Assembly (NCBI GenBank): GCA_026387935.1
Contig: JAPLKU010000012.1
Location: 1 to 64,000, forward strand
DNA length: 64,000 nt
Direction: 5' to 3'
Source: Gemmatimonadota bacterium
Lineage (GTDB): Bacteria; Gemmatimonadota; Gemmatimonadetes; Gemmatimonadales; Gemmatimonadaceae
The notes beneath the pieces are model-generated. The model ran no database searches and was not told where the DNA came from. It saw nothing but the letters and a program-made list of their open reading frames with translations. Position 1 is the first letter of the stretch, and every line of letters begins with the position of its first letter. Both the position numbers and the translations under genes were made by a program. Positions 1 to 64,000 of this stretch are shown in pieces.

Positions 1-15
1 CCCCCCCCCCCCCCC
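1..15. repeat. Homopolymer run of 15 C at the window edge
   Basis: Fifteen consecutive C open the window, 21 bases before the ATG of the SusC-like gene. The run may continue to the left. It could be a real slippage-prone tract in the leader of the receptor gene or an assembly or contig-end artefact; the sequence alone cannot decide. Confidence 0.6.
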
Positions 16-36
16 ACCGCACTGAGGGAGAAGTCC

Positions 37-3000
37 ATGATTTCCAAGCTCCACAGCTCGCTCGCACGGGCTCTGGTCAGCGTTGGCGTGCTGCTGCTGG
101 TCGCAGGAGCCCCGCTCTTCGCCCAGGGCGCCGTTACCGGCCGGGTCGTCTCCGCGGAGGGCAAGCTGCCTCTGGGTGACGTACAAATCCTCGTTGAAGG
201 GACCTCGATTGTCGCCGTCACCAACGCCGATGGCCGGTTCACCCTCCGGAATATTCCGGTCGGTCCGCGCGAACTCCGCGCCTTCCGCGTCGGCTACACG
301 CCGCAGAAGAAGAAGGTCGACATCGGCAGTGGCCAGACGGCCTCGATGGATTTCGACATGATCGCGGCCATCGTGAAGCTCCAGGAGGTCGTCACGACGG
401 CCACCGGCGAGCAGCGTCGCGTTGAGCTGGGCCACACGGTGGCCACAGTTGACGTGGCCAAGAAGATGGGCGAGGCGCCGATCAAGAACTTCGGTGACCT
501 GCTCGTCGCCAAGGCCCCGGGCGTGCAGGTGCTCCCGGCCAACATGACGGGTGGTGGCAGCCGCGTCCGCATTCGCGGCACGAGTTCCATCTCCCTCTCC
601 AACGATCCGATCTACATCATCGACGGCATCCGCATGACGAGCACGTCGGCGGGCGGCATTGGCGTGGGTGGCACCGCCCCGAGCCGCGTGAACGACATCA
701 ACCCCAGCGAAATCGAGAACATCGAAATCGTGAAGGGTCCGTCGGCCGCATCGCTGTACGGCACGGACGCTGCCAACGGCGTCATCGTGATCACCACCAA
801 GCGTGGTCGCGCCGGCCGGACGAACTGGAATACGTTCGCCGAGCATGGCCAGATCTCGGACCCGAATACGTACCCGGGCATGTACGCCCTGCTCGGCAAG
901 ACGCCGGGCACGACGACGCAGCGCCGTTGCTTCCTCCGCGAAGTCGCGGCGGGCACCTGCACGGTGGACAGCGCCACGTCGGTAAATGTCTACAAGCGTC
1001 AGGACCTGACGCCCATCAAGCTGGGCGCGCGTGACCAATACGGCGTCCAGGTGAATGGCGGCACGGAAGCGACGCGCTACTTCATGTCGATGGATCTGCA
1101 GAAGGAAACGGGACCGTTCGGACTCCCGGCCTTCAACAAGACGCGCTTCGATTCAATGAAGATCATGATCACGGACAACATGCGCCGTCCGAGCCAGCTG
1201 GAGCAGGGCTCGTTCCGCACGAACGTGAATGCGTCGCTCTCGCAGAACCTCGACATCGGCGTCACGAGCGCGTTCACGCGGCTCGAGCAGCGCCTGCCGC
1301 AGGTGGACAACAACGTCAATAGCTTCTGGTACAACGGCATGGTCGGCCCGGGCTTCACGGGCGCTGGTCCGGGGTACACCGGCACCGGTTCGCTTGGCCA
1401 GCCGCTGATGGGCTATGCCAGCTTTACGCCCGGTGAAATCTTCCAGCGTTTGGCCACGCAGGGCATCCAGCGGATGATTCTTGGTACGAACATCAACTGG
1501 CGTCCTCTCAACTGGCTCGCGGCCCGTGCCGACCTCGGCATGGACCTCACGGACCGCACCGACTATGGCTTGCAGCGCTTCGCTGAAGGCCCGGACTTCG
1601 GTACGCAACGTCAGGGCACGGTCACGGATTCGCGCGGCAACACACGTAACCTGTCGGCCAACCTCAACAGCACCATGACGTGGGTGCCGCGCCCGTGGCT
1701 GAACTCGAAGCTCACGATTGGCACGCAGTACGTGAACTTCAACAACTACACGAACAGCGCCGGCGGCGCGATTCTCCCGCCGGGCGCACAGAACGCCGGC
1801 CAGGCGACGACGCCAAACGTCTCGCAGGGCACGACGCTCTCCAACACCCTCGGCCTCTTTGCCGAAGAAGCCGTAGCGCTGTACGACCGGCTCTGGCTGA
1901 CGGCCGGTATTCGCACGGACCAGAACAGCGCCTTCGGCGCCAACTTTTCTCGCGTCTACTACCCGAAAGTTTCGGCGTCATGGATGATGTCGGACGAAGA
2001 GTGGTTCCCAAAAAAGATTCCGCTTCTCAGCACGTTCCGTCTCCGCTCGGCATATGGTTTCGCAGGCCAGCAGCCTGGCGCCAACGACGCGCTCCGGACG
2101 TTCGCGACGACGGCCACAAGCATTGGCGGGACGGATATCGGCGGTCTGCTCTCGAGCGCACTCGGCAATGCCGACATCAAGCCCGAGCGCACGCGTGAGT
2201 TCGAAGGTGGTTTCGAGGCCAAGATGTGGGACAACCGTATCAACTTCGACTTCACCTATTACAACAAGAAGAACACGGACCAGCTGTTCAGCCTCCCGAT
2301 TGCCGGCTCAGCTGGCACGGCCGCGACGACGATCCTGATGAACCTGGGCGCCACGCAGAACACCGGCGTGGAATTCCTGGTCAACGCCCAGATTCTCGAT
2401 TCGCGCAACTTCGGCTGGGACCTCACGGTTTCCGCATCGAAGAACGCGAACAAGCTCATCACGCTCGGCAAGAAGCCAAATGGCGACACGATTCCGTCCA
2501 TCGGCGTGAACACGACGGTGCAGCAGCGCAACGGTCTCCCGATCTACAGCTACTGGTCGCGACCGTACAGCTATACCGATCCGAACAAGGATGGGCTCCT
2601 GACGTCGACGGATATCATTGTAGACACGACCTGGAAGCCGAAGGGCTATTCGCAGCCGCGTGATGAAATCTCGATCACGAACGGCGTCGAACTCTTCGGT
2701 CGACGCCTGCGCCTCACGGCACTTGCCGACTACAAGGGCGGATCGGTGCTCTTCAACAATGAAGAAGGGTTCCTTTGCCAGCAGTCCACGTCCTGCCCGT
2801 ACACGTCGAGCCTGAATCCGTCCGTGGCGAACCAGGCTCGCGCGTTGGCCTATCGCGATCAGGGTACGCTCAATACGGCGTGGGGATTCATGGAGCCGCT
2901 GCAGTTCTGGCGTCTGCGTGAAATCTCGGCGGTATACACGATTCCCGATCGCTTCGCGCAACGCTGGTTCCACGCAGCGAGCGCGAACGTCAACATGGCC

Positions 3001-3138
3001 GTGCGCAACATCAAGGTCTGGACGGCGTACTCAGGCGTGGATCCGGAAGCGAACTACGGGCAGGGCGATACGCAGCAGACGCTGCTCACCGCCGGACCTC
3101 CGCGGTACGTGAACTTCCGTCTCAACCTCCGTTACTAA
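37..3138 (+). CDS. SusC/RagA-type TonB-linked outer membrane protein
   Basis: A 1033-residue outer-membrane transporter of the SusC/RagA type, which takes up bulky substrates using TonB energy together with a SusD-like lid lipoprotein. Visible parts are a signal peptide (about 1-30, ending near LFAQG), a carboxypeptidase-regulatory-like beta domain (about 31-115, starting AVTGRVVSAEGKLPLGDVQI), a plug (about 140-255) with RIRGTSS, IYIIDGIR and the hallmark VKGPSAASLYGTDAANGVI, and then a long barrel ending in the aromatic-terminated YVNFRLNLRY. Length is normal for the family. The ATG is preceded by AGGGAG at a spacing of about 6 nt. The SusD-like partner starts 22 bases downstream, so the two are probably co-transcribed. 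The substrate cannot be deduced. Confidence 0.93.
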   Translation: MISKLHSSLARALVSVGVLLLVAGAPLFAQGAVTGRVVSAEGKLPLGDVQILVEGTSIVAVTNADGRFTLRNIPVGPRELRAFRVGYTPQKKKVDIGSGQTASMDFDMIAAIVKLQEVVTTATGEQRRVELGHTVATVDVAKKMGEAPIKNFGDLLVAKAPGVQVLPANMTGGGSRVRIRGTSSISLSNDPIYIIDGIRMTSTSAGGIGVGGTAPSRVNDINPSEIENIEIVKGPSAASLYGTDAANGVIVITTKRGRAGRTNWNTFAEHGQISDPNTYPGMYALLGKTPGTTTQRRCFLREVAAGTCTVDSATSVNVYKRQDLTPIKLGARDQYGVQVNGGTEATRYFMSMDLQKETGPFGLPAFNKTRFDSMKIMITDNMRRPSQLEQGSFRTNVNASLSQNLDIGVTSAFTRLEQRLPQVDNNVNSFWYNGMVGPGFTGAGPGYTGTGSLGQPLMGYASFTPGEIFQRLATQGIQRMILGTNINWRPLNWLAARADLGMDLTDRTDYGLQRFAEGPDFGTQRQGTVTDSRGNTRNLSANLNSTMTWVPRPWLNSKLTIGTQYVNFNNYTNSAGGAILPPGAQNAGQATTPNVSQGTTLSNTLGLFAEEAVALYDRLWLTAGIRTDQNSAFGANFSRVYYPKVSASWMMSDEEWFPKKIPLLSTFRLRSAYGFAGQQPGANDALRTFATTATSIGGTDIGGLLSSALGNADIKPERTREFEGGFEAKMWDNRINFDFTYYNKKNTDQLFSLPIAGSAGTAATTILMNLGATQNTGVEFLVNAQILDSRNFGWDLTVSASKNANKLITLGKKPNGDTIPSIGVNTTVQQRNGLPIYSYWSRPYSYTDPNKDGLLTSTDIIVDTTWKPKGYSQPRDEISITNGVELFGRRLRLTALADYKGGSVLFNNEEGFLCQQSTSCPYTSSLNPSVANQARALAYRDQGTLNTAWGFMEPLQFWRLREISAVYTIPDRFAQRWFHAASANVNMAVRNIKVWTAYSGVDPEANYGQGDTQQTLLTAGPPRYVNFRLNLRY

Positions 3139-3160
3139 TCCCTCGACCGAGACCATACCG

Positions 3161-4555
3161 ATGACTATTGCCAGAAATCGCATGGGTCGGGCTTTGACGC
3201 TCACCCTCACCGCGTTCCTGCTCACTGCGATTCCCAGCTGTGAACAGGTTCGTGGTAACCTGCTCGAAGCGATCGATCCCGACCTGATTCTTCCGATTAC
3301 GATCAGCACGCCAGAAGCAGCTGACGCACTTCGTGTCGGACAGATCGCTCGCATCCGTGGTATCACCGCGGGCGGCGAAGGCGTCTGGATGCTCGGCGGT
3401 TTGTTGACCGACGAGTGGAAGTCCAGCGACACCTTCTCGCAGCGCAATGAGACCGACCAGCGTTTCATTCAAGAGTCGAATGGAAACGTGCAGTCGATGT
3501 ACAAGGCGCTGCACCGTCTCCGCACCACCGGACACGAGGCGCTCAATGCGTTGAACAAATACAAGCCGTCGCCCGCGTGGGGCCTCGGCCAGATGTACCT
3601 GGGCATGGGCATGGGCGAGATGATGCTCGCAGAGAACTTCTGCAACGGTATCCCGCTGGGCGATGGATCGAGCGGTGCGCCGGTCTATGGTCCGCCGCTC
3701 TCGAATGCCGCGATTCTTGCCATCGCGTTGGCCCACCTCGACTCAGCGATCAATCTCGCGCTGCCGGCGACGGATGCCAACGCGGTCATTCTTTCCAACA
3801 TCGCCCGCATTCACAAGGCGCGTGTCCAGGTCGACCTTGGACAGTTCAACGCGGCCGCGGCGACGGTGGCTGGTATTCCGACGTCCATGGGCGAAGTGCT
3901 CGTGACGTATTCGCTGACATCAGGCGACAATCAAGTTTGGTCGCTCAACACCAGCGCAAAACGCTGGACAGTGGGCGACAGCGTGGACGCAGCGGGGCGC
4001 ATTGCCAATGCGATTCCGTTCGCTTCCATGAACGACACCCGCGTTCGCGTGACGGGCTCCACGCTCGGCACGTCGTCGCTGGGTCGCGGATTTGACGCCA
4101 CCACGAACCTCGTGGCGCAGAGCTTCTACGGCCGCAGCGACGGCGCCTACCTTGCGACCGGCATTGATGCCCGCCTCATCGAGGCCGAAGCCCGCCTGCA
4201 GGCGCAGGACATTCCGGGGATGATGACCATCCTCAATGCGCTGCGCACCGCAGTGCAGAAGCTGGCACCGAACTACAGCACGGTCACGATGACGGCGCTT
4301 GCCAACCCGGCTACCCAGTCGGACGCGGTGAACCTGTTCTTCCGCGAAAAGGCGCTCTGGCAGTTCAGCCGCGGTTTCCGGGTGAACGACCTTCGCCGAA
4401 TGATCCGTCAGTACGGTCGCACGCAGGACCAGGTGTTCCCGACGGGCATCTTCTTCAAGTCGGGAACGCCGTACGGGGTGGACGTGAACTTCCCCGTGAC
4501 GACGGACGAGTACAACAACCCGGAGTTCAAGGGTTGCACGGATCGTAAGGCCTAG
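3161..4555 (+). CDS. SusD/RagB-like outer membrane lipoprotein
   Basis: A 464-residue lipoprotein that follows the SusC-like gene after 22 bases. The N-terminus is a lipoprotein signal: basic start, hydrophobic LTLTAFLLTA, then a lipobox-like AIPSC with the candidate lipidated cysteine. The rest is mainly helical with TPR-like stretches, and the C-terminal part carries the SusD-style pattern of a FFREKALWQFSRGFRVNDLRR segment (written here as key residues FREKA and RVNDLRR) near residue 390. In this family the protein caps the SusC barrel and binds the nutrient at the cell surface. It is shorter than classic Bacteroides SusD (about 550 residues), as seen in RagB-like branches. A strong terminator follows 20 bases after the stop. 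Confidence 0.85.
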   Translation: MTIARNRMGRALTLTLTAFLLTAIPSCEQVRGNLLEAIDPDLILPITISTPEAADALRVGQIARIRGITAGGEGVWMLGGLLTDEWKSSDTFSQRNETDQRFIQESNGNVQSMYKALHRLRTTGHEALNALNKYKPSPAWGLGQMYLGMGMGEMMLAENFCNGIPLGDGSSGAPVYGPPLSNAAILAIALAHLDSAINLALPATDANAVILSNIARIHKARVQVDLGQFNAAAATVAGIPTSMGEVLVTYSLTSGDNQVWSLNTSAKRWTVGDSVDAAGRIANAIPFASMNDTRVRVTGSTLGTSSLGRGFDATTNLVAQSFYGRSDGAYLATGIDARLIEAEARLQAQDIPGMMTILNALRTAVQKLAPNYSTVTMTALANPATQSDAVNLFFREKALWQFSRGFRVNDLRRMIRQYGRTQDQVFPTGIFFKSGTPYGVDVNFPVTTDEYNNPEFKGCTDRKA

Positions 4556-4574
4556 ATCCGGTTTGGTTTGAGAG

Positions 4575-4615
4575 CAGAGCGGCGGTCCGAAGTTCGGGCC
4601 GCCGCTCTGTCTTTT
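4575..4615 (+). terminator. Rho-independent terminator after susC/susD
   Basis: A 17-bp stem (left arm from 4575, right arm ending 4609) with one G-T wobble is followed by TCTTTT. It closes the SusC/SusD unit and faces the convergent nitronate monooxygenase gene. Confidence 0.88.
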
Positions 4616-4632
4616 AAGCTGGGGTCTCGGCG

Positions 4633-5664
4633 CTATCGAAGCGCGGCGGTCCACGCCGCACCGTACTCCCGCACGATGTCACCCGCGGGCCGGATGTCGA
4701 AAATACCGGCCACTGACTTTCCCGCCTGCCAATATTCCGCTGCCTTTTCGTCGTGCAGGCTTGCCTTGAGCGCCATGCCGCCGCGCAGGGCGTAGATCAT
4801 GCGCATCCAGTGCTTGGTCTTGCGGCCACGCAGCATCCAGCGCGCAAACGGCCCTGCGCGCGTGCCCGTGCGCTTGATCCAGGCATTGTTGATCACCGCG
4901 ACGGGGACGCCGGTAAGCCGCTCGGTGAGGACGATATCGTCTTCGTCCGCATCCAGGATCGCCTGTTTGTAGGCCTGGCTCGTTTTGCACTCCGTGGTCG
5001 CAATGAAGCGCGTGCCGAGCTGCACGGCGGCGTAGCCGAGTTTCATTAGATGTACGTACTCGGCCGCCGTTCCCACGCCGCCAGCGGCGACTACCGGCTT
5101 CCCGAGCGGCGCGAGTGATTCGATCAGCTGCTCAGGGGTCTGCGGCCCGGCGTGGCCGCCAGCGCGACTGTTCACCGCGATCAGGCCGTCCACGCCACTG
5201 TCGATGGCCTTGCCGGCCCATTTGGCGTCCACCACGTCATGATAGACCGCGCCGCCCACAGAGTGCACGCGGTCCACCACCCAGCGCGGCTTGCCGAGTG
5301 AGGTGACGAAGAACCGGACGCCCTCTTCGAGGGCGATGTCCACCCAGCGGATCATCCGCTCGTGATACGATTGCGACGACTGCTCGATGAGTGCGTTGAA
5401 TCCGATCGGCTTGTTGGTGAGCTGCTTGATGTAGCGCAGGCCGGCGCGATACTCGTGGCCATGCACATAGGTAAGCGAGACCGGCTGTACGACTCCGATT
5501 CCGCCGGCCTCAGACACCGCGGCCACGAGTTCGGGGTTGCTACAGGGGTACATCGCGCCGCCGATGATTGGATACTTGATACCGAGCGTCTTGCAGAAGG
5601 ACAACGGCGAGTTGACGGTTGACGGTTGACGGTCAACGGCCAACGGTGTGTGCGGATCGGTCAT
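4633..5664 (-). CDS. Nitronate monooxygenase-like FMN enzyme (2-nitropropane dioxygenase family)
   Basis: A 343-residue TIM-barrel flavoprotein of the NMO/FabK-like family. It starts with the core KYPIIGGAMYPCSNPELVAAVSEAGGIG and contains the FMN-phosphate motif region AAGGVGTA and NSRAGGHAGPQ, whose histidine is at the catalytic position of nitronate monooxygenases. The family oxidises nitronates or, in relatives, reduces enoyl-ACP; the exact substrate is not deducible. The ATG overlaps the stop of the upstream DUF4442 gene (ATGA), so the two are translationally coupled. The region coding residues about 7-18 is made of five 7-bp repeats, so the first 20 or so residues are unusual. A TTG just before the conserved core (residue 21) could be an alternative start. 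Confidence 0.8.
   Translation of the reverse strand: MTDPHTPLAVDRQPSTVNSPLSFCKTLGIKYPIIGGAMYPCSNPELVAAVSEAGGIGVVQPVSLTYVHGHEYRAGLRYIKQLTNKPIGFNALIEQSSQSYHERMIRWVDIALEEGVRFFVTSLGKPRWVVDRVHSVGGAVYHDVVDAKWAGKAIDSGVDGLIAVNSRAGGHAGPQTPEQLIESLAPLGKPVVAAGGVGTAAEYVHLMKLGYAAVQLGTRFIATTECKTSQAYKQAILDADEDDIVLTERLTGVPVAVINNAWIKRTGTRAGPFARWMLRGRKTKHWMRMIYALRGGMALKASLHDEKAAEYWQAGKSVAGIFDIRPAGDIVREYGAAWTAALR
5612..5646. repeat. Tandem heptanucleotide array (5 units) inside the nitronate monooxygenase gene
   Basis: Five consecutive 7-bp units on the plus strand: TTGACGG three times, then TCAACGG and CCAACGG. Read on the coding strand they are CCGTTGG, CCGTTGA and three CCGTCAA. The array lies in codons just after the start of the minus-strand gene; gain or loss of one unit would shift the reading frame. 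Confidence 0.9.
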
Positions 5665-6140
5665 TTGTTCGGACCCAGGCGCCAGGTGACGACGGCTTTC
5701 GCAACCACATCGCCGGCTTCGTCGCGCACCTCGGCCACGAAATCGTGCTCGGCTTCCACGGAGAGGTCTGGCAGGGCAGTCTTCGCCTCGGCGGTGATCA
5801 CGCCACGGGCCTTCTTGAAGTACTCGAGTCGCATCTTGGTGACGATGCCGCGGTAGCCGGCCGGGAGCGCGGTGCTCATGGCTGCGCCGCTTGCGAACTC
5901 GGCGACGTTGGCGATGGCAATGGCGTGAATGGAGCCGATGTGCTGTTCGAGGCGACGGCGCTGTTTGATGGAAATGCGCGCGTGCCCGGGTTCGAGCGAT
6001 TCCACGCGCGGCCAGACGGAACCCGTGTAGGGAATCATCCAGCGCACGAGGCAGGCGAAGAAGAATCGTCCGCCCGGCAATGGCTCGAGCGTTCGCCAGG
6101 CGCGGAGGAGTCGTTCGCCGGCGGAGGGTTTTGGAGCCAT
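5661..6140 (-). CDS. DUF4442-type hotdog-fold (thioesterase-like) protein
   Basis: A 159-residue protein matching the DUF4442 branch of the hotdog thioesterase superfamily: an N-terminal helix with PYTGSVWPRVESLEPGHARI, then HIGSIHAIAIANVAEFASG, which resembles the N-H-x-x-A-x-x-AE pattern of the family, and paired beta strands at the end. Members are presumed acyl-CoA or acyl-ACP thioesterases, but the activity of this branch is mostly unproven. The chosen ATG gives the usual length; a longer reading frame upstream has no support. A TACTTT hexamer ends 5 nt before the ATG, suggesting a leaderless start. The stop overlaps the next gene by ATGA. Confidence 0.75.
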   Translation of the reverse strand: MAPKPSAGERLLRAWRTLEPLPGGRFFFACLVRWMIPYTGSVWPRVESLEPGHARISIKQRRRLEQHIGSIHAIAIANVAEFASGAAMSTALPAGYRGIVTKMRLEYFKKARGVITAEAKTALPDLSVEAEHDFVAEVRDEAGDVVAKAVVTWRLGPNK

Positions 6141-6145
6141 GCCCA

Positions 6146-6151
6146 AAAGTA
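6146..6151 (-). promoter_or_regulatory. -10 element abutting the DUF4442 start codon
   Basis: TACTTT on the minus strand ends 5 nt before the ATG at 6140, and no Shine-Dalgarno is visible. This fits a leaderless transcript for the DUF4442/nitronate monooxygenase pair. Confidence 0.5.
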
Positions 6152-6168
6152 CAACTGCTACAGCGGAA

Positions 6169-6187
6169 CCGCGGAGACTCGCGGAGA
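6169..6187. repeat. CCGCGGAGA-type intergenic repeat, copy 1
   Basis: CCGCGGAGACTCGCGGAGA, itself two 10-bp near-repeats. A second copy with one mismatch, in inverted orientation, lies at 42244-42262. Here it sits in the divergent gap between the DUF4442 gene and oligopeptidase B. Confidence 0.65.
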
Positions 6188-6228
6188 CGACAACGGCAAC
6201 CACTGGGGGAACTACCGCGCGCCGAAGC

Positions 6229-6234
6229 TAAATT
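6229..6234 (+). promoter_or_regulatory. -10 element abutting the oligopeptidase B start
   Basis: TAAATT lies 7 nt before the ATG at 6242. No Shine-Dalgarno is visible, so leaderless transcription is likely. Confidence 0.5.
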
Positions 6235-6241
6235 GGGTGGC

Positions 6242-8284
6242 ATGACAGATCTGAAACCGCCGGTTGCAAAGCGAGTCCCGACGACGACCGTCCTCCACGG
6301 GGAGGTGCGCGCCGACGACTACGCCTGGCTGCGCGACAAGACCAATCCCGAGGTGATCGCCTACCTCGAGGCGGAGAACGCGTATACCACGGCGGTGATG
6401 GCGCCCACGGAGCCGCTGCAAAAGCAGCTCTACGACGAAATACTCGGCCGCATCAAAGAAGACGATTCGCGCCCGCCGGTGAAGCGTGGCGACTGGCACT
6501 ATTACGCGCGCACCGAGCAGGGGAAGGCGTACCCGATCTACTGTCGCAAGCATCTGACGCTTGATGCGCACGAAGAAATCTTCTTCGACCAGAACGAGGC
6601 GGCCAAGGGACTCGAGTTCTACCAACTCGGCGGATTCGAGGTGAGTCCCGATCACCGGCACCTCGCGCTGCTCGTGGACACGTCGGGCTATGAGGAGTTC
6701 ACGCTCCGCGTGCTGGACCTGACGACGCGCGAGTGGCTCCCCGATGCCATCGAGAAACTCGGCTTCGGGCTCGCCTGGGCGAGTGACAATGCCACGGTGT
6801 TCTATATCACCAGCGATGCGGCCAAGCGCGGCAATCAGGTGTGGCGCCACCGGTTACGCACGGAACGCTCGGCCGATGCATCGGTGTACCTCGACGACGA
6901 CGTGCTCTACAACGTGGGTGTTGGGCGGTCACGGAATGGGGGGTGGATTCATCTGGTGAGTGGCAGTTTCTCGAGCGGTGAAACGTGGCTGCTCAATGCG
7001 CACAACCCCGAGAGCGCACCGGTGCTCGTACGAAAGCGCGAGAGGGACGTCGAGTACGACGTCACGCCCGGTAACGACTGGCTGTACCTGCTCACGAACC
7101 TGGACGGCGCAAAGAACTTCAAGGTGATGCGGGCGCCCCTCGCGACGCCCGGCGAGTGGAGTGAATGGCTGCCACATCGTGCTGACGTATTTGTCGAGGG
7201 CGTGGATGTGTTCGCGAACCACCTCGTGGTGCTGGAACGGCATGGCGGATTGAGGAAAGTCCGCGTGATGATGCTGGCATCCGGGGATGACCACTATGTG
7301 GAGTTCCCCGAGGCGGCGTATGGCGTCAACCTCGGCTCCAACCCCGAGTTCGATACCGCGCTGCTGCGGTTCACCTATTCATCGTTGGTGACGCCGGACT
7401 CCGTCTACGACTACGACGTGCGCACGCGCGAGCGTGTGCTGCTCAAGCGCGACGAAGTGCTCGGCGGGTACGATCCCTCGCTGTACGCCGTGGAGCGGCT
7501 CATGGCGCCGGCGCGCGATGGTGTGATGGTGCCGCTCTCGCTCGTGTACAAGAAGCCGCTGGTGCGCGACGCCAAGCGGCCGCTGTTGCTGTATGCGTAC
7601 GGCTCGTACGGCTACACCATGGAACCGACGTTCAGCTCCATGCGGCTGTCGCTGCTCGACCGCGGCTTCGTGTACGCCATTGCGCACATCCGGGGCGGAC
7701 AGGAGATGGGGCGCGGCTGGTATGACGACGGCAAGATGATGAAGAAGCTGAACACCTTCTACGACTTCATCGACTGCGCCGAGTATCTGGTGCGCGAGCA
7801 GTACACCGCGTCTGACCGGCTGGTGGCGCACGGTGGGAGCGCGGGTGGCCTCCTGATGGGCGCCATTGCCAATCTGCGCCCGGACCTTTGGCGCGCCGTA
7901 GTGGCGGACGTGCCGTTTGTGGATGTGATCAACACGATGCTCGATGAATCCATTCCGCTCACGGCGCAGGAATGGGAGCAATGGGGAAACCCGAAAACCC
8001 AAGAACACTATGCGTATATGCGGAGGTACTCGCCCTACGACAACGTGGAGGCCAAGGTCTATCCGCGAATGCTCGTTACGAGTGGCATTAATGATCCGCG
8101 AGTGGCGTTCTGGGAACCGGTGAAGTGGATCGCCAAGCTCCGGACACTCAAGACCGATGACAACACCCTGCTGCTCAAGATGGAGATGGGCTCCGGGCAT
8201 GGTGGCGCGTCGGGGCGTTACGAACGCATCAAGGAGCAGGCGTTCCGGTATGCGTTTATGGTGAGGCAGGGCGGGGCAGCGTAG
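6242..8284 (+). CDS. ptrB: Oligopeptidase B (S9A prolyl oligopeptidase family)
   Basis: A 680-residue serine peptidase, close to the usual 680-690 of oligopeptidase B, which cleaves small peptides after Arg or Lys in the cytoplasm. The N-terminal two thirds form the propeller that limits substrate size, starting RADDYAWLRDKTNPEVIAYL. The C-terminal alpha/beta-hydrolase domain has the nucleophile in AHGGSAGGLLMGAIANLRP, the aspartate in GINDPRV and the histidine in MGSGHGGASGRY. No signal peptide is present. The ATG at 6242 is favoured over longer in-frame starts because it gives the family length and lies right behind a -10 hexamer. A GC-rich hairpin follows 20 bases after the stop. Confidence 0.92.
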   Translation: MTDLKPPVAKRVPTTTVLHGEVRADDYAWLRDKTNPEVIAYLEAENAYTTAVMAPTEPLQKQLYDEILGRIKEDDSRPPVKRGDWHYYARTEQGKAYPIYCRKHLTLDAHEEIFFDQNEAAKGLEFYQLGGFEVSPDHRHLALLVDTSGYEEFTLRVLDLTTREWLPDAIEKLGFGLAWASDNATVFYITSDAAKRGNQVWRHRLRTERSADASVYLDDDVLYNVGVGRSRNGGWIHLVSGSFSSGETWLLNAHNPESAPVLVRKRERDVEYDVTPGNDWLYLLTNLDGAKNFKVMRAPLATPGEWSEWLPHRADVFVEGVDVFANHLVVLERHGGLRKVRVMMLASGDDHYVEFPEAAYGVNLGSNPEFDTALLRFTYSSLVTPDSVYDYDVRTRERVLLKRDEVLGGYDPSLYAVERLMAPARDGVMVPLSLVYKKPLVRDAKRPLLLYAYGSYGYTMEPTFSSMRLSLLDRGFVYAIAHIRGGQEMGRGWYDDGKMMKKLNTFYDFIDCAEYLVREQYTASDRLVAHGGSAGGLLMGAIANLRPDLWRAVVADVPFVDVINTMLDESIPLTAQEWEQWGNPKTQEHYAYMRRYSPYDNVEAKVYPRMLVTSGINDPRVAFWEPVKWIAKLRTLKTDDNTLLLKMEMGSGHGGASGRYERIKEQAFRYAFMVRQGGAA

Positions 8285-8303
8285 CAGCGCCCTGAAACAA
8301 AAA

Positions 8304-8326
8304 CGGCCCCGGCAGACCGCCGGGGC
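8304..8326 (+). terminator. Hairpin terminator after ptrB, apparently cut short
   Basis: Perfect arms GCCCCGGC and GCCGGGGC with loop AGACC. An A-rich stretch precedes it (AAACAAAAACG), but the expected downstream T-run is replaced by GTTCTAC, the first bases of transposase-like sequence. It looks like a bidirectional terminator whose right flank was lost. Confidence 0.6.
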
Positions 8327-8327
8327 G

Positions 8328-8522
8328 TTCTACCGCGGCGTGCAGCTCGATTTCACCCGGCCGTGGAAACCCACGGATAACTCCCATATCGAATCGTTTA
8401 ACGGGCGCTTTCGCGACGAGTGCTTGAACGTGCACCAGTTCCTGTCGATCGGCCACCTGACCCCGAACGAATTCACGATCCACGGCCAGGTCCACGGACC
8501 CAAGCCAGTGGGCTCACTCTAG
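8328..8522 (+). pseudogene. IS3-type transposase remnant (rve domain C-terminus)
   Basis: About 64 codons read FYRGVQLDFTRPWKPTDNSH and then IESFNGRFRDECLN, a signature of the C-terminal integrase core of IS3-family OrfB transposases (normally RPGKPTDNAFIESFNGRFRDECLN). The usual stretch after the helix (WR-DYNEVRPHSSL) is missing: the frame jumps from HQFLSIG directly to HLTPNEF, consistent with an internal deletion of some 20-25 codons. The rest of the element, including any terminal repeats, is absent. It lies directly against the ptrB terminator and upstream of glnS, and is surely non-functional. Confidence 0.82.
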
Positions 8523-8580
8523 CGCGAAGTGTCTCCTTTCGGGACCAACGTCAAAGGTCCTCGGGGCGCTGTCGTTAAGC

Positions 8581-8586
8581 CATATT
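8581..8586 (+). promoter_or_regulatory. -10 element abutting the glnS start
   Basis: CATATT is followed by 6 nt (TCAGGG) and the ATG at 8593. The transcript is probably leaderless or nearly so. Confidence 0.45.
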
Positions 8587-8592
8587 TCAGGG

Positions 8593-10281
8593 ATGACCGC
8601 CCCTGATTTTTCAGCCAAGAACAACTTCATTCGCGAAATGGTGGCCGCCGACGTCGAGTCCGGGCGCTATGGCCGCGGCGTAGCGACGCGCTTTCCCCCT
8701 GAGCCGAACGGCTTCCTGCACATTGGGCACGCGAAGTCCATCTGCCTGAACTTCGGGATTGCCAACGAGTTCGGCGGCCGATGCAATCTCCGTTTTGACG
8801 ATACGAATCCGTTCACGGAAGACATCAAGTACGTGAACGCCATCAAGGAAGACGTGCAATGGCTCGGCTTCACCTGGGCCGAAGAGCGGTACGCGAGCGA
8901 CTACTTCGAACAGTTGTATGAGTTTGCCGAACGCCTGGTGACGAATGGCAAGGCGTACGTAGATTCAGCGAGCGAAGAGGCCATTCGCGCGGGGCGGGGC
9001 ACGGTGACCTCGGCCGGTACGGACAGTCCGAACCGCGCCCGCTCGCCAGAGGAGAATCTCGACCTGCTGCGCCGCATGAAGGCGGGCGAGTTCGCCGACG
9101 GCGCGCACGTGCTGCGCGCCAAGATCGACATGGCGCACCCGAACATGATCATGCGCGATCCGCTCCTGCTGCGCATTCGCAAGGCGACCCATTACCGGCG
9201 TGGGGACGCCTGGTGCATCTACCCGTTGTACGACTTCGCGCATGGGCTGTCGGACGCGCTCGAGGGCATCACGCACTCGCTTTGCACGCTGGAGTTCAAG
9301 GACAGCAACGACATCTACAAGTGGCTCGTGCACGAAATGGGCTTCGTCAATCCGCCGGAACAGACGGAGTTTGCGCGGCTCGAGCTCGACTACACGATCG
9401 TGAGCAAGCGAAAACTGCTCCGGCTCGTGAACGAGAATCATGTGAAGGGGTGGGACGATCCGCGCATGCCGACGATTGCTGGCCTGCGCCGGCGCGGCGT
9501 ACGTCCGGAGGCGATCCGGGCCTTTGCCGACACGATTGGCGTGGCGCGCAAGCCGGCGCGTACGGAGCTCGCGACCTTCGAGCATGCCGTGCGCGACGAC
9601 CTGAACATGGAAGTGCCGCGCGTGCTTTGCGTGGTAAAGCCGATCAAGGTGACGCTCACCAACTATCCGGAAGGGCAGGTGGAGGAGCTCGATGCGTCGT
9701 ACTTCCCGCATGACGTGCCCAAGACGGGCACGCGGAAGGTGCCGTTCTCGCGCGAACTCTGGGTGGATCGCGACGACTTCATGGAGACGCCGTCAAAGAA
9801 GTTCTATCGACTGGCGCCGGGGCGTGAGGTGCGGCTCCGGTATGCGTACTTCATCACGTGCACTGAAGTGGTGAAGAACGAAGCCGGCGAGATCGTGGAA
9901 CTGCTCTGTACCTACGATCCGGCTACGCGTGGCGGAGATTCGCCCGACGGGCGGAAGGTGCAGGGGACGATTCACTGGGTGTCGGCGGCGCGAGCATTGG
10001 ATTGCGAGCTTCGCATGTACGACCGGTTGTTTACGGCGGCTGATCCTGAAGCGGGGGGAGACGAAGCGGATTTCATCTCCGTGCTCAATCCGGAATCGCT
10101 GGTCGTGGTTTCCGGTGCCAAGATTGAACCGAGTGTTGGTGCTGATGCCGTGGGTTCGCGGTATCAGTTCGAGCGGACCGGATATTTCGTTTCGGATCCA
10201 GACTCGAAGCCCGGCAGCCTCGTGTTTAATCGCACGGTCACGCTGCGCGATTCATGGGCGAAGGTGGCCGCCAAGGGCTGA
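8593..10281 (+). CDS. glnS: Glutaminyl-tRNA synthetase
   Basis: A 562-residue class I synthetase that charges tRNA-Gln directly. The catalytic domain starts with FPPEPNGFLHIGHAKSICLNF (key motif HIGH, residues 43-46) and has VSKRKL, the KMSKS equivalent of GlnRS. LRFDDTNPFTEDIKYVNAI and GWDDPRMPTIAGLRRRG are also characteristic. The C-terminal half is the two-barrel anticodon-binding domain. Length is close to the 554 residues of E. coli GlnRS. Its presence implies direct glutaminylation rather than sole reliance on GatCAB. The upstream neighbour is a transposase remnant; the downstream neighbour is convergent. Confidence 0.95.
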   Translation: MTAPDFSAKNNFIREMVAADVESGRYGRGVATRFPPEPNGFLHIGHAKSICLNFGIANEFGGRCNLRFDDTNPFTEDIKYVNAIKEDVQWLGFTWAEERYASDYFEQLYEFAERLVTNGKAYVDSASEEAIRAGRGTVTSAGTDSPNRARSPEENLDLLRRMKAGEFADGAHVLRAKIDMAHPNMIMRDPLLLRIRKATHYRRGDAWCIYPLYDFAHGLSDALEGITHSLCTLEFKDSNDIYKWLVHEMGFVNPPEQTEFARLELDYTIVSKRKLLRLVNENHVKGWDDPRMPTIAGLRRRGVRPEAIRAFADTIGVARKPARTELATFEHAVRDDLNMEVPRVLCVVKPIKVTLTNYPEGQVEELDASYFPHDVPKTGTRKVPFSRELWVDRDDFMETPSKKFYRLAPGREVRLRYAYFITCTEVVKNEAGEIVELLCTYDPATRGGDSPDGRKVQGTIHWVSAARALDCELRMYDRLFTAADPEAGGDEADFISVLNPESLVVVSGAKIEPSVGADAVGSRYQFERTGYFVSDPDSKPGSLVFNRTVTLRDSWAKVAAKG

Positions 10282-10290
10282 GGTCTGCGG

Positions 10291-10325
10291 TGGACTGCCA
10301 GCGCCAGCTGCCTGCGGTCAGTCCA
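10291..10325. terminator. Possible bidirectional terminator between glnS and the TonB receptor
   Basis: An inverted repeat TGGACTG/CAGTCCA (10291-10297, 10319-10325) sits in the 47-base gap between convergent genes and is followed by TTTCT. The loop is long (21 nt) and itself GC-rich, so strength is uncertain. Confidence 0.4.
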
Positions 10326-10328
10326 TTT

Positions 10329-12374
10329 CTACCACTTGATCGTGATCCCCGCCTGCACGTGCGTGGCCGGCATCAGATAGTACTGCGCGTCGCCGATTTC
10401 GCTCTCCGACACCGCGTCGCGCGCGTTGCCGAGGTTCTTGCCGTCGAGGCGCGCTTCCCAGCGTCCCATGCGAAACCCAACGCCCGCGTCATACGTCGAG
10501 AAGCCCTTCGCCGGTGCGGTGTTGCGCTTATTCAGGAAGCGGTCGCCGATGTAGTTCAGGCTCGCGTTGGCATTGAAGCCGTCTGCCGGCGCATAGGTGA
10601 TGCCGCCCGAGTAGAGCTGCTTCGCCGACATCTCGAAGCGCTTGCCCGCGAGCTGCGTGTTCGTGCTGCCGAACGCCTGGGTGAAGTCCACGAACTTTCC
10701 GTCGTGCGAGCTGTAGCTCGCGCGCGCCCAGGTGGCGTCCATCAGCTTTACATCCGTCGCGAGTTCGAAGCCCGTGAAGCGCGTCGAGCCTGCGTTCTGC
10801 AGCGACGGCTGGCCGCTCACCACCGTGGCCGTCACGAGGTTCGTGAAGTCCATGTGGAAGTAGCTGGCTTCCACGTCCCAGCGCCCTTCCATGCCCCGAT
10901 ACTTGAGGCCACCCTCGTAGCTCGTTGACGTCTCGGGCTTGAGGATCTTTTCATCGTCGCCAAGGCCGAAGTCGGCGGCCGCCGGCTTGAAGGTGTCGCG
11001 GTAGTTCACGAAGGCGCGGAGGTGATTCGCGTCCTGTTCCCAGAGCGAGTAGAGCGCGCCCACGCTGTAGCTGAGCTTGGTGTTGCTCTGCGACGGCGCG
11101 TCTGCACCGTCGCCGCGCTTTTCGTTGGTGATGTTCATCCGGAGGCCGGCGCTGAGTGTGAAGCGCGGATCGGGCTTCCATTCGCCGGACGCGTAAGCGC
11201 CAAGGAACAGGCGCGAATCCGCTGCGTCGAGGTTCAGTACCGTAGGCTCGGCCTTGTATGGCGCGTTGATGCCGTTCAGCGTGGACGTGTAGTTGAACGT
11301 CGCGCCCTTGGCTTCACCATCGCCCCAGAGGAGATCCGCACCGGCCATGAAGCGCCAGTCGTTCTTTGCCGGCCAGATGAGGTGCGTGTCGAGGTAGAGG
11401 TCGCTCACGTCGATGTTCTCACGGAAGCCCGACGAGTTGTTCGCCGTGTTCGAGACGTCAACGAGGAAGCCGCGGAACACCTTGTTCGCCGTGTACGTGT
11501 ACGACGCCGACGTGCCCCAGGTGGCGCCGTCAAACACGGGGCGTTCCATACCGCCGGAAATCGCAAACCGGTTCTGGTTGAGGTACGCCCCCGACGGGTT
11601 GTAGTTCGCGTCCACCGGAGTGGCGGTCGAGAGTGCCGGGCCTTCGCGCACATGCGGCGACGCGGGATCCTGCTGGAGAATCGAGAGGTCAGCGCTGAGC
11701 CAGGTCTTCTTGGCGCCTTCCGTCATCGAGGCACGCCAGAGGCCGTGGCCACGCGTGAACTGCGTGCGATCGTCCTTGAAGCCCTTCTTCTCGAAGTCCG
11801 CCGAGAGGCGTGACACCCACTTGTCCATCTTCAGGCCCACGTCGAGCGCGCCGCCGCCCGAGCCATAGCTCCCGCCGAATGCGGAGAGGTAGCGCGAATC
11901 AAGCGACGCAGCCGAGTGCACCACATGGATCACGCCGACAAACGACGTGGCGCCAAAGGTGACGGGCGCGGGGCCGCGGAGGATTTCAATACGCTCCACG
12001 TCGCGGAGACTAAGGCTCGCCGTGGCCGGATTGAACGCGCCACCCCACGGGATGCCGTCAACCACAAGGAGGAACGCGTCCTGCTCTCGGAGGCCCCACA
12101 TTTCTGGCACCGCGCTCGCCGGGCCGCCATCACCGCCCGGGGCGATGGAAATGCCGGCAGCCAGAGAAAGGGCATCTTTCAAGGTCGACACCCCGCGCGC
12201 GCGGAGATCAGCGCCGCTGATCACTTCGATGGACGCCGGAATGTCGTGTGGCGCTTCCGGGGTGCGCGTGGCGACCACGGAAACCGGTGGAATGGGCGTG
12301 GGCGCCTGCTGGCTTTGCGCCAGCTGGGGCGAGGCGGCGAGCAGAGCGAGTGCAGCTAACCATGAATATTTCAT
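10329..12374 (-). CDS. TonB-dependent outer membrane receptor
   Basis: A 681-residue receptor. It has a signal peptide of about 21 residues (MKYSWLAALALLAASPQLAQ), a plug with ASIEVISGADLRARGVSTLKDAL, FLLVVDGIPW, RDVERIEILRGPAPVTFG and FVGVIHVV, and a 22-strand-type barrel ending HVQAGITIKW. Size and plug resemble siderophore, cobalamin or metal receptors rather than SusC; no regulatory beta domain precedes the plug. The phrase VVATRTPEAPHDIPASIEVI is the region of the TonB box and plug start. No cognate periplasmic or ABC genes lie next to it, so the ligand is unknown. The ATG lies 6 nt behind TAGTTT. Confidence 0.9.
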   Translation of the reverse strand: MKYSWLAALALLAASPQLAQSQQAPTPIPPVSVVATRTPEAPHDIPASIEVISGADLRARGVSTLKDALSLAAGISIAPGGDGGPASAVPEMWGLREQDAFLLVVDGIPWGGAFNPATASLSLRDVERIEILRGPAPVTFGATSFVGVIHVVHSAASLDSRYLSAFGGSYGSGGGALDVGLKMDKWVSRLSADFEKKGFKDDRTQFTRGHGLWRASMTEGAKKTWLSADLSILQQDPASPHVREGPALSTATPVDANYNPSGAYLNQNRFAISGGMERPVFDGATWGTSASYTYTANKVFRGFLVDVSNTANNSSGFRENIDVSDLYLDTHLIWPAKNDWRFMAGADLLWGDGEAKGATFNYTSTLNGINAPYKAEPTVLNLDAADSRLFLGAYASGEWKPDPRFTLSAGLRMNITNEKRGDGADAPSQSNTKLSYSVGALYSLWEQDANHLRAFVNYRDTFKPAAADFGLGDDEKILKPETSTSYEGGLKYRGMEGRWDVEASYFHMDFTNLVTATVVSGQPSLQNAGSTRFTGFELATDVKLMDATWARASYSSHDGKFVDFTQAFGSTNTQLAGKRFEMSAKQLYSGGITYAPADGFNANASLNYIGDRFLNKRNTAPAKGFSTYDAGVGFRMGRWEARLDGKNLGNARDAVSESEIGDAQYYLMPATHVQAGITIKW

Positions 12375-12380
12375 GAAGCC

Positions 12381-12409
12381 AAACTAGGTTAGCCACGGGG
12401 ACTGGGCAA
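12381..12409 (-). promoter_or_regulatory. Promoter of the TonB receptor gene
   Basis: On the minus strand TTGCCC (12409-12404) and TAGTTT (12386-12381) are spaced 17 bp, and TAGTTT ends 6 nt before the ATG at 12374. This fits a sigma-70-type promoter giving a leaderless or near-leaderless transcript. Confidence 0.5.
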
Positions 12410-12508
12410 GGACCCCACGGTCGGGCCACCTTGCAAGCCACCCGCTTTCGCTTCCAGCGCGCGCCACACGCAGGCAAATCGATTCACACGCCCAAGGGAT
12501 TTCTCGCC

Positions 12509-13450
12509 ATGACCCGACTCGTCCGCCGGATCGCCTTCGTTGTCTATGGGGCTGCTGCGCTGACCTCGGCGCCGGCCTCCGCCGTTGCCCAAAACGCGTC
12601 GGGCACGCTCGACGACTCGCTGCCGTCCGGACCCAACTACGCGATCGCCCAGTTCCGATACTGGGCGCCCGCCAACGTTGGAACGTTGCGCGCAATGCTC
12701 GTGCTCGTGCCGGGCTCCAACGGCGACGGCCGCGCGATGGCCGAAGACACGGTGTGGCAGAACTTCGCTACGAAGCACAAGCTCGCGATCATTGCGTGCC
12801 GCTTCACCGACAAAGCCGACAACGGCGAGCGTGCCTTCGAGAACTACATCAGCGTGTCCAAGGGCAGTGGTGATGCGCTGCAGACGGCGCTCGTGCATTT
12901 CGCCGAACGAACGAAGCATCCTGAAGTTGCCGGCGTGCCGTTCCTCATGTGGGGGATGTCTGCCGGCGGGCAGTTCAACTATGAATACGTCGCGTGGAAG
13001 CCCGAGCGCGTGATCGCCTTCGTCGTCAACAAAGGCGGCGTCTACTACTCGGCGCTGCTCCCGAAGGCGTCGCGCATGGTGCCGGGCATTCTGTTCACCG
13101 GCGGCAAGGATCTCGAGTTTCGCACGAACACCATCAATGGATTGTTTGCGGTAAATCGCCGCGGCGGCGCGCTCTGGGCGCTCGCAGAGGAGCCGAGTGC
13201 GGCGCATGTCGTGGGGCGTTCGCGTGATGTGGCGATGGCGCTCTACGAGGAGGTGTTGCCACTCCGCCTCGCGACCGACGGGCATCTCATTACGCTCGAG
13301 GAGAAAATCGGATTCCTCGGCGATCTCAAGGCGAAAACGTTCGCGCCACTCGGCGATGGCAAGGTGCCGCCTTTCCCGACCGCGTGGCTGCCCACGGAAC
13401 GTGTCGCCACGGCGTGGAAGTGGCTCGTGACGGAATCGCCGGACAAGTAG
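12509..13450 (+). CDS. Secreted alpha/beta-hydrolase (esterase/PHB-depolymerase-like)
   Basis: A 313-residue protein with a signal peptide (MTRLVRRIAFVVYGAAAL, cleavage near AVAQN) and an alpha/beta-hydrolase core. The nucleophile elbow is WGMSAGGQF (Ser151), and an oxyanion-type LVLVPGSNGDGR strand-loop lies near residue 65. A secreted location follows from the signal peptide; the substrate is not deducible, though the architecture resembles feruloyl-esterase or PHB-depolymerase-like proteins. The catalytic Asp and His cannot be assigned with confidence. An upstream in-frame ATG at 12431 would put 26 odd residues before the signal peptide and is rejected. It is divergent from the TonB receptor. 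Confidence 0.72.
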   Translation: MTRLVRRIAFVVYGAAALTSAPASAVAQNASGTLDDSLPSGPNYAIAQFRYWAPANVGTLRAMLVLVPGSNGDGRAMAEDTVWQNFATKHKLAIIACRFTDKADNGERAFENYISVSKGSGDALQTALVHFAERTKHPEVAGVPFLMWGMSAGGQFNYEYVAWKPERVIAFVVNKGGVYYSALLPKASRMVPGILFTGGKDLEFRTNTINGLFAVNRRGGALWALAEEPSAAHVVGRSRDVAMALYEEVLPLRLATDGHLITLEEKIGFLGDLKAKTFAPLGDGKVPPFPTAWLPTERVATAWKWLVTESPDK

Positions 13451-13547
13451 GGTTCGCCGGCGCGACCACGCGCCCGCCACCCACTCCAACAGTCGGAGCG
13501 ACGGATTCGTACATTAGCGAAACCTGAATCCTCCTCCCGGGACACTG

Positions 13548-15143
13548 ATGTCACCAAACCGTCGAGACTTCGTTAAAGCCAGTGCAGTCGCGGCAGCCGC
13601 GACCGCCGTTGGCCCTCGTATTCTCACCGCAGCACCCAACCGCATCATCGTGCCGAACGCGCCCGGCGAGGCGTACTCGGAAGAACTCGCCGTCGAGGCG
13701 ATCAATGCCGCGCGCGATGCCGGCGCGCAGTACGCCGACGCACGCATTGGCCGCTATCGCCGGCAGCGCCTCACGACGCGCGAGCATCAGATCACCGGCG
13801 TGAACGACGCCGAGACGTATGGCATTGGCGTGCGTACGCTGGTGGATGGTGCCTGGGGGTTCGCGGCAACTGCGAACGTCACCAAGGATGGCGTCGTGCG
13901 CTGTGCGCGCGAAGCCGTGCGCCTCTCCCGCGCTGCGAAGAAGTCCAATCGCAAGCCGGTCGAACTTGCGCCGTCGCCGCCGGTGAAGGGCACCTGGATC
14001 ACGCCCATTCTGCGCGACCCGGTTGACGTGCCCATTGAGGAAAAGGTGGCGCTGCTGTTTGCTACTAATGAAGCAGCCCTCAAGGTGCCGAAAATTCGTT
14101 TTTGCACCTCGGGCCTCCAACTCCTGCGCGAAGTGAAGACGCTCGCCACCACCGAAGGCACGCTCATCACGCAGACGTTCATTCGCTCCGAGGCGTCGTT
14201 TAGCGCCACTGCAGCGGGCAATGGCATCACCGAGAGCTTCACCGAAGAGCTCCCGCCGCAGTCGCGCGGCTGGGAATACATCGAGTCGCTGAATCTCCCC
14301 GGCAACGCGGCCTCGTGGGCCGAAGTCGCCGTCGAGAAGCTCACGGCCAAGAGTGTGGACGCCGGCGCGTATGACCTCATTCTGCAGCCGACGAACTTGT
14401 GGCTCACGATTCACGAGTCCATTGGTCACCCTACTGAGTTGGACCGAGCTCTCGGCTACGAAGCCAACTTCGCGGGCACGAGCTTTATCAATCCGCCAGA
14501 GAAGATGATCGGCAAGCTGAAATACGGCCCCGACTTCATGAACATCCGCGGCGACCGCGTGCAGCAGTACTCCGTGGGCCTTTGCGCTTGGGACGACGAA
14601 GGCGTGCCGGCGGACGATTGGCTCATCATCGACAAGGGCATCTTCAAGGAATACCAGACGACGCGTGAGCAGGCGGCGTGGGTCGCGCCCCTCACCGGCA
14701 CCAAGCGCTCGCATGGCTGCTCCTACGCCGACTCGTGGGATTCGGTGCAGTTCCAGCGGATGCCGAACGTCTCGCTCATGCCGAACGAAAAGGACGTCAC
14801 GCTCAACGACATCGTCTCCGCGACCGATCGCGGCGTGATGATCCGCAACATCGGGTCGTGGTCCATCGATCACCAGCGCTACAACTTCTCCTTCTCCGGC
14901 CAGGCGTTCTACGAAGTGAAGGGCGGCAAGGTGACGGGGATGCTGAAGGACGTCGCCTACCAAGCCTCCACTCCCGTGTTCTGGAACTCCATGGACATGC
15001 TCGGCGGCAAATCCACTTACTGGCTCGGCGGCACGTTCAGCGATGGCAAGGGTGAGCCGTCGCAGTCCAACTCCATATCGCACGGCTGCGTACCGGCCAG
15101 GTTCAAGAAGGTGGACATCATCAACACGGCGAGGAACGTCTAA
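13548..15143 (+). CDS. tldD: TldD-type metalloprotease with Tat signal
   Basis: A 531-residue TldD/PmbA-family protein. The zinc site HESIGH (residues 289-294) matches the HExxxH motif of TldD, the catalytic subunit of the TldD/TldE protease that trims unfolded peptides such as microcin or CcdA. The N-terminus is unusual for the enterobacterial protein: RRDFVKASAVAAAATAVG looks like a twin-arginine signal, so this version is probably exported folded. The partner gene starts on the overlapping TAATG. The protein is longer than E. coli TldD (481), mostly because of the leader and inserted loops. Confidence 0.87.
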   Translation: MSPNRRDFVKASAVAAAATAVGPRILTAAPNRIIVPNAPGEAYSEELAVEAINAARDAGAQYADARIGRYRRQRLTTREHQITGVNDAETYGIGVRTLVDGAWGFAATANVTKDGVVRCAREAVRLSRAAKKSNRKPVELAPSPPVKGTWITPILRDPVDVPIEEKVALLFATNEAALKVPKIRFCTSGLQLLREVKTLATTEGTLITQTFIRSEASFSATAAGNGITESFTEELPPQSRGWEYIESLNLPGNAASWAEVAVEKLTAKSVDAGAYDLILQPTNLWLTIHESIGHPTELDRALGYEANFAGTSFINPPEKMIGKLKYGPDFMNIRGDRVQQYSVGLCAWDDEGVPADDWLIIDKGIFKEYQTTREQAAWVAPLTGTKRSHGCSYADSWDSVQFQRMPNVSLMPNEKDVTLNDIVSATDRGVMIRNIGSWSIDHQRYNFSFSGQAFYEVKGGKVTGMLKDVAYQASTPVFWNSMDMLGGKSTYWLGGTFSDGKGEPSQSNSISHGCVPARFKKVDIINTARNV

Positions 15144-16585
15144 TGCCCTCGCCCAAGTCGTTGTACTCGCTGAGCAACCTTCAGCAGCAGGACGCCGCCA
15201 CCTACATCTCGCGCGAAGATGCGAAAAAGCTCGTCGATCGGATTCTTGCAATGAGCAAGGCTGATTCCATTCGTCTCAACATCACGAGCGGATGGGCGGG
15301 CAACACGCGCTTCGCCGGCGGACAGGTGACGACGTCGGGGAATACCACCGACACGAACGTCACGATCCAGAGCACCATCGGCAAACGTCGCGCGTCAATC
15401 ACGACGAACATCCTCGACGACGCGAGCCTGCGCCGCTCGGTGGAAATGTCGGAGCGCCTCGCCCGGCTCTCGCCCGAAGATCCGGAGCTGATGCCCGAGC
15501 TGGGACCGCAGCAGTATCTCACGATTCAGAATCTCTTCGCGAGCACCGCTGGCCTCGCGCCTGACGCGCGCGTGGCAGCGGCCAATGCGGTGATTGGCGC
15601 CGGTGAAGCGGCATGGAAGGCGGCGCCCAACGCATCGGGTGCGCTCTTTACGGCCGGCTTCCTCGACGCGCAGGCCGGCGCGACGATCGTCGCGAACAAC
15701 AAAGGACTCTTCGCCTACCAGGCGTCGTCCAACGTGCGGCTCGGCAATACGGCGCGCACGCCGGACGGCACGGGTTCGGGCTGGGCAAGCGCCGGCGCGC
15801 GTGACTGGCGCAAGCTCGACCCTGCGGCGCTGGGTCGCAGAGCAGCCATGAAGGCCGTGCAGTCGCGCTCGCCGGTTGGACTCGAGCCGGGTTTCTATAC
15901 GGTGGTGCTCGAACCCGCTGCCGCTGGCCAGTTGATTGGCCAGGTGGCCGGCGCGCTGAACGCACGAGCTGCGGAGGAAGGCCGCAACGGCTTCTCAGGA
16001 AAAGGCGGCGGTACGAAGCTTGGGCAGAAGGTGTTCGACGAGCGCGTGACGTTCTACACGGACCCGACTGATCCAGACAACCTCGGCGATCCGTTCGACT
16101 CCGAGGGATTCCCGACAGGCAAGAATGTCTGGATCGAGAATGGCGTGCTCAAGCAGCTCCAGTACGACCGCTACTGGGCGTCCAAGCAGGGTGTTACCGC
16201 GAACTCGGGTGGCCGCGGTGGGCGCGGCGGCGGTGGAGGAGGAGGCGGTGGTGGCGGCGGTGGCGTTCGCATGAAGCCGGGCACCAAGACGCTGGATGAG
16301 CTGATTGCCGGCACGCGCCGCGGCGTGATCTGCACGCACTTCTTCTATACCAACACGCTGGATCCGAAGTCCATGCTGCTCACCGGGCTAACGCGTGATG
16401 GCACGTTCTTGATTGAGAATGGCCGGATTGTGCGGCCGGTGAAGAACTTCCGTTTCAATCAGAGCGTGATGCAGATGCTGAACAGCATCGAGGAGATCGG
16501 GAAGCCGGGACCTGGAGAGGGCGGTGGCGCCCCGCCCATGCGCGTGACGGACTTCAACTTCGCATCGATTACGGAAGCGGTGTAA
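15143..16585 (+). CDS. pmbA: TldE/PmbA-type partner of TldD
   Basis: A 480-residue TldD/PmbA-family protein whose ATG overlaps the tldD stop (TAATG), giving tight translational coupling. It keeps the family fold (GRRAAMKAVQSRSPVGLEPG, EGFPTGKNVWIENGVLKQL, GVICTHFFYTNTLDPKSMLLTGLTRDG) but lacks HExxxH, as expected for the non-catalytic TldE half of the heterodimer. No signal peptide is visible, in contrast to its Tat-tagged partner. A run of glycine with a few arginine (GGRGGRG then about 13 Gly) inserts near residue 355, likely a disordered surface loop. A hairpin terminator follows. Confidence 0.82.
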   Translation: MPSPKSLYSLSNLQQQDAATYISREDAKKLVDRILAMSKADSIRLNITSGWAGNTRFAGGQVTTSGNTTDTNVTIQSTIGKRRASITTNILDDASLRRSVEMSERLARLSPEDPELMPELGPQQYLTIQNLFASTAGLAPDARVAAANAVIGAGEAAWKAAPNASGALFTAGFLDAQAGATIVANNKGLFAYQASSNVRLGNTARTPDGTGSGWASAGARDWRKLDPAALGRRAAMKAVQSRSPVGLEPGFYTVVLEPAAAGQLIGQVAGALNARAAEEGRNGFSGKGGGTKLGQKVFDERVTFYTDPTDPDNLGDPFDSEGFPTGKNVWIENGVLKQLQYDRYWASKQGVTANSGGRGGRGGGGGGGGGGGGGVRMKPGTKTLDELIAGTRRGVICTHFFYTNTLDPKSMLLTGLTRDGTFLIENGRIVRPVKNFRFNQSVMQMLNSIEEIGKPGPGEGGGAPPMRVTDFNFASITEAV

Positions 16586-16609
16586 CGCTTCTGATCGTGT
16601 GTGATTCGG

Positions 16610-16646
16610 GGGCGGTGCTCATCCGAGCATCGCCCTCGTTTCGTTT
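16610..16646 (+). terminator. Terminator after tldD-pmbA
   Basis: An 11-bp stem, GGGCGGTGCTC with GAGCATCGCCC (one G-T pair) and loop ATCC, is followed by TCGTTTCGTTT. Confidence 0.75.
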
Positions 16647-16660
16647 GCTTCGTGTGCCGC

Positions 16661-16735
16661 GACGTTCCGGTCGCTGGGGCGACGAGTCGCGCATTGCGGG
16701 GTCGCCCTAGGGCACCAGCGAGCGACATTGTGCTC
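16661..16735. repeat. GTCGC-rich palindromic intergenic sequence
   Basis: The gap before the first kinase gene holds several interleaved inverted copies of GTCGCT/AGCGAC, for example GGTCGCTGGGGCGACGAG and CCAGCGAGCGAC. It resembles the GTCGCTCCCCGC-type repeats seen at 19486, 38483 and 48228. Confidence 0.45.
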
Positions 16736-16789
16736 GGCACACGCCCCATCTGCTGGACACCTCGTGCGCGTGACGCGAAGTTGTCCTGC

Positions 16790-19450
16790 ATGCACACCAC
16801 TGAGCAGCTCAACGCCGCACTTACCGGGCGTTACGTCGTCGATCGCCTCGTGGGCGAGGGCGGGATGGCCACCGTCTATCTCGCGCGCGACCTCAAGCAC
16901 GACCGCCAGGTCGCGCTCAAGGTCCTCAAGCCCGAACTCGGTGCCGTACTCGGCGTCGAGCGCTTCCTCTCCGAAATCAAGGTTACGGCCAATCTCCAGC
17001 ACCCGAACCTCCTGCCGCTGTTCGATTCAGGCGCGGCCGACGGGCTCCTCTTCTATGTGATGCCATTCGTCGAGGGTGAGACGTTGCGCGCGCGCCTCGA
17101 TCGCGAGAAACATCTCCCCATGGAGGAGGCCGTTCGTCTCGCCATCGCGATCGCCGGCGCACTCGACTATGCGCACCGGCACGGGGTCATTCATCGCGAC
17201 CTGAAGCCGGAAAACATCCTGCTCCACGACGGGCAGCCCGTGGTCGCCGACTTCGGGATCGCGCTCGCCGTTTCGAATGCCGGTGGAGCGCGAGTCACAC
17301 AAACGGGGCTGAGCCTCGGCACGCCGCACTACATGAGCCCGGAGCAGGCTGCAGGCGACCGCGCGATCGACGCGCGCAGCGATATCTACTCGCTCGCGGC
17401 GGTCACCTACGAGATGATCGCCGGCGAGGCGCCGCACACCGGCACGACGGCGCAGGCGGTCATGGCCAAGCTGATGACCGTAGAGCCCGCGCTGCTTTCA
17501 ACGCTGCGCAAATCCTCGCCCGTGCACGTGGAAGCGGCGGTTGAGCGTGCGTTATCAAAGCTGCCAGCCGATCGGTTCAGTACTGCGAAGGAGTTCGCCG
17601 AGGCACTGCAGGGGCGTGGATTTGTACTCGCGCATGGAACGCGGGGCACGCGTGCGGCGGGGCAGCCGGCCGTGCGCCGTCCACTTGTTGCGGTCCTCGC
17701 GGTCCTCGCGGCCGTTGCGGTGGTCGCAACGGGCGTCGCGGCCTACGCGTGGTCCGGTCTGCGTCGCGAACAGCCCGAGCCCGTGGTCCGGTTCACAATC
17801 GAGGTACCCGCGACGATGCTCACGGCGAACATCTCTATCGGCAACAACTTCGCGGTGTCACCCGACGGCAACACGATCGCGTACGTAGCCGCCAACGAGA
17901 GCGGCCTCACGCAACTGTTCGTTCGGACACTCGACGAGCTTGCGCCGCGGTCGCTTGTCGGCACGAACGGCGCGCAGCAGCCCGTCTTTTCACCCGACGG
18001 CAAGTGGATCAGCTATCAGGTGGGGTCGGCCGTCTGGAAGGTCGCACTCACTGGCGATGCGCCCATCTCGCTCAATGCCAGCATGCCGACGATCACCGGC
18101 GCTTCGTGGAGCCGATCCGGTGAAATCGTTTCCGCCACCGGCGGAGGAATTTGGATCGTCCCGGCGAATGGTGGCGCGGCGAAGCGGCTTAAGACGACAG
18201 AGTTTGCTAATGGCGAGACGAGCATCGGAAACCCATTCGCACTCGCCGATGGCGAGCACGTGCTCGCTACGGTTTTCGGCGCGGGTGGCAACCAGAGTGG
18301 GCGGCTTGTCTGCGTATCGCTCAAGACGGGCGAGGTGACGAAGTACAAGCTGAGTGTGGTCAGCGCGATCGGGGTCAGCAACGGCGTGCTTATCTACGTC
18401 ACGCCGGCCGGCGCATTGCAGGCGGTTGGCTTCGATGAAAAATCGCTTCGCCTGACGGGCGAACCGGTTGCGCTCGGGGTGACCGTAACGGTCAACGTGT
18501 CGGGTGGCGCCGCCGTGGCGATGTCGTCCACCGGCACCTTGATCTATGGGTCGTCCGCCCTAGATGCACAAGTTGGCTGGGTGAGCGAGACAGGTTTATT
18601 TGCGCCGATCATCGCCGATTTGAAGCCGTATCTATATCCTCGCCTGTCGCCCGATGGGAAGCGCATCGTACTCACGATCGGCACTGGGGCGCGCAGCGAT
18701 GTCTGGATCTATGACCTCGCGTCGAAGACACCGCAGCGACTGACCAACGAAGGGACCCTGAACGAACGTGCGGAGTGGGCGCCGGACGGCAAGCGCGTTA
18801 TCTATCGATCCGATCGTGGAAAACGTTCTGGCATCTGGTGGCAGCCGGCAGATCTCAGCGCACCCGCGACGTCGATTCTTTCGCACGACGCCCACGACTA
18901 CTACGAAGGGGTACTCTCGCCCGACGGCAAGTTGCTCGTCTACCAGGTGGACGATGGGGCCGAGAGCTCGGCGGACCTGTTCGTTCGCGCGCTCGAGGGA
19001 GACACCACCCAGAAGGTGGTGAGCGCGACCAACGGCGTGGAAGCGCAGGCACGTGTGTCGCCGGACGGGAAGTGGGTGGCATTTGTGACCGATGCGTCGG
19101 GCACAGCGCAGGTGTTGGTGCAGCCATTTCCGGGTGGGGGCGCTCAGGTGCAGGTGTCGGTGACGGCCGGCACGGAGCCGATCTGGTCGCGCGACGGGAA
19201 GAAGATCTTCTATCGCGACGGCGTGAAAATGATTGCCGTGTCAGTGGCGGCGGGGTCGACGTTCTCCGTGACCGCGCGCACGCCGCTCTTTACGGACACG
19301 TACGCATTCGCGCCGAGCCCACACGCGAACTTCGACGTGTCGCAGGACGGATCGAAGTTCCTGATGGTAAAGAACGCCTCGACGTCAAAGATCGTGGTCG
19401 TGTACGGGTGGTTCACCGAGATGCGTGCGCGGCTCGCGCGACAGAGATAG
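16790..19450 (+). CDS. Receptor-like serine/threonine kinase with C-terminal PD40/TolB-like propeller
   Basis: An 886-residue membrane kinase. The kinase domain (about 14-275) has the glycine loop GEGGMATVYLARD, catalytic Lys44 in VALKVL, HRD at 135-137 (VIHRDLKPEN), DFG at 154-156 and SPEQ at the activation-segment end. A single transmembrane helix follows (about 298-322). The extracytoplasmic part is a WD40-like/PD40 propeller, recognisable from repeated phrases such as VSPDGNTIAYV, FSPDGKWISYQV, LSPDGKRIVLT and WAPDGKRVIYRSD. The layout suggests an extracellular sensor coupled to Ser/Thr phosphorylation. The ATG at 16790 is preferred; an in-frame ATG 189 bases upstream would add Cys- and Arg-rich sequence absent from the paralogue downstream. 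A closely similar kinase lies at 20339-22990. Confidence 0.93.
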   Translation: MHTTEQLNAALTGRYVVDRLVGEGGMATVYLARDLKHDRQVALKVLKPELGAVLGVERFLSEIKVTANLQHPNLLPLFDSGAADGLLFYVMPFVEGETLRARLDREKHLPMEEAVRLAIAIAGALDYAHRHGVIHRDLKPENILLHDGQPVVADFGIALAVSNAGGARVTQTGLSLGTPHYMSPEQAAGDRAIDARSDIYSLAAVTYEMIAGEAPHTGTTAQAVMAKLMTVEPALLSTLRKSSPVHVEAAVERALSKLPADRFSTAKEFAEALQGRGFVLAHGTRGTRAAGQPAVRRPLVAVLAVLAAVAVVATGVAAYAWSGLRREQPEPVVRFTIEVPATMLTANISIGNNFAVSPDGNTIAYVAANESGLTQLFVRTLDELAPRSLVGTNGAQQPVFSPDGKWISYQVGSAVWKVALTGDAPISLNASMPTITGASWSRSGEIVSATGGGIWIVPANGGAAKRLKTTEFANGETSIGNPFALADGEHVLATVFGAGGNQSGRLVCVSLKTGEVTKYKLSVVSAIGVSNGVLIYVTPAGALQAVGFDEKSLRLTGEPVALGVTVTVNVSGGAAVAMSSTGTLIYGSSALDAQVGWVSETGLFAPIIADLKPYLYPRLSPDGKRIVLTIGTGARSDVWIYDLASKTPQRLTNEGTLNERAEWAPDGKRVIYRSDRGKRSGIWWQPADLSAPATSILSHDAHDYYEGVLSPDGKLLVYQVDDGAESSADLFVRALEGDTTQKVVSATNGVEAQARVSPDGKWVAFVTDASGTAQVLVQPFPGGGAQVQVSVTAGTEPIWSRDGKKIFYRDGVKMIAVSVAAGSTFSVTARTPLFTDTYAFAPSPHANFDVSQDGSKFLMVKNASTSKIVVVYGWFTEMRARLARQR

Positions 19451-19485
19451 CGCCGCGTTCGTCTCGCGGCGGTGGGGGAAGGCGA

Positions 19486-19500
19486 GTCGCTCCCCGCTGA
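19486..19500 (+). repeat. GTCGCTCCCCGCTGA dispersed repeat, copy 1
   Basis: An exact 15-mer lying 36 bases after the kinase stop. Identical copies lie at 38483-38497 (plus) and 48228-48242 (minus), each just downstream of a gene in the sense direction. Confidence 0.7.
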
Positions 19501-19571
19501 GCTGGGGTCGGTAGCGCGTTGCGAATGCATGGCCGGACTTGCTCTCCTCGAACCGGCATTAACTTCACGCA

Positions 19572-20279
19572 ATGAAGCCCTTCACACGCCTTGGCGATGC
19601 GCGCACGCCAGACGGTTCATTGCTCGAGCTCTTTAGCCACGACGGCTCGTACGTCATTCGTGCCAACGGCATCGAGCTCATGACGTCGCGCAAGCACCTC
19701 TCAGAGGATAAGCTCGCCGAGGTGGCCTGTGCGCCGTTCAAGGACAGGCCGCTCGCACGCGTGTTGGTTGGTGGACTGGGGCTCGGGTTCACGCTTCGCG
19801 CGGCGCTCGGGGAACTGCGCGCCGATGCTGAGGTCGTAGTCGCGGAGTTGATGGCCGAGGTGATTGCGTGGAATGTGAATCCCGAGTGGAATATTTCGGT
19901 TGATGCGATGCGCGATCCGCGGGTGCGCATGGAGCACGAGGACGTGTACAAGGTGCTCAAGGCGAATCCCGGTGGCTTCGACGCCCTCATGCTGGATACC
20001 GACAACGGACCTGACGGACTGCTGATGTCAGAGAACGCTGCGCTCTACCAGAAGCGCGGTATCGAGATCACGATGGCCGCCGTGCGCCCGGGCGGCCTGA
20101 TCGCGTACTGGTCGGTGGGCGAGGATCGGAGCTTCGCCGGCGCGTTGCAGCGGGCGGGACTCTCGGTGGAGGCGATCCGCGTGCGCGCGCATGAGACGGC
20201 GGGACCGATACACTGGCTGTACGTGGCGCGCCGGAAGCAAGAGGCGCGCGTGCATCGGTCGGGGTCGGCAACGAAGTAA
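19572..20279 (+). CDS. Spermidine synthase-like SAM-dependent methyltransferase-fold protein
   Basis: A 235-residue protein of the spermidine synthase-like group. It has the nucleotide-binding loop VLVGGLGLGFTLRAAL, the acidic strand VVVAELMAEVIAWN, and the FDALMLDTDNGPDG segment that corresponds to the D-x-x-D region of polyamine synthases, then MAAVRPGGLIAYWSV. Family members are aminopropyltransferases or orphan methyltransferases. The short N-terminal tetramerisation domain and the lack of a classic gate motif make a true polyamine role uncertain. It lies between the two kinase genes and reads away from the first one, ending 59 bases before the convergent second kinase gene. Confidence 0.72.
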   Translation: MKPFTRLGDARTPDGSLLELFSHDGSYVIRANGIELMTSRKHLSEDKLAEVACAPFKDRPLARVLVGGLGLGFTLRAALGELRADAEVVVAELMAEVIAWNVNPEWNISVDAMRDPRVRMEHEDVYKVLKANPGGFDALMLDTDNGPDGLLMSENAALYQKRGIEITMAAVRPGGLIAYWSVGEDRSFAGALQRAGLSVEAIRVRAHETAGPIHWLYVARRKQEARVHRSGSATK

Positions 20280-20290
20280 TGGCTCGGCGG

Positions 20291-20317
20291 TCCCGCTGCG
20301 CGGCGCTCCCGAAAATC
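20291..20317. repeat. 27-bp direct repeat, copy downstream of the second kinase gene
   Basis: This 27-bp stretch containing TGCGCGGCGCTCCCGAAAA matches 23069-23095 at 23 of 27 positions in the same orientation. The two copies bracket the kinase gene. Confidence 0.65.
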
Positions 20318-20338
20318 GCGCGCGCGCCGTGCCGGCCC

Positions 20339-22990
20339 CTACGGCTTCTTGCCCATCTTCGCGCGCAGTTCTGCCGGCCAGTTTGTGACCACCACCACCT
20401 GCTGCGCATAGTCGGCGCTCTCCAGTATCACGAAGCGCGAGCCGTCGCGCGTTACGTCGTACGGTGCGCCCATGCCGTCGCCTCTCGAGAAGTTCGCGCT
20501 GAATAGCGAATCGCGCGACGCGACTGTCAGCGACGCTGGTCCGGTCGTGAGATTCGCCTGCATCATAGTGCGGCCATTGAGATAGTAGATGCGCCGTCCG
20601 TCCGCCGACCAGACCGGGCACGATCCGCCACTCGCCGTGATTGAGACTTTGCCCGCGTCCCCGTCCACGCGGCGCACATAGACTTCGGGGCGACCGGTCT
20701 CGGACGAGTTGTAGGCGACCCACTTGCTGTCGGGCGAGAATCGTGGCTGAAACTCATCGCCGGGTCCGGCGGCGAACGTGCGCGCCTGCGTCGTGTCGCC
20801 CACGGCACTGATGAACAGATCATACGAATCGCTGAAGTACGGAAAGACGAGCAACTTGCCGTCTGGACTCATCACCGACGTCGTGTTCGTCCTGTGCTTC
20901 TCCAGCGGAGTCACGGCGCCACCGCCATCGGCATTGGTCGCGAAGGTGCGCGCTACGGTATCGGCGTTCGACCAGAACAGGATCCGTTTTCCGTCGGGCG
21001 TCCAGACCGGATCGAAATTATTCGCGCCGGTAGTCAATCGTGTGAAGGTCGCGCTTGCAATGCTGTGCACCCAGATGTCGGATGTCCCGCTCTGAATCGA
21101 CACGGCAATCCTGCTGCTATCTGGCGAGAGCCGCGGCTGGGAAAAGTTCGCCACGTCTCGGCGTACCGGTGTCGTCCGCCCCGTCCGGTCGACCCAAACC
21201 AGCCGATTCGCGTTGGTGCTGCGCATGTATGTCAGCGTCCCCGAGCGGGAGAGCCGCGCGGCGGCGTCGCCATTGCACCCCGGGCAGACAGCGACCGGAT
21301 CAAGCACCGGCGACGGGTTGCCTGTAACCTTCCTCGCTCGCAGGTCGAACGGCACGGCCATCACCGCGCCATCGGACGCGACGTAGATCAGGTGCCCGTC
21401 GCGTACACCAAGTGGAGCGATCCCTTTGACTCCAAGCCGAGTGACCGCGCCTCCCCTGATTGACGCAATCGCCAGCGTTGACCGGCTGGTACTGCTCCCG
21501 TTGTATATCGCGAACGCCACCGTTTCGCCGTCATCGAGTACCACCGGCCAGACAAACGTTGCTTCCCCTTTGGCGGTATCGGGCACAGCGAACTGTTCGA
21601 ACGCTCCTCCCGACGCCGGCATTTTCACCAGCCCCGGCAGTCCCTGCCGCGGTGAGCCGGACACGATCACATCGCCTGAACTCCAGTCGCCTCCATTGCC
21701 GGGCCCCGCATCGTTCAGCACAACCGGTGCGCCGTCCGATAGCAACACCTTCTTCCACTTGCCGTCGGCGATGAACGCGAGCCACCTGCCGTCCGGAGAA
21801 AAGATCGGTTGCATGCCCCTCTCGGTGCCCGGCACCGCTCGGCCCTGAAGTTCGCCAATGGGTCGCACGAAAAACTGCGGCGTGCCGCCAACCGCTGCCG
21901 AGTATACAATCAACTTGCCGTCCGGCGATGCGACGGTCGACCAGGTGAAGTTGTAGACGATGGGTGCAGCAGTGTCGGGTGTTAGGGTAAAGCGCACCGG
22001 TACTTCTTCGTCCACCGGCCCGCGCCTCGAGGCAATCGCGCCCCAGACGAGCGCCGCTACCGTCGCCAGTGCCAATCCCAGCACTACCGGATCGCGCCAG
22101 CGCGCACGCCCCGGAGCCGCGCCGGCTGTCGCATCGCCGTACGACGTCGTCGTGGCTCCGCGGCCGTCCAGCGCCTCAGAGAACTCCTTCGCCGATGCAA
22201 AGCGGTCCGCCGGCAACTTCTCCAGCGCGCGTAGGACTGCTCCTTCGACGGCCGGTGTCACACGATCCCGCCGTGGGATCACGCGCGAAGGCTTTTCCGT
22301 GAGCACTCGCCCGACGATTGCTTGCGCCGTGGGTCCCGTGAACGGCGCCTCTCCGGTGAGCATCTCGTACAGCACGCAGCCGAGCGCGTAGATATCGGTG
22401 CGCGCATCGAGCGTGCGCTCGCCCATGGCCTGTTCGGGACTCATGTACACGGGCGTGCCGAGGCTCATCCCCGTCTCGGTCATGCGCGAGCCGCCGGTGC
22501 GTGACGCGGCGAGCGCGATGCCGAAGTCTGCCACCATCGCGTGCGAGCCGTGCAGCAGGATGTTCTCGGGCTTGATGTCGCGGTGGATCACGCCGTGGTC
22601 GTGCGCGTACTGCAGCGCGTCGGCCACTTCGCGCGCAAGACGGATCGCATCGTCGATCGGGAGCTGGCGTTCGCGCGTGAGCCGGTCGCGCAGCGTCTCG
22701 CCATCCACCCAGGGCATCACGTAGAACACGGTGCCGTCAACCTGACCGGAATCGAACAGCGCCAGAATGTGCGGATGCTGCAGGTTGGCGGTGGTCTTGA
22801 TTTCGGCGAGGAATCGGTCGCCGCCGATGACAGCCGCGAGTTCGGGACGCAGCACCTTGAGCGCGACGTGGCGGTCGTGCTTGATGTCGTGCGCGAGGTA
22901 GACCGTGGCCATGCCGCCCTGCCCGAGTTCGCGCTCGATGCGGTAGCGGCCGGTGAGGGCTTCGCTCATGTGTGCGAGATCAGAGGACAT
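20339..22990 (-). CDS. Receptor-like serine/threonine kinase with C-terminal PD40/TolB-like propeller (second copy)
   Basis: An 883-residue kinase with the same plan as the gene at 16790. The kinase domain (about 15-275) has GQGGMATVYLAHD, Lys45 in VALKVL, HRD 136-138, DFG 155-157 and MSPEQAMGER. A transmembrane helix lies at about 301-321, followed by a long extracytoplasmic propeller with repeats such as FSPDGRWLAFIADG, LSPDSSRIAVSI, WTPDGKRILFWS and FSPDSKWVAYNSS, ending in TNWPAELRAKMGKKP. The first kinase ends in a similar FTEMRARLARQR tail, so the two are paralogues sharing an old duplication. A second ATG at 22969 is also possible. The gene is flanked by 27-bp direct repeats. Confidence 0.93.
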   Translation of the reverse strand: MSSDLAHMSEALTGRYRIERELGQGGMATVYLAHDIKHDRHVALKVLRPELAAVIGGDRFLAEIKTTANLQHPHILALFDSGQVDGTVFYVMPWVDGETLRDRLTRERQLPIDDAIRLAREVADALQYAHDHGVIHRDIKPENILLHGSHAMVADFGIALAASRTGGSRMTETGMSLGTPVYMSPEQAMGERTLDARTDIYALGCVLYEMLTGEAPFTGPTAQAIVGRVLTEKPSRVIPRRDRVTPAVEGAVLRALEKLPADRFASAKEFSEALDGRGATTTSYGDATAGAAPGRARWRDPVVLGLALATVAALVWGAIASRRGPVDEEVPVRFTLTPDTAAPIVYNFTWSTVASPDGKLIVYSAAVGGTPQFFVRPIGELQGRAVPGTERGMQPIFSPDGRWLAFIADGKWKKVLLSDGAPVVLNDAGPGNGGDWSSGDVIVSGSPRQGLPGLVKMPASGGAFEQFAVPDTAKGEATFVWPVVLDDGETVAFAIYNGSSTSRSTLAIASIRGGAVTRLGVKGIAPLGVRDGHLIYVASDGAVMAVPFDLRARKVTGNPSPVLDPVAVCPGCNGDAAARLSRSGTLTYMRSTNANRLVWVDRTGRTTPVRRDVANFSQPRLSPDSSRIAVSIQSGTSDIWVHSIASATFTRLTTGANNFDPVWTPDGKRILFWSNADTVARTFATNADGGGAVTPLEKHRTNTTSVMSPDGKLLVFPYFSDSYDLFISAVGDTTQARTFAAGPGDEFQPRFSPDSKWVAYNSSETGRPEVYVRRVDGDAGKVSITASGGSCPVWSADGRRIYYLNGRTMMQANLTTGPASLTVASRDSLFSANFSRGDGMGAPYDVTRDGSRFVILESADYAQQVVVVTNWPAELRAKMGKKP

Positions 22991-23068
22991 TGCGCCGGTT
23001 CAGGTGGCCAAGGCGGACGCCGCAATATGGTCGTTCTCGGGCCGTACTGCGAACGGTGTTCTGGACAG

Positions 23069-23126
23069 TTCCGTTGCGCGGCGCTTCCGAAAACCATCTG
23101 ACCCCGGCGCTCCTGAAAATCATCTG
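23069..23126. repeat. 27-bp direct repeat plus tandem copy upstream of the second kinase gene
   Basis: 23069-23095 matches 20291-20317. Within this block GGCGCTTCCGAAAACCATCT (23080 on) is repeated at 23106-23126 with 18 of 21 bases identical. It is intergenic between the kinase and OsmC genes. Confidence 0.65.
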
Positions 23127-23180
23127 TCGTCGGCGCACATGCTCGGAACGCGGCACCATAAGCGATCAGCCGCCGCCGAT

Positions 23181-23654
23181 CTACGGTCCCCACTCCTCCG
23201 GGTGCCGCTTGCGCGGCATCTTCGGCGCACCGTTCAGCACGAGCGCCGAGCTCAGCGTGATGTCGCGCGCGAGCGACGACGCCACGGAACAGTACTTGTC
23301 CACCGCCAGTTCGATCGCGCGCTCGGCATGCGTCTCTTCGATGCCCGCACCATCAAGGCGGAACTCGAGCCGCACGGCCATCAGACGCTTCGGCTCCTTG
23401 CCGCGCCGCACCGCCGTGACCACGACCTCGAGTTTCGTGACTGGCGTGCGACGTTTCGCGAGAATGTCGATCACGTCCACCGCGCAGCACGTGGCCAGCG
23501 CGCCGAGTAGCGTATCCACCGGGCCGGGGCCGTCGACCTTGCCTGCATCAATCGCAATGGGCGTTCCGGTCGCAGCGCGCACTTCGAAGCTGTGCGCGGC
23601 GATCCAGGTGGCCGTCACGGTGGTGTTGATCGGGGCGGGGCGTGCGTCAGACAT
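23181..23654 (-). CDS. OsmC/Ohr-family peroxide-detoxifying protein
   Basis: A 157-residue protein of the OsmC fold, which reduces organic hydroperoxides in the cytoplasm with a reactive cysteine pair. The features are GPGPVDTLLGALATCCAVDV (Cys56/57 region) and YCSVASSLARDI (Cys122), positioned as the peroxidatic and resolving cysteines. The C-terminal Arg/Lys-rich MPRKRHPEEWGP is not part of the core. It is closer to the OsmC-like branch than to Ohr. The ATG sits 6 nt behind TACACT, consistent with leaderless transcription. Confidence 0.85.
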   Translation of the reverse strand: MSDARPAPINTTVTATWIAAHSFEVRAATGTPIAIDAGKVDGPGPVDTLLGALATCCAVDVIDILAKRRTPVTKLEVVVTAVRRGKEPKRLMAVRLEFRLDGAGIEETHAERAIELAVDKYCSVASSLARDITLSSALVLNGAPKMPRKRHPEEWGP

Positions 23655-23660
23655 GCACTA

Positions 23661-23666
23661 AGTGTA
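23661..23666 (-). promoter_or_regulatory. -10 element abutting the osmC-like start
   Basis: TACACT on the minus strand is followed by 6 nt (TAGTGC) and the ATG at 23654. Confidence 0.5.
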
Positions 23667-23711
23667 GCGCGGCGGGAATCATGCTGTGCCGCCGAGAACC
23701 ACGTCAAACGG

Positions 23712-25490
23712 CTACGGTCGTACCTGAACAAGCGCCACAGTGAACGGCACGCATGGCACCCGTGCAGTCCGGATCGAGTGCCCACCTGTCTCGCTGTCGT
23801 CCGCCCAGAACGCCTGCTTGAGCCCCGCCACGCACGTCGACTGCGTCGCCATCGCGAAGCCTTCGTTGTTGATGTTCGGCATCGTGCTCGGCCGCTGGAA
23901 GAGCTGCGTGCGCGCGAACCGTCCCGTCGCGTTGAGCTCCCAGATGCCCAGCGTGCCGCCGCACCCATTATCGCACACGCCCCAGAGGTAGTTCAGCTCG
24001 CGGTCGAAGTTCACCGCCATGATGCCGGCGGTATAGCCCGTGATGATCGTTGCGACGCGCGTGAACGTGTTCGTGTTGTGGTTGAGCGCGTACACGTAGA
24101 TGTTGCCTGTCGCCTCGACGCCCATGAAGAACAACCCGGTGCCGTGGTTCGCGTAATCGGCCGGATTGTAGACCTTGTTTGCAGCCTCGTCGAAGAAGTT
24201 CTTCGACGTGAGGAACGCGTCGGGAACCCAGGTGACGCCCTCGATACCGAGGTTGGCGCCCGTCACCGGGAGGTCGGCCGTGAGATTCCATTCGTTCGTT
24301 GCCGTCAGCGAAGTCGTCGTGCCGCTCGGGTCCCAGCGGAGAATGCTGTTGCGGCTCACCCCGTTGTTGGAATTGTCTCGCTCGGCGATCGTGTAGAGTC
24401 CCGCCGCTGATCCGCCGGCGGCGAAGGTGATGTCTTCGGTGTCGGGTTCGCCCGTGCCATTCGGATACTTCAGCAGCTTGCCGGCGCCCCAGCCGTTGGC
24501 CGGATCGGGCGTCCAGATGCCGCCGCTGAAGATCAGCCGGAAGATCGAACCCGGCCCGTTGCGCGCGCCCCAGAGCACGGCGGGGCTCGTGCCCACGGCC
24601 GCTTCGTACATGAGGCCGCTCAGGTTGCCGCCGAACACCGCGGTTCCATCGACCGTTGTCACGTCATCGCTGCCTGGCCAAATGGCGCCGAGTGGCGCGG
24701 TCGGCGTGCCACCGCCTCCTGCGGCAGAACAATCGTTTGCCGCGCCCTTCGTCGAGGTGCCAGTGGTTGTCATGTCGCCGGTGCCATTGGCGCAGCGGCC
24801 GTAGGTCGTGGTCGCGTGCGCCGTCCAGGCGTACACCTCGTGCGTGGCGCCGAACTGATTGAAGAGCCGCGCTTCGTCGGCGGCGCCGAGTCCAAAGCCG
24901 AAGTCGGCTTCTTCGATGAGGTAGTAGCCCTTGGCGGCGATGCTCGTGCCGGCGGGAATCTTGTAGATGGTGTGCGTCGCGTCGTTGTCGCGAAAGCCCC
25001 AGCCGGAAATGTCGATCGCGGCGTTGGTTGGGTTGTAGAGCTCCACCCAGTCGCCGGGTGTGCCGCCGTTCGATTCCACTTCATTGATCACGGCGCCCGG
25101 CCCCACGGCGACGGTGACCGACATCGTGCCGGTCTTGCCACCGGTCGCTGCCGAAATCACCGTGGTGCCCGGCGCGACGGCGGTCACGATGCCCGTCGAG
25201 CTCACGGTCGCAACGGTCGCAACGGAAGACGTCCATGTGACGGCGCCGATCGGAAAGGCGAGGTTGTCCTGGTCAATTCCCGAGGCAACAATGAGCCCCG
25301 TCTGCCCCGGCACGATGACCGTCGGCGCAAATAGGAGCTTCACTGACGTGAGCACCGGCGTCGTCGTGGTGGCGGTGGTGGTCGCCGGCGAAGTGGCCGA
25401 GTCGGTTTTGCAGGCGTAGGCGAACGCGGCCGCAAGCGCGAATGCGGCGAAGCGGATGAACCGAACGGGCGGGCGATGCAAGACGGGCAC
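23712..25490 (-). CDS. Secreted lipoprotein with BIG2-like Ig domain and lamin-tail domain
   Basis: A roughly 592-residue surface or periplasmic lipoprotein. The signal RPPVRFIRFAAFALAAAFAY ends in a lipobox AYAC. A Thr/Ser linker leads to a bacterial Ig-like domain (LTSVKLLFAPTVIVPGQTG through TVAVGPG), then a lamin-tail domain (VINEVESNGGTPGDWVELYN, WGFRDND, AAKGYYLIEEADFG). The last 350 residues look like a beta-propeller of the phytase-like esterase type (IEGVTWVPDAF, INNEGFAMA). Similar multi-domain proteins bind surface polymers or phosphate esters; no function is proven. The start is uncertain: GTG at 25490 gives a compact signal peptide, while a TTG at 25520 would add ten residues. 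Confidence 0.72.
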   Translation of the reverse strand: MPVLHRPPVRFIRFAAFALAAAFAYACKTDSATSPATTTATTTTPVLTSVKLLFAPTVIVPGQTGLIVASGIDQDNLAFPIGAVTWTSSVATVATVSSTGIVTAVAPGTTVISAATGGKTGTMSVTVAVGPGAVINEVESNGGTPGDWVELYNPTNAAIDISGWGFRDNDATHTIYKIPAGTSIAAKGYYLIEEADFGFGLGAADEARLFNQFGATHEVYAWTAHATTTYGRCANGTGDMTTTGTSTKGAANDCSAAGGGGTPTAPLGAIWPGSDDVTTVDGTAVFGGNLSGLMYEAAVGTSPAVLWGARNGPGSIFRLIFSGGIWTPDPANGWGAGKLLKYPNGTGEPDTEDITFAAGGSAAGLYTIAERDNSNNGVSRNSILRWDPSGTTTSLTATNEWNLTADLPVTGANLGIEGVTWVPDAFLTSKNFFDEAANKVYNPADYANHGTGLFFMGVEATGNIYVYALNHNTNTFTRVATIITGYTAGIMAVNFDRELNYLWGVCDNGCGGTLGIWELNATGRFARTQLFQRPSTMPNINNEGFAMATQSTCVAGLKQAFWADDSETGGHSIRTARVPCVPFTVALVQVRP

Positions 25491-25737
25491 GTTGCTGTTC
25501 CGGAGAGTGTTGGGATACAAGGATCCGTTTGCAGCGTGACGCGGCGGTGACGGTGCTATATCCGGCGCGTTACTGACGTGTCACGGTGGAGTGACGGCGC
25601 GCGACAGCCGCGCGACGATCCCTCTCGCCCCGCCGGGGATGCTCGCACCTTTGCGTTCCGCAGGGCAAGTTAGGAGGGCACTGTCGACTGCCAGTGCAGG
25701 ACTTAATGCGCTTCCTCTCATACTCAGAGTTATTCCC

Positions 25738-26217
25738 ATGCGTCTGTCTTCGCTCCTCCTCGGCTTCGGTCTGTGCGCCGTTGCCTGCGCCCCACCGGCC
25801 GCTCCCGTTGCACTCTCTGCGGCCGAGCTGGATGCCGTGAAGGCTGTCGATGCCGCGTTTGCGGCGGGGATTAATGCGAAGGACACGACGGCCGTGTTCG
25901 CCGTGTACGCCGCCGATGCCAAGGTGATGCCGCCTGACTCGCCCGCGCTCGACGGCGCGGCCGGACATCCCGCGATGGCCAGCCTCATCGCGGGCGGGGC
26001 GAGCGAAATGACGCTCACACAGACCACGGCCTATGGTGTCGGCGACCTCGCCTACATTGTCGGCACGGCGAGCTGGAAGATGGGCGGCGCGACGGAGACG
26101 GTGAAGTACACCGAAGTGCTGCGGAAAGGCGCCGACGGCAAGTGGCGGTATGTCGTCGACATGTTCAGCAGCGTGGCACCGGCGGCGGCCGCCGCGGCGC
26201 CGGCGAAGAAGAAGTAG
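25738..26217 (+). CDS. NTF2/SnoaL-like (DUF4440-type) lipoprotein
   Basis: A 159-residue lipoprotein. The signal MRLSSLLLGFGLCAVAC places the lipidated Cys at residue 17. The mature part is a cone-shaped NTF2-like fold: an AAELDAVKAVDAAFAAGINA helix, then VFAVYAADAKVMPPDSPALDG, a typical DUF4440 strand-loop, and YTEVLRKGADGKWRYVVDMF at the end. Such proteins are small-ligand binders or isomerase-like enzymes, and the role here is unknown. A tail of Ala and Lys (AAAAAPAKKK) follows. A longer in-frame start at 25591 is rejected because the signal peptide begins at 25738. Confidence 0.78.
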   Translation: MRLSSLLLGFGLCAVACAPPAAPVALSAAELDAVKAVDAAFAAGINAKDTTAVFAVYAADAKVMPPDSPALDGAAGHPAMASLIAGGASEMTLTQTTAYGVGDLAYIVGTASWKMGGATETVKYTEVLRKGADGKWRYVVDMFSSVAPAAAAAAPAKKK

Positions 26218-26308
26218 GTCCGATCTTGCGTGCTACACGCGTAGAACGATGACGAGGGATTGAACGAAAGTTCGATTCGAACTAAGTCGGTCGTCAACCA
26301 CCAGCGGT

Positions 26309-26352
26309 CGAATCCCCGCGTTGCGTGCGCAAGCACACAACGCGGGGATTCG
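26309..26352. repeat. 44-nt perfect-stem hairpin with GCAA tetraloop
   Basis: Perfect 15-bp arms CGAATCCCCGCGTTG (26309-26323) and CAACGCGGGGATTCG (26338-26352) enclose one C/A mismatch, a 4-bp GTGC/GCAC helix and a GCAA (GNRA) loop. No T-run follows, so it is not a standard terminator. A 13-bp palindrome GTTCGATTCGAAC precedes it at 26270-26282. It lies 92 bases after the NTF2-like gene in a 492-base gap with no convincing gene. Confidence 0.8.
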
Positions 26353-26577
26353 GATGTCTGTCCACTGCGCATCGCGTGTTGCTCACGTGTGCGCGGCAGA
26401 GAATGGTCCTCTTCGTTCCTGTGGGAGATACGGCGGATCCCACGCGCGATCCTCAGTTCTACGACGAAACGTCTGAGTATCTGACAGAGTTGGGGATCGA
26501 ACAGCTGGCGTGAGCGGTGCGCCGCCGGTGTTCAGGGCTGGCACGGGCCCGCCGGCCGAACGCGCGTCGGCTGCGGT

Positions 26578-26622
26578 CTCGGCGCTAGCGCGGGATCGGA
26601 AACGGCCGGATGGGCCGGATTG
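26578..26622. repeat. CTCGGCGCTAGCGCGG dispersed repeat, copy 1
   Basis: 45 bp starting CTCGGCGCTAGCGCGG and including ACGGCCGGA and CGGATTG. A second copy with the same start and order lies at 37246-37291. Both lie upstream of a plus-strand gene. Confidence 0.65.
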
Positions 26623-26637
26623 CTCCGTGCCGGACCG

Positions 26638-26665
26638 ATTGCACTGAACCGGTACGGAGTGCAAT
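26638..26665. promoter_or_regulatory. Operator-like inverted repeat upstream of the DUF4258-like/DUF2283 pair
   Basis: Perfect arms ATTGCACT and AGTGCAAT with a 12-base spacer that contains ACCGGT. It ends 44 bases before the first gene of the small pair, a position suited to an autoregulatory operator. This is inferred only. Confidence 0.45.
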
Positions 26666-26709
26666 GAAATGGTGACGGTTCCTCGCACGGCGCGCTGCAT
26701 CGTGTGCGC

Positions 26710-26952
26710 ATGCGAAACTACCAGTTCACGGCCTACTTCGAGTTCGAGGTGCTCCGGAGGCGTGCGTACCTTCGGAAGGCATGGTGCATCCGAACACTCG
26801 AGTCTCCTCTCCGCATCGAACGGCAGCCCGACGGTCGATTTCGATTCTGGGCGTCGGTCCCCGAGTTCTGCGGGCGGTACCTTGGGGTCATCACACTGGA
26901 CGATCAGGTTACAATACCGAACGCCTTCCCTGGCCGCGGATTCAAGCCATGA
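26710..26952 (+). CDS. Small DUF4258-like protein
   Basis: An 80-residue protein starting MRNYQFTAYFEFEVLRRRAY. It has the pattern of small DUF4258-like proteins in which YFExEVLxxRxYLxxxxCIRxLExP is followed by a beta hairpin (RFRFWASVPEFCGRYLGVITLDD) and an NAFPGR motif. This fold is RelE-like, with two strands after an N-terminal helix. The next gene, a DUF2283 protein, overlaps by ATGA; small DUF4258-like and DUF2283 genes are often adjacent, from memory. A toxin-antitoxin-type role is possible but unproven. An alternative GTG lies 6 bases upstream. The start is not preceded by a clear Shine-Dalgarno. Confidence 0.65.
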   Translation: MRNYQFTAYFEFEVLRRRAYLRKAWCIRTLESPLRIERQPDGRFRFWASVPEFCGRYLGVITLDDQVTIPNAFPGRGFKP

Positions 26953-27119
26953 AGCTCAGCTATTATCGCGAAGCGGACTCGCTCTACATCTCCTTTTCCG
27001 AGCAGACGAGCGTGGACAGCCGTGAGATCTCCGACGGTGTCGTCGTGGACTCTGACGCTAGGGGCAAACCGGTCGGAATCGATATCGACAATGTGCGAAA
27101 GATGGTCGATCTCGATTGA
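26949..27119 (+). CDS. DUF2283 small protein
   Basis: A 56-residue protein reading MKLSYYREADSLYISFSEQT and then SREISDGVVVDSDARGKPVGIDIDNV, a complete DUF2283 domain. It overlaps the preceding gene by four bases (ATGA), so the two are made together. DUF2283 proteins are short beta-rich partners, thought to accompany DUF4258-like proteins. Function is unknown. It ends about 95 bases before the molybdopterin oxidoreductase gene. Confidence 0.82.
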   Translation: MKLSYYREADSLYISFSEQTSVDSREISDGVVVDSDARGKPVGIDIDNVRKMVDLD

Positions 27120-27214
27120 CTTGTGCTCGATCCCCTGAATCCGGAAGTACAGATTCTCGCCGGCTGACCGGTGATTTCCGTACCTTAGAACGGCCCACAC
27201 CTCCGAGGCCCGCC

Positions 27215-29506
27215 GTGAGCGCTGAACTTTCCGCCGGAATGGAACGCCGGTCCTTTCTCCAACGCCTCGCCGCCGGGGGCCTCGTCCTCGCGGTCGGCCC
27301 GGCCGGCGTGAAACAGTTCCATGCGCTGTCCGAACTCGAAGCCGCAGATGCAACGGCGCTGCTCTCCGACCCCTTCGCCCCTTCGGTCTACCTCAGCATC
27401 TCCGACGCCGGCATCGCGACCATCATCTGCCACCGCTCTGAAATGGGCCAGGGTAGCACCACGACGCTCGTGATGACGCTCGCCGACGAACTCGAGGCCG
27501 ACTGGACCAAGGTGCGGCTCGAGCAGGCCATCGGCGACGCGAAGTACGGCGACCAGAACACCGACGGCTCCACGAGCATCCGGAACGGCACGTACATGAA
27601 GTTCCGTGAGGTGGGCGCCACGGCCCGCCTCATGCTCGCCCAGGCGGCCGCCGCCACCTGGGGCGTTCCCGTCAATGAAGTGACCGCGCGCAACAGCGTG
27701 GTGACGCACGGCAAAACCAAGCGCACACTCGACTACGGTGCACTTGTTGCCCGCGCGCGAACGTTGCCCGTCCCAGCGAGCGCGCCGCTCAAGGCGCCGA
27801 AAGACTTTCGGTACATCGGAAAGAAGATCAAAGGCGTCAAGCCGATGCAGCAACACGCGATGGTCACGGGCAAGGCGACGTTCGGGCAGGACGCCACCAT
27901 GCCGGGCATGAAGGTCGCCGTCATCCTCCATCCGCCGGTGTACGGCGCGCACGTGCTCAAGTTCGACGCGGCCGCCGCGCTCGCCGTGCCGGGCGTCGAA
28001 AAGGTCATCGAAATCCCTGGCGCGCCGATTCCCTCGGCATTCAACCCGCTCGGCGGCGTCGCGGTCATCGCGTCATCAACGTGGGCGGCGATATCGGGCC
28101 GAGCCAAGCTCAACGCGACGTGGAGCGAGAGTCCGAACGATTCGTACGATTCCGCGGCCTACCGCACCGAACTCGAATCATCGGTGCGGGCGGCGGGCAA
28201 TACGGTTCGCGACATCGGCAACACGGATAGCGCGCTCAACAGCGCGCCCAAGAAGATCTCGGCCGAGTACTACGCGCCGCACCTCGCGCAGGCGCCGATG
28301 GAACCGCCGGCCGCGCTCGCGAACGTCACGGGCAACAAGTGCGAGGTGTGGGCCTGCACGCAGGATCCGCAGACGGCGCAGACCACGGTCGCGGCGCTGC
28401 TCAAGATCCCCAAGGAGAATGTCACGATCAACGTCACCCTGCTGGGCGGCGGGTTCGGCCGCAAGTCGAAGCCCGATTTCGTGGCCGAGGCGGCGTGGTT
28501 GTCGCAGCAGATCGGCGCGCCGGTGAAGGTGGTGTGGACGCGCGAGGACGATATCCGGAACGGGTTCGTCCACACGGTATCCATGCAGCGCCTCGAGGCG
28601 GGGCTCGACGCGAGCGGGAAGATCTCTGCGTGGAAGCACCGCATTGCGTCGCCGCCGATTCCGTCGCTGTTCGCACCGGGGCAGGAGTTTCACAGCGACG
28701 GCGAACTCGCACTCGGCGTGCTCGACATGCCGTACGCGATTCCCAACGTGCGCGTGGAAGCCTGCCGCGCGCCGGCGCACGCGCGCATTGGCTGGTACCG
28801 CTCGGTGAGCAACATCCCGCAGGCGTTCGCGATTGCATCGTTCATGGATGAGCTGGCGCATGAAGCGGGAGTTGATCCGGTGCAGTTCCTGCTGGCATCG
28901 CTCGGCGGCGATCGCGTTATCGACATGACGAAGCAGGGCGCCGCGAAGCCGGTGGACAACTACGGAGCCAAGTGGGAGGAGCATCCCAACGACACCGCGC
29001 GGCACCGGCGCGTGCTCGAAGCGGTGGCGCGTGAAAGCGGATGGGGCAAGAAACTCCCCGCCGGCGAAGGGATGGGCGTGGCGGTGCACCGGAGTTTTCT
29101 CACCTACGTGGCGTGCGTGACCCACGTGGCCGTCGGGCCACGCGGTGCGCTCACAATCAGGCGCGTGGACATGGCCATGGATTGCGGGTTCGCCGTGAAT
29201 CCGGATCGTGTGAAGTCGCAGTGCGAGGGCGGCATCGGGATGGGGATCGCGAATGCGCTTGTCAGCGAACTCAGTTATTCCAAGGGCGCCACGGTGCAAT
29301 CGAATTTCAATGATTATCAGGTGCTGCGCATGCGCGCGAACCCCAGGGACGTGCGCATCCACCTCGTGGACTCGGGCGGGCCGATCGGTGGCGTGGGCGA
29401 GCCGCCGGTGCCGCCGGTGGCGCCGTCGCTGTGCAATGCGATCTTCGCGGCGACGGGGAAGCGGATACGGAGTTTGCCGATCGGGAATCAGCTGGCAGGA
29501 TCGTAA
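27215..29506 (+). CDS. IorB-like molybdopterin oxidoreductase large subunit with Tat signal
   Basis: A 763-residue protein of the xanthine dehydrogenase superfamily, closest in plan to the beta subunit of isoquinoline 1-oxidoreductase (IorB) and aldehyde dehydrogenases of that group. The N-terminus has a twin-arginine leader, MERRSFLQRLAAGGLVLAVG, so export as a folded cofactor protein is expected. Molybdopterin-binding segments include EMGQGSTTTLVMTLADELEAD, LLGGGFGRKSKPDF, YRSVSNIPQAFAIASFMDEL and the catalytic-glutamate region GGVGEPPVPPVAPSL. The GTG at 27215 has GAGG 6 nt upstream; an ATG at 27239 is the alternative. The usual [2Fe-2S] subunit gene (IorA) is not adjacent in this window. 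Confidence 0.85.
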   Translation: MSAELSAGMERRSFLQRLAAGGLVLAVGPAGVKQFHALSELEAADATALLSDPFAPSVYLSISDAGIATIICHRSEMGQGSTTTLVMTLADELEADWTKVRLEQAIGDAKYGDQNTDGSTSIRNGTYMKFREVGATARLMLAQAAAATWGVPVNEVTARNSVVTHGKTKRTLDYGALVARARTLPVPASAPLKAPKDFRYIGKKIKGVKPMQQHAMVTGKATFGQDATMPGMKVAVILHPPVYGAHVLKFDAAAALAVPGVEKVIEIPGAPIPSAFNPLGGVAVIASSTWAAISGRAKLNATWSESPNDSYDSAAYRTELESSVRAAGNTVRDIGNTDSALNSAPKKISAEYYAPHLAQAPMEPPAALANVTGNKCEVWACTQDPQTAQTTVAALLKIPKENVTINVTLLGGGFGRKSKPDFVAEAAWLSQQIGAPVKVVWTREDDIRNGFVHTVSMQRLEAGLDASGKISAWKHRIASPPIPSLFAPGQEFHSDGELALGVLDMPYAIPNVRVEACRAPAHARIGWYRSVSNIPQAFAIASFMDELAHEAGVDPVQFLLASLGGDRVIDMTKQGAAKPVDNYGAKWEEHPNDTARHRRVLEAVARESGWGKKLPAGEGMGVAVHRSFLTYVACVTHVAVGPRGALTIRRVDMAMDCGFAVNPDRVKSQCEGGIGMGIANALVSELSYSKGATVQSNFNDYQVLRMRANPRDVRIHLVDSGGPIGGVGEPPVPPVAPSLCNAIFAATGKRIRSLPIGNQLAGS

Positions 29507-29519
29507 CCCGTTCCGCTCG

Positions 29520-29586
29520 GGCGCATCGTCGCTTGCCGTGCCTGCGTGGCGGCACCGGCGCATCTTCGCTTGCCGTGCCTGCTGGC
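29520..29586. repeat. Tandem direct repeat after the IorB-like gene
   Basis: Two copies of about 30 bp, GGCGCATCGTCGCTTGCCGT... (29520-29550) and GGCGCATCTTCGCTTGCCGT... (29557-29586), differ by one substitution and one indel. They begin 13 bases after the stop codon. Confidence 0.75.
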
Positions 29587-29625
29587 GACCCTGAGTGAGA
29601 GTTGTTGCGGCTTGGCGAGTATTCA

Positions 29626-29714
29626 ATGGGTCGCCGTCGCAGACACGGCAGCGCTCCTTGCGCCGGGCATCGTGGCGTGCAGGGAGCGACGGGGAGTCGC
29701 GATAGGCGACCCAT
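29626..29714. repeat. 89-bp imperfect palindrome (MITE- or BIME-like)
   Basis: The ends are a perfect 10-bp inverted repeat, ATGGGTCGCC and GGCGACCCAT. The interior is also self-complementary with small bulges (for example CGCTCCTTGCGCC against GGCGTGCAGGGAGCG). No gene lies in it; it occupies the 323-base gap between the IorB-like and VPS10-type genes. Confidence 0.65.
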
Positions 29715-29818
29715 GGAAAACCGTAATACCACTGCAACAACCTTCCCCCGGGGTCGCCGCAGCGACTGCCCGAGCGAGCCCAGCGCGCCGATGTGCGACT
29801 GCCTGAGCGGCGATGCGG

Positions 29819-29824
29819 TACAAT
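29819..29824 (+). promoter_or_regulatory. -10 element abutting the VPS10-type gene start
   Basis: TACAAT is followed by 5 nt and the ATG at 29830. Confidence 0.5.
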
Positions 29825-29829
29825 TCAGC

Positions 29830-32800
29830 ATGCGCCGCTCCCTGCTTGCCGCACTCATCGCGATCTCACTGCCCGCACCGGCCGCGAACGCGCAGTCGCC
29901 ATCGGACTCCGCGCTTTTCGCACCACTCCGCTGGCGAAACATCGGGCCCAATCGCGGCGGGCGGTCAATCACCGCAACCGGCTCCACGGCGCGCCCCCTC
30001 GAGTACTACTTCGGCGCCACCGGCGGCGGTCTCTGGAAAACGCTCGACGGCGGCACCAGCTGGGCGCCTGTCACCGACGGCCAGCTCAAGAGTTCATCCG
30101 TAGGAGCCGTCGCGGTCGCCGAGTCGAACCCCGATGTGGTGTACATCGGCATGGGCGAGGCCGAACTCCGCGGCAATGTGATGCAGGGCGAGGGCGTCTA
30201 TCGCAGCACCGACGCGGGCGCGCACTGGACGCACATCGGACTCGCGAATACGCAGGCCATTTCGCGCGTGCGCATCGACCCGCTTGACGCCAATCGCGCG
30301 TACGTCGCCGCACTCGGTCATCCGTACGCGCCTAACGACGAGCGCGGCGTGTTTCGAACCACCGACGGTGGGAAGAACTGGAAGAAGATCCTCTTTCGGA
30401 ACGATCGCACCGGCGCGGTGGATCTCGTCATCGATCCCAACAACTCGCGGATTCTCTACGCCACGCTCTGGGAAGTGTACCGTCGCCCATGGATACTCTG
30501 GAGCGGCGGGGCGGGGAGCGGGCTCTTCAAGTCCGTTGACGGCGGCGACACATGGGCCGAACTCACGCGCAACACGGGGCTCCCTTCCGGCGTGCTCGGC
30601 AAGATCACCGTCACGGTGAGTGGCGCCGACAGCCGTCGCGTCTGGGCGAATGTCGAGGCCGCACGCGGCGGTCTGTATCGATCCGATGATGCGGGCGCCA
30701 CGTGGGCGCTGGTGAACACGAGCCGCGATCTCTGGCAGCGCGCCTTCTACTTCATGCGACTCACCGCCGACCCGAAGGACCGGGACGTGGTGTACGTGAT
30801 GAACTTCTTCTTTGAGAAGTCGGTCGACGGCGGTAAGACCTTCAAGACGGTGGACACTCCGCACGGCGACCACCACGACCTGTGGATTGACCCGCGCGAC
30901 CCGCGGCGCATGATCAACGCCAATGATGGCGGCGCGAACGTATCGGTGAACGGCGGCGCGACATGGACGGGCCAACGCTATGCCACGGCGCAGATCTATC
31001 GCGTGACCACGACGGATGAAGTGCCGTATCACGTCTGCGGCGCGCAGCAGGACAACACGACGATCTGCGTGCCGAGTGATGTCGGCAGTGCGCTGGCGCC
31101 ACCGGGCTCGCGGCCGGGCGATTGGTATTACGACGTCGGCGGCGGTGAGAGCGCCGATATCGCGACCAAGCCGGGTGCGCCCGACATTCTTTTTGCCGGC
31201 GCGACGAACACACTCTCGCGATTCGACCGTCGCACCGGCCAGGCGCGCGATGTGCAGCCGCATCCGCGCATCGTGATGGGCGAGCCGGCTTCGGCCATGC
31301 CGGAACGCTGGAACTGGACCTATCCCATTGCGGCGTCGCGCGTGAATGGCGGCAACACGCCAGTCGCCGCGCAGCGACGGCCCTTTGCCCTCTACGCGGG
31401 GTCGCAGCATCTCTGGAAAACGATTGACGAAGGGCGCACGTGGAAGAAGATCAGTCCCGATCTCACGCGCGCCGATTCGGCGACGATGGGCAACAGTGGC
31501 GGGCCGATCATCCTCGACCAGGATGGTCCGGAGATTTACGCGACGATCTTCACGATTGCGCCGTCGAGGCGCGATACGAACACCATCTGGACCGGCTCTG
31601 ATGACGGACTCGTGCACATCACGCGGGACGGTGGTGCGCATTGGAAGAACGTCACGCCGCCCGGGCTCGCGCCCAACTCACGCGTCAGTCGCATTGATGC
31701 GTCGCCGCACCGGGCCGGTGCCGCGTACGTAGCCGTCGAGCGGCAGCAGATGGACGATCGAAGGCCATACATCTGGCGCACGGATGACTATGGCGCCACG
31801 TGGGTGAAGATCACGACTGGGATTCCCGCCGACGATTTCGTGCGCGTGGTGCGCGAGGACCGCGTGCGCGCGGGGCTGCTCTTTGCCGGCACGGAGCATG
31901 GCGTGTACGTGTCGTTCGACAACGGCGGCGCGTGGCGTCCGCTCTCGCAGAACCTGCCCGATGTGCAGGTGTCGGACCTGATCGTTGAAGCACGCGACCT
32001 CGTGATTGCCACACATGGGCGGTCGTTCTATGTGATGGACAACATCGAGCCGCTCCGGCAACTCACCACGGCAATGCTCGCGCGGAGTGAAACGCGTTCG
32101 CGATTGCTCAAGCCGGCAACGGCGGTGCGGCGCGTGTATCCCGCGGAGTTCGACTATTTCCTGACTGCGCGCGCAGACAGTGTGCGGATCGAGGTGCTGG
32201 AGGTGGGCGGGGCAGGCGTGCGGTCATTCACGCTCACCACAGCTCCGGCACGCACACCGGGATTGCACCGGGTTACGTGGGACGGTCGCTACACCGGCGC
32301 GACGAGTTTTCCCGGCATCGTGCTCGAGGGCGGCGACCCGCGGCGCGGGCCATGGGCTCCGCCAGGGCGCTATCGCGTGCGGCTCACCGGGTTTGGCGCG
32401 TCCGGCGCCGCATCCGAAACGCAGGAGCTTGTGCTCATCAAGGATCCGCGTCTCACCGACGTCACTGACGACGATCTGCGCGCGCAGTTCGTCCTTGCCA
32501 GACAGATTCGCGACAAGGAGAGCGCCGCCAACGAGGCGGTGATTCGTGTGCGCGCGATTCGTGCGGCGATGGTGGCGCGTAAGGCCGAGGCCGCCCGACT
32601 CGTGGCGGCTGCGAACGCAACGGTGACTGCGGCCATGGGGGAAGCCATCACCACGGCGGCTGCCACGCTCGAAACCGAAATGAGCCTGGTGGAGCGGGAG
32701 ATCTATCAGGTGAAGAACCAGAGCCCCAAGGACAAGATCGCCTTTCCGATTCGACTGAACGATCGCCTGACGGGCCTGCGCGCAAACCTCGAGCAGGGTG

Positions 32801-32967
32801 ATGAGCGACCGACGCCGGCGTACCAGCGAGTGTATACCGAGCTGGCGCGCGAGCTCGACGGGCAGCTCGGCAAGCTCGACGTTGTACTGCGTCGTGACCT
32901 CATGGCGCTGAACGCGGCGCTGCGTGCGGCTGGCCTCGCGCCGATTGCTGGCGGACCGGCGATGTAG
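29830..32967 (+). CDS. Exported VPS10/sortilin-type BNR-repeat propeller protein
   Basis: A 1045-residue exported protein. The signal peptide ends near PAANAQS (about residue 22). The body is a large propeller with many sialidase-like BNR repeats, seen as TTDGGKNWKK, STDAGAHWTH, SVDGGDTWAELT, SDDAGATWALV, SVNGGATWTGQ and TIDEGRTWKKI, matching the VPS10/sortilin-domain family common in Bacteroidota and Gemmatimonadota and often labelled glycosyl hydrolase. No catalytic triad of a true sialidase is evident. After the propeller (about residue 740) comes a beta-sandwich (FTLTTAPARTPGLHRVTWDG, PGRYRVRLT) and then a helical, probably coiled, C-terminus. The chosen ATG is the only one giving a clean signal peptide. 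Confidence 0.85.
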   Translation: MRRSLLAALIAISLPAPAANAQSPSDSALFAPLRWRNIGPNRGGRSITATGSTARPLEYYFGATGGGLWKTLDGGTSWAPVTDGQLKSSSVGAVAVAESNPDVVYIGMGEAELRGNVMQGEGVYRSTDAGAHWTHIGLANTQAISRVRIDPLDANRAYVAALGHPYAPNDERGVFRTTDGGKNWKKILFRNDRTGAVDLVIDPNNSRILYATLWEVYRRPWILWSGGAGSGLFKSVDGGDTWAELTRNTGLPSGVLGKITVTVSGADSRRVWANVEAARGGLYRSDDAGATWALVNTSRDLWQRAFYFMRLTADPKDRDVVYVMNFFFEKSVDGGKTFKTVDTPHGDHHDLWIDPRDPRRMINANDGGANVSVNGGATWTGQRYATAQIYRVTTTDEVPYHVCGAQQDNTTICVPSDVGSALAPPGSRPGDWYYDVGGGESADIATKPGAPDILFAGATNTLSRFDRRTGQARDVQPHPRIVMGEPASAMPERWNWTYPIAASRVNGGNTPVAAQRRPFALYAGSQHLWKTIDEGRTWKKISPDLTRADSATMGNSGGPIILDQDGPEIYATIFTIAPSRRDTNTIWTGSDDGLVHITRDGGAHWKNVTPPGLAPNSRVSRIDASPHRAGAAYVAVERQQMDDRRPYIWRTDDYGATWVKITTGIPADDFVRVVREDRVRAGLLFAGTEHGVYVSFDNGGAWRPLSQNLPDVQVSDLIVEARDLVIATHGRSFYVMDNIEPLRQLTTAMLARSETRSRLLKPATAVRRVYPAEFDYFLTARADSVRIEVLEVGGAGVRSFTLTTAPARTPGLHRVTWDGRYTGATSFPGIVLEGGDPRRGPWAPPGRYRVRLTGFGASGAASETQELVLIKDPRLTDVTDDDLRAQFVLARQIRDKESAANEAVIRVRAIRAAMVARKAEAARLVAAANATVTAAMGEAITTAAATLETEMSLVEREIYQVKNQSPKDKIAFPIRLNDRLTGLRANLEQGDERPTPAYQRVYTELARELDGQLGKLDVVLRRDLMALNAALRAAGLAPIAGGPAM

Positions 32968-33035
32968 GCACGGGTCACTAGGGGGAGCGACACCGTTCGT
33001 CCGAGCGACCCCATGAGCACAGCACCAAGCGCCCG

Positions 33036-33041
33036 TATATT
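33036..33041 (+). promoter_or_regulatory. -10 element abutting the MATE gene start
   Basis: TATATT is followed by 6 nt (CGTAGC) and the ATG at 33048. Confidence 0.55.
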
Positions 33042-33047
33042 CGTAGC

Positions 33048-34418
33048 ATGCAAGACTTCACTCAGGGTTCCATCCCGCGCCACATCCTGAAGATGGCCAT
33101 CCCCGTTTTCGCGGGGATGATCTTTCAGACGCTCTACTACCTCGTCGACCTCTACTTCGTCGCGCAACTCGGCGGCGATGCCGTCGCCGGCGTCAGCGCC
33201 ACGGGCAACCTCCAGTTCATCGTGCTCGCGCTCACGCAGGTCTTGAGCGTCGGCACGATGGTGCTCATTTCGCACGCCAGCGGCCGCAAAGATCCCGTCG
33301 ACGCGAACCGCATCTTCCATCAGAGCTTACTGATGGCCGGCGCGTGCATTGTGATCACGCTCGCTGGTGGATTCCTCTTTGGCGACATCTATACGCGCGC
33401 TCTCTCCGCGAACGAAGCCACCGCGCTCGCCGCCAAGCAGTACCTGGCCACGTTCCTTCCCGCGCTCGCACTCCAGTTCGCACTCGTCACGATGGGCTCC
33501 GCCCTGCGTGGCACCGGCGTCGCCAAACCGACGATGATCGTGCAGGTGCTCTCCGTAATCGTCAACGCCATTCTCGCACCGATTCTCATTGCCGGCTGGG
33601 GCACCGGTCACCCGCTGGGTGTGCGTGGCGCCGGACTTGCGTCGACGATTGCCGTACTCGCCGCGGTCGTCATGATGCTCGTCTACTTTCTGCGGCTCGA
33701 TCACTTCGTGCAGTTCGATCGCAAGCAGCTCGCGCTGCACTGGGACACCTGGAAGCGCATTCTCAAGGTTGGCCTCCCGGCCGGCGGCGAGTTCGCGCTC
33801 ATGTTCGTCTACATGGGGCTGATCTACGTGATCATCCGCGATGTGGGCGCGTCTGCTCAGGCCGGCTTCGGCATCGGCGGCCGCGTGATGCAGTCGCTGT
33901 TCATTCCCTCGATGGCGATTGCGTTCGCCGCCGCGCCTATCGCGGGGCAGAACATCGGGGCGGGGAACTACGAGCGCGCGAAGAAGACCTTCCTCGTGGG
34001 CATCGGCATGGAGACGGTCATGATGATCGCGCTCACGATCGTCGCGCAACTCGAGGGCAACACGCTGGTGCAGATCTTCACGAAGGATCCTGCGGTGGTC
34101 GCGGTCGGCGCGGGATTCCTCTCGGTGATCTCGATCAACTTCGTATCGCAGGGCATCATCTTCACCGCATCGGGCATGTTTCAGGCGCTGGGAAACACAG
34201 TGCCGGCGATGATCAGCAGCGGCACGCGTGTGATCACGTTTGCGGTTCCGGCATGGTGGATGCACAACCAGCCGGGCTTCGAGCTGCGGAAGCTCTGGTA
34301 TCTGTCCGTCGCGACGGTCACGCTGCAGATGTTCGTGAGCGTCGGGCTGCTGGCGCGCACGTGGAGGCAGACGGTCAAGGCGGCGAAGGGCGCGCCACCT
34401 CTGCCAGCCGCAGGCTAG
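33048..34418 (+). CDS. MATE-family multidrug or metabolite efflux transporter
   Basis: A 456-residue inner-membrane protein with about 12 predicted helices in two bundles of the MATE family. It starts MQDFTQGSIPRHILKMAIPV, then FAGMIFQTLYYLVDLYFVAQLGGDAVAGVSATG, the typical helix 1-2 region (key phrase LVDLYFVAQLGG). The second-half counterpart is MQSLFIPSMAIAFAAAPIAGQNIGAGNYERA. These proteins export cationic or other compounds with Na+ or H+ antiport. No regulator is adjacent and the substrate is unknown. A TATATT hexamer ends 6 nt upstream. Confidence 0.9.
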   Translation: MQDFTQGSIPRHILKMAIPVFAGMIFQTLYYLVDLYFVAQLGGDAVAGVSATGNLQFIVLALTQVLSVGTMVLISHASGRKDPVDANRIFHQSLLMAGACIVITLAGGFLFGDIYTRALSANEATALAAKQYLATFLPALALQFALVTMGSALRGTGVAKPTMIVQVLSVIVNAILAPILIAGWGTGHPLGVRGAGLASTIAVLAAVVMMLVYFLRLDHFVQFDRKQLALHWDTWKRILKVGLPAGGEFALMFVYMGLIYVIIRDVGASAQAGFGIGGRVMQSLFIPSMAIAFAAAPIAGQNIGAGNYERAKKTFLVGIGMETVMMIALTIVAQLEGNTLVQIFTKDPAVVAVGAGFLSVISINFVSQGIIFTASGMFQALGNTVPAMISSGTRVITFAVPAWWMHNQPGFELRKLWYLSVATVTLQMFVSVGLLARTWRQTVKAAKGAPPLPAAG

Positions 34419-34491
34419 CTCGCAAACGTCGGAGCGCCGCCAGGGCGCATAAAACCGGAAACGGAAGGCAGGGAATCGACTGCCAACCCGT

Positions 34492-34497
34492 TAGCTT
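34492..34497 (+). promoter_or_regulatory. -10 element abutting the DEAD-box gene start
   Basis: TAGCTT is followed by 5 nt and the ATG at 34503. Confidence 0.4.
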
Positions 34498-34502
34498 TCC
34501 CC

Positions 34503-35906
<1,404 letters not shown>

Positions 35907-35939
35907 GGCACGAGCGACTGCCGGGTCCGGAATCGCGAG

Positions 35940-36147
35940 CTACACGTCTGTCGGACCGACGATCCGCAGAATCGTGATGTATGGGATGTAGGTTTAACCA
36001 CTCGGCAGGTTAATGATGATTCCCGGCGCATCGACGTCCTGAATCTTTCCTGAGGTCGGCACGATCGTCTGGTTGGCATACACCAGCCGACGCTCTTGCC
36101 GCGCCAGCGCGACATTGCTACCGCCCTCATTTTCCCCGCGCCAAAAC
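35940..36147 (-). pseudogene. Degenerate small gene with an in-frame stop (unrecognised family)
   Basis: On the minus strand one frame reads FWRGENEGGSNVALARQERR, continues LVYANQTIVPTSGKIQDVDA and PGIIINLPSG, meets TAA at 35994-35996, and then continues as TYIPYITILRIVGPTDV to TAG at 35940. Both halves look like ordinary folded protein with alternating hydrophobic residues, and they share one frame, which suggests a single beta-rich domain of about 65 residues broken by a stop. No start codon with support is visible; a TGA closes the frame at 36147. It fills most of the 265-base gap between the helicase and cytochrome genes. I do not recognise the family, and chance cannot be excluded. Confidence 0.4.
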
Positions 36148-36171
36148 CGTCGTCAATCACCGAGGCGTCCC

Positions 36172-37224
36172 GTGCGTCAACTGATTCTGCTCGCTGCTGT
36201 CACAATGGGTTGCTCGTCTGCCGTTGGCGCTCCAGCGAACACGGCGGCAACTCCGATCGCAGCGCCGAGTGCGGGGCCGCCACCCTGGGCGTTCGGGTTT
36301 GCGGGCCCGGCTCCGGCGGTTGGTGCGGCTGCCGCTGTTCCGGCGGCGGGTGGCGGTGGCGGCGGCGCGGGCGGCCGTGGCGCAGCTCCTCCTCCCGACA
36401 CCACCAAGAAAACGGTGATGGGAAGCTCGCAGTCGTTCACGCTCACGCAGGTTCGCGACACCTACGGCCCTGCAGATTGGTTCCCAGGCGACCATCCCGC
36501 GATGCCGGCGATCGTCGCGCACGGGCGTCGCGAGGCACAGATCCTCGCCTGCTCACTCTGTCACTATCCCAACGGAAAGGGTCGCGCAGAAAACGCTGCG
36601 GTCTCAGGGCTGCCAGTCGAGTATTTCGTGAAGACGATGCACGACTTCAAGAATGACGCTCGCAAGAGTTCAGATGCCCGCAAGGCGAACACGAATCGCA
36701 TGATTGCCTTCGCCAAGGCGATGACGGAAGAAGAGATTCAGGCAACGGCGGAATACTTCGGTGCCATCAAATGGACGCCGTGGATCAAGGTTGTCGAAGC
36801 CGATGTTGTGCCCAAGACGCGAATTGCGGCGGGCCTTTTCGTGGCACTCGAAGGCGCGCAGGCGGGCACGGAGCCGATCGCTGGCCGCATCATCGAAGTG
36901 CCGGAGAACGCCGAGCAGACCGAGACGTTCCGGAATCCCCGCTCGGGATTCGTTGCGTATGCGCCGAAGGGGAGCCTCGCGCGTGGTGAGAGTGTTGCCA
37001 CTCGCGGGCAGTGCGCGGCCTGCCATGGACCGGCGCTCCGCGGACTGGGGCCGGTGCCTGGAATCGCGGGACGTTCGCCGAGCTACATGGTGCGCCAGAT
37101 GTACGACATGAAGAGCGGCGCGCGGCACGGATCGTGGAGCGATCTCATGAAGCCGGTGGTGGCGGCGATGAGCGATGCCGACATGCTCGCGGTGGCGGCG
37201 TACGTTGCATCGCGGGCACCGTAA
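36172..37224 (+). CDS. Di-haem cytochrome c lipoprotein
   Basis: A 350-residue exported protein with two c-type haem sites, CSLCH (127-131) and CAACH (281-285). The N-terminus is a short lipoprotein signal (MRQLILLAAVTMGC, Cys14), followed by a long Ala/Pro/Gly linker (about 20-75). Each cytochrome domain has its own downstream methionine candidate (M-IAFAKAMTEEE; MYDMKSGARHG), and the ending MLAVAAYVASRAP is typical of class I cytochrome c. The plan resembles cytochrome c4-like electron carriers. The start is a GTG with GAGG 6 nt upstream. Its redox partners are not in the window. Confidence 0.87.
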   Translation: MRQLILLAAVTMGCSSAVGAPANTAATPIAAPSAGPPPWAFGFAGPAPAVGAAAAVPAAGGGGGGAGGRGAAPPPDTTKKTVMGSSQSFTLTQVRDTYGPADWFPGDHPAMPAIVAHGRREAQILACSLCHYPNGKGRAENAAVSGLPVEYFVKTMHDFKNDARKSSDARKANTNRMIAFAKAMTEEEIQATAEYFGAIKWTPWIKVVEADVVPKTRIAAGLFVALEGAQAGTEPIAGRIIEVPENAEQTETFRNPRSGFVAYAPKGSLARGESVATRGQCAACHGPALRGLGPVPGIAGRSPSYMVRQMYDMKSGARHGSWSDLMKPVVAAMSDADMLAVAAYVASRAP

Positions 37225-37245
37225 CGGCCGCGCTGCGACAGGGGC

Positions 37246-37291
37246 CTCGGCGCTAGCGCGGTGGCGGACAACGGCCGGACGGTTCGGATTG
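37246..37291. repeat. CTCGGCGCTAGCGCGG dispersed repeat, copy 2
   Basis: 46 bp sharing the first 16 bases exactly with 26578-26593 and then ACGGCCGGA and CGGATTG in the same order, with one indel. It lies between the cytochrome gene and the DUF2911 gene. Confidence 0.65.
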
Positions 37292-37328
37292 TTCGAGTTA
37301 CTCTCTTAATGGGAACTGCAAAAACTCC

Positions 37329-38468
37329 ATGACACGAGCGCTGCGAAACACACTCGGGCTGTTGTTCCTTCTTGGGCCGGTTGCCGCCAGCGCGCAGGAT
37401 GGGTCTATCGTCTACCGACTCGGGAAGGACACGGTGGCGGTGGAGAAGTATTCGCGCACGCCCGTGAAGTTCTCCGGCGAGATGGTCGCGCGAAACGGCG
37501 CGGCCGTGCAGCGCATCGCTTATGAGCTGACGCTCGCGGCTGGGCGAATCACGGCGGCAACGGTGAAGCGCATGCAGGCCGATGGCACTCCGGTTCCGAA
37601 TGCGCCGACCGAGTACCGATTCGCGTTCCGGGCTGATTCGGCCACACGGACCACTGTATTTGGTGACAGCTCGCAAGTGCGAACGTTTGCGGCGGCGAAT
37701 GCGGTGCCCTCGATGCCGGTGTTCGTGTACGCGCCGTATGCGCTGATCAACGAGATCGCGCAAAAGAGCGGGCGGCGCGACTCGGTGCCGGCGCTCGGAC
37801 TCACGGGCGGTGTTGCGTACCTCGGCCTCGAGGCGATGGCCGGCGACACACTCCGCCTCCGCGGCGGCCCATACGCAATGCTGCTGCGTTACGGCCAGGG
37901 CGGGCGATTGATGCTCGTGGATGGCTCGTACACGACCAACAAGGCGATAGGCACGCCGGCGAGTGGCGCGGCCGATATCGCGAGCCTCGCAAAGACCATG
38001 AAGCCGACTGGCGTGCTCTCGCCGCGCATAACCGCCTACGCGGCCTTCCTGCGCGGGCCGATCACGGTCAACTATGGAAGTCCTGCCGTGCGCGGGCGCA
38101 CGGTGTGGGGTGGCACGCTCGTGCCCTTCGACACCATCTGGCGCACGGGGGCGAACGAAGCCGCCCACCTCGCGACGTCAAAGGCCATTCAGCTCGGGGA
38201 TGTCACCGTCGCACCGGGACTCTACACCATCTGGATTCAGCACACGAAGACGGGCACGTCGCTCATCGTGAACAAGCAGGTGGGGCAGTGGGGCACTGAC
38301 TACAATGCCGCTAACGACCTGGGCCGTGTGGCAATGACGATGGCCAACACGCTGGATCACGTCGAAGACTTCACGATCACGGTGCGCGCGCTGCCCCAGA
38401 ATCGCGGCGCGATTGATTTCGCGTGGGGAGATCGAGTCGCAACGGCTTCGTTCATTGTGAAGCCGTAG
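37329..38468 (+). CDS. DUF2911-domain exported protein
   Basis: A 379-residue protein with a signal peptide (RNTLGLLFLLGPVAASAQ). The C-terminal 150 residues are a full DUF2911 domain: NYGSPAVRGRTVWGGTLVPF, DTIWRTGANEAAHL, APGLYTIWIQHTKTG, LIVNKQVGQWGTDYN, and FTITVRALPQNRGAIDFAWGD. The N-terminal half is beta-rich without a recognised name. DUF2911 proteins are common in Bacteroidota and Gemmatimonadota, and their role is unknown. The gene is convergent with the transhydrogenase operon, and a hairpin lies between them. Confidence 0.85.
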   Translation: MTRALRNTLGLLFLLGPVAASAQDGSIVYRLGKDTVAVEKYSRTPVKFSGEMVARNGAAVQRIAYELTLAAGRITAATVKRMQADGTPVPNAPTEYRFAFRADSATRTTVFGDSSQVRTFAAANAVPSMPVFVYAPYALINEIAQKSGRRDSVPALGLTGGVAYLGLEAMAGDTLRLRGGPYAMLLRYGQGGRLMLVDGSYTTNKAIGTPASGAADIASLAKTMKPTGVLSPRITAYAAFLRGPITVNYGSPAVRGRTVWGGTLVPFDTIWRTGANEAAHLATSKAIQLGDVTVAPGLYTIWIQHTKTGTSLIVNKQVGQWGTDYNAANDLGRVAMTMANTLDHVEDFTITVRALPQNRGAIDFAWGDRVATASFIVKP

Positions 38469-38481
38469 AGGTCTCGGCGAC

Positions 38482-38509
38482 GGTCGCTCCCCGCTGAACG
38501 AGAGCGACC
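38482..38509. terminator. Hairpin between DUF2911 gene and pntB (contains repeat copy 2)
   Basis: Perfect 8-bp arms GGTCGCTC (38482-38489) and GAGCGACC (38502-38509) lie between convergent genes. The left arm and loop include the dispersed 15-mer GTCGCTCCCCGCTGA (38483-38497). No T-run follows, so termination is only inferred. Confidence 0.45.
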
Positions 38510-38529
38510 CCGCGCCCGAACCGCGAACT

Positions 38530-39966
38530 CTAGTGCCCTTCGTCGAGCGCCTTGATCTCCTTCACCAGGTTGCCGAGCACGCCTTTGGCGTCACCGTAGA
38601 TCATCAGCGTGTTGTCCTTGGTGAACAGCGGATTCTCCACGCCGCTGAAGCCCGTGCCCTTGCCGCGCTTCACGACGAACACCGTCTTCGCTGTCCACGG
38701 CCGGAAAATCGGCATGCCGAACAACGGCGATGACTTGTCCTCTTCAGCATCCGGATTGACGATGTCGTTCGCGCCGATGATCACCACCACGTCGGCCGTA
38801 AGCAGCACGCGGTTCGCATCTTCGACGTCCGTGAGCAGTGCGCCGTAATCAATGCCAGCTTCCGAGAGAATCACGTTCAAGTGTCCAGGCATACGCCCGG
38901 CCACTGGGTGAATCGCGTACGCCACCTTGCCGCCCTTCTTCTCGATGAGCTCCTGCAGTTCGCGGCAGGTGTGTTGCGCCTGCGCGACGGCCATGCCATA
39001 GCCAGGAATGACCACCACGCTGCCCGCGTATGCGAGCTGCGTGGCCGCGTCTTCTGGCGTGATGACCTTTGCTTCCTTCGCCGGCCCACCGTCCTTCTTG
39101 GCCCCAGCACTCGGCGCGGAACCAAACGCGCCGAAGATGATGTTGCCGAACGAGCGGTTCATCGCCTTCGACATCATGATCGACAAAATGAAACCACCCG
39201 CGCCCTCAAGCGCGCCGGCAATGATCAGCACGTTATTCCCGATCGCGAAACCGGTCGCACTCGCCGCGAGGCCCGCGTACGAGTTGAGCAGCGATATGAC
39301 GACGGGCATGTCGCCGCCGCCAATCGGGAGCACCATGCTCACGCCGAGGAAGAGGCCGAGCGAGACCATCGTATAGAAGGCCCACGCGGCGTCGGGATTG
39401 TAGACGAGCACGCCGAGCGAGACGAACGCCGCGGCAATGAGCCCGATGTTGAACGCGTTCTGACCGGGGAAGGTGATCGGCCTGCCGGTGATCAGCTCCT
39501 GCAGCTTGCCGAACGCCATGAACGAGCCCGTCACGGTCAGCGCCCCGAAGAGCACTTCGAAGCCGATGGCCGCCGCAACGCCGTGCGACATGCCGGGCAT
39601 GATGCCCTGCGCGTTGATCGTGTGCGTGTGCCGGTACTCGACCACGCCGACGAGCGTGGCCGCGATGGCGCCGAACGCGTGCGAGAAGGCGACAAACTGT
39701 GGCATCGAAGTCATCGCGACCTTCATGGCCATCGGGTAGCCAATCGCGGTGCCGATCACGAGCCCCGCGATGATCCACCCATACGAGAGGATTTCGCCAT
39801 TCAGCAGCGTGCCGATGACAGCGAAGAGCATGCCGAACGCGGCCTGCTGCATGCCAAGGCGCGCTTGCGTCGGCTTGGTGAGCGAGCGAAGGCCGAGGAC
39901 GAAGAAAATCGAGGCAACGAGATACGTGCCCTGGATGATCAGATCGCGCGTCGTGAGCTCGTTCAC
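38530..39966 (-). CDS. pntB: NAD(P) transhydrogenase subunit beta
   Basis: A 478-residue integral membrane subunit of proton-translocating transhydrogenase (NADH + NADP+ to NAD+ + NADPH, driven by proton entry). The first 290 residues hold about nine helices. The C-terminal domain III binds NADP(H): [38 protein letters not shown] (here [16 protein letters not shown]), and [21 protein letters not shown]. Family length is 460-480. The ATG overlaps the stop of pntAB by ATGA (39963-39966), the third gene of a three-gene operon. The split alpha subunit upstream is the arrangement found in many non-enteric bacteria. Confidence 0.94.
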   Translation of the reverse strand: [478 protein letters not shown]

Positions 39967-40301
39967 TTGGCGGCCCCCGCCTGAGCCTTGTTCTTCATTT
40001 CAGCATGATCCTTCGCGTTCGCGGCTTTCTGTCCCTTGAACATCGCGAGCATGCGGTCGGTAATCAGGAAGCCCGCGACCACGTTCGTCGCCGCACAAAC
40101 GACGGCGATGAAACCGAGGATTGTCGAGAGCCGACCGTACTGTCCGCCCGCCGCCACGATCGCGCCGACGAGCGAAATGCCGGAGATGGCATTCGTCGCG
40201 GACATGAGTGGCGTATGTAGCAGTGGTGGCACGCGCTGGATCACAATGAATCCAACAAAGCCGGCAAGAATGAAGACGTAAAGCTGAAAGATCTGTAGCA
40301 T
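39963..40301 (-). CDS. pntAB: NAD(P) transhydrogenase subunit alpha, membrane part
   Basis: A 112-residue protein with about three to four helices, matching the C-terminal membrane part of PntA. It begins MLQIFQLYVFILAGFVGFIVI and has RVPPLLHTPLMSATNAISGI, a signature of this subunit. It is separate from the NAD-binding part, which ends 4 bases upstream, and overlaps pntB by ATGA. A charged tail with Lys and Ala (KGQKAANAKDHAEMKNKAQ) ends the protein. Confidence 0.92.
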   Translation of the reverse strand: MLQIFQLYVFILAGFVGFIVIQRVPPLLHTPLMSATNAISGISLVGAIVAAGGQYGRLSTILGFIAVVCAATNVVAGFLITDRMLAMFKGQKAANAKDHAEMKNKAQAGAAK

Positions 40302-40304
40302 CGG

Positions 40305-41393
40305 TTATGCCTTTACCAGCATGGGACCAGTGATTTCGTCCGCTTCGTCGAGCGTGAGGACGTTGTCCTTGATCACGTGATTCAAGAATGTCAGAACGTT
40401 GCGCGAGAACATCTGCGACGCGTGGAACGCCGCCGTTGAAGGCAAGTTGATCGGGCCGATGATCGTTACGCCGTGCACGACGACGCTCTCACCGGCCTTT
40501 GTGCCATCGGCGTTGCCACCGGTCTCGGCAGCAAGATCCACGATCACCGACCCCTGCTTCATGCCCTTGATGGCGGCGTCGGTGATGAGTACCGGTGCCT
40601 TTCGTCCGGGAATCGCGGCCGTCGTGATGATGAGATCCATGTCCGCGCAGTGCTTCGTGATGGCCGCCTGCGTGTCCAGCTGCTGTTCAGCGGTCTGGGC
40701 GCGTGCGTAGCCGCCTTCGCCCTCAGCCGAAACGGCCGACAGGTCGAGGGGCATCAGCGTGGCGCCGAGCGATTTGATCTGCTCGGCGGCGGCGGGGCGC
40801 ACATCGAAGCCGGAGACGATACCGCCGAGGCGCTTGGCCGTCGCGATGGCCTGTAATCCGGCGACACCGGCACCAATGACGAAGACTTTAGCCGGCGCGA
40901 GGGTGCCCGCGGCGGTCGAAAGCATGGGAAGAAGCTTCGGAAGGGCCCCGGCACCAAGCAGAACGGCTTTGTAGCCGCTAACGGTCGCCTGGGAGCTCAG
41001 AACGTCCATGGACTGGGCGCGGGTGATGCGCGGAACGCGTTCCAGGGCGCAGAGCTTCACTCCCCGGCCCTGAAGAGCCGTGAGCGCGGCGGCCTCGCCG
41101 GCAGGCGCCCAATAGGAAACCAGGGCGCTGCCGGTGGGGAGCGCGCTGGCTTCAGCGGCGGTGGCCGGCTGGACCTTACAAGTAACGGTCGCCCCGGCAA
41201 TCGTGGCCGCGAAGTCGGGGGCGATCTTGGCCCCTGCCTTCTCGTATTGATCGTTGGTAAAGCCGGAGAGGAGGCCGGCGTCCTTTTCGACGACGACCGT
41301 GGCGCCAGCCTTGATCAGCTTGCCGACGGACTCAGGGACGAGCGCGACGCGGGTCTCGCGCGCTGCGCGCTCTTTTGGGACGGAGATTTGCAT
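40305..41393 (-). CDS. pntAA: NAD(P) transhydrogenase subunit alpha, NAD-binding part
   Basis: A 362-residue soluble domain I of transhydrogenase, related to alanine dehydrogenase. The N-terminus is MQISVPKERAARETRVALVP; the Rossmann motif is VFVIGAGVAGLQAIATAKRLGG-type (key residues GAGVAGLQA), followed by VSGFDVRPAAAEQIKSLGA and ITTAAIPGRKAPVLIT. It is the promoter-proximal gene of the pnt operon. The ATG is 6 nt behind TATTTT with TTACAA 18 bp further upstream, consistent with a leaderless mRNA. The operon supplies NADPH. Confidence 0.94.
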   Translation of the reverse strand: MQISVPKERAARETRVALVPESVGKLIKAGATVVVEKDAGLLSGFTNDQYEKAGAKIAPDFAATIAGATVTCKVQPATAAEASALPTGSALVSYWAPAGEAAALTALQGRGVKLCALERVPRITRAQSMDVLSSQATVSGYKAVLLGAGALPKLLPMLSTAAGTLAPAKVFVIGAGVAGLQAIATAKRLGGIVSGFDVRPAAAEQIKSLGATLMPLDLSAVSAEGEGGYARAQTAEQQLDTQAAITKHCADMDLIITTAAIPGRKAPVLITDAAIKGMKQGSVIVDLAAETGGNADGTKAGESVVVHGVTIIGPINLPSTAAFHASQMFSRNVLTFLNHVIKDNVLTLDEADEITGPMLVKA

Positions 41394-41399
41394 CGGGCA

Positions 41400-41429
41400 A
41401 AAATATCCGGCGGGGTAGGGTTGTTGTAA
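41400..41429 (-). promoter_or_regulatory. Promoter of the pnt operon
   Basis: On the minus strand TTACAA (41429-41424) and TATTTT (41405-41400) are spaced 18 bp. TATTTT ends 6 nt before the pntAA ATG. Confidence 0.55.
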
Positions 41430-42297
41430 GACTCGACCCGTTGTTGTGCTGGCACGACAGGCATCCGCCGCAAGCGCTTGGCCAGGACCTCGGCTCTACC
41501 GGTGAACGTCGATGAACGCGAATGGAGCGAATCAGGCAGATGCTGCGAGGCCTTGGGGCGCTCCCGTTCCGGCCCTGATCCGCCGAATCGCCGTTCCAGA
41601 TAGGCGTTCATCCGAGTAACCCGGGGAGCCGAGACTCCAGCCAAGCGCTAGCGGCTGGAGTGGTCGCAGCCGGACAGTCGCAACGGACTCCCGCCAAAGT
41701 GTCATGCCGGCAATCGCGTGTTGGGCGGCGCACGGGGCAGGGCTGGCCGGCGGCTCTGGCGGGTCTTGTGGCCCCGAAGCATTTTGGCACCGGTGGTCGC
41801 CGGCCGCTGGGGTCCATCGATCGGCCGTCCAGGCCTCGACTCCGCCTTGGGTTGGCCAGACGCCGATCTTGGCCGTTCCGGATCGCAATTGTGCGCATCG
41901 CGACCGTGTTGCCAACAGGAATGTTGAATTGCATACGTATGCAACACATCACGTTATGCATACTAGCGTAAGTCTATGTGGAATGCCCGATTAACCAACT
42001 GCATGTAAGCGAGTGGTTTCGGTCTGCATCTCATGTGGATATGCATCTGGGCGGTGCATACGGCGACCCGGCATGCGATCTACGCCCGGCACATCACAAA
42101 ACTGTGAATCAACACAGGGTTCCGCGGAACCGTTCAAGAACGGTGCTGCCTGCTCCGGAACACTCGGAGGTTGCCGGAACCGGCGAGCCCTTCTGGGGCT
42201 CCGAGCCCCCTCAAGGTGCCGTCCCCGTGAATCTCAGCCCTTTTCTCCGCGAATCTCCGCGGCCACGCCTTCGAACTGTCCCGCCCCAATAAGACTG
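41430..42297. other. About 0.87 kb without a convincing gene, rich in palindromes
   Basis: No reading frame here has recognisable protein character on either strand. It holds perfect inverted repeats ACTCCAGCC/GGCTGGAGT (41634-41661), TTGCATACGTATGCAA (41929-41944), GGTTCCGCGGAACC (42118-42131), ACCGTTC/GAACGGT (42129-42144) and GGGGCTC/GAGCCCC (42195-42209). TGCATAC-like words recur between 41929 and 42062. The inverted second copy of the CCGCGGAGA repeat is at 42244-42262. Base composition around 41930-42110 looks less GC-rich than the flanks by eye. It could be a decayed mobile element or a regulatory region. Confidence 0.5.
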
Positions 42298-43324
42298 TCA
42301 AGAAGGCTGAAAGTTTCCATCGGCCTTTTGCTGCTGATACCCCATCGCCTTGAGCTTTGCCACCCTCATCGCCATCGGCGGATGGGTGGCGAACAGGTCA
42401 CCAACGAACCCCTCCATGTTGCTCACCCGGCGGCCCAGCGGGTCGGCTATGCAGAGGTGCGCAACGCCCCCTTTGATGGCTGCCGTTGGCGCCTCCATAT
42501 GCTCGATCTTTTCCAGGGCGGCGGCCAGGGCCAGGGGATTTCTGGTGAACTGAGCGCTCATGGCGTCGGCCAGATACTCCCGTTTCCGGCTGATTCCTAC
42601 CGCCATCATGCGGGTAATGATGGGCGCCAGAAGCCAGCTGATGAGCCAAAGCACCAGGACCACGGCCACCAAAGGCCCCAGGTTCTTGCTGTTTTTGCTG
42701 CTACTTCGGCCCCCAAAACCGAACCTGAGGCCCCGTCCGAGGCCGTCCGAAATCAGGGCAACCGCCCCTATCAGGCCCGCCACGAGGGTCATGAGCCTGA
42801 TGTCGAGGTTCTTCACATGGCCCATTTCGTGGCCAATCACGGCCTGAAGTTCGTCGCGGCTGCACAGTTTGAGCAGGCCTGAGGTGACCGCGATGTGGGC
42901 GTGCTCCGGGTCCATTCCCGTCGCAAAGGCGTTCGGGTCGTCGTCTTCAATTGTCCAGAGCTGCGGCTTGGGGATACCGGCCGCGATGGCCATTTCCTCG
43001 ACCACGTTCATGAACTGCTTCTGTTCAGGGGTGGCCGGCTCCGTGAGGAGCGTCGCACCCGTGGACCAGAGCACTTTGTCGGGCCCCGTCTTCCTTACAA
43101 TAGAAGACGAGGCCGAAGCCAATGCCAAAAAGGAGAATTCCCAGCCATGGAAACCCATGGTGGTAGGCACCCTTCGGCGCGCCCATGGTGAACTGCCAGG
43201 CGAGCCAGTCGCCGCCAAAACCGAGCCAGGTAAAAAAGAGCACAAACACGAACATCAACAGCGCCGAACGGCGGCGGTTGCTGGCTTGCTGGGCGAAGAG
43301 ATTGACTGGCTCGGAGTCTGACAA
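42298..43324 (-). pseudogene. htpX: HtpX-like M48 membrane metalloprotease, frameshifted
   Basis: Two overlapping minus-strand frames together encode one M48 protease. The first (TTG at 43324) gives MSDSEPVNLFAQQASNRRRS, two hydrophobic helices and GIGFGLVFYC. The second gives DKVLWSTGATLL, AIAAGIPKPQLWTIEDDDPN, the zinc motif HEMGH (in AVIGHEMGHVKNLD), two more helices, and KREYLADAMSAQFTRNP with the third zinc-ligand glutamate. The frames join if one G is removed from the GGGG run (plus-strand CCCC at 43084-43087), giving an intact protein of about 341 residues. HtpX-type proteases degrade damaged membrane proteins. It may be a true frameshift or a sequencing error. The LemA gene is 55 bases upstream on the same strand, a familiar pairing. 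Confidence 0.82.
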
Positions 43325-43379
43325 CGGGATTGGGGAGGCGAGGGGTGCCGGTTCGGGGGGAGGTGCCCGTACCCGGTAG

Positions 43380-43970
43380 CTATTTGGACGAGAGATTCAC
43401 CTTTGGTACCGCCCTCTCGGTCTCATCGGTGATCTCCCACAACTCTGCCGGCGATGCGCCCGCCATCCCGGCGATGATCGCGGTTGGGAATTGGTGCTGC
43501 TTCGTGTTGTAGAGCGTCGCCGTGTCATTGAAGAGCTGGCGCGCGAATCCAATCTTGTTTTCTGTGGACGTCAGCTCTTCCTGCAGCTGGCCGATGTTGT
43601 TCGTCGCCTTGAGGTCGGGGTACGCCTCGACCACGGCCATGAGTTTGCCGAGTGCGCCAGAGAGCTGGCCTTCGGCGGCGGCCATCTTGCCGACCGAGGC
43701 GAGATCGGTGCCGGCCGAGACTTTCATCGCCTGGTTTCGCGCTTCGATGACGGCCTGCAGCGTGTCTTTTTCGAAGGTCATCGCGCCTTTGACGGCTTCG
43801 ATGAGATTCGGAATGAGATCGTGACGGCGCTTGAGCTGCACGTCGATCTGCTTGAGGGCGTTCTGCGTCTGGAACTTGAGCGCGATGAGGCCGTTGTATG
43901 CGCTGACGACCCAGAGGAGGACGGCGACGGCGACGACAAGAAGGAAGATCGGGCCCACGGGAGACTCCAT
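43380..43970 (-). CDS. lemA: LemA family membrane protein
   Basis: A 196-residue protein with an N-terminal membrane helix (IFLLVVAVAVLLWVVSAYN) and a cytoplasmic or periplasmic helical bundle: KQIDVQLKRRHDLIPNLIEA is the LemA signature, followed by EARNQAMKVSAGTD, AVVEAYPDLKATNNIGQLQE, and ARQLFNDTATLYNTKQHQFP. LemA proteins are widespread; the function is unclear, with links to membrane stress and frequent neighbourhood with HtpX-type proteases, as here. The ATG gives standard length. Confidence 0.9.
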   Translation of the reverse strand: MESPVGPIFLLVVAVAVLLWVVSAYNGLIALKFQTQNALKQIDVQLKRRHDLIPNLIEAVKGAMTFEKDTLQAVIEARNQAMKVSAGTDLASVGKMAAAEGQLSGALGKLMAVVEAYPDLKATNNIGQLQEELTSTENKIGFARQLFNDTATLYNTKQHQFPTAIIAGMAGASPAELWEITDETERAVPKVNLSSK

Positions 43971-44161
43971 CGAAAAGGACGAACTGCAACGGGGTAGCGA
44001 TTAGCCGGTGACGACCAGGGCGAGTACTGTGTGCGGCGTGCCGTGTACCCGGCGCCTCCTCGGCGCTAACACACTACGGCTGGCAGCGGGCCACGTTTCG
44101 CTCCTGGGCGCAAAAAAAAGGCCGGCTCTCGCCGACCCCCAAACGTCCATCTGCAGTTTCC

Positions 44162-44210
44162 GTGCTACGCGGTACCGGGTACGCGGTCCTCGGTCCTCGG
44201 TCCTCGGTCC
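44162..44210. repeat. Tandem heptanucleotide array in the LemA/small-protein gap
   Basis: Seven consecutive degenerate 7-bp units: GTGCTAC, GCGGTAC, CGGGTAC, GCGGTCC and three TCGGTCC. On the minus strand the uniform part is the unit CCGAGGA. It is intergenic between lemA and the small membrane protein gene. Confidence 0.9.
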
Positions 44211-44229
44211 TCGCGTTTGTTGTGAGGCG

Positions 44230-44424
44230 CTACTGACTACCCGCCACCGCTCTGCCAGCCTTCCGTGCCGCTATCGCGTCTTGAATCCACGTCAGCGGCA
44301 TGAGGAACAGCGGCGTCAGGAACAAGCCGAGCAGCGTGTTCACCCAGATCAGCGCGGTGTAGAACGCGCCGAGTCCGAGTCCGGCAATCAGGATCCCGAG
44401 GGGGCCGCCGAAGGACGATTCCAT
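44230..44424 (-). CDS. Small two-helix membrane protein of unknown function
   Basis: A 64-residue protein, MESSFGGPLGILIAGLGLGA then FYTALIWVNTLLGLFLTPLF, ending MPLTWIQDAIAARKAGRAVAG. It has two hydrophobic segments (about 8-25 and 28-46) with a basic end, which fits a small inner-membrane protein with a cytoplasmic C-terminus. The amino-acid pattern and a normal ATG make it more than chance, but no family is recognised. It lies between two heptanucleotide arrays and is divergent from tilS. Confidence 0.5.
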   Translation of the reverse strand: MESSFGGPLGILIAGLGLGAFYTALIWVNTLLGLFLTPLFLMPLTWIQDAIAARKAGRAVAGSQ

Positions 44425-44431
44425 AAATCAG

Positions 44432-44459
44432 TTGGCAGTGGGTAGCAGGGAGCCGGCAG
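44432..44459. repeat. Degenerate heptanucleotide array upstream of tilS
   Basis: Four 7-bp units TTGGCAG, TGGGTAG, CAGGGAG and CCGGCAG, each ending in AG. The preceding AAATCAGT also precedes the array inside ileS (54716-54723). Confidence 0.6.
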
Positions 44460-44500
44460 ATGGAAAACGTGCGAAAGCGAACGCCCGTCGACCACAAGAC

Positions 44501-44506
44501 TATCTT
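44501..44506 (+). promoter_or_regulatory. -10 element abutting the tilS start
   Basis: TATCTT is followed by 6 nt (AACAAG) and the GTG at 44513. It helps choose the start. Confidence 0.5.
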
Positions 44507-44512
44507 AACAAG

Positions 44513-45508
44513 GTGAAATCAGACGCGAAAGCGGGAGTGGTGGAAAAAGTGCAGCGCGCGGTCGCGGCGCTGCCACCTGGCCGGTACCTGCTCGCCATCT
44601 CTGGCGGGCGGGATTCGATGGTCCTGCTCGATGCCTTCGCTGCTGTGCGCGCCGACGTGGGCGCGATCGTGACCTTCGACCATGGCACGGGTCCGCACGC
44701 GGTGAAAGCGGTCACGCACGTAGAGAAGGAAGCCGAAAAGCGCGGCCTGACGGTCATCACGGGCAAGCGCCGCGGGTGGTCGCCATCACTCGACCGCCTC
44801 ATCGACAAGTTCGGTCCGGCAAGCGAGGCGATGCTCCGTACCGCGCGTTGGGAGTTTCTCCGCGTGACCGCCGTCAGTGCGAATGGCACGATTGTTACGG
44901 CGCACACGCAGGATGACCAGGCTGAAACGGTCTTCATGCGCATCCTCCGTCATGCGCGCGCCCGCGGCCTGGCCGCAATGCACGCCAAATCTGACGTCGA
45001 GCGTCCGCTCCTCTGCATTACCCGAGATGAAATCGCCGCCTACGCCGCCGAACGCGGCGTGAAGTGGGTCGAAGATCCGACCAACGCGAGTATGCGCTTC
45101 CATCGGAATCGCGTGCGCGCCGAGTTGCTCCCGGCACTCGAGGCCGCGCAGCCCGGGTTCTCCAAAGCGTTGCTCGCCATGTCGGAACGCTGCGGCGAAT
45201 GGCGCGGCGAACTTGCGGCCATGGTCGATTCGCTCGACGTCACGGTCACGGACGCCCCCGATCGCACCGCGATTGTGCGTGCTGAAGCCCTCGCCGGCCT
45301 CACCCCGGAAGGCCTCGCCGTGCTCTGGCCCGAACTGGCCGGACGGGCCGGCGCCGTGCTCGATTGGCGGGGGGTGGAACGCCTCGTTCGCGAGGGTCCT
45401 AAAGTGAAGCCCGGCGCGGAGATCCCCCTCTCGGGCGGCGTCACCGTCAGCCGTACCGCGACCACCTTTGTGGTGCGGAACCGGGGTCAGGGCGCGCCAC
45501 TATATTAA
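44513..45508 (+). CDS. tilS: tRNA(Ile)-lysidine synthetase
   Basis: A 331-residue PP-loop enzyme that converts the wobble C34 of the CAU-anticodon tRNA-Ile to lysidine using ATP. The PP-loop is AISGGRDSMVLL (SGGRDS at 30-35); TAHTQDDQAETVFMRILRHA is the TilS-specific segment and EDPTNASMRFHRNRVRAELLP follows. The GTG at 44513 is preferred over longer in-frame starts because it sits directly behind TATCTT. Order tilS-hpt-ftsH is widely conserved and the next gene starts 6 bases after the stop. Confidence 0.9.
   Translation: MKSDAKAGVVEKVQRAVAALPPGRYLLAISGGRDSMVLLDAFAAVRADVGAIVTFDHGTGPHAVKAVTHVEKEAEKRGLTVITGKRRGWSPSLDRLIDKFGPASEAMLRTARWEFLRVTAVSANGTIVTAHTQDDQAETVFMRILRHARARGLAAMHAKSDVERPLLCITRDEIAAYAAERGVKWVEDPTNASMRFHRNRVRAELLPALEAAQPGFSKALLAMSERCGEWRGELAAMVDSLDVTVTDAPDRTAIVRAEALAGLTPEGLAVLWPELAGRAGAVLDWRGVERLVREGPKVKPGAEIPLSGGVTVSRTATTFVVRNRGQGAPLY
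45501..45506 (+). promoter_or_regulatory. Possible internal -10 element before hpt
   Basis: TATATT overlaps the end of tilS and is followed by 7 nt and the ATG at 45514. The intervening AAGAGG might instead serve as a ribosome-binding site. Confidence 0.4.
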
Positions 45509-45513
45509 GAGGC

Positions 45514-46122
45514 ATGAGTGCCGCACCGGTTGGTGTGATCAGGGGTGACAAGGATGGTGTGCTGCAGGCGCCTCAACAGACGCCTCAAGATCCGCGCCTG
45601 CTCGGCCGCGATGTTCGTCGCATTGCGTTCAGCGAGACGGAACTCCGCGCGCGCGTGGCGGAGTTGGGCGCCGACATCACGGCGGCCTATCCCGAAGGTG
45701 ACCTTCTCGTCCTCGGCCTCCTCAAGGGAAGCTTCGTATTTCTCGCCGATCTCGTCCGCGAGATTCGCCTCCCACTGCATGTCGATTTTCTCGTCGCGTC
45801 GAGCTACGGCGAATCCACCGTCTCGTCCGGCGATGTCAAGCTGGTGTATGACCCTGAGACGGTGCTCGAAGGCAAGCACATTTTGCTCGTCGAGGACATC
45901 GTCGATTCAGGCAAGACGCTGCACAAGTTGATGCACCTGCTCAGTGGCCGCGCGCCGCGCTCGATCGAGATCTGCGCGCTGCTGCACAAACGGATCGCGA
46001 AGGAGCTCGCACATCCCGTGCGCTTTGTCGGCTTCGACGCCCCGAATGAATTTCTGGTCGGCTACGGACTCGATCACGCCGAGAATTTTCGCCACCTGCC
46101 GTACGTGGCGAGCCTGAGGTAG
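45514..46122 (+). CDS. hpt: Hypoxanthine phosphoribosyltransferase
   Basis: A 202-residue purine-salvage enzyme that forms IMP (and GMP) from hypoxanthine (guanine) and PRPP. Family marks are LLKGSFVFLADLVREI, HVDFLVASSYG, the PRPP loop VEDIVDSGKT (126-135), and FVGFDAPNEFLVGYGLDHAE. It has about 30 extra residues at the N-terminus compared with the usual 170-180 residue enzymes; a shorter start is possible, but no good alternative with a ribosome site is visible. It sits between tilS and ftsH. Confidence 0.92.
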   Translation: MSAAPVGVIRGDKDGVLQAPQQTPQDPRLLGRDVRRIAFSETELRARVAELGADITAAYPEGDLLVLGLLKGSFVFLADLVREIRLPLHVDFLVASSYGESTVSSGDVKLVYDPETVLEGKHILLVEDIVDSGKTLHKLMHLLSGRAPRSIEICALLHKRIAKELAHPVRFVGFDAPNEFLVGYGLDHAENFRHLPYVASLR

Positions 46123-46140
46123 GAAGGAAGAAACGGAACT

Positions 46141-48123
<1,983 letters not shown>

Positions 48124-48144
48124 GCGACGTACACAGGAATCGTG

Positions 48145-48172
48145 AAGGGCGCGGATTGTTTCCGCGCCCTTT
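48145..48172 (+). terminator. Rho-independent terminator after ftsH
   Basis: Perfect 11-bp stem AAGGGCGCGGA/TCCGCGCCCTT with loop TTGTT, then a short T stretch. Confidence 0.85.
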
Positions 48173-48227
48173 GCGTATGCCCCCTGGCGGCAGGCACGGC
48201 TACGCGCCCTTCGCCACGGTTACCGAA

Positions 48228-48242
48228 TCAGCGGGGAGCGAC
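48228..48242 (-). repeat. GTCGCTCCCCGCTGA dispersed repeat, copy 3
   Basis: The same 15-mer as at 19486 and 38483, in minus orientation, touching the stop of the Omp85-like gene. Confidence 0.65.
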
Positions 48243-49993
48243 TACCACTTGAGTAGCGTCGCCGGCATCGCCCCGGTGCGACGGTACGCGACGTCGCGCG
48301 GCTCCATCCAGACACTCGTCGTGCGGTTCGACGAACTCAGTCGCACTTCCAGTGCGCCGCGCCCGGTTTCTGGATTGAGCGGATACGCGAAGTCCACGCG
48401 ATACGTGCGCTTGCTGCCCGACGGGTACGCACCGAGAATCGAGAATCCGAGCGATGCGCGCACCGGCGTTGTTACTCCGTACGGCGCGTCGCCCGCCCAG
48501 ATCTTTCCGGCGTCGGTGAATGCCGCCAGCGCGAGATCAGCGGGGACGATGGCCGTGGGCAATCGCACGCGCCGCTCGAGATGTATGACCGCACGACGGC
48601 CGCCGGCGGCAATCGCATCGGCATAGCCGCGCACACCACCATCGGAATCGCGAAAGGTGAGTTGTGACGGAAACGAAAGACTCTGCAGGATTGATCCTTC
48701 GAGGCTCGCGTGCGTCGTCCAGTTGGCCGACGTGCGACTCGAGAGCGAGAATCGGGCGTTTCCGACAAGTCCGTCCCAGCGCATGGATTGGTGGTTGCCG
48801 CGCGCCTCCGCGAGCACGCGTGCCGTGTAAAACGTCCCGGCGTCGCCGCCTCCGGCATAGAAGTCGCTCGCGAGAAAGAGATCCGCATCGCCAGCGGTCG
48901 CCCAGACACTTGGGCCAAGCAGCAACCCGAACTGCGTGCCAATACCCACGTCTTGCGTGGCACGCACGGCATCGAAACCGCGAACGGTGATGTACGTGAT
49001 CTGCCGAAGGCCGGCGATAGCCGCGACGCGAGCAACGCCCAAGTCGTGGTATCGCGCCGGGAGGGCGGGGTCGGGTGCCGGCAGCAGTCCGGTTGGTGAA
49101 ATGATGACCACGTCGGTACCGACGTGAATCTCTTCCCCCATGGCAACCACGCCGATCACGCTGACCGTGCGTCCGGGGATGTCCGTGCCGCTCCGGCGCA
49201 CCCAGCCAACGTCCCAGAAGGCGCGGCGCGTGAAGAGCGCGACTTCTTCGCCAGAGAACGGGAGGAGTCGCGCCTGCGTGCTGGCGCTGCCGACACTGAT
49301 GTGGTAGGCGTTGCGTTGCACGTCCGTGAGAAAGGGCTCGGCGGCTTCGAGGCCCACGCGTTCGCCATGCGGCTCGCGCTCGACATCGAACCCCAGAAAG
49401 GCGCGGCGGCCGAAGGCGCCGAACTTCGTTGCGCGTAAACCGAAACCGGTGCGGTAGGCGAAGCCACGCGTGATTCGTGCCGCAACGAGCAGGCCGCGTC
49501 CGTCGAGATTCTGCGAACCGAGCGTCAGCGACGACAAACTGCCGTGCCCCACGCCTAGGCCGGCGAGAATCGGAAATTCGTCAATGATCTCAACCTGCAG
49601 TTTGATCTGTCCCGGCCCGTCGGGGATCACGTAGATCTCCGCCGACGAAATGAAGGTCAGATTGCGGAGAATGCGCTCCGATTCGGTGCGGTCGAGCTCG
49701 CGGCAGGGGTGCCCTTCGCGGACCAGGAGATAGGTGCGGGCGATGCTCACGCGCGTGGTCGCGAAGTGCATGCCAGTGATTTCGGACGCGCGTTCGAGCG
49801 CATCGGCGGCGACGCTGGTCGTCGTCGGCGGGTGCACGCGGACGTCGATGCCGGTCACCATCTCGCCATTGCAGGCCGCGAGTGCGAGGGCCAGGTGGGC
49901 GATCATTATCAGCGCGCTGCGCAGCGTTCGGGATTCACGGGCATGGATGGACGGAATGGTATCGCGGCGACCGTGCAAAGGCTCGGACACCAA
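48242..49993 (-). CDS. Omp85/BamA-like surface-antigen (D15) protein with one POTRA-like domain
   Basis: A protein of up to 583 residues with the plan of a short Omp85-family outer-membrane barrel. After a hydrophobic leader (SALIMIAHLALALAAC) there is a region like one POTRA domain (LVREGHPCRELDRTESERIL and TFISSAEIYVIPDGPGQIKL), then a barrel with SQNLDGRGLLVAA, and the late GGVRGYADAIAAGGRRAVIH, which carries the RGY/RGF signature at the lid loop. Such proteins insert or secrete other outer-membrane proteins or act as surface antigens. The start is uncertain: TTG 49993, GTG 49990 or ATG 49906. A lipobox-like AAC in the leader raises the chance of a lipoprotein. Confidence 0.65.
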   Translation of the reverse strand: MVSEPLHGRRDTIPSIHARESRTLRSALIMIAHLALALAACNGEMVTGIDVRVHPPTTTSVAADALERASEITGMHFATTRVSIARTYLLVREGHPCRELDRTESERILRNLTFISSAEIYVIPDGPGQIKLQVEIIDEFPILAGLGVGHGSLSSLTLGSQNLDGRGLLVAARITRGFAYRTGFGLRATKFGAFGRRAFLGFDVEREPHGERVGLEAAEPFLTDVQRNAYHISVGSASTQARLLPFSGEEVALFTRRAFWDVGWVRRSGTDIPGRTVSVIGVVAMGEEIHVGTDVVIISPTGLLPAPDPALPARYHDLGVARVAAIAGLRQITYITVRGFDAVRATQDVGIGTQFGLLLGPSVWATAGDADLFLASDFYAGGGDAGTFYTARVLAEARGNHQSMRWDGLVGNARFSLSSRTSANWTTHASLEGSILQSLSFPSQLTFRDSDGGVRGYADAIAAGGRRAVIHLERRVRLPTAIVPADLALAAFTDAGKIWAGDAPYGVTTPVRASLGFSILGAYPSGSKRTYRVDFAYPLNPETGRGALEVRLSSSNRTTSVWMEPRDVAYRRTGAMPATLLKW

Positions 49994-50054
49994 CGGCCTA
50001 GCACTTCGGTTGGATGGGGCTGGAACGTTTCGTTTTCGCTACGCTTGGCGTCCC

Positions 50055-50083
50055 TTGTAGGTGGGCGTAACCCCGTGTAGTTT
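50055..50083 (+). promoter_or_regulatory. Promoter of the yggS-divIVA-punA-ileS cluster
   Basis: TTGTAG and TAGTTT are spaced 17 bp; TAGTTT ends 8 nt before the ATG at 50092. It lies in the divergent gap with the Omp85-like gene. Confidence 0.45.
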
Positions 50084-50091
50084 ATCATGTT

Positions 50092-50799
50092 ATGGAGTTT
50101 TTGACCCTGCCAGATCGGGTCGCAGAAGTGCGACAGAAAATCAGCGCGGCCGTTGCCCGTGGTGGTCGCGGGCAGGAGGTCCGAATCATCGCGGTCACCA
50201 AGACGCACGGGCCCGAAGCGGTGGTTGCGGCAATTGCGGCTGGACTCGCGGACGTTGGTGAGAACAAAGTGCAGGAAGCGGTAGGGAAACAGGATGCGCT
50301 GATGACCTCCGGTGGCCTGGATGCGACCCCATCGGTGCGATGGCACCTGATTGGTCATCTGCAGCGGAACAAAGTGAAGGCGTTGGACCGGTTTGCGCTA
50401 TTTCACGCGGTGGACAGCGTTCGGCTGGCCGACGCGATTGCAGAGTGGAGCGCGGGGCGCGGGCGCACGACGGACGTGCTGCTCGAGGTGAATGTCTCGG
50501 GTGAGGAATCGAAGGGCGGATACGCACCTGCCGAGTTCGCTCGGGAGGTGGAGCGCCTCAAAGGGCTCGCCGGGATTCGCGTGGCTGGTGTGATGACCAT
50601 GGCGCCGTTCGACGCCGATGAAGCGACGTTGCGGCGGGTATTCAGCGGGGCGCGTGAGGCGCGCGAGTTGTGCCTGTCGGGCGGCCATCCCGCGCAGGCG
50701 TTGTCGATGGGCATGTCCGGCGACTATGAAATCGCGGTGGAAGAGGGAGCAACAATGGTGCGGCTCGGTACCGTCCTGTTCGGGGAACGAACGCCATGA
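50092..50799 (+). CDS. yggS: YggS-family PLP-homeostasis protein
   Basis: A 235-residue PLP-binding protein (PLPBP/YggS, related to the alanine racemase N-domain), which balances pyridoxal phosphate rather than catalysing a known reaction. PLP Lys37 lies in IAVTKTHGPEAV; HLIGHLQRNKVKAL, VNVSGEESKGGYAP, MTMAPFDADE and LSMGMSGDYEIAVEEGATMVRLG are family marks. Standard length. It is the first gene of a run to rluD; the divIVA-type gene starts 7 bases after the stop. Confidence 0.92.
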   Translation: MEFLTLPDRVAEVRQKISAAVARGGRGQEVRIIAVTKTHGPEAVVAAIAAGLADVGENKVQEAVGKQDALMTSGGLDATPSVRWHLIGHLQRNKVKALDRFALFHAVDSVRLADAIAEWSAGRGRTTDVLLEVNVSGEESKGGYAPAEFAREVERLKGLAGIRVAGVMTMAPFDADEATLRRVFSGAREARELCLSGGHPAQALSMGMSGDYEIAVEEGATMVRLGTVLFGERTP

Positions 50800-50806
50800 G
50801 GAACCC

Positions 50807-51379
50807 ATGAACGACGAGATTTTCCATCTCACGCCTGTTGATGTCCGCCGCTATGAGTTTGGCACGCAGATGCGTGGCTACGACAAGGCGCGTGTGGACC
50901 AGTTTCGCGAGCAGATCGCGGACGAGTTCGAGCGCATGGCGCGCGTCAACCATGAACTCGAAGCCAAGGCCCGTGGTTTTCACGAGCAGCTGCGCGCGTT
51001 TCGCGAGCGTGACAAAGCGCTGAATGAAGCGCTGATCTCGGCGCAACAGATGCGCCAGGACACGAAGGAGCAGGCGGAGCGTGAGGGGTCGCTCATTCTT
51101 CGTGAGGCGAACGCCGAGGCGGAGAAGGCGGCGCGCGATGCTCGCATGGAATCGGACCGGATGCTTGAGGCTGCACGCGTAGAAGTGCGCAAGTTGGAGC
51201 GCCAGGTGGACGCGCTCGAGCGGCTGCGCAAGAGCTACCTCGTGCAGATGCGGAAAATGGCGGAGCAACAGTTGTCCGAGCTGCAGGCGGCAGAGCAGCT
51301 GCCGTTGCCGGCGCGCCCGACCCCGATTGATCCGCCGGAAGTGATCACGGACGATCGGGCCGCGCAGGAGCCCGCATAG
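50807..51379 (+). CDS. DivIVA-domain coiled-coil protein
   Basis: A 190-residue protein with an N-terminal DivIVA-type domain (LTPVDVRRYEFGTQMRGYDK through REQIADEFERM, about 7-45) followed by a long coiled coil (about 45-165, many Glu/Arg/Ala/Lys). DivIVA and GpsB proteins sense curved membrane at poles and septa and recruit division, growth or chromosome factors. The neighbours yggS, lspA and the nearby division genes support a cell-shape role. A GAGG lies 4 nt before the ATG. Confidence 0.85.
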   Translation: MNDEIFHLTPVDVRRYEFGTQMRGYDKARVDQFREQIADEFERMARVNHELEAKARGFHEQLRAFRERDKALNEALISAQQMRQDTKEQAEREGSLILREANAEAEKAARDARMESDRMLEAARVEVRKLERQVDALERLRKSYLVQMRKMAEQQLSELQAAEQLPLPARPTPIDPPEVITDDRAAQEPA

Positions 51380-51384
51380 CACTC

Positions 51385-52269
51385 GTGTCCGGAACGTTGC
51401 CAGTCACACCTCCCATGCAGATCGCGGGCGCCGAACATGCCCACCGCGCGGACGCCGTCCAGGCGGCCGTGCGGGCCGTGCGTGCGCGCTCTGCCGTCGA
51501 GCCTGACGTCGCGATCATTCTTGGCACCGGACTCGGCGCGCTCGGGCGCGCCATGCAGGTCGAAACGAGCATCGAGTATGGCGCAATCCCAGGCTTTCCG
51601 CTCTCGACCGTGGAGTCGCATGCGGGGCGTTTGCTCATCGGCACGCTCGGCCAGGGGGCCCAAGCCAAGCGCGTGATGGCGATGCAGGGGCGCTTTCATA
51701 AATACGAGGGGTACTCATTGCAGCAGGTGACGTTCCCCGTGCGCGTACTGCAGGCGCTTGGCGCGCGGACGCTCATTGTGAGCAATGCGTGTGGTGGCAT
51801 GCGCGACGATTGGGCGGCCGGCGATCTGATGCTGATCACGGATCACATCAACATGATCGGTGACAATCCCTTGATCGGACCCAATGATGATGCACTCGGT
51901 CCGCGTTTTCCGGACATGAGCGAGGCCTACGACAAGGAGCTCCGCGCTGCGGCGCAGCGTGTGGCCGCGGAGCAGAAGGTCCTCCTGCGCGAAGGCGTGT
52001 ATGTGGCGGTTGCGGGCCCGAACCTGGAAACGCGCGCGGAGTACCGGATGCTGCGCGCGATGGGCGCCGATGTCGTTGGCATGAGTACGGTGCCCGAAGT
52101 GATTGTGGCGCGGCACGGCGGCATGCGCGTGCTCGGGCTTTCGATCGTGACGGACCTGTGCATTCCAGAAACGCTGGAGCCGGCGTCGCTCGAGAAGATT
52201 CTCGCGGTGGCGGCCAAGGCGGAACCAAATCTCACCGCACTCGTGCGCGGTGTGGTGGAGGCGCTCTGA
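51385..52269 (+). CDS. punA: Purine nucleoside phosphorylase (PunA, trimeric class)
   Basis: A 294-residue enzyme that splits inosine or guanosine with phosphate. Marks of the trimeric PNP family are IILGTGLGALG, GRFHKYEGYSLQQVTFPVRV, VSNACGGMRDDWAAGDLM, AGPNLETRAEYRMLRAMGAD and VGMSTVPEVIVARHGGM. Together with hpt it serves purine salvage. The start is GTG 51385, or ATG 51415 with a ten-residue shorter protein. It overlaps the ileS ATG as TGATG. Confidence 0.9.
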   Translation: MSGTLPVTPPMQIAGAEHAHRADAVQAAVRAVRARSAVEPDVAIILGTGLGALGRAMQVETSIEYGAIPGFPLSTVESHAGRLLIGTLGQGAQAKRVMAMQGRFHKYEGYSLQQVTFPVRVLQALGARTLIVSNACGGMRDDWAAGDLMLITDHINMIGDNPLIGPNDDALGPRFPDMSEAYDKELRAAAQRVAAEQKVLLREGVYVAVAGPNLETRAEYRMLRAMGADVVGMSTVPEVIVARHGGMRVLGLSIVTDLCIPETLEPASLEKILAVAAKAEPNLTALVRGVVEAL

Positions 52270-55200
52270 TGCCAGTCACAAAACCGCCATACGCGACGCT
52301 GCCGGCCGACCTCAGCGCGAACGCACTCGAAGAGCAAATGCTCGCGCGCTGGCGCGACGAGCAGATCGTTGACAAGGCGCTCGCGTTGGGCGCGGATGGG
52401 TCGCGCCCGAGTTGGGTGTTCTACGACGGCCCGCCGACGGCGAATGGCCGGCCAGGCATTCACCATGTGCTCGCGCGCACGGTGAAAGATTTGTTCTGCC
52501 GCTATCGCGTGATGAAGGGATACCACGTTCCGCGAAAGGCGGGATGGGACACGCACGGACTGCCGGTGGAAATCGAAGTTGAGAAGGCCCTCAAGCTCGA
52601 CGGCAAGCAGGGAATTGAAGCGTACGGAATCGAGGAGTTCAACAAGCAGTGCCGCGACAGCGTGTGGAAATACCGCGAGGAGTGGGAACGCCTTGTGGAG
52701 CGTGTCGCGCACTGGCAGGACTACAAACATCCGTACGTCACGTACGAGAACAACTACATCGAGAGTGAGTGGTGGGCACTCAAGACACTGTTTGATAAGG
52801 GACTGCTGTACCGTGGGCACAAGATTCTGCCGTACTGCTCACGGTGCGGGACAAGTTTGAGCTCGCACGAAGTCGCGCAGGGGTACGATGAGGTTGAAGA
52901 TCCGAGCGTGTTCATTGCGCTCGATTTGCAAAACGAAGACGGCCCGGGAACGCGCCGGCGCATTCTCGTCTGGACCACCACGCCGTGGACGCTGGTGTCC
53001 AATGCCGCACTCGCGGTGCATCCCGATCTCGTGTACGTCGAAGTGCAAAAGAAGACGGGGCGAGACTGGACGCTGATTCTTGCCGAGTCGCGCGCGGACG
53101 CCGTGCTGGGTGCCGGGTGGGAAGAGCGGTGGGACGTCATGCACAGGCACCGTGGCGCGGAACTCGCCGGCAAGAAGTACCACCGGCCGCTCGACTGGGC
53201 GGAGTATCCCGACGGCCATCACGAGATCATCGTCGCTGAAGAGTTCGTGAGCGCCGACGATGGTTCGGGCGTCGTGCACATGTCGCCGGCCTTCGGCGCA
53301 GATGATTACGCGGCCGGGCAGCGGCACACGCTCGCGTTCCTGCAGCCGGTGAATGCGCGCGGCGAGTTTCCACCCGAGATGCCGGTGATTGGCGGCAAGT
53401 TCTTCAAGGATGCCGACCCGCTCATCATCGAAGAGCTCAAGAAGCGCGACGTGCTCTGGAAGGCCGGGACGGTCAAGCACCAGTATCCCTTCTGCTGGCG
53501 CTGCGACACGCCGCTGCTCTACTACGCGCGCACGAGCTGGTTTGTGCGCACGACGGCGTACGCGGACGACATGATGAAGCGCAATACGGCCGTGAGCTGG
53601 ACTCCGCCGGAGACGGGCAGCGGGCGTTTTGGCGAATGGTTGAAGAACAACATTGACTGGGCCGTGTCGCGCGACCGCTACTGGGGCACGCCGTTACCGG
53701 TGTGGCAGTGCGACGCGGATGAAACGCATCGCATGGCGATCGGTTCGTTCGACGAACTCTCGAAGGCCGCAGGGAAGCCGCTGGGCGCGAAGTTCGATCC
53801 GCATAAGCCGTACATCGACGCTGACGAATGGTCGTGGAAGTGCACGGTGTGCGCGAAGGGCACGATGCGCCGCGTCTCCGAAGTCATTGACGCCTGGTTC
53901 GACTCGGGCGCGATGAGCTTCGCGCAGTGGCACTATCCGTTTGAAAACGTCGATCGCGTCACGCAGGAGTTCCCGGCCGATTACATCGCGGAGGGCGTGG
54001 ACCAGACGCGCGGATGGTTCTACTCGTTGCTGGCGATTGCAACGGGCTTGGGTGACGCGCTGCCGAACAATGCGGCGGGTTCGGCGTCGCCCTATCGCCA
54101 CGTCGTGGTCCACGATCTGGTGCGCGACGCGAAGGGGCAGAAGATGTCCAAGTCGCGCGGCAACTCCGTGAATCCGTGGGAAGTGATGGAGCGCCACGGT
54201 GCTGACGCCACGCGGCTCTTCCTCGTGGCGTCGAGCCAGATGTGGGTGCCGAAGAACTTCGACGAGACCGTGATTCGCGAAGGCGCATCGCGCTTTTTGA
54301 TCACGCTGCGGAATCTCTATCAGGGCGCGTTTGCACAGTACGCGAACTTCGGCTGGTCGCCATCGGCAAAGGATCCAAACCCCGCGGATCGGCCGCTGCT
54401 TGACCAGTGGGTGCTCTCGCGCCTCGCATCGGTAGAGCAGGCGGCGGACCAGCACCTGGACGCCTTCGACGCGACGGGGGCGGCGCGCGCCGTCATGCAG
54501 TTCATCGACGACGATGTCTCCAAGTGGTATGTGCGCCTCGCGAAGCGCCGCTTCTACGACCTGGAATCGGACGACAGTCGCGCGGCGTTTGCGACACTGC
54601 ATGAAGTGCTCACGGTGTCGTGCCGGTTGCTGGCGCCGTTCGCACCATTCCTCACGGACTGGATGCACCGCGAGCTGACGGGCGGCGATTCGGTGCACTT
54701 CGTGGACTATGTGAGAAATCAGTCGGCGGCAGGCCGTGGGCAGTCGGCCGTGGGCATCGGGCAGTCGGCCGTGGGCAACGCCGCCCTCGACGCCGCGATG
54801 GCCGAAATCCGTGCGCTGGCCTCTGCCGGACGCGCCGCGCGCGAGACGGCGAAGGTCAACGTGCGCCAGCCGCTGTCGAAGCTCGTCTGCGTCACCGGCC
54901 CGATTGATGCGGCGGCCCGCGCGCTCATCGAGCCGCTGGTCCCCATTCTCGCGGCAGAGCTCAATGTGAAGGTCGTCGAGTTCGCGACGAGCGCGGATGC
55001 CCTCGTGTCGCTCGAAGCCAAGGCGAATTTCCGCGCACTTGGCAAGGTGTTCGGCAAGGAAACGCCACTGGCCGCCGCGGCAGTGAATGCGCTCGGGGCG
55101 GACACCCTCGCGGCGTTCGAGCGGGGCGAACCGGTGCTGGTCAACGTCGAAGGCCGTGAACACCGGCTCACCGTTGACGACCTGACGATTGTCCGCAAAG

Positions 55201-55541
55201 CGAGCGGCGCCTTCGTGGTGCACCAGGAAGGGATCCTCTTCGCGGCGATTGACCCGACGGTGACCCCAGCGCTGCGGGCGGAGGGGATTGCCCGTGAGCT
55301 GGTGAGCCGCACGCAACGGCTTCGTAAAGAAACCGGGCTGGAAGTAAGCGACCGTATTATCCTCAGGATTGCTGGACCGGCCCTCGTGACGGGTGCCGCC
55401 GAAACACACCGGCAGTGGATCGCCGGCGAAGTGCTGGCGCGGAGCATCGAAATTACTGAATCGATGGCGAGTGCTACCAACGTTGTGACCGTTGAGCTCG
55501 ATGACCTGACGGCGCAACTCGCCCTTTCCAAGGACAGCTGA
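52269..55541 (+). CDS. ileS: Isoleucyl-tRNA synthetase, large (eukaryote-like) type
   Basis: A 1090-residue class I synthetase. GPPTANGRPGIHHVLARTVKD carries the HIGH-box position as GIHH, a variant found in a branch of large IleRS; the KMSKS motif is 625-629. The editing domain between them is complete in size. About 1050-1090 residues and the lack of the zinc C-terminus of E. coli IleRS (939) fit the large, often mupirocin-insensitive branch. A tandem heptanucleotide array (54720-54775) codes an insertion NQSAAGRGQSAVGIGQSAVG around residues 817-836, between the anticodon-binding helices and the C-terminal domain. The ATG overlaps the punA stop. Confidence 0.95.
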   Translation: MPVTKPPYATLPADLSANALEEQMLARWRDEQIVDKALALGADGSRPSWVFYDGPPTANGRPGIHHVLARTVKDLFCRYRVMKGYHVPRKAGWDTHGLPVEIEVEKALKLDGKQGIEAYGIEEFNKQCRDSVWKYREEWERLVERVAHWQDYKHPYVTYENNYIESEWWALKTLFDKGLLYRGHKILPYCSRCGTSLSSHEVAQGYDEVEDPSVFIALDLQNEDGPGTRRRILVWTTTPWTLVSNAALAVHPDLVYVEVQKKTGRDWTLILAESRADAVLGAGWEERWDVMHRHRGAELAGKKYHRPLDWAEYPDGHHEIIVAEEFVSADDGSGVVHMSPAFGADDYAAGQRHTLAFLQPVNARGEFPPEMPVIGGKFFKDADPLIIEELKKRDVLWKAGTVKHQYPFCWRCDTPLLYYARTSWFVRTTAYADDMMKRNTAVSWTPPETGSGRFGEWLKNNIDWAVSRDRYWGTPLPVWQCDADETHRMAIGSFDELSKAAGKPLGAKFDPHKPYIDADEWSWKCTVCAKGTMRRVSEVIDAWFDSGAMSFAQWHYPFENVDRVTQEFPADYIAEGVDQTRGWFYSLLAIATGLGDALPNNAAGSASPYRHVVVHDLVRDAKGQKMSKSRGNSVNPWEVMERHGADATRLFLVASSQMWVPKNFDETVIREGASRFLITLRNLYQGAFAQYANFGWSPSAKDPNPADRPLLDQWVLSRLASVEQAADQHLDAFDATGAARAVMQFIDDDVSKWYVRLAKRRFYDLESDDSRAAFATLHEVLTVSCRLLAPFAPFLTDWMHRELTGGDSVHFVDYVRNQSAAGRGQSAVGIGQSAVGNAALDAAMAEIRALASAGRAARETAKVNVRQPLSKLVCVTGPIDAAARALIEPLVPILAAELNVKVVEFATSADALVSLEAKANFRALGKVFGKETPLAAAAVNALGADTLAAFERGEPVLVNVEGREHRLTVDDLTIVRKASGAFVVHQEGILFAAIDPTVTPALRAEGIARELVSRTQRLRKETGLEVSDRIILRIAGPALVTGAAETHRQWIAGEVLARSIEITESMASATNVVTVELDDLTAQLALSKDS
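54720..54775. repeat. In-frame heptanucleotide array inside ileS
   Basis: Eight consecutive 7-bp units: CAGTCGG, CGGCAGG, CCGTGGG, CAGTCGG, CCGTGGG, CATCGGG, CAGTCGG and CCGTGGG. The last five form a near-perfect 21-bp period that keeps the frame. A 19-bp core recurs at 54738-54756 and 54759-54777. Confidence 0.88.
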
Positions 55542-55543
55542 CA

Positions 55544-55969
55544 ATGGCGGCCAAAAAGCCTGCCGGGCCGAAGGAATTCAAGCCGATGAAGAAGAAAGAC
55601 GTCGGTTATTTCGAGAAGCGTCTGCTCGAGGAGCGCCGGCGCGTGCTGAAGGAACTCGGGCATTACGACGAGACCTTCGGCAGCACGCCGCAGGGCGCCG
55701 ACGGCGACCTCTCCTCGTATTCCTTCCACATGGCGGATCAGGGCACCGACGCCATGGAGCGCGAAAAGGCGTTCCTGTTCGCGAGCCAGGAAGGGCGGTT
55801 CCTCTGGCATATCGACGAAGCGCTGCGCCGCCTCTACAAGCGGCCGGAAGCGTTCGGCAAGTGCCAGGGCTGTGCCGGCGAGATTGCCTTCGAGCGGCTC
55901 GACGCGCTCCCGCACGCGCGCTTCTGCATTGACTGCAAGCAGAAAGAGGAAGATGGAAAGAAGCAGTAG
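55544..55969 (+). CDS. TraR/DksA-family zinc-finger protein
   Basis: A 141-residue protein with N-terminal helices (FEKRLLEERRRVLKELGHYD, then a variable coiled coil) and a C4 zinc finger C107-C110 and C128-C131 (CQGC and CIDC). DksA-type proteins enter the secondary channel of RNA polymerase and tune transcription with ppGpp. The DxxDxA tip motif of true DksA is not obvious, so it is best called DksA-like. It starts 2 bases after ileS and overlaps lspA by 17 bases, an arrangement seen in other bacteria. Confidence 0.88.
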   Translation: MAAKKPAGPKEFKPMKKKDVGYFEKRLLEERRRVLKELGHYDETFGSTPQGADGDLSSYSFHMADQGTDAMEREKAFLFASQEGRFLWHIDEALRRLYKRPEAFGKCQGCAGEIAFERLDALPHARFCIDCKQKEEDGKKQ

Positions 55970-56537
55970 CCATCCGCGGCTGCCGCTCTTTGGCGGCATC
56001 GCGATCACGCTCTTCGTGGTCGATCAGATCACGAAGCTCATGGCCGTGGATCGCCTCGCGCCGGTGTATGTGCCGCGCGAAGTGTTTGGCGATGCCGTGC
56101 GGTTCACGCTCGTGTACAACCCGGGTGCGGCCTTCGGGCTCCACTTCGGGACGTACTCCCGTGAGATCTTCACGGCGCTCACCCTTGGCGCGCTCGTCCT
56201 GCTCTACCGGCTCTACCGCGAATCGCAGGCGCGTGATCTCGCGCGCGTGATTGCCATTGCGCTCGTGACCGGGGGCGCACTCGGAAATCTGCTCGACCGG
56301 CTGCGCTCCGTGCGCGGCGTGGTGGATTTCGTCGACATCGGGATTGGCACCTCACGTTGGCCCACGTTCAACGTGGCCGACATGGGAATCAGCTGTGGCG
56401 CCATCCTGTTGGCCGTCGTGCTTTGGCGTGAGGACACCCGGTCCGCCGCCGAGCGCAACGCTACGGCCGCTGTGACGGCAGAACCGACACCGACCAATGG
56501 AACCAGTACTCCCGCCGACGCGCCGCTTCAACACTGA
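55953..56537 (+). CDS. lspA: Lipoprotein signal peptidase (signal peptidase II)
   Basis: A 194-residue inner-membrane aspartic peptidase that cleaves prolipoproteins before the lipid-modified cysteine. Four helices are visible. The family motifs are DQITKLM, VYNPGAAFGL, GNLLDRLRSVRGVVDFVD and FNVADMGI; the catalytic pair is probably Asp125 and Asp143. The ATG at 55953 gives the family length and overlaps the DksA-like stop. It serves the several lipoproteins encoded here. A soluble Ala/Thr/Pro tail follows the last helix and overlaps the next gene. Confidence 0.92.
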   Translation: MERSSSHPRLPLFGGIAITLFVVDQITKLMAVDRLAPVYVPREVFGDAVRFTLVYNPGAAFGLHFGTYSREIFTALTLGALVLLYRLYRESQARDLARVIAIALVTGGALGNLLDRLRSVRGVVDFVDIGIGTSRWPTFNVADMGISCGAILLAVVLWREDTRSAAERNATAAVTAEPTPTNGTSTPADAPLQH

Positions 56538-57486
56538 GGAAACAGGCCGCCTCGACGTGCTCGTCGCGCGCGCCCTTTCGCTCTCGCGCAATCAGGCCGC
56601 CACGCTGATCGCCGCCGGCCGCGTACTCGTCAGCGGTCGTACCGAAAAGGCTAGTTTCCTCGCACCGCTCGGCACGGAAGTCATCGTCAGTGTGCCGGTG
56701 TCGGAGGCACGCGAGCTCCTGCCCGAGGACATCGCGATTTCCGTGGTGTTCGAGGACGAGGAGATGCTCGTCGTGGACAAAGCCGCCGGCATGGTGGTGC
56801 ATCCGGCACCGGGCAACTGGACGGGGACGCTGGTGAATGCGCTGATGGGGCGCGGCCAGGCCCTCGCCGACGGCGGTGGCGGTGATGAGCGGGCCGGTCT
56901 GGTGCATCGGCTCGACAAGGAAACGTCGGGCCTCATGATCGTGGCCAAAACCGATCGGGCGCACCGGATTCTCTCGAAGGCGATTTCGGAAAAGCGGATT
57001 ATCCGGCGGTATGCGGCCCTCAGCTGGGGCCACCTCACCGACGACTTCATCTCCGTCGACAAGGCGATTGCCCGCGACCCTGCCAATCGACTTCGAATGG
57101 CGGTCAAAGAGGCCGGTCGTGCCGCGAAGACCGATTTCTACCGAATTGCCCGGTTCATGAGCACGGACCTGCTCCGGGCGCACCTCCACTCGGGGCGCAC
57201 GCACCAGATCCGGGTGCATCTCTCGTCCATCGGCCACCCGGTGGTTGGGGACGACACCTATGGCGGCGGCGGGGCCCGCCGACTGGTCGCCCTCCCTCCA
57301 AAACGGCAGTTTCTCCATGCCGCGTGGCTCCGGTTCAGCCACCCGGTAACCGGGGTGGAAGTCGATCTCCGGTCGCCACTTCCGGCCGATCTTCGGGAGT
57401 CGCTGATGACGGTGTCAGAAATGCCCGAATTAATTGCCCACCCAGACCCGCTGGAGTACCTTGGCTTCTATAGAGTCGAGGGGTGA
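56497..57486 (+). CDS. rluD: RluD-type 23S rRNA pseudouridine synthase
   Basis: A 329-residue enzyme with an N-terminal S4 RNA-binding domain (about 17-80, LDVLVARALSLSRNQAATLI and AAGRVLVSG) and a catalytic domain with HRLDKETSG (137-145; catalytic Asp140), RRYAALSWG and HSGRTHQIRVHLSSIGHPVVGD-type motif. It converts uridines of helix 69 in 23S rRNA if orthologous to RluD. It overlaps lspA by 41 bases. The frame stays open for 50 more codons after the TGA (see 57487-57639). Confidence 0.92.
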   Translation: MEPVLPPTRRFNTEETGRLDVLVARALSLSRNQAATLIAAGRVLVSGRTEKASFLAPLGTEVIVSVPVSEARELLPEDIAISVVFEDEEMLVVDKAAGMVVHPAPGNWTGTLVNALMGRGQALADGGGGDERAGLVHRLDKETSGLMIVAKTDRAHRILSKAISEKRIIRRYAALSWGHLTDDFISVDKAIARDPANRLRMAVKEAGRAAKTDFYRIARFMSTDLLRAHLHSGRTHQIRVHLSSIGHPVVGDDTYGGGGARRLVALPPKRQFLHAAWLRFSHPVTGVEVDLRSPLPADLRESLMTVSEMPELIAHPDPLEYLGFYRVEG

Positions 57487-57794
57487 TCTGGACCAACCGC
57501 CGGGGCGCCCGCTGCTCAAATCCAGGGCGGCCCAAACCTGATTGAGGCGTACTACGAACTCGGCCGCGCCTTCTGGTTCAACGAGCAGGAGACCGAAGTG
57601 CTGGCGCTCGATGTATCCGGCGGACAGCCGCCCAAATAGTGCCCTCACGGATTTCGAGGGCGGATGTGGGATCACGGGGATTCCCGAGGATTTGCCTGGA
57701 TACTGCCGTGAAAAGAATTGGGAAGTAGGATCCCTGTCGTCCCAGCCAGATCCCCAGTGATCCCCCCTCTGCCTGAAGCGCTGGCGTACCACTC
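57487..57794. other. 308-base gap after rluD with an open frame continuing past its stop
   Basis: In the same frame as rluD, codons after TGA 57484-57486 run open to TAG 57637-57639 and read SGPTAGAPAAQIQGGPNLIE then AYYELGRAFWFNEQETEVLA and LDVSGGQPPK. This looks more protein-like than random, but it has no start codon or recognised family. The rest of the gap (57640-57794) shows nothing clear. Confidence 0.35.
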
Positions 57795-58775
57795 GTGCTG
57801 AGCATGGCGCTCGGAATCGCGCTGCTGTTCGTAAATGCGAGGCATGCCGAAGCCCAAGGCGACCCCGCCGGCACGCAGCGCACCACCGGCGGCCGGTTCA
57901 CGTTCGTTGCGATGCCAAGCGATGCCGCGCTCGCGAAGAACCTCCTGGCCGTGGCCATCGCCCGCGACTCGTTCCCCGGCCTTCCGCGCCCGCGCCGGCC
58001 GGCGACGATCATGATCGCCCCCAATGCAGCCGCTTTCCGCGAGTGGATTGGCGGTGGCGTGCCAGAGTGGGGGATCGCGGTGGCAATCCCCGAGGAGCAT
58101 AGAATTGTGATGCAGGGGCGAAGCGCCGATTCCCGCGCCGGCGACCCCCGGGTGTCACTTCGGCATGAGCTCGCCCACCTCGCGTTGCACGAATACCTGA
58201 CCAACCTGCCGCCCCGCTGGTTCGACGAGGGCTATGCCAGCTATTCAGCTGGCGAGTGGGGGCGGGACGAGGTGCTGTCATCCAGCGTTGTTTTAGCGCT
58301 TCGCGGGGTACCACACTTTGGAGGCCTCGACACGCTTATCGCAGGTGGGACGGCGCGGGCAGAGCAGGGGTACGCCCTGGCGCACCGCGCGGTGGCCGAT
58401 CTGGCAGCGATTGACCCGAGGGGCGGTTTGACGCTGCTCTTTCGGTACTGGCACGACACGCGCAAGCTCGATGCAGCGTTCCGGCAGGCGTACGGTATCA
58501 CACTGGATGGGTTCGAGAATACCTGGCGGCAGGCCACTCGGCGGCGCTACGGAGCGCTCGCGCTGTTGGGCGACGTGGGGTTTGCCTCGCTCGTGCTATT
58601 CCTGATTGTGGGGCCCTTTTGGCTGGTTCGCCGGCGGCGTGACCGGGCGCGATTGGACGCCATGCGGGCGGCCGATGAACTGGCGGACCGGCGGGAGCGA
58701 GAAAGTGCGCTTGCCGCCCTGCTCGGCGAGGGAGGAGACATGGACGAGAGTGAGGATCAGATTAAAGGAAGGTGA
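57795..58775 (+). CDS. Exported membrane-anchored gluzincin protease (peptidase MA-like)
   Basis: A 326-residue protein with a signal peptide (about 1-20), a metalloprotease domain and a C-terminal membrane helix (about 255-277, LGDVGFASLVLFLIVGPFWL) followed by a basic cytoplasmic tail. The zinc motif is HELAH (124-128), with the downstream glutamate in WFDEGYASY (Glu145) serving as the third ligand, a gluzincin pattern as in the peptidase MA-like family. The catalytic domain would lie outside the membrane. Start GTG 57795 or ATG 57804; neither gives a strongly basic N-terminus. Confidence 0.7.
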   Translation: MLSMALGIALLFVNARHAEAQGDPAGTQRTTGGRFTFVAMPSDAALAKNLLAVAIARDSFPGLPRPRRPATIMIAPNAAAFREWIGGGVPEWGIAVAIPEEHRIVMQGRSADSRAGDPRVSLRHELAHLALHEYLTNLPPRWFDEGYASYSAGEWGRDEVLSSSVVLALRGVPHFGGLDTLIAGGTARAEQGYALAHRAVADLAAIDPRGGLTLLFRYWHDTRKLDAAFRQAYGITLDGFENTWRQATRRRYGALALLGDVGFASLVLFLIVGPFWLVRRRRDRARLDAMRAADELADRRERESALAALLGEGGDMDESEDQIKGR

Positions 58776-58792
58776 CGGGGGTATGTCGTTGC

Positions 58793-58821
58793 TTGACACT
58801 ACAATAGACGTGTCGTAAAAT
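58793..58821 (+). promoter_or_regulatory. Consensus sigma-70 promoter before the small membrane gene and tRNA-Val
   Basis: TTGACA (58793-58798), a 17-bp spacer and TAAAAT (58816-58821). It is the closest match to a consensus promoter in the window, with only 9 nt to the next ATG. Confidence 0.8.
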
Positions 58822-58830
58822 CATCGGCTT

Positions 58831-59001
58831 ATGACAGAAGCAACGCTTCCTTTGGTGAAACGGGCCTCGGTTCGATGGGCTGCCGCCGCGATTGTGCTGG
58901 TGGCCGGTTACGCCGAACTTTGGGTAGGGAGCCAGACCGTGGCTCCGCTCCTCCTCACTATCGGGTACTGTGGATTGGTACCGTTCGCGATTCTGGCGTG
59001 A
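58831..59001 (+). CDS. 56-residue two-helix membrane protein upstream of tRNA-Val
   Basis: A short frame reading MTEATLPLVKRASVRWAAAA, IVLVAGYAELWVGSQTVAPL and LLTIGYCGLVPFAILA. It has two hydrophobic helices (about 16-32 and 37-56) with a basic N-terminus. The GSQTVAPLLLTIGYCGLVPF phrase resembles short conserved membrane proteins found in Bacteroidota and Gemmatimonadota in front of translation genes, as I recall them; I cannot name the family. It stands directly behind a consensus promoter and 28 bases before tRNA-Val, so the two may be co-transcribed. Confidence 0.65.
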   Translation: MTEATLPLVKRASVRWAAAAIVLVAGYAELWVGSQTVAPLLLTIGYCGLVPFAILA

Positions 59002-59029
59002 CCGTGTGTGATGGGCAGGGGCTTTTTTC

Positions 59030-59103
59030 GGGCGAATAGCTCAGTTGGTTAGAGCACCTGCCTTACACGCAGGGTGTCGGGGGTTCGAGTCCCTCTTCGC
59101 CCA
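59030..59103 (+). tRNA. tRNA-Val (anticodon TAC)
   Basis: 74 nt forming a full cloverleaf: acceptor GGGCGAA/TTCGCCC, D arm GCTCAGTTGGTTAGAGC, anticodon arm CCTGC-CTTACAC-GCAGG with TAC at 59064-59066, variable GTGTC, T arm GGGGG-TTCGAGT-CCCTC (one G-T pair), discriminator A. The CCA end is not encoded (CTT follows), so it must be added after transcription. Confidence 0.96.
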
Positions 59104-59185
59104 CTTCGGAAACCCGGATTCGGCCAGGAAGAATGAAAGCGTTGCCGACGCAACAGATGGATTCACCACTCGGAGGATCAGCACC

Positions 59186-61012
59186 GTGACGGCTCGTAAG
59201 CTTGCTCGCAATGTGGCGCTGGCATCAATCGTACTCGGGGGAGTTACGACTCTCGCGAATGCGCAGGTTGCTCGCGGTCCCAATCCTAACGCGCCGCGTC
59301 TGATGGTGAGTGCGTGCCGGACGGCCGACAAGGCGCTGGCCATCCAGTGTGCCGACAAGCTCCGCTCGCAGATTGAAGGCGACGTGTCGTACCGTACGCT
59401 CTACGTGCTGCCCAAGGCTGACGTCGAGAATACGCTGACCGCGTCGGGGTACGATCCGTCGTCTGCGCTCGCGCCGGGCGACGCGAGTGCGCTGGCCAAG
59501 CAGATCCGCGCCGACGTATACATCGACGCTACGGTTGAGAAGACAGGCAACGGCTACAAGCTGATTGCGCTGCTTGTGCCGCAGCGTGACTACAACCTCG
59601 TCCAGCCGCTCGGTTCGTGGGAGAACGCGAAGCTCGACGGCGTGATGGGCGCTGCATCCAAGGCGTTTCAGGATGCGCACGGCAAGACGTTCGACCGGCA
59701 GAAGCTGTGTGCCTCTCTTTCGCGCGAGCGCAAGTACAACGAGGCCCTGAAGGAATTCAACGACGGTATCAAGGAGTATCCGGGCTCCACCTGGCTCCGC
59801 TATTGCCAGTTGCAGATTCTGAAGGATCAGAAGGCGCCGGATGCCGCGATCATCAAGGCAGCGGAAGACATTCTCGTGCTGGACCCGGCGGCCAAGGGGC
59901 CCCTGCAGGATCTGGCCGTTCGCTACGAAGCGTCGGGGAACACGGCCAAGCGACTCGAAACGCTGATGAAGCTGCAGAAGGCCGATCCGACGAACGCGAA
60001 GCTGAACGCGCAGATCGCGAACGACATTGCCGCAACCGGTGATTTTGCGAAGGCGCGCCCGATTTTGGAGAAGGCGCTTGCGGAAAACCCCGGCGACATG
60101 ACGCTCGTTGCCACCTACTGGAACGTCCTCACTGCCGTCAAGGACTACAAGAGGGCGCTGGAGTGGGGCGACGAAATGGCCAAGATGGACACATCGGTGG
60201 CAGATTCATCGTACTTCGCCAAGTCGATGGGCCTTGCCATGGCCATGTCAGACACGGCCAAGGCCGCCGAGATCATGCGTCGCGGGGGCGCAAAGTTCGC
60301 GAACAACGTGTACTTCCCTAAGCAGGAAGCAGCGCTCTTGCAGGCCATGAAGAAGAACACCGAAGCCATGGCCGTCTCGCGCCGCGTCCTGACGATTAAT
60401 CCGAAGGAGTCAGGAATCCGAGTCCGCATCGCATCGGCATATCTGACGGCGAATCCGCCTCAAATCGACTCAGCACTCGCGTTGGTGAAGGAAATGCAGG
60501 CGAATGGTGAGGATAAGAGTCAGATCGCTGGCATCGCGGTGCAGGCCGGCAACATGGAGCGTGTGCTGGTCGACACCATCAGAGCGCGGGGAGCGGACGG
60601 CGCCGCCGTTCTCGCTGCTGCTGAGCATGCGTATCAGACGCTGGTCTCGGCGGACCCGCTTTCGAAGGGGACCACCAGCGAGTTCCAAGCGAAATTCCTT
60701 GTCGGCGTCTCGGCGATGGGCGTTGGTCAGCAGTACCTCAATCTGGCGGGCGCGGTTGGCGCGAAGCTCGGGGAAGAGGTGAAGGCCATCAAGCCTCCCG
60801 ACGCGGCGAAGCAAAAGGCGCTCGTGGACAAGGCGTATCCGGAAGCGTGCGGCTTGGCGAACAAGGCGGACGAGTACTTCACGGTTGCCAGCGGCGCGGT
60901 CCCGGCGGGTGGAAGATTCGATCCGAAAACGGCCCAGTCGGTGATGGGCTCGCTTCAGCAACTGACCGGCGCGGTGGAGCAGTACCGCAAGGCGTACTGC
61001 CCCAAGAAGTAG
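59186..61012 (+). CDS. Exported TPR-repeat protein
   Basis: A 608-residue exported protein. The signal peptide is MTARKLARNVALASIVLGGV to about ANAQ (residue 26). A beta-rich region (about 30-160) with LYVLPKADVENTLTASGYDP and ADVYIDATVEKTGNGYKLIA resembles domains that read parameters or bind peptidoglycan. The rest is tetratricopeptide repeats (for example YNEALKEFNDGIKEYPGSTW, AKRLETLMKLQKADPTNAKL, AKARPILEKALAENPGDMTL). It is probably a scaffold for envelope protein complexes. The start is a GTG with GGAGG 9 nt upstream. An in-frame start inside the tRNA is rejected. A terminator follows. Confidence 0.75.
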   Translation: MTARKLARNVALASIVLGGVTTLANAQVARGPNPNAPRLMVSACRTADKALAIQCADKLRSQIEGDVSYRTLYVLPKADVENTLTASGYDPSSALAPGDASALAKQIRADVYIDATVEKTGNGYKLIALLVPQRDYNLVQPLGSWENAKLDGVMGAASKAFQDAHGKTFDRQKLCASLSRERKYNEALKEFNDGIKEYPGSTWLRYCQLQILKDQKAPDAAIIKAAEDILVLDPAAKGPLQDLAVRYEASGNTAKRLETLMKLQKADPTNAKLNAQIANDIAATGDFAKARPILEKALAENPGDMTLVATYWNVLTAVKDYKRALEWGDEMAKMDTSVADSSYFAKSMGLAMAMSDTAKAAEIMRRGGAKFANNVYFPKQEAALLQAMKKNTEAMAVSRRVLTINPKESGIRVRIASAYLTANPPQIDSALALVKEMQANGEDKSQIAGIAVQAGNMERVLVDTIRARGADGAAVLAAAEHAYQTLVSADPLSKGTTSEFQAKFLVGVSAMGVGQQYLNLAGAVGAKLGEEVKAIKPPDAAKQKALVDKAYPEACGLANKADEYFTVASGAVPAGGRFDPKTAQSVMGSLQQLTGAVEQYRKAYCPKK

Positions 61013-61033
61013 CGCCTTTCCAGTCGAAGTTCT

Positions 61034-61068
61034 GCGGCCCGCGGATCATTCCGCGGGCCGCTCTGTTT
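61034..61068 (+). terminator. Rho-independent terminator after the TPR gene
   Basis: Perfect 12-bp stem GCGGCCCGCGGA/TCCGCGGGCCGC with loop TCAT, then TCTGTTT. Confidence 0.87.
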
Positions 61069-61075
61069 AACCCGA

Positions 61076-61081
61076 TATCTT
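61076..61081 (+). promoter_or_regulatory. -10 element abutting the rsmH start
   Basis: TATCTT is followed by 6 nt (TGATCG) and the GTG at 61088. It lies right behind the terminator at 61034. Confidence 0.5.
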
Positions 61082-61087
61082 TGATCG

Positions 61088-62101
61088 GTGACTGAGAACC
61101 GCTTCGACTCCGAGTACCACGCCCCGGTGATGGTCGCCGAGGTGTGTACGTTTCTGCTTGGCGAATCGGGCGACGGGACGGGCAAGCGCATTCTCGACGG
61201 CACACTCGGCGGCGGAGGACATAGCGCCGCACTTCTCGAGCGTGGCGCGGATGTCACCGGGCTCGACCGCGATCCGAACGCGCTGCGCGAAGCATCTGCG
61301 CGACTCTCGGCATACAGCGCCGCCGGCACGTTTCGCGCAATCGAAACGAATTTCGCCGACGCGGTGGACACGCCCGAGCTCGCCAACGCCACCTTCGACG
61401 GGATTCTGCTTGATCTCGGGGTGAGCTCGCATCAGTTCAATGACGCCGCCCGCGGGTTCAGCTTCCGCGAAGGCGCGCCGCTCGACATGCGGATGGTTGG
61501 CCATGAGGGCGGGAAGGCCATGACCGCCGCCGACTTCCTCAATGAGGCAGCAGAAGGTGAATTGGCCTCAGCACTCAAGAGCTACGCGGACGAGCCGAAG
61601 GCCGGACGCATGGCTCGCGAGATGGTTCGGCGGCGTGGCAACCGGCCCTTCGCCACGAGCGACGACCTGGTCGGCGCGATCCGCGCGGTGCTTGGGCCCC
61701 GTTCCGGTCCGCCGGACTTCGCCCGGATCTTCCAGGCGGTTCGGATCGCCGTCAACGACGAGATCGGTTCCCTTGAACGGGCGCTGCCCGCACTCCGTGA
61801 CCGTTTGGCCCCGTCGGGCGTCTTCGCGGTGATCACCTATCACTCCGGAGAAGACCGGCTGGTGAAGCACGCCTTCCGGGACTGGAGCGTTTCCTGCATC
61901 TGCCCACCGCGACAACCGCTCTGCAACTGTGGCGGGGATCGGGCGCTTGGCAGCGTCGTCACGCGCAAAGCGGTGACGGCCGCCACGGACGAAATCGTCC
62001 GCAACGCCCGGGCCCGGAGCGCCAAACTCCGCAGCTGGCGTCGCAAGTCAGACACGCCTTCGCCGTCCCCGCGAAAGCACCTGCGCCACTTGGAGTCCTA
62101 G
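61088..62101 (+). CDS. rsmH: 16S rRNA (cytosine-1402-N4)-methyltransferase
   Basis: A 337-residue SAM methyltransferase that modifies C1402 in the ribosomal P site. Marks: YHAPVMVAEVCTFL at the start, GTLGGGGHSAALLERGADV, GLDRDPNAL, ILLDLGVSSHQFNDAARGFS, LDMRM and HSGEDRLVKHAFRDWS. It usually heads or follows mraZ in the division-and-wall (dcw) cluster; here no mraZ precedes it, and ftsL and ftsI follow. GTG start behind TATCTT. Confidence 0.93.
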   Translation: MTENRFDSEYHAPVMVAEVCTFLLGESGDGTGKRILDGTLGGGGHSAALLERGADVTGLDRDPNALREASARLSAYSAAGTFRAIETNFADAVDTPELANATFDGILLDLGVSSHQFNDAARGFSFREGAPLDMRMVGHEGGKAMTAADFLNEAAEGELASALKSYADEPKAGRMAREMVRRRGNRPFATSDDLVGAIRAVLGPRSGPPDFARIFQAVRIAVNDEIGSLERALPALRDRLAPSGVFAVITYHSGEDRLVKHAFRDWSVSCICPPRQPLCNCGGDRALGSVVTRKAVTAATDEIVRNARARSAKLRSWRRKSDTPSPSPRKHLRHLES

Positions 62102-62102
62102 C

Positions 62103-62429
62103 GTGAAGGGGCGGTCCTTCGTCGCCCTCGCCCTGCTCGGTTTCGTCCTCGTGGCCACAGGCGTCATATGGAGACGGAGCATGGGTATCGCGCGCGCGCG
62201 AGAGGAGAGTCGTCTCGAGCAGCGCCACGCCGCGCTCCGCGCTGAGCGGGCCAAGCTGGAAGGGGATATTCGAGACGCATCGAGTCGGGCCACACTGGCC
62301 CGGATCGCCGAGGAGCGGCTGCACATGCACATTCCAAACGACAGCCAGGTGATCCTGCTCGCCAAGCCTGGGAAGCTGGCGCCCTTGAAGGCGACCGCTC
62401 GCAACGGCACGAATGGCGCCCGAGAGTAG
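62103..62429 (+). CDS. ftsL: FtsL-like division protein
   Basis: A 108-residue bitopic protein with a short cytoplasmic tail, one membrane helix (FVALALLGFVLVATGVIW, about 6-23) and a periplasmic coiled coil (EESRLEQRHAALRAERAKLE). Position between rsmH and ftsI and the leucine-zipper-like coil identify FtsL even though sequence conservation is always weak. GTG start 1 base after the rsmH stop; it overlaps ftsI by 17 bases. Confidence 0.78.
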   Translation: MKGRSFVALALLGFVLVATGVIWRRSMGIARAREESRLEQRHAALRAERAKLEGDIRDASSRATLARIAEERLHMHIPNDSQVILLAKPGKLAPLKATARNGTNGARE

Positions 62430-64000
62430 CGCGTCAGACGGCGCGCCGCGCGTCTGGTGGAATCGCGCCGCGCTGATGCAGGTCGGCTTTCTGGCCTTTG
62501 CCGTGGCACTCATCGGGCGCGCCGCGAAAGTACAGCTCCTTGAACGCGATCAATGGCGCGCGCGGGCGCAGGCACAGCAGCTGGCCGCCGCACCGCTCCC
62601 CGCGCCTCGCGGCATGATTCTCGACGAGGGCGGCGCGGTGTTGGTCGAATCGCGCCAGCTCGTGAAGCTCAGCATCGCGCCTCGTGAAGTGATCGCCACG
62701 GTCGGCAAGCGCGGAAACGGCCCTGCGCGCATGGACCTATTAACGCGTGCCCTCGCGCGCGCGGGTGTCTCACAAGAGTGGGTGACTCGCGCCAGCGACA
62801 CCTCGCGCGCCTGGGTGGAGATCCCCGGACGGTTTCTCGCGACAGACGTTGCCTCCGTGACGAGCATGCGCGGGGTGCACGCCGAGCCAGCGCTCGAACG
62901 GATTCCGCCGGCGAACGATGGTTTGCGGCGCTTGGTCGGCCGCGCCGATGACGCCGGCGGCCCGGTGGACGGTCTCGAGAAGTCGCTCGATGCGGTGCTG
63001 CGCGGCGAAGGGGGTCGCGAGTCACTCGTGCGTGATGCGCGTGGGCAGCGCATCCGCTCGCCGAACGTGGCCGATGACGCGCCAAAGCAGGGCAACACCG
63101 TCGTACTCTCGATCAACCAGTCGCTGCAGGACATCGCGGAGCGCGCGTTGGGCGCCGCGGTCGCGACAATGGGTGCGAGTGGTGGCGACGTCGTGATGAT
63201 GGATCCCGCGACAGGCGAAGTGCGCGCGATGGCCAGCAAACGCACAAATCTGCTGTCCACGGCGGCAACAGCCCTCACGGAGCCGTACGAGCCGGGCTCG
63301 ACGCTGAAGCCGTTCATCGCCGCGCGTCTCCTCGACATGGGGCGCGCACGAATCGACGAAATCGTCCCCGCCTACAACGGCCACTGGGAGCTCAACGGGC
63401 GCAAGATCGAGGACGATCACAAGGGCGCGCAGTTCTCACTTGCTGACGTGATTCGGTATTCGAGCAACATCGGCATCGTACAGTTCGCCTCGCGCTTCTC
63501 GCACGACGAGCAGTTCGAGTTGCTGCGCGACCTTGGCTTTGGTACGGCGACCGGCCTCCCGTACCCGGTGGAGGCGACGGGCTATCTGGCCGCACCGAAG
63601 AAGTGGGATTCGATGACGCCGGCGTCGCTGGCGATGGGCTACGCGCTCAACGTCACGCCGATCCAGTTGGCGGCCGCCTATGTCGCCATTGCGAATGGTG
63701 GCGAGCTGCTGGAGCCGTCGATCGTCAAGGAGATTCGGACGCCCGATGGGACGGTGACCTACACACACAAGCGGCGCGTGCTACGCCGCGTCATGACGGA
63801 AAGCTCGGCGCGGGCCGTGCGGGCGATGCTGCGCGGCGTGATGGAGACGGGCACGGGGGCCGGCTCGAATCTCTCGACCTTCGACATTGCCGGCAAGACC
63901 GGCACGGCCAAGCGCGCCGAGAACGGCAAGTACGTGCCCGGGAAGTACACGGCCAGCTTTGTGGGCATGTTCCCGGCGGACAACCCGCAGGTCGTGATCC
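62413..64000 (+). CDS. ftsI: Penicillin-binding transpeptidase FtsI (PBP3-like), cut by window end
   Basis: The first 529 residues of a septal peptidoglycan transpeptidase. A membrane helix (ALMQVGFLAFAVALIGRAAK, about 21-40) precedes the pedestal domain (LPAPRGMILDEGGAVLVESR). Active-site motifs are all present: STLK (YEPGSTLKPF, with the nucleophilic Ser), SSN (YSSNIG) and KTGT (AGKTGTAKRAENG). The start overlaps ftsL. The protein continues beyond the right edge, so its length and any PASTA repeats are unknown. Confidence 0.93.
   Translation, partial: MAPESSASDGAPRVWWNRAALMQVGFLAFAVALIGRAAKVQLLERDQWRARAQAQQLAAAPLPAPRGMILDEGGAVLVESRQLVKLSIAPREVIATVGKRGNGPARMDLLTRALARAGVSQEWVTRASDTSRAWVEIPGRFLATDVASVTSMRGVHAEPALERIPPANDGLRRLVGRADDAGGPVDGLEKSLDAVLRGEGGRESLVRDARGQRIRSPNVADDAPKQGNTVVLSINQSLQDIAERALGAAVATMGASGGDVVMMDPATGEVRAMASKRTNLLSTAATALTEPYEPGSTLKPFIAARLLDMGRARIDEIVPAYNGHWELNGRKIEDDHKGAQFSLADVIRYSSNIGIVQFASRFSHDEQFELLRDLGFGTATGLPYPVEATGYLAAPKKWDSMTPASLAMGYALNVTPIQLAAAYVAIANGGELLEPSIVKEIRTPDGTVTYTHKRRVLRRVMTESSARAVRAMLRGVMETGTGAGSNLSTFDIAGKTGTAKRAENGKYVPGKYTASFVGMFPADNPQVVI

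Follow-up and report, generated by a model that had tools for sequence, protein, structure and literature searches.

A probably degenerate toxin-antitoxin module pairing an unnamed BECR-fold protein family with DUF2283 in Gemmatimonadota

Two short overlapping genes, located in the 64,000-nucleotide stretch of Gemmatimonadota DNA analyzed here (the window), probably represent a type II toxin-antitoxin module in a degenerate state; we put the probability of this reading at about 0.7. In the intact relatives, the first gene (gene 1) would encode a BECR RNase toxin and the second (gene 2) a DUF2283 antitoxin. The features of the locus are listed in Table 1.

Table 1. Features of the gene pair and positions at which the window copy departs from its relatives
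Feature	Positions	Strand	Description
Inverted repeat	26638-26645 and 26658-26665		Perfect 8-bp arms, 12-nt spacer
Gene 1	26710-26952	+	80 aa, ATG start; BECR/RelE-fold toxin-like, unnamed family
Gene 1, codon 59	26884-26886	+	Gly; Arg in the family (R59G)
Gene 1, codon 70	26917-26919	+	Pro; His in the family (H70P); Leu in L012 and L020
Gene 1, codon 75	26932-26934	+	Gly; Asp in the family (D75G)
Gene 2	26949-27119	+	DUF2283 (PF10049), antitoxin-like; 56 aa as it stands
Premature in-frame TGA, gene 2	27117-27119	+	Codon 57 of a 72-codon frame
C-terminal tail remnant, gene 2	27120-27167	+	In frame; ends at the stop position of the relatives

The preliminary description of this DNA had reported an inverted repeat with 8-bp arms, followed by two short genes overlapping by four bases, and both features are present. 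The repeat (ATTGCACT-12 nt-AGTGCAAT) occurs once in the 2.8-Mb assembly and lies 44 bp before the start codon of gene 1. The overlap is the sequence ATGA, in which the ATG of gene 2 at 26949 is joined to the TGA of gene 1 ending at 26952. A second in-frame start codon of gene 1, GTG at 26704, is located six bases upstream of the ATG at 26710; the latter is favored because L004, a close relative, has its start there. The assignment of gene 2 to DUF2283 holds: it scores 57.5 bits (E 1.5e-15; profile positions 1-48 of 49) against a Pfam gathering score of 23 bits. It is the only DUF2283 match in the source genome, in which no DUF4258 match was found, and the Pfam search gave no DNA-binding domain for it.

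Several features were observed around the pair. Downstream, at 27116-29506, lies a gene for a molybdopterin-binding dehydrogenase subunit (MoCoBD_1, MoCoBD_2). The TTG start listed for it at 27116 runs into the tail of gene 2, and comparison with L142 suggests that the start is further downstream. A serine/threonine kinase fused to PD40 beta-propeller repeats is encoded on the minus strand at 20339-22990. A long inverted repeat able to form a hairpin (CGAATCCCCGCGTT.../...AACGCGGGGATTCG), seen by eye at 26307-26353 about 90 bases behind a DUF4440/SnoaL-like gene, is perhaps the terminator of that gene, although no T-run follows it. The stretch CGGCGCTAGCGCGGGATC at 26580-26597, upstream of the pair, resembles the opposite strand of the intergenic GCGCTAGCGCCGAGAC of G005 (L142:6510-6535). 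A further copy, with 3 mismatches, is found at 37248 of the window. Stretches of this type may represent a short repeat that is interspersed in genomes of the genus.

Gene 1 gave no match in Pfam, NCBIfam, PADLOC or PHROGs, and the aligned members of its family gave no more than scattered weak matches in family libraries. The gene had been called DUF4258-like. None of the 29 aligned members reaches the 25-bit cut-off of Pfam DUF4258 (PF14076), the best E value being 0.1 for one member. Comparison of the gene-1 profile with DUF4258 homologues by hhalign gave a weak match (probability 53; E 1.4e-4 for one comparison; 51 columns), and this profile similarity is considered only suggestive. What can be kept of the name is the fold outline; membership of DUF4258 is not supported, given the lack of a Pfam match and of any member above the cut-off. 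Sequence searches of the PDB returned nothing for gene 1 and chance-level rows only for DUF2283. Among viral contigs and phages, no relatives were found.

The RelE-like outline proposed for gene 1 agrees with its predicted structure. The model, based on 29 sequences, has a pLDDT of 94.2 and comprises helices at residues 8-17 and 23-31 followed by four strands. The two helices, the antiparallel beta-sheet and the structural match to known members would place the protein in the BECR / RelE-ParE superfamily. In VIA-align, BrnT was ranked first (Z 8.0, rmsd 2.4, 72 aligned residues), followed by chains of CDI complexes with Z from 6.8 to 5.3 (CdiA-CT NC101, 6.8), RelE2 (5.2) and YoeB (5.0). All of the top seven rows are chains of toxin-antitoxin or CDI toxin complexes, with Z from 8.0 to 5.0, where values below about 8 may reflect a common arrangement. 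The best solved structure in Foldseek was CdiA-CT NC101 (probability 1.00, E 0.028); no Foldseek match below an E value of 0.001 was obtained for this model or for that of DUF2283.

The DUF2283 model was made from the partner protein of L003, the closest relative. Its pLDDT is 82.9, with the tail from residue 65 below 50. The top Foldseek match was 7vmc chain C (probability 0.99, E 0.19), to which VIA-align gave Z 5.2 and rmsd 2.5 over 57 residues. This chain is taken to be the CdiI immunity protein of EC869, since it has 177 residues and an excerpt of PMC9071432 describes CdiI of EC869 as modelled over residues 3-179; the part of it that the DUF2283 model resembles is residues 119-179. Both halves of the pair therefore lead, weakly and independently of each other, to toxin-immunity complexes as found in CDI. 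Another VIA-align match of DUF2283, 9a77_B (Z 6.1, rmsd 5.9), was set aside because of its high rmsd.

Co-occurrence analysis had been proposed as a check on the pair. In an even sample of the phylum Gemmatimonadota (298 genomes, G000 included), the gene-1 profile was found at 48 places in 45 genomes and DUF2283 at 94 places in 77 genomes. DUF2283 lies directly downstream on the same strand at 43 of the 48 gene-1 places, including all 25 that are intact, that is, full length and free of stops. This pairing is more than chance. The five unpaired places are all partial matches, a class that includes weak ones (e.g. G078, G276), perhaps due to chance or to contig edges. A figure of 60/91 includes duplicate loci, and the counts from the 298 genomes are the ones to use.

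In most cases the overlap is the 4-base ATGA, as in the window. The two genes are adjacent, co-directional and coupled, as in a type II toxin-antitoxin module. Subfamilies of the two proteins correspond to each other: their distance matrices for 27 pairs correlate with r 0.88, a value as high being reached in 0 of 5000 permutations, though linked inheritance alone would also raise r. The same arrangement was found in records with the titles Nitrospirota, Desulfobacteraceae, Chloroflexi and Gemmatimonadota, and on plasmid pRMAR01 of Rhodothermus marinus, where the second gene is annotated as DUF2283.

The window copy itself looks dead, both of its genes appearing damaged in ways that the preliminary description had not reported. 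The near-invariant residues that would mark an active member of the gene-1 family, R59, H70 and D75, are all replaced, although His 70 is not absolute in the family, since two relatives carry leucine there. Changes were found in 4 of the 23 near-invariant columns, the most among the 29 aligned members; the others have 0 to 3. The alignment left out duplicates, the frameshifted L060 and truncated members, so that this leave-one-out comparison was made against intact relatives only.

Gene 2 is 56 aa long, compared with 63-74 aa in the aligned relatives. When it is read past the TGA, LVLDPLNPEVQILAG and then a stop follow, in agreement with the relatives to the last codon. This in-frame remnant indicates that one sense codon became TGA and that the flexible tail was lost. 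The simplest explanation is a nonsense mutation that arose recently in a module for which the antitoxin had become dispensable; an assembly error at 27117 is also possible. Both frames are largely open, and their divergence is mainly synonymous, which would fit either a recent onset of decay or some retained role of the altered protein. It should be noted that the synonymous sites were saturated in the dN/dS comparison. Because of the damage in both genes, an active unit at this locus seems unlikely.

The inverted repeat had been regarded as an operator-like palindrome through which the pair would regulate itself. This part of the proposal is not supported, as the repeat is not conserved in the relatives and gene 2 has no DNA-binding domain. 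In 217 of 2000 dinucleotide shuffles (about 11%), the 170 bp before gene 1 hold such an 8-bp repeat, and 62 repeats of this kind are present in the 64-kb window, only four of which, the palindrome included, have at least four A or T per arm. Any 8-bp repeat within 120 bp upstream was found in 3 of 29 family members, with unrelated sequences, while shuffles gave 1.0 on average and 5 at most. L003 has its own 8-bp repeat at -57, different in sequence from that of the window. No consensus of a sigma-70 promoter or terminator was found near the palindrome, no Rfam match was found for the stretch, and its RNA fold is no better than that of shuffles (z -0.04). The palindrome is hardly more than chance. 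It may be the site of some regulator, and nothing marks it as the operator of the gene-1/DUF2283 module.

Decay of gene 1 is common among the relatives. As many as 23 of the 48 gene-1 places are broken, 20 being partial and three full length with an internal stop. At many of them, what can still be recognised of gene 1 is limited to 15 to 64 residues of the C-terminus, next to a DUF2283 frame that is open. No stop was found in the 94 DUF2283 matches, for which the profile does not cover the tail beyond position 49. Loss of gene 1 with retention of gene 2 is what we would expect, judging from these sequences, of a toxin and its antitoxin. In the same genus, G006 and G008 contain a relative in which only about 23 residues of gene 1 can still be recognised. 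In G005, which has the closest orthologue of the downstream gene (83% identical), the pair is absent next to that orthologue. The window copy looks like a late stage of toxin-antitoxin decay.

At L005, L010, L030, L041, L050, L052, L061, L076, L077, L024 and L025, gene 1 was seen to be cut from its 5' side at differing points, with the 3' end adjoining the DUF2283 start kept. Perhaps this end is needed for translation of the antitoxin. If the toxin-antitoxin reading is true, the family would also offer a test case for the decay of such modules, with a tendency of the toxin to be shortened from the 5' side and to keep the 3' end that overlaps the antitoxin start.

These results can be set against other explanations of the pair. 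According to the preliminary description, it would be a type II unit that is intact and works, with self-repression acting through the palindrome. The overlap, the order of the genes and the fold fit such a unit, as do the mostly open frames and the spacing between the palindrome and the start codon. The palindrome is, however, neither conserved nor rare, gene 2 has no DNA-binding domain, and the missing tail of gene 2 and the replacement of R59, H70 and D75 in gene 1 speak against a working unit, which we regard as unlikely. Co-occurrence, coupled subfamilies, asymmetric decay and the structural model support a pairing of toxin-antitoxin type and a RelE-like fold; autoregulation through the palindrome has no such support.

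It is also conceivable that the toxin lost catalysis and has been retained in a regulatory or decoy role, for example as a non-cutting, RNA-binding partner of DUF2283. This would explain why the frame is open, why the window protein itself has a confident predicted fold and why the divergence is mostly synonymous. Yet the DUF2283 partner is truncated at the same time, the pair is missing in G005 next to the orthologue of the downstream gene, and nearly half of the homologous places are broken, which makes such a role quite improbable. Very improbable, finally, is a housekeeping operon of two genes without toxic activity, in which the RelE-like fold would be incidental. The Foldseek E values, none of them significant, would allow it; against it stand the patchy presence in 45 of 298 genomes, the frequent loss of gene 1 alone, the occurrence on a plasmid and the true DUF4258 genes that precede DUF2283 in half of their places.

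This association with DUF4258 was found in the same 298 genomes: DUF4258 occurs at 26 places and is followed directly by DUF2283 at 13 of them, all distinct from the 43 gene-1/DUF2283 places. DUF2283 thus seems to serve two toxin families. In some DUF2283 proteins a C-terminal HTH_17 domain was detected. Its score exceeds the Pfam cut-off in L084, L081 and L037 but not in L039 and L090, and a DUF4258 gene lies directly upstream of the DUF2283-HTH_17 gene in L084 and L081. The DUF2283 of the window lineage has no HTH_17. We tentatively suggest, at a little less than even odds, that DUF2283 as a family has a general antitoxin role. Its beta-sheet fold would be like that of the C-terminal part of CdiI, and it would neutralize at least two separate BECR toxin families (DUF4258 and the unnamed one) and have gained HTH_17 for regulation in some lineages. 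If so, the orphan DUF2283 and a toxin family not yet modelled would join one toxin-antitoxin superfamily, linked to the immunity of contact-dependent inhibition.

Searches with DUF2283, PF10049, COG5428 and IPR019270, in a literature that leaves out preprints and most subscription journals, gave no paper on the DUF2283 domain and none that describes it as an antitoxin, and the gene-1/DUF2283 pairing, though widespread, is apparently undescribed. Mentions of 'PF10049' in two papers do not refer to the DUF2283 domain: one denotes a calcineurin-like family, and the other is found in a bamboo paper. Should the pairing have the proposed meaning, a common protein of unknown function would gain a role as antitoxin, and a small toxin family absent from Pfam, NCBIfam, PADLOC and PHROGs would become findable.

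For a degenerate toxin-antitoxin module, the following course of events may be considered. By analogy with BrnT, RelS and CdiA-CT, we infer that the intact gene 1 product would be a small BECR-fold ribonuclease, which arrests growth by cleaving RNA that serves in translation. Gene 2 would be translated from the overlapping ATGA directly behind gene 1. Its product, a small beta-sheet protein with a flexible C-terminal tail, would bind the toxin and cover the active site, thereby neutralizing it, as the same systems suggest. In the window, the toxin seems to have been disarmed before the antitoxin tail was lost, and toxicity would not be expected from this locus.

Among known systems, BrnT/BrnA of Brucella abortus (toxin PF04365, PDB 3u97) likewise has the toxin first, with a small BECR fold of about 80 aa, and BrnT is the best structural match of gene 1. 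It differs in that gene 1 has no Pfam BrnT match and in that the antitoxin here is DUF2283, without a DNA-binding domain in the window lineage. An excerpt of PMC11980606 includes DUF4258 (PF14076) among the BECR toxin families, with its mechanism given as unknown, without a reference, with the order A/T and with MqsA fusions. It shares with gene 1 the fold outline and, in the same phylum, the DUF2283 gene behind it; the order here is T/A, in contrast to that listing, and none of the conserved columns of the gene-1 family corresponds to the nearly invariant N-terminal His of DUF4258. In the CdiA-CT/CdiI pairs of tRNase and immunity protein (NC101, EC869; PDB 5i4r, 7vmc; excerpt of PMC9071432), the gene 1 model resembles the toxin and the DUF2283 model CdiI, both matches being below the usual significance; unlike these pairs, the gene pair has no CDI delivery genes among its searched neighbours. 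RelS-RelI (Rv2663-Rv2664) is, as far as an excerpt of PMC13284704 describes it, also a two-gene pair, in which a small BrnT-like toxin of RelE fold has its own antitoxin. The target of RelS is stated there to be 16S rRNA; RelI, which emerged from ClpC2 and is given as having no structural homologues, is unrelated to DUF2283. On that account, RelS-RelI is the nearest recently characterized BrnT-like pair.
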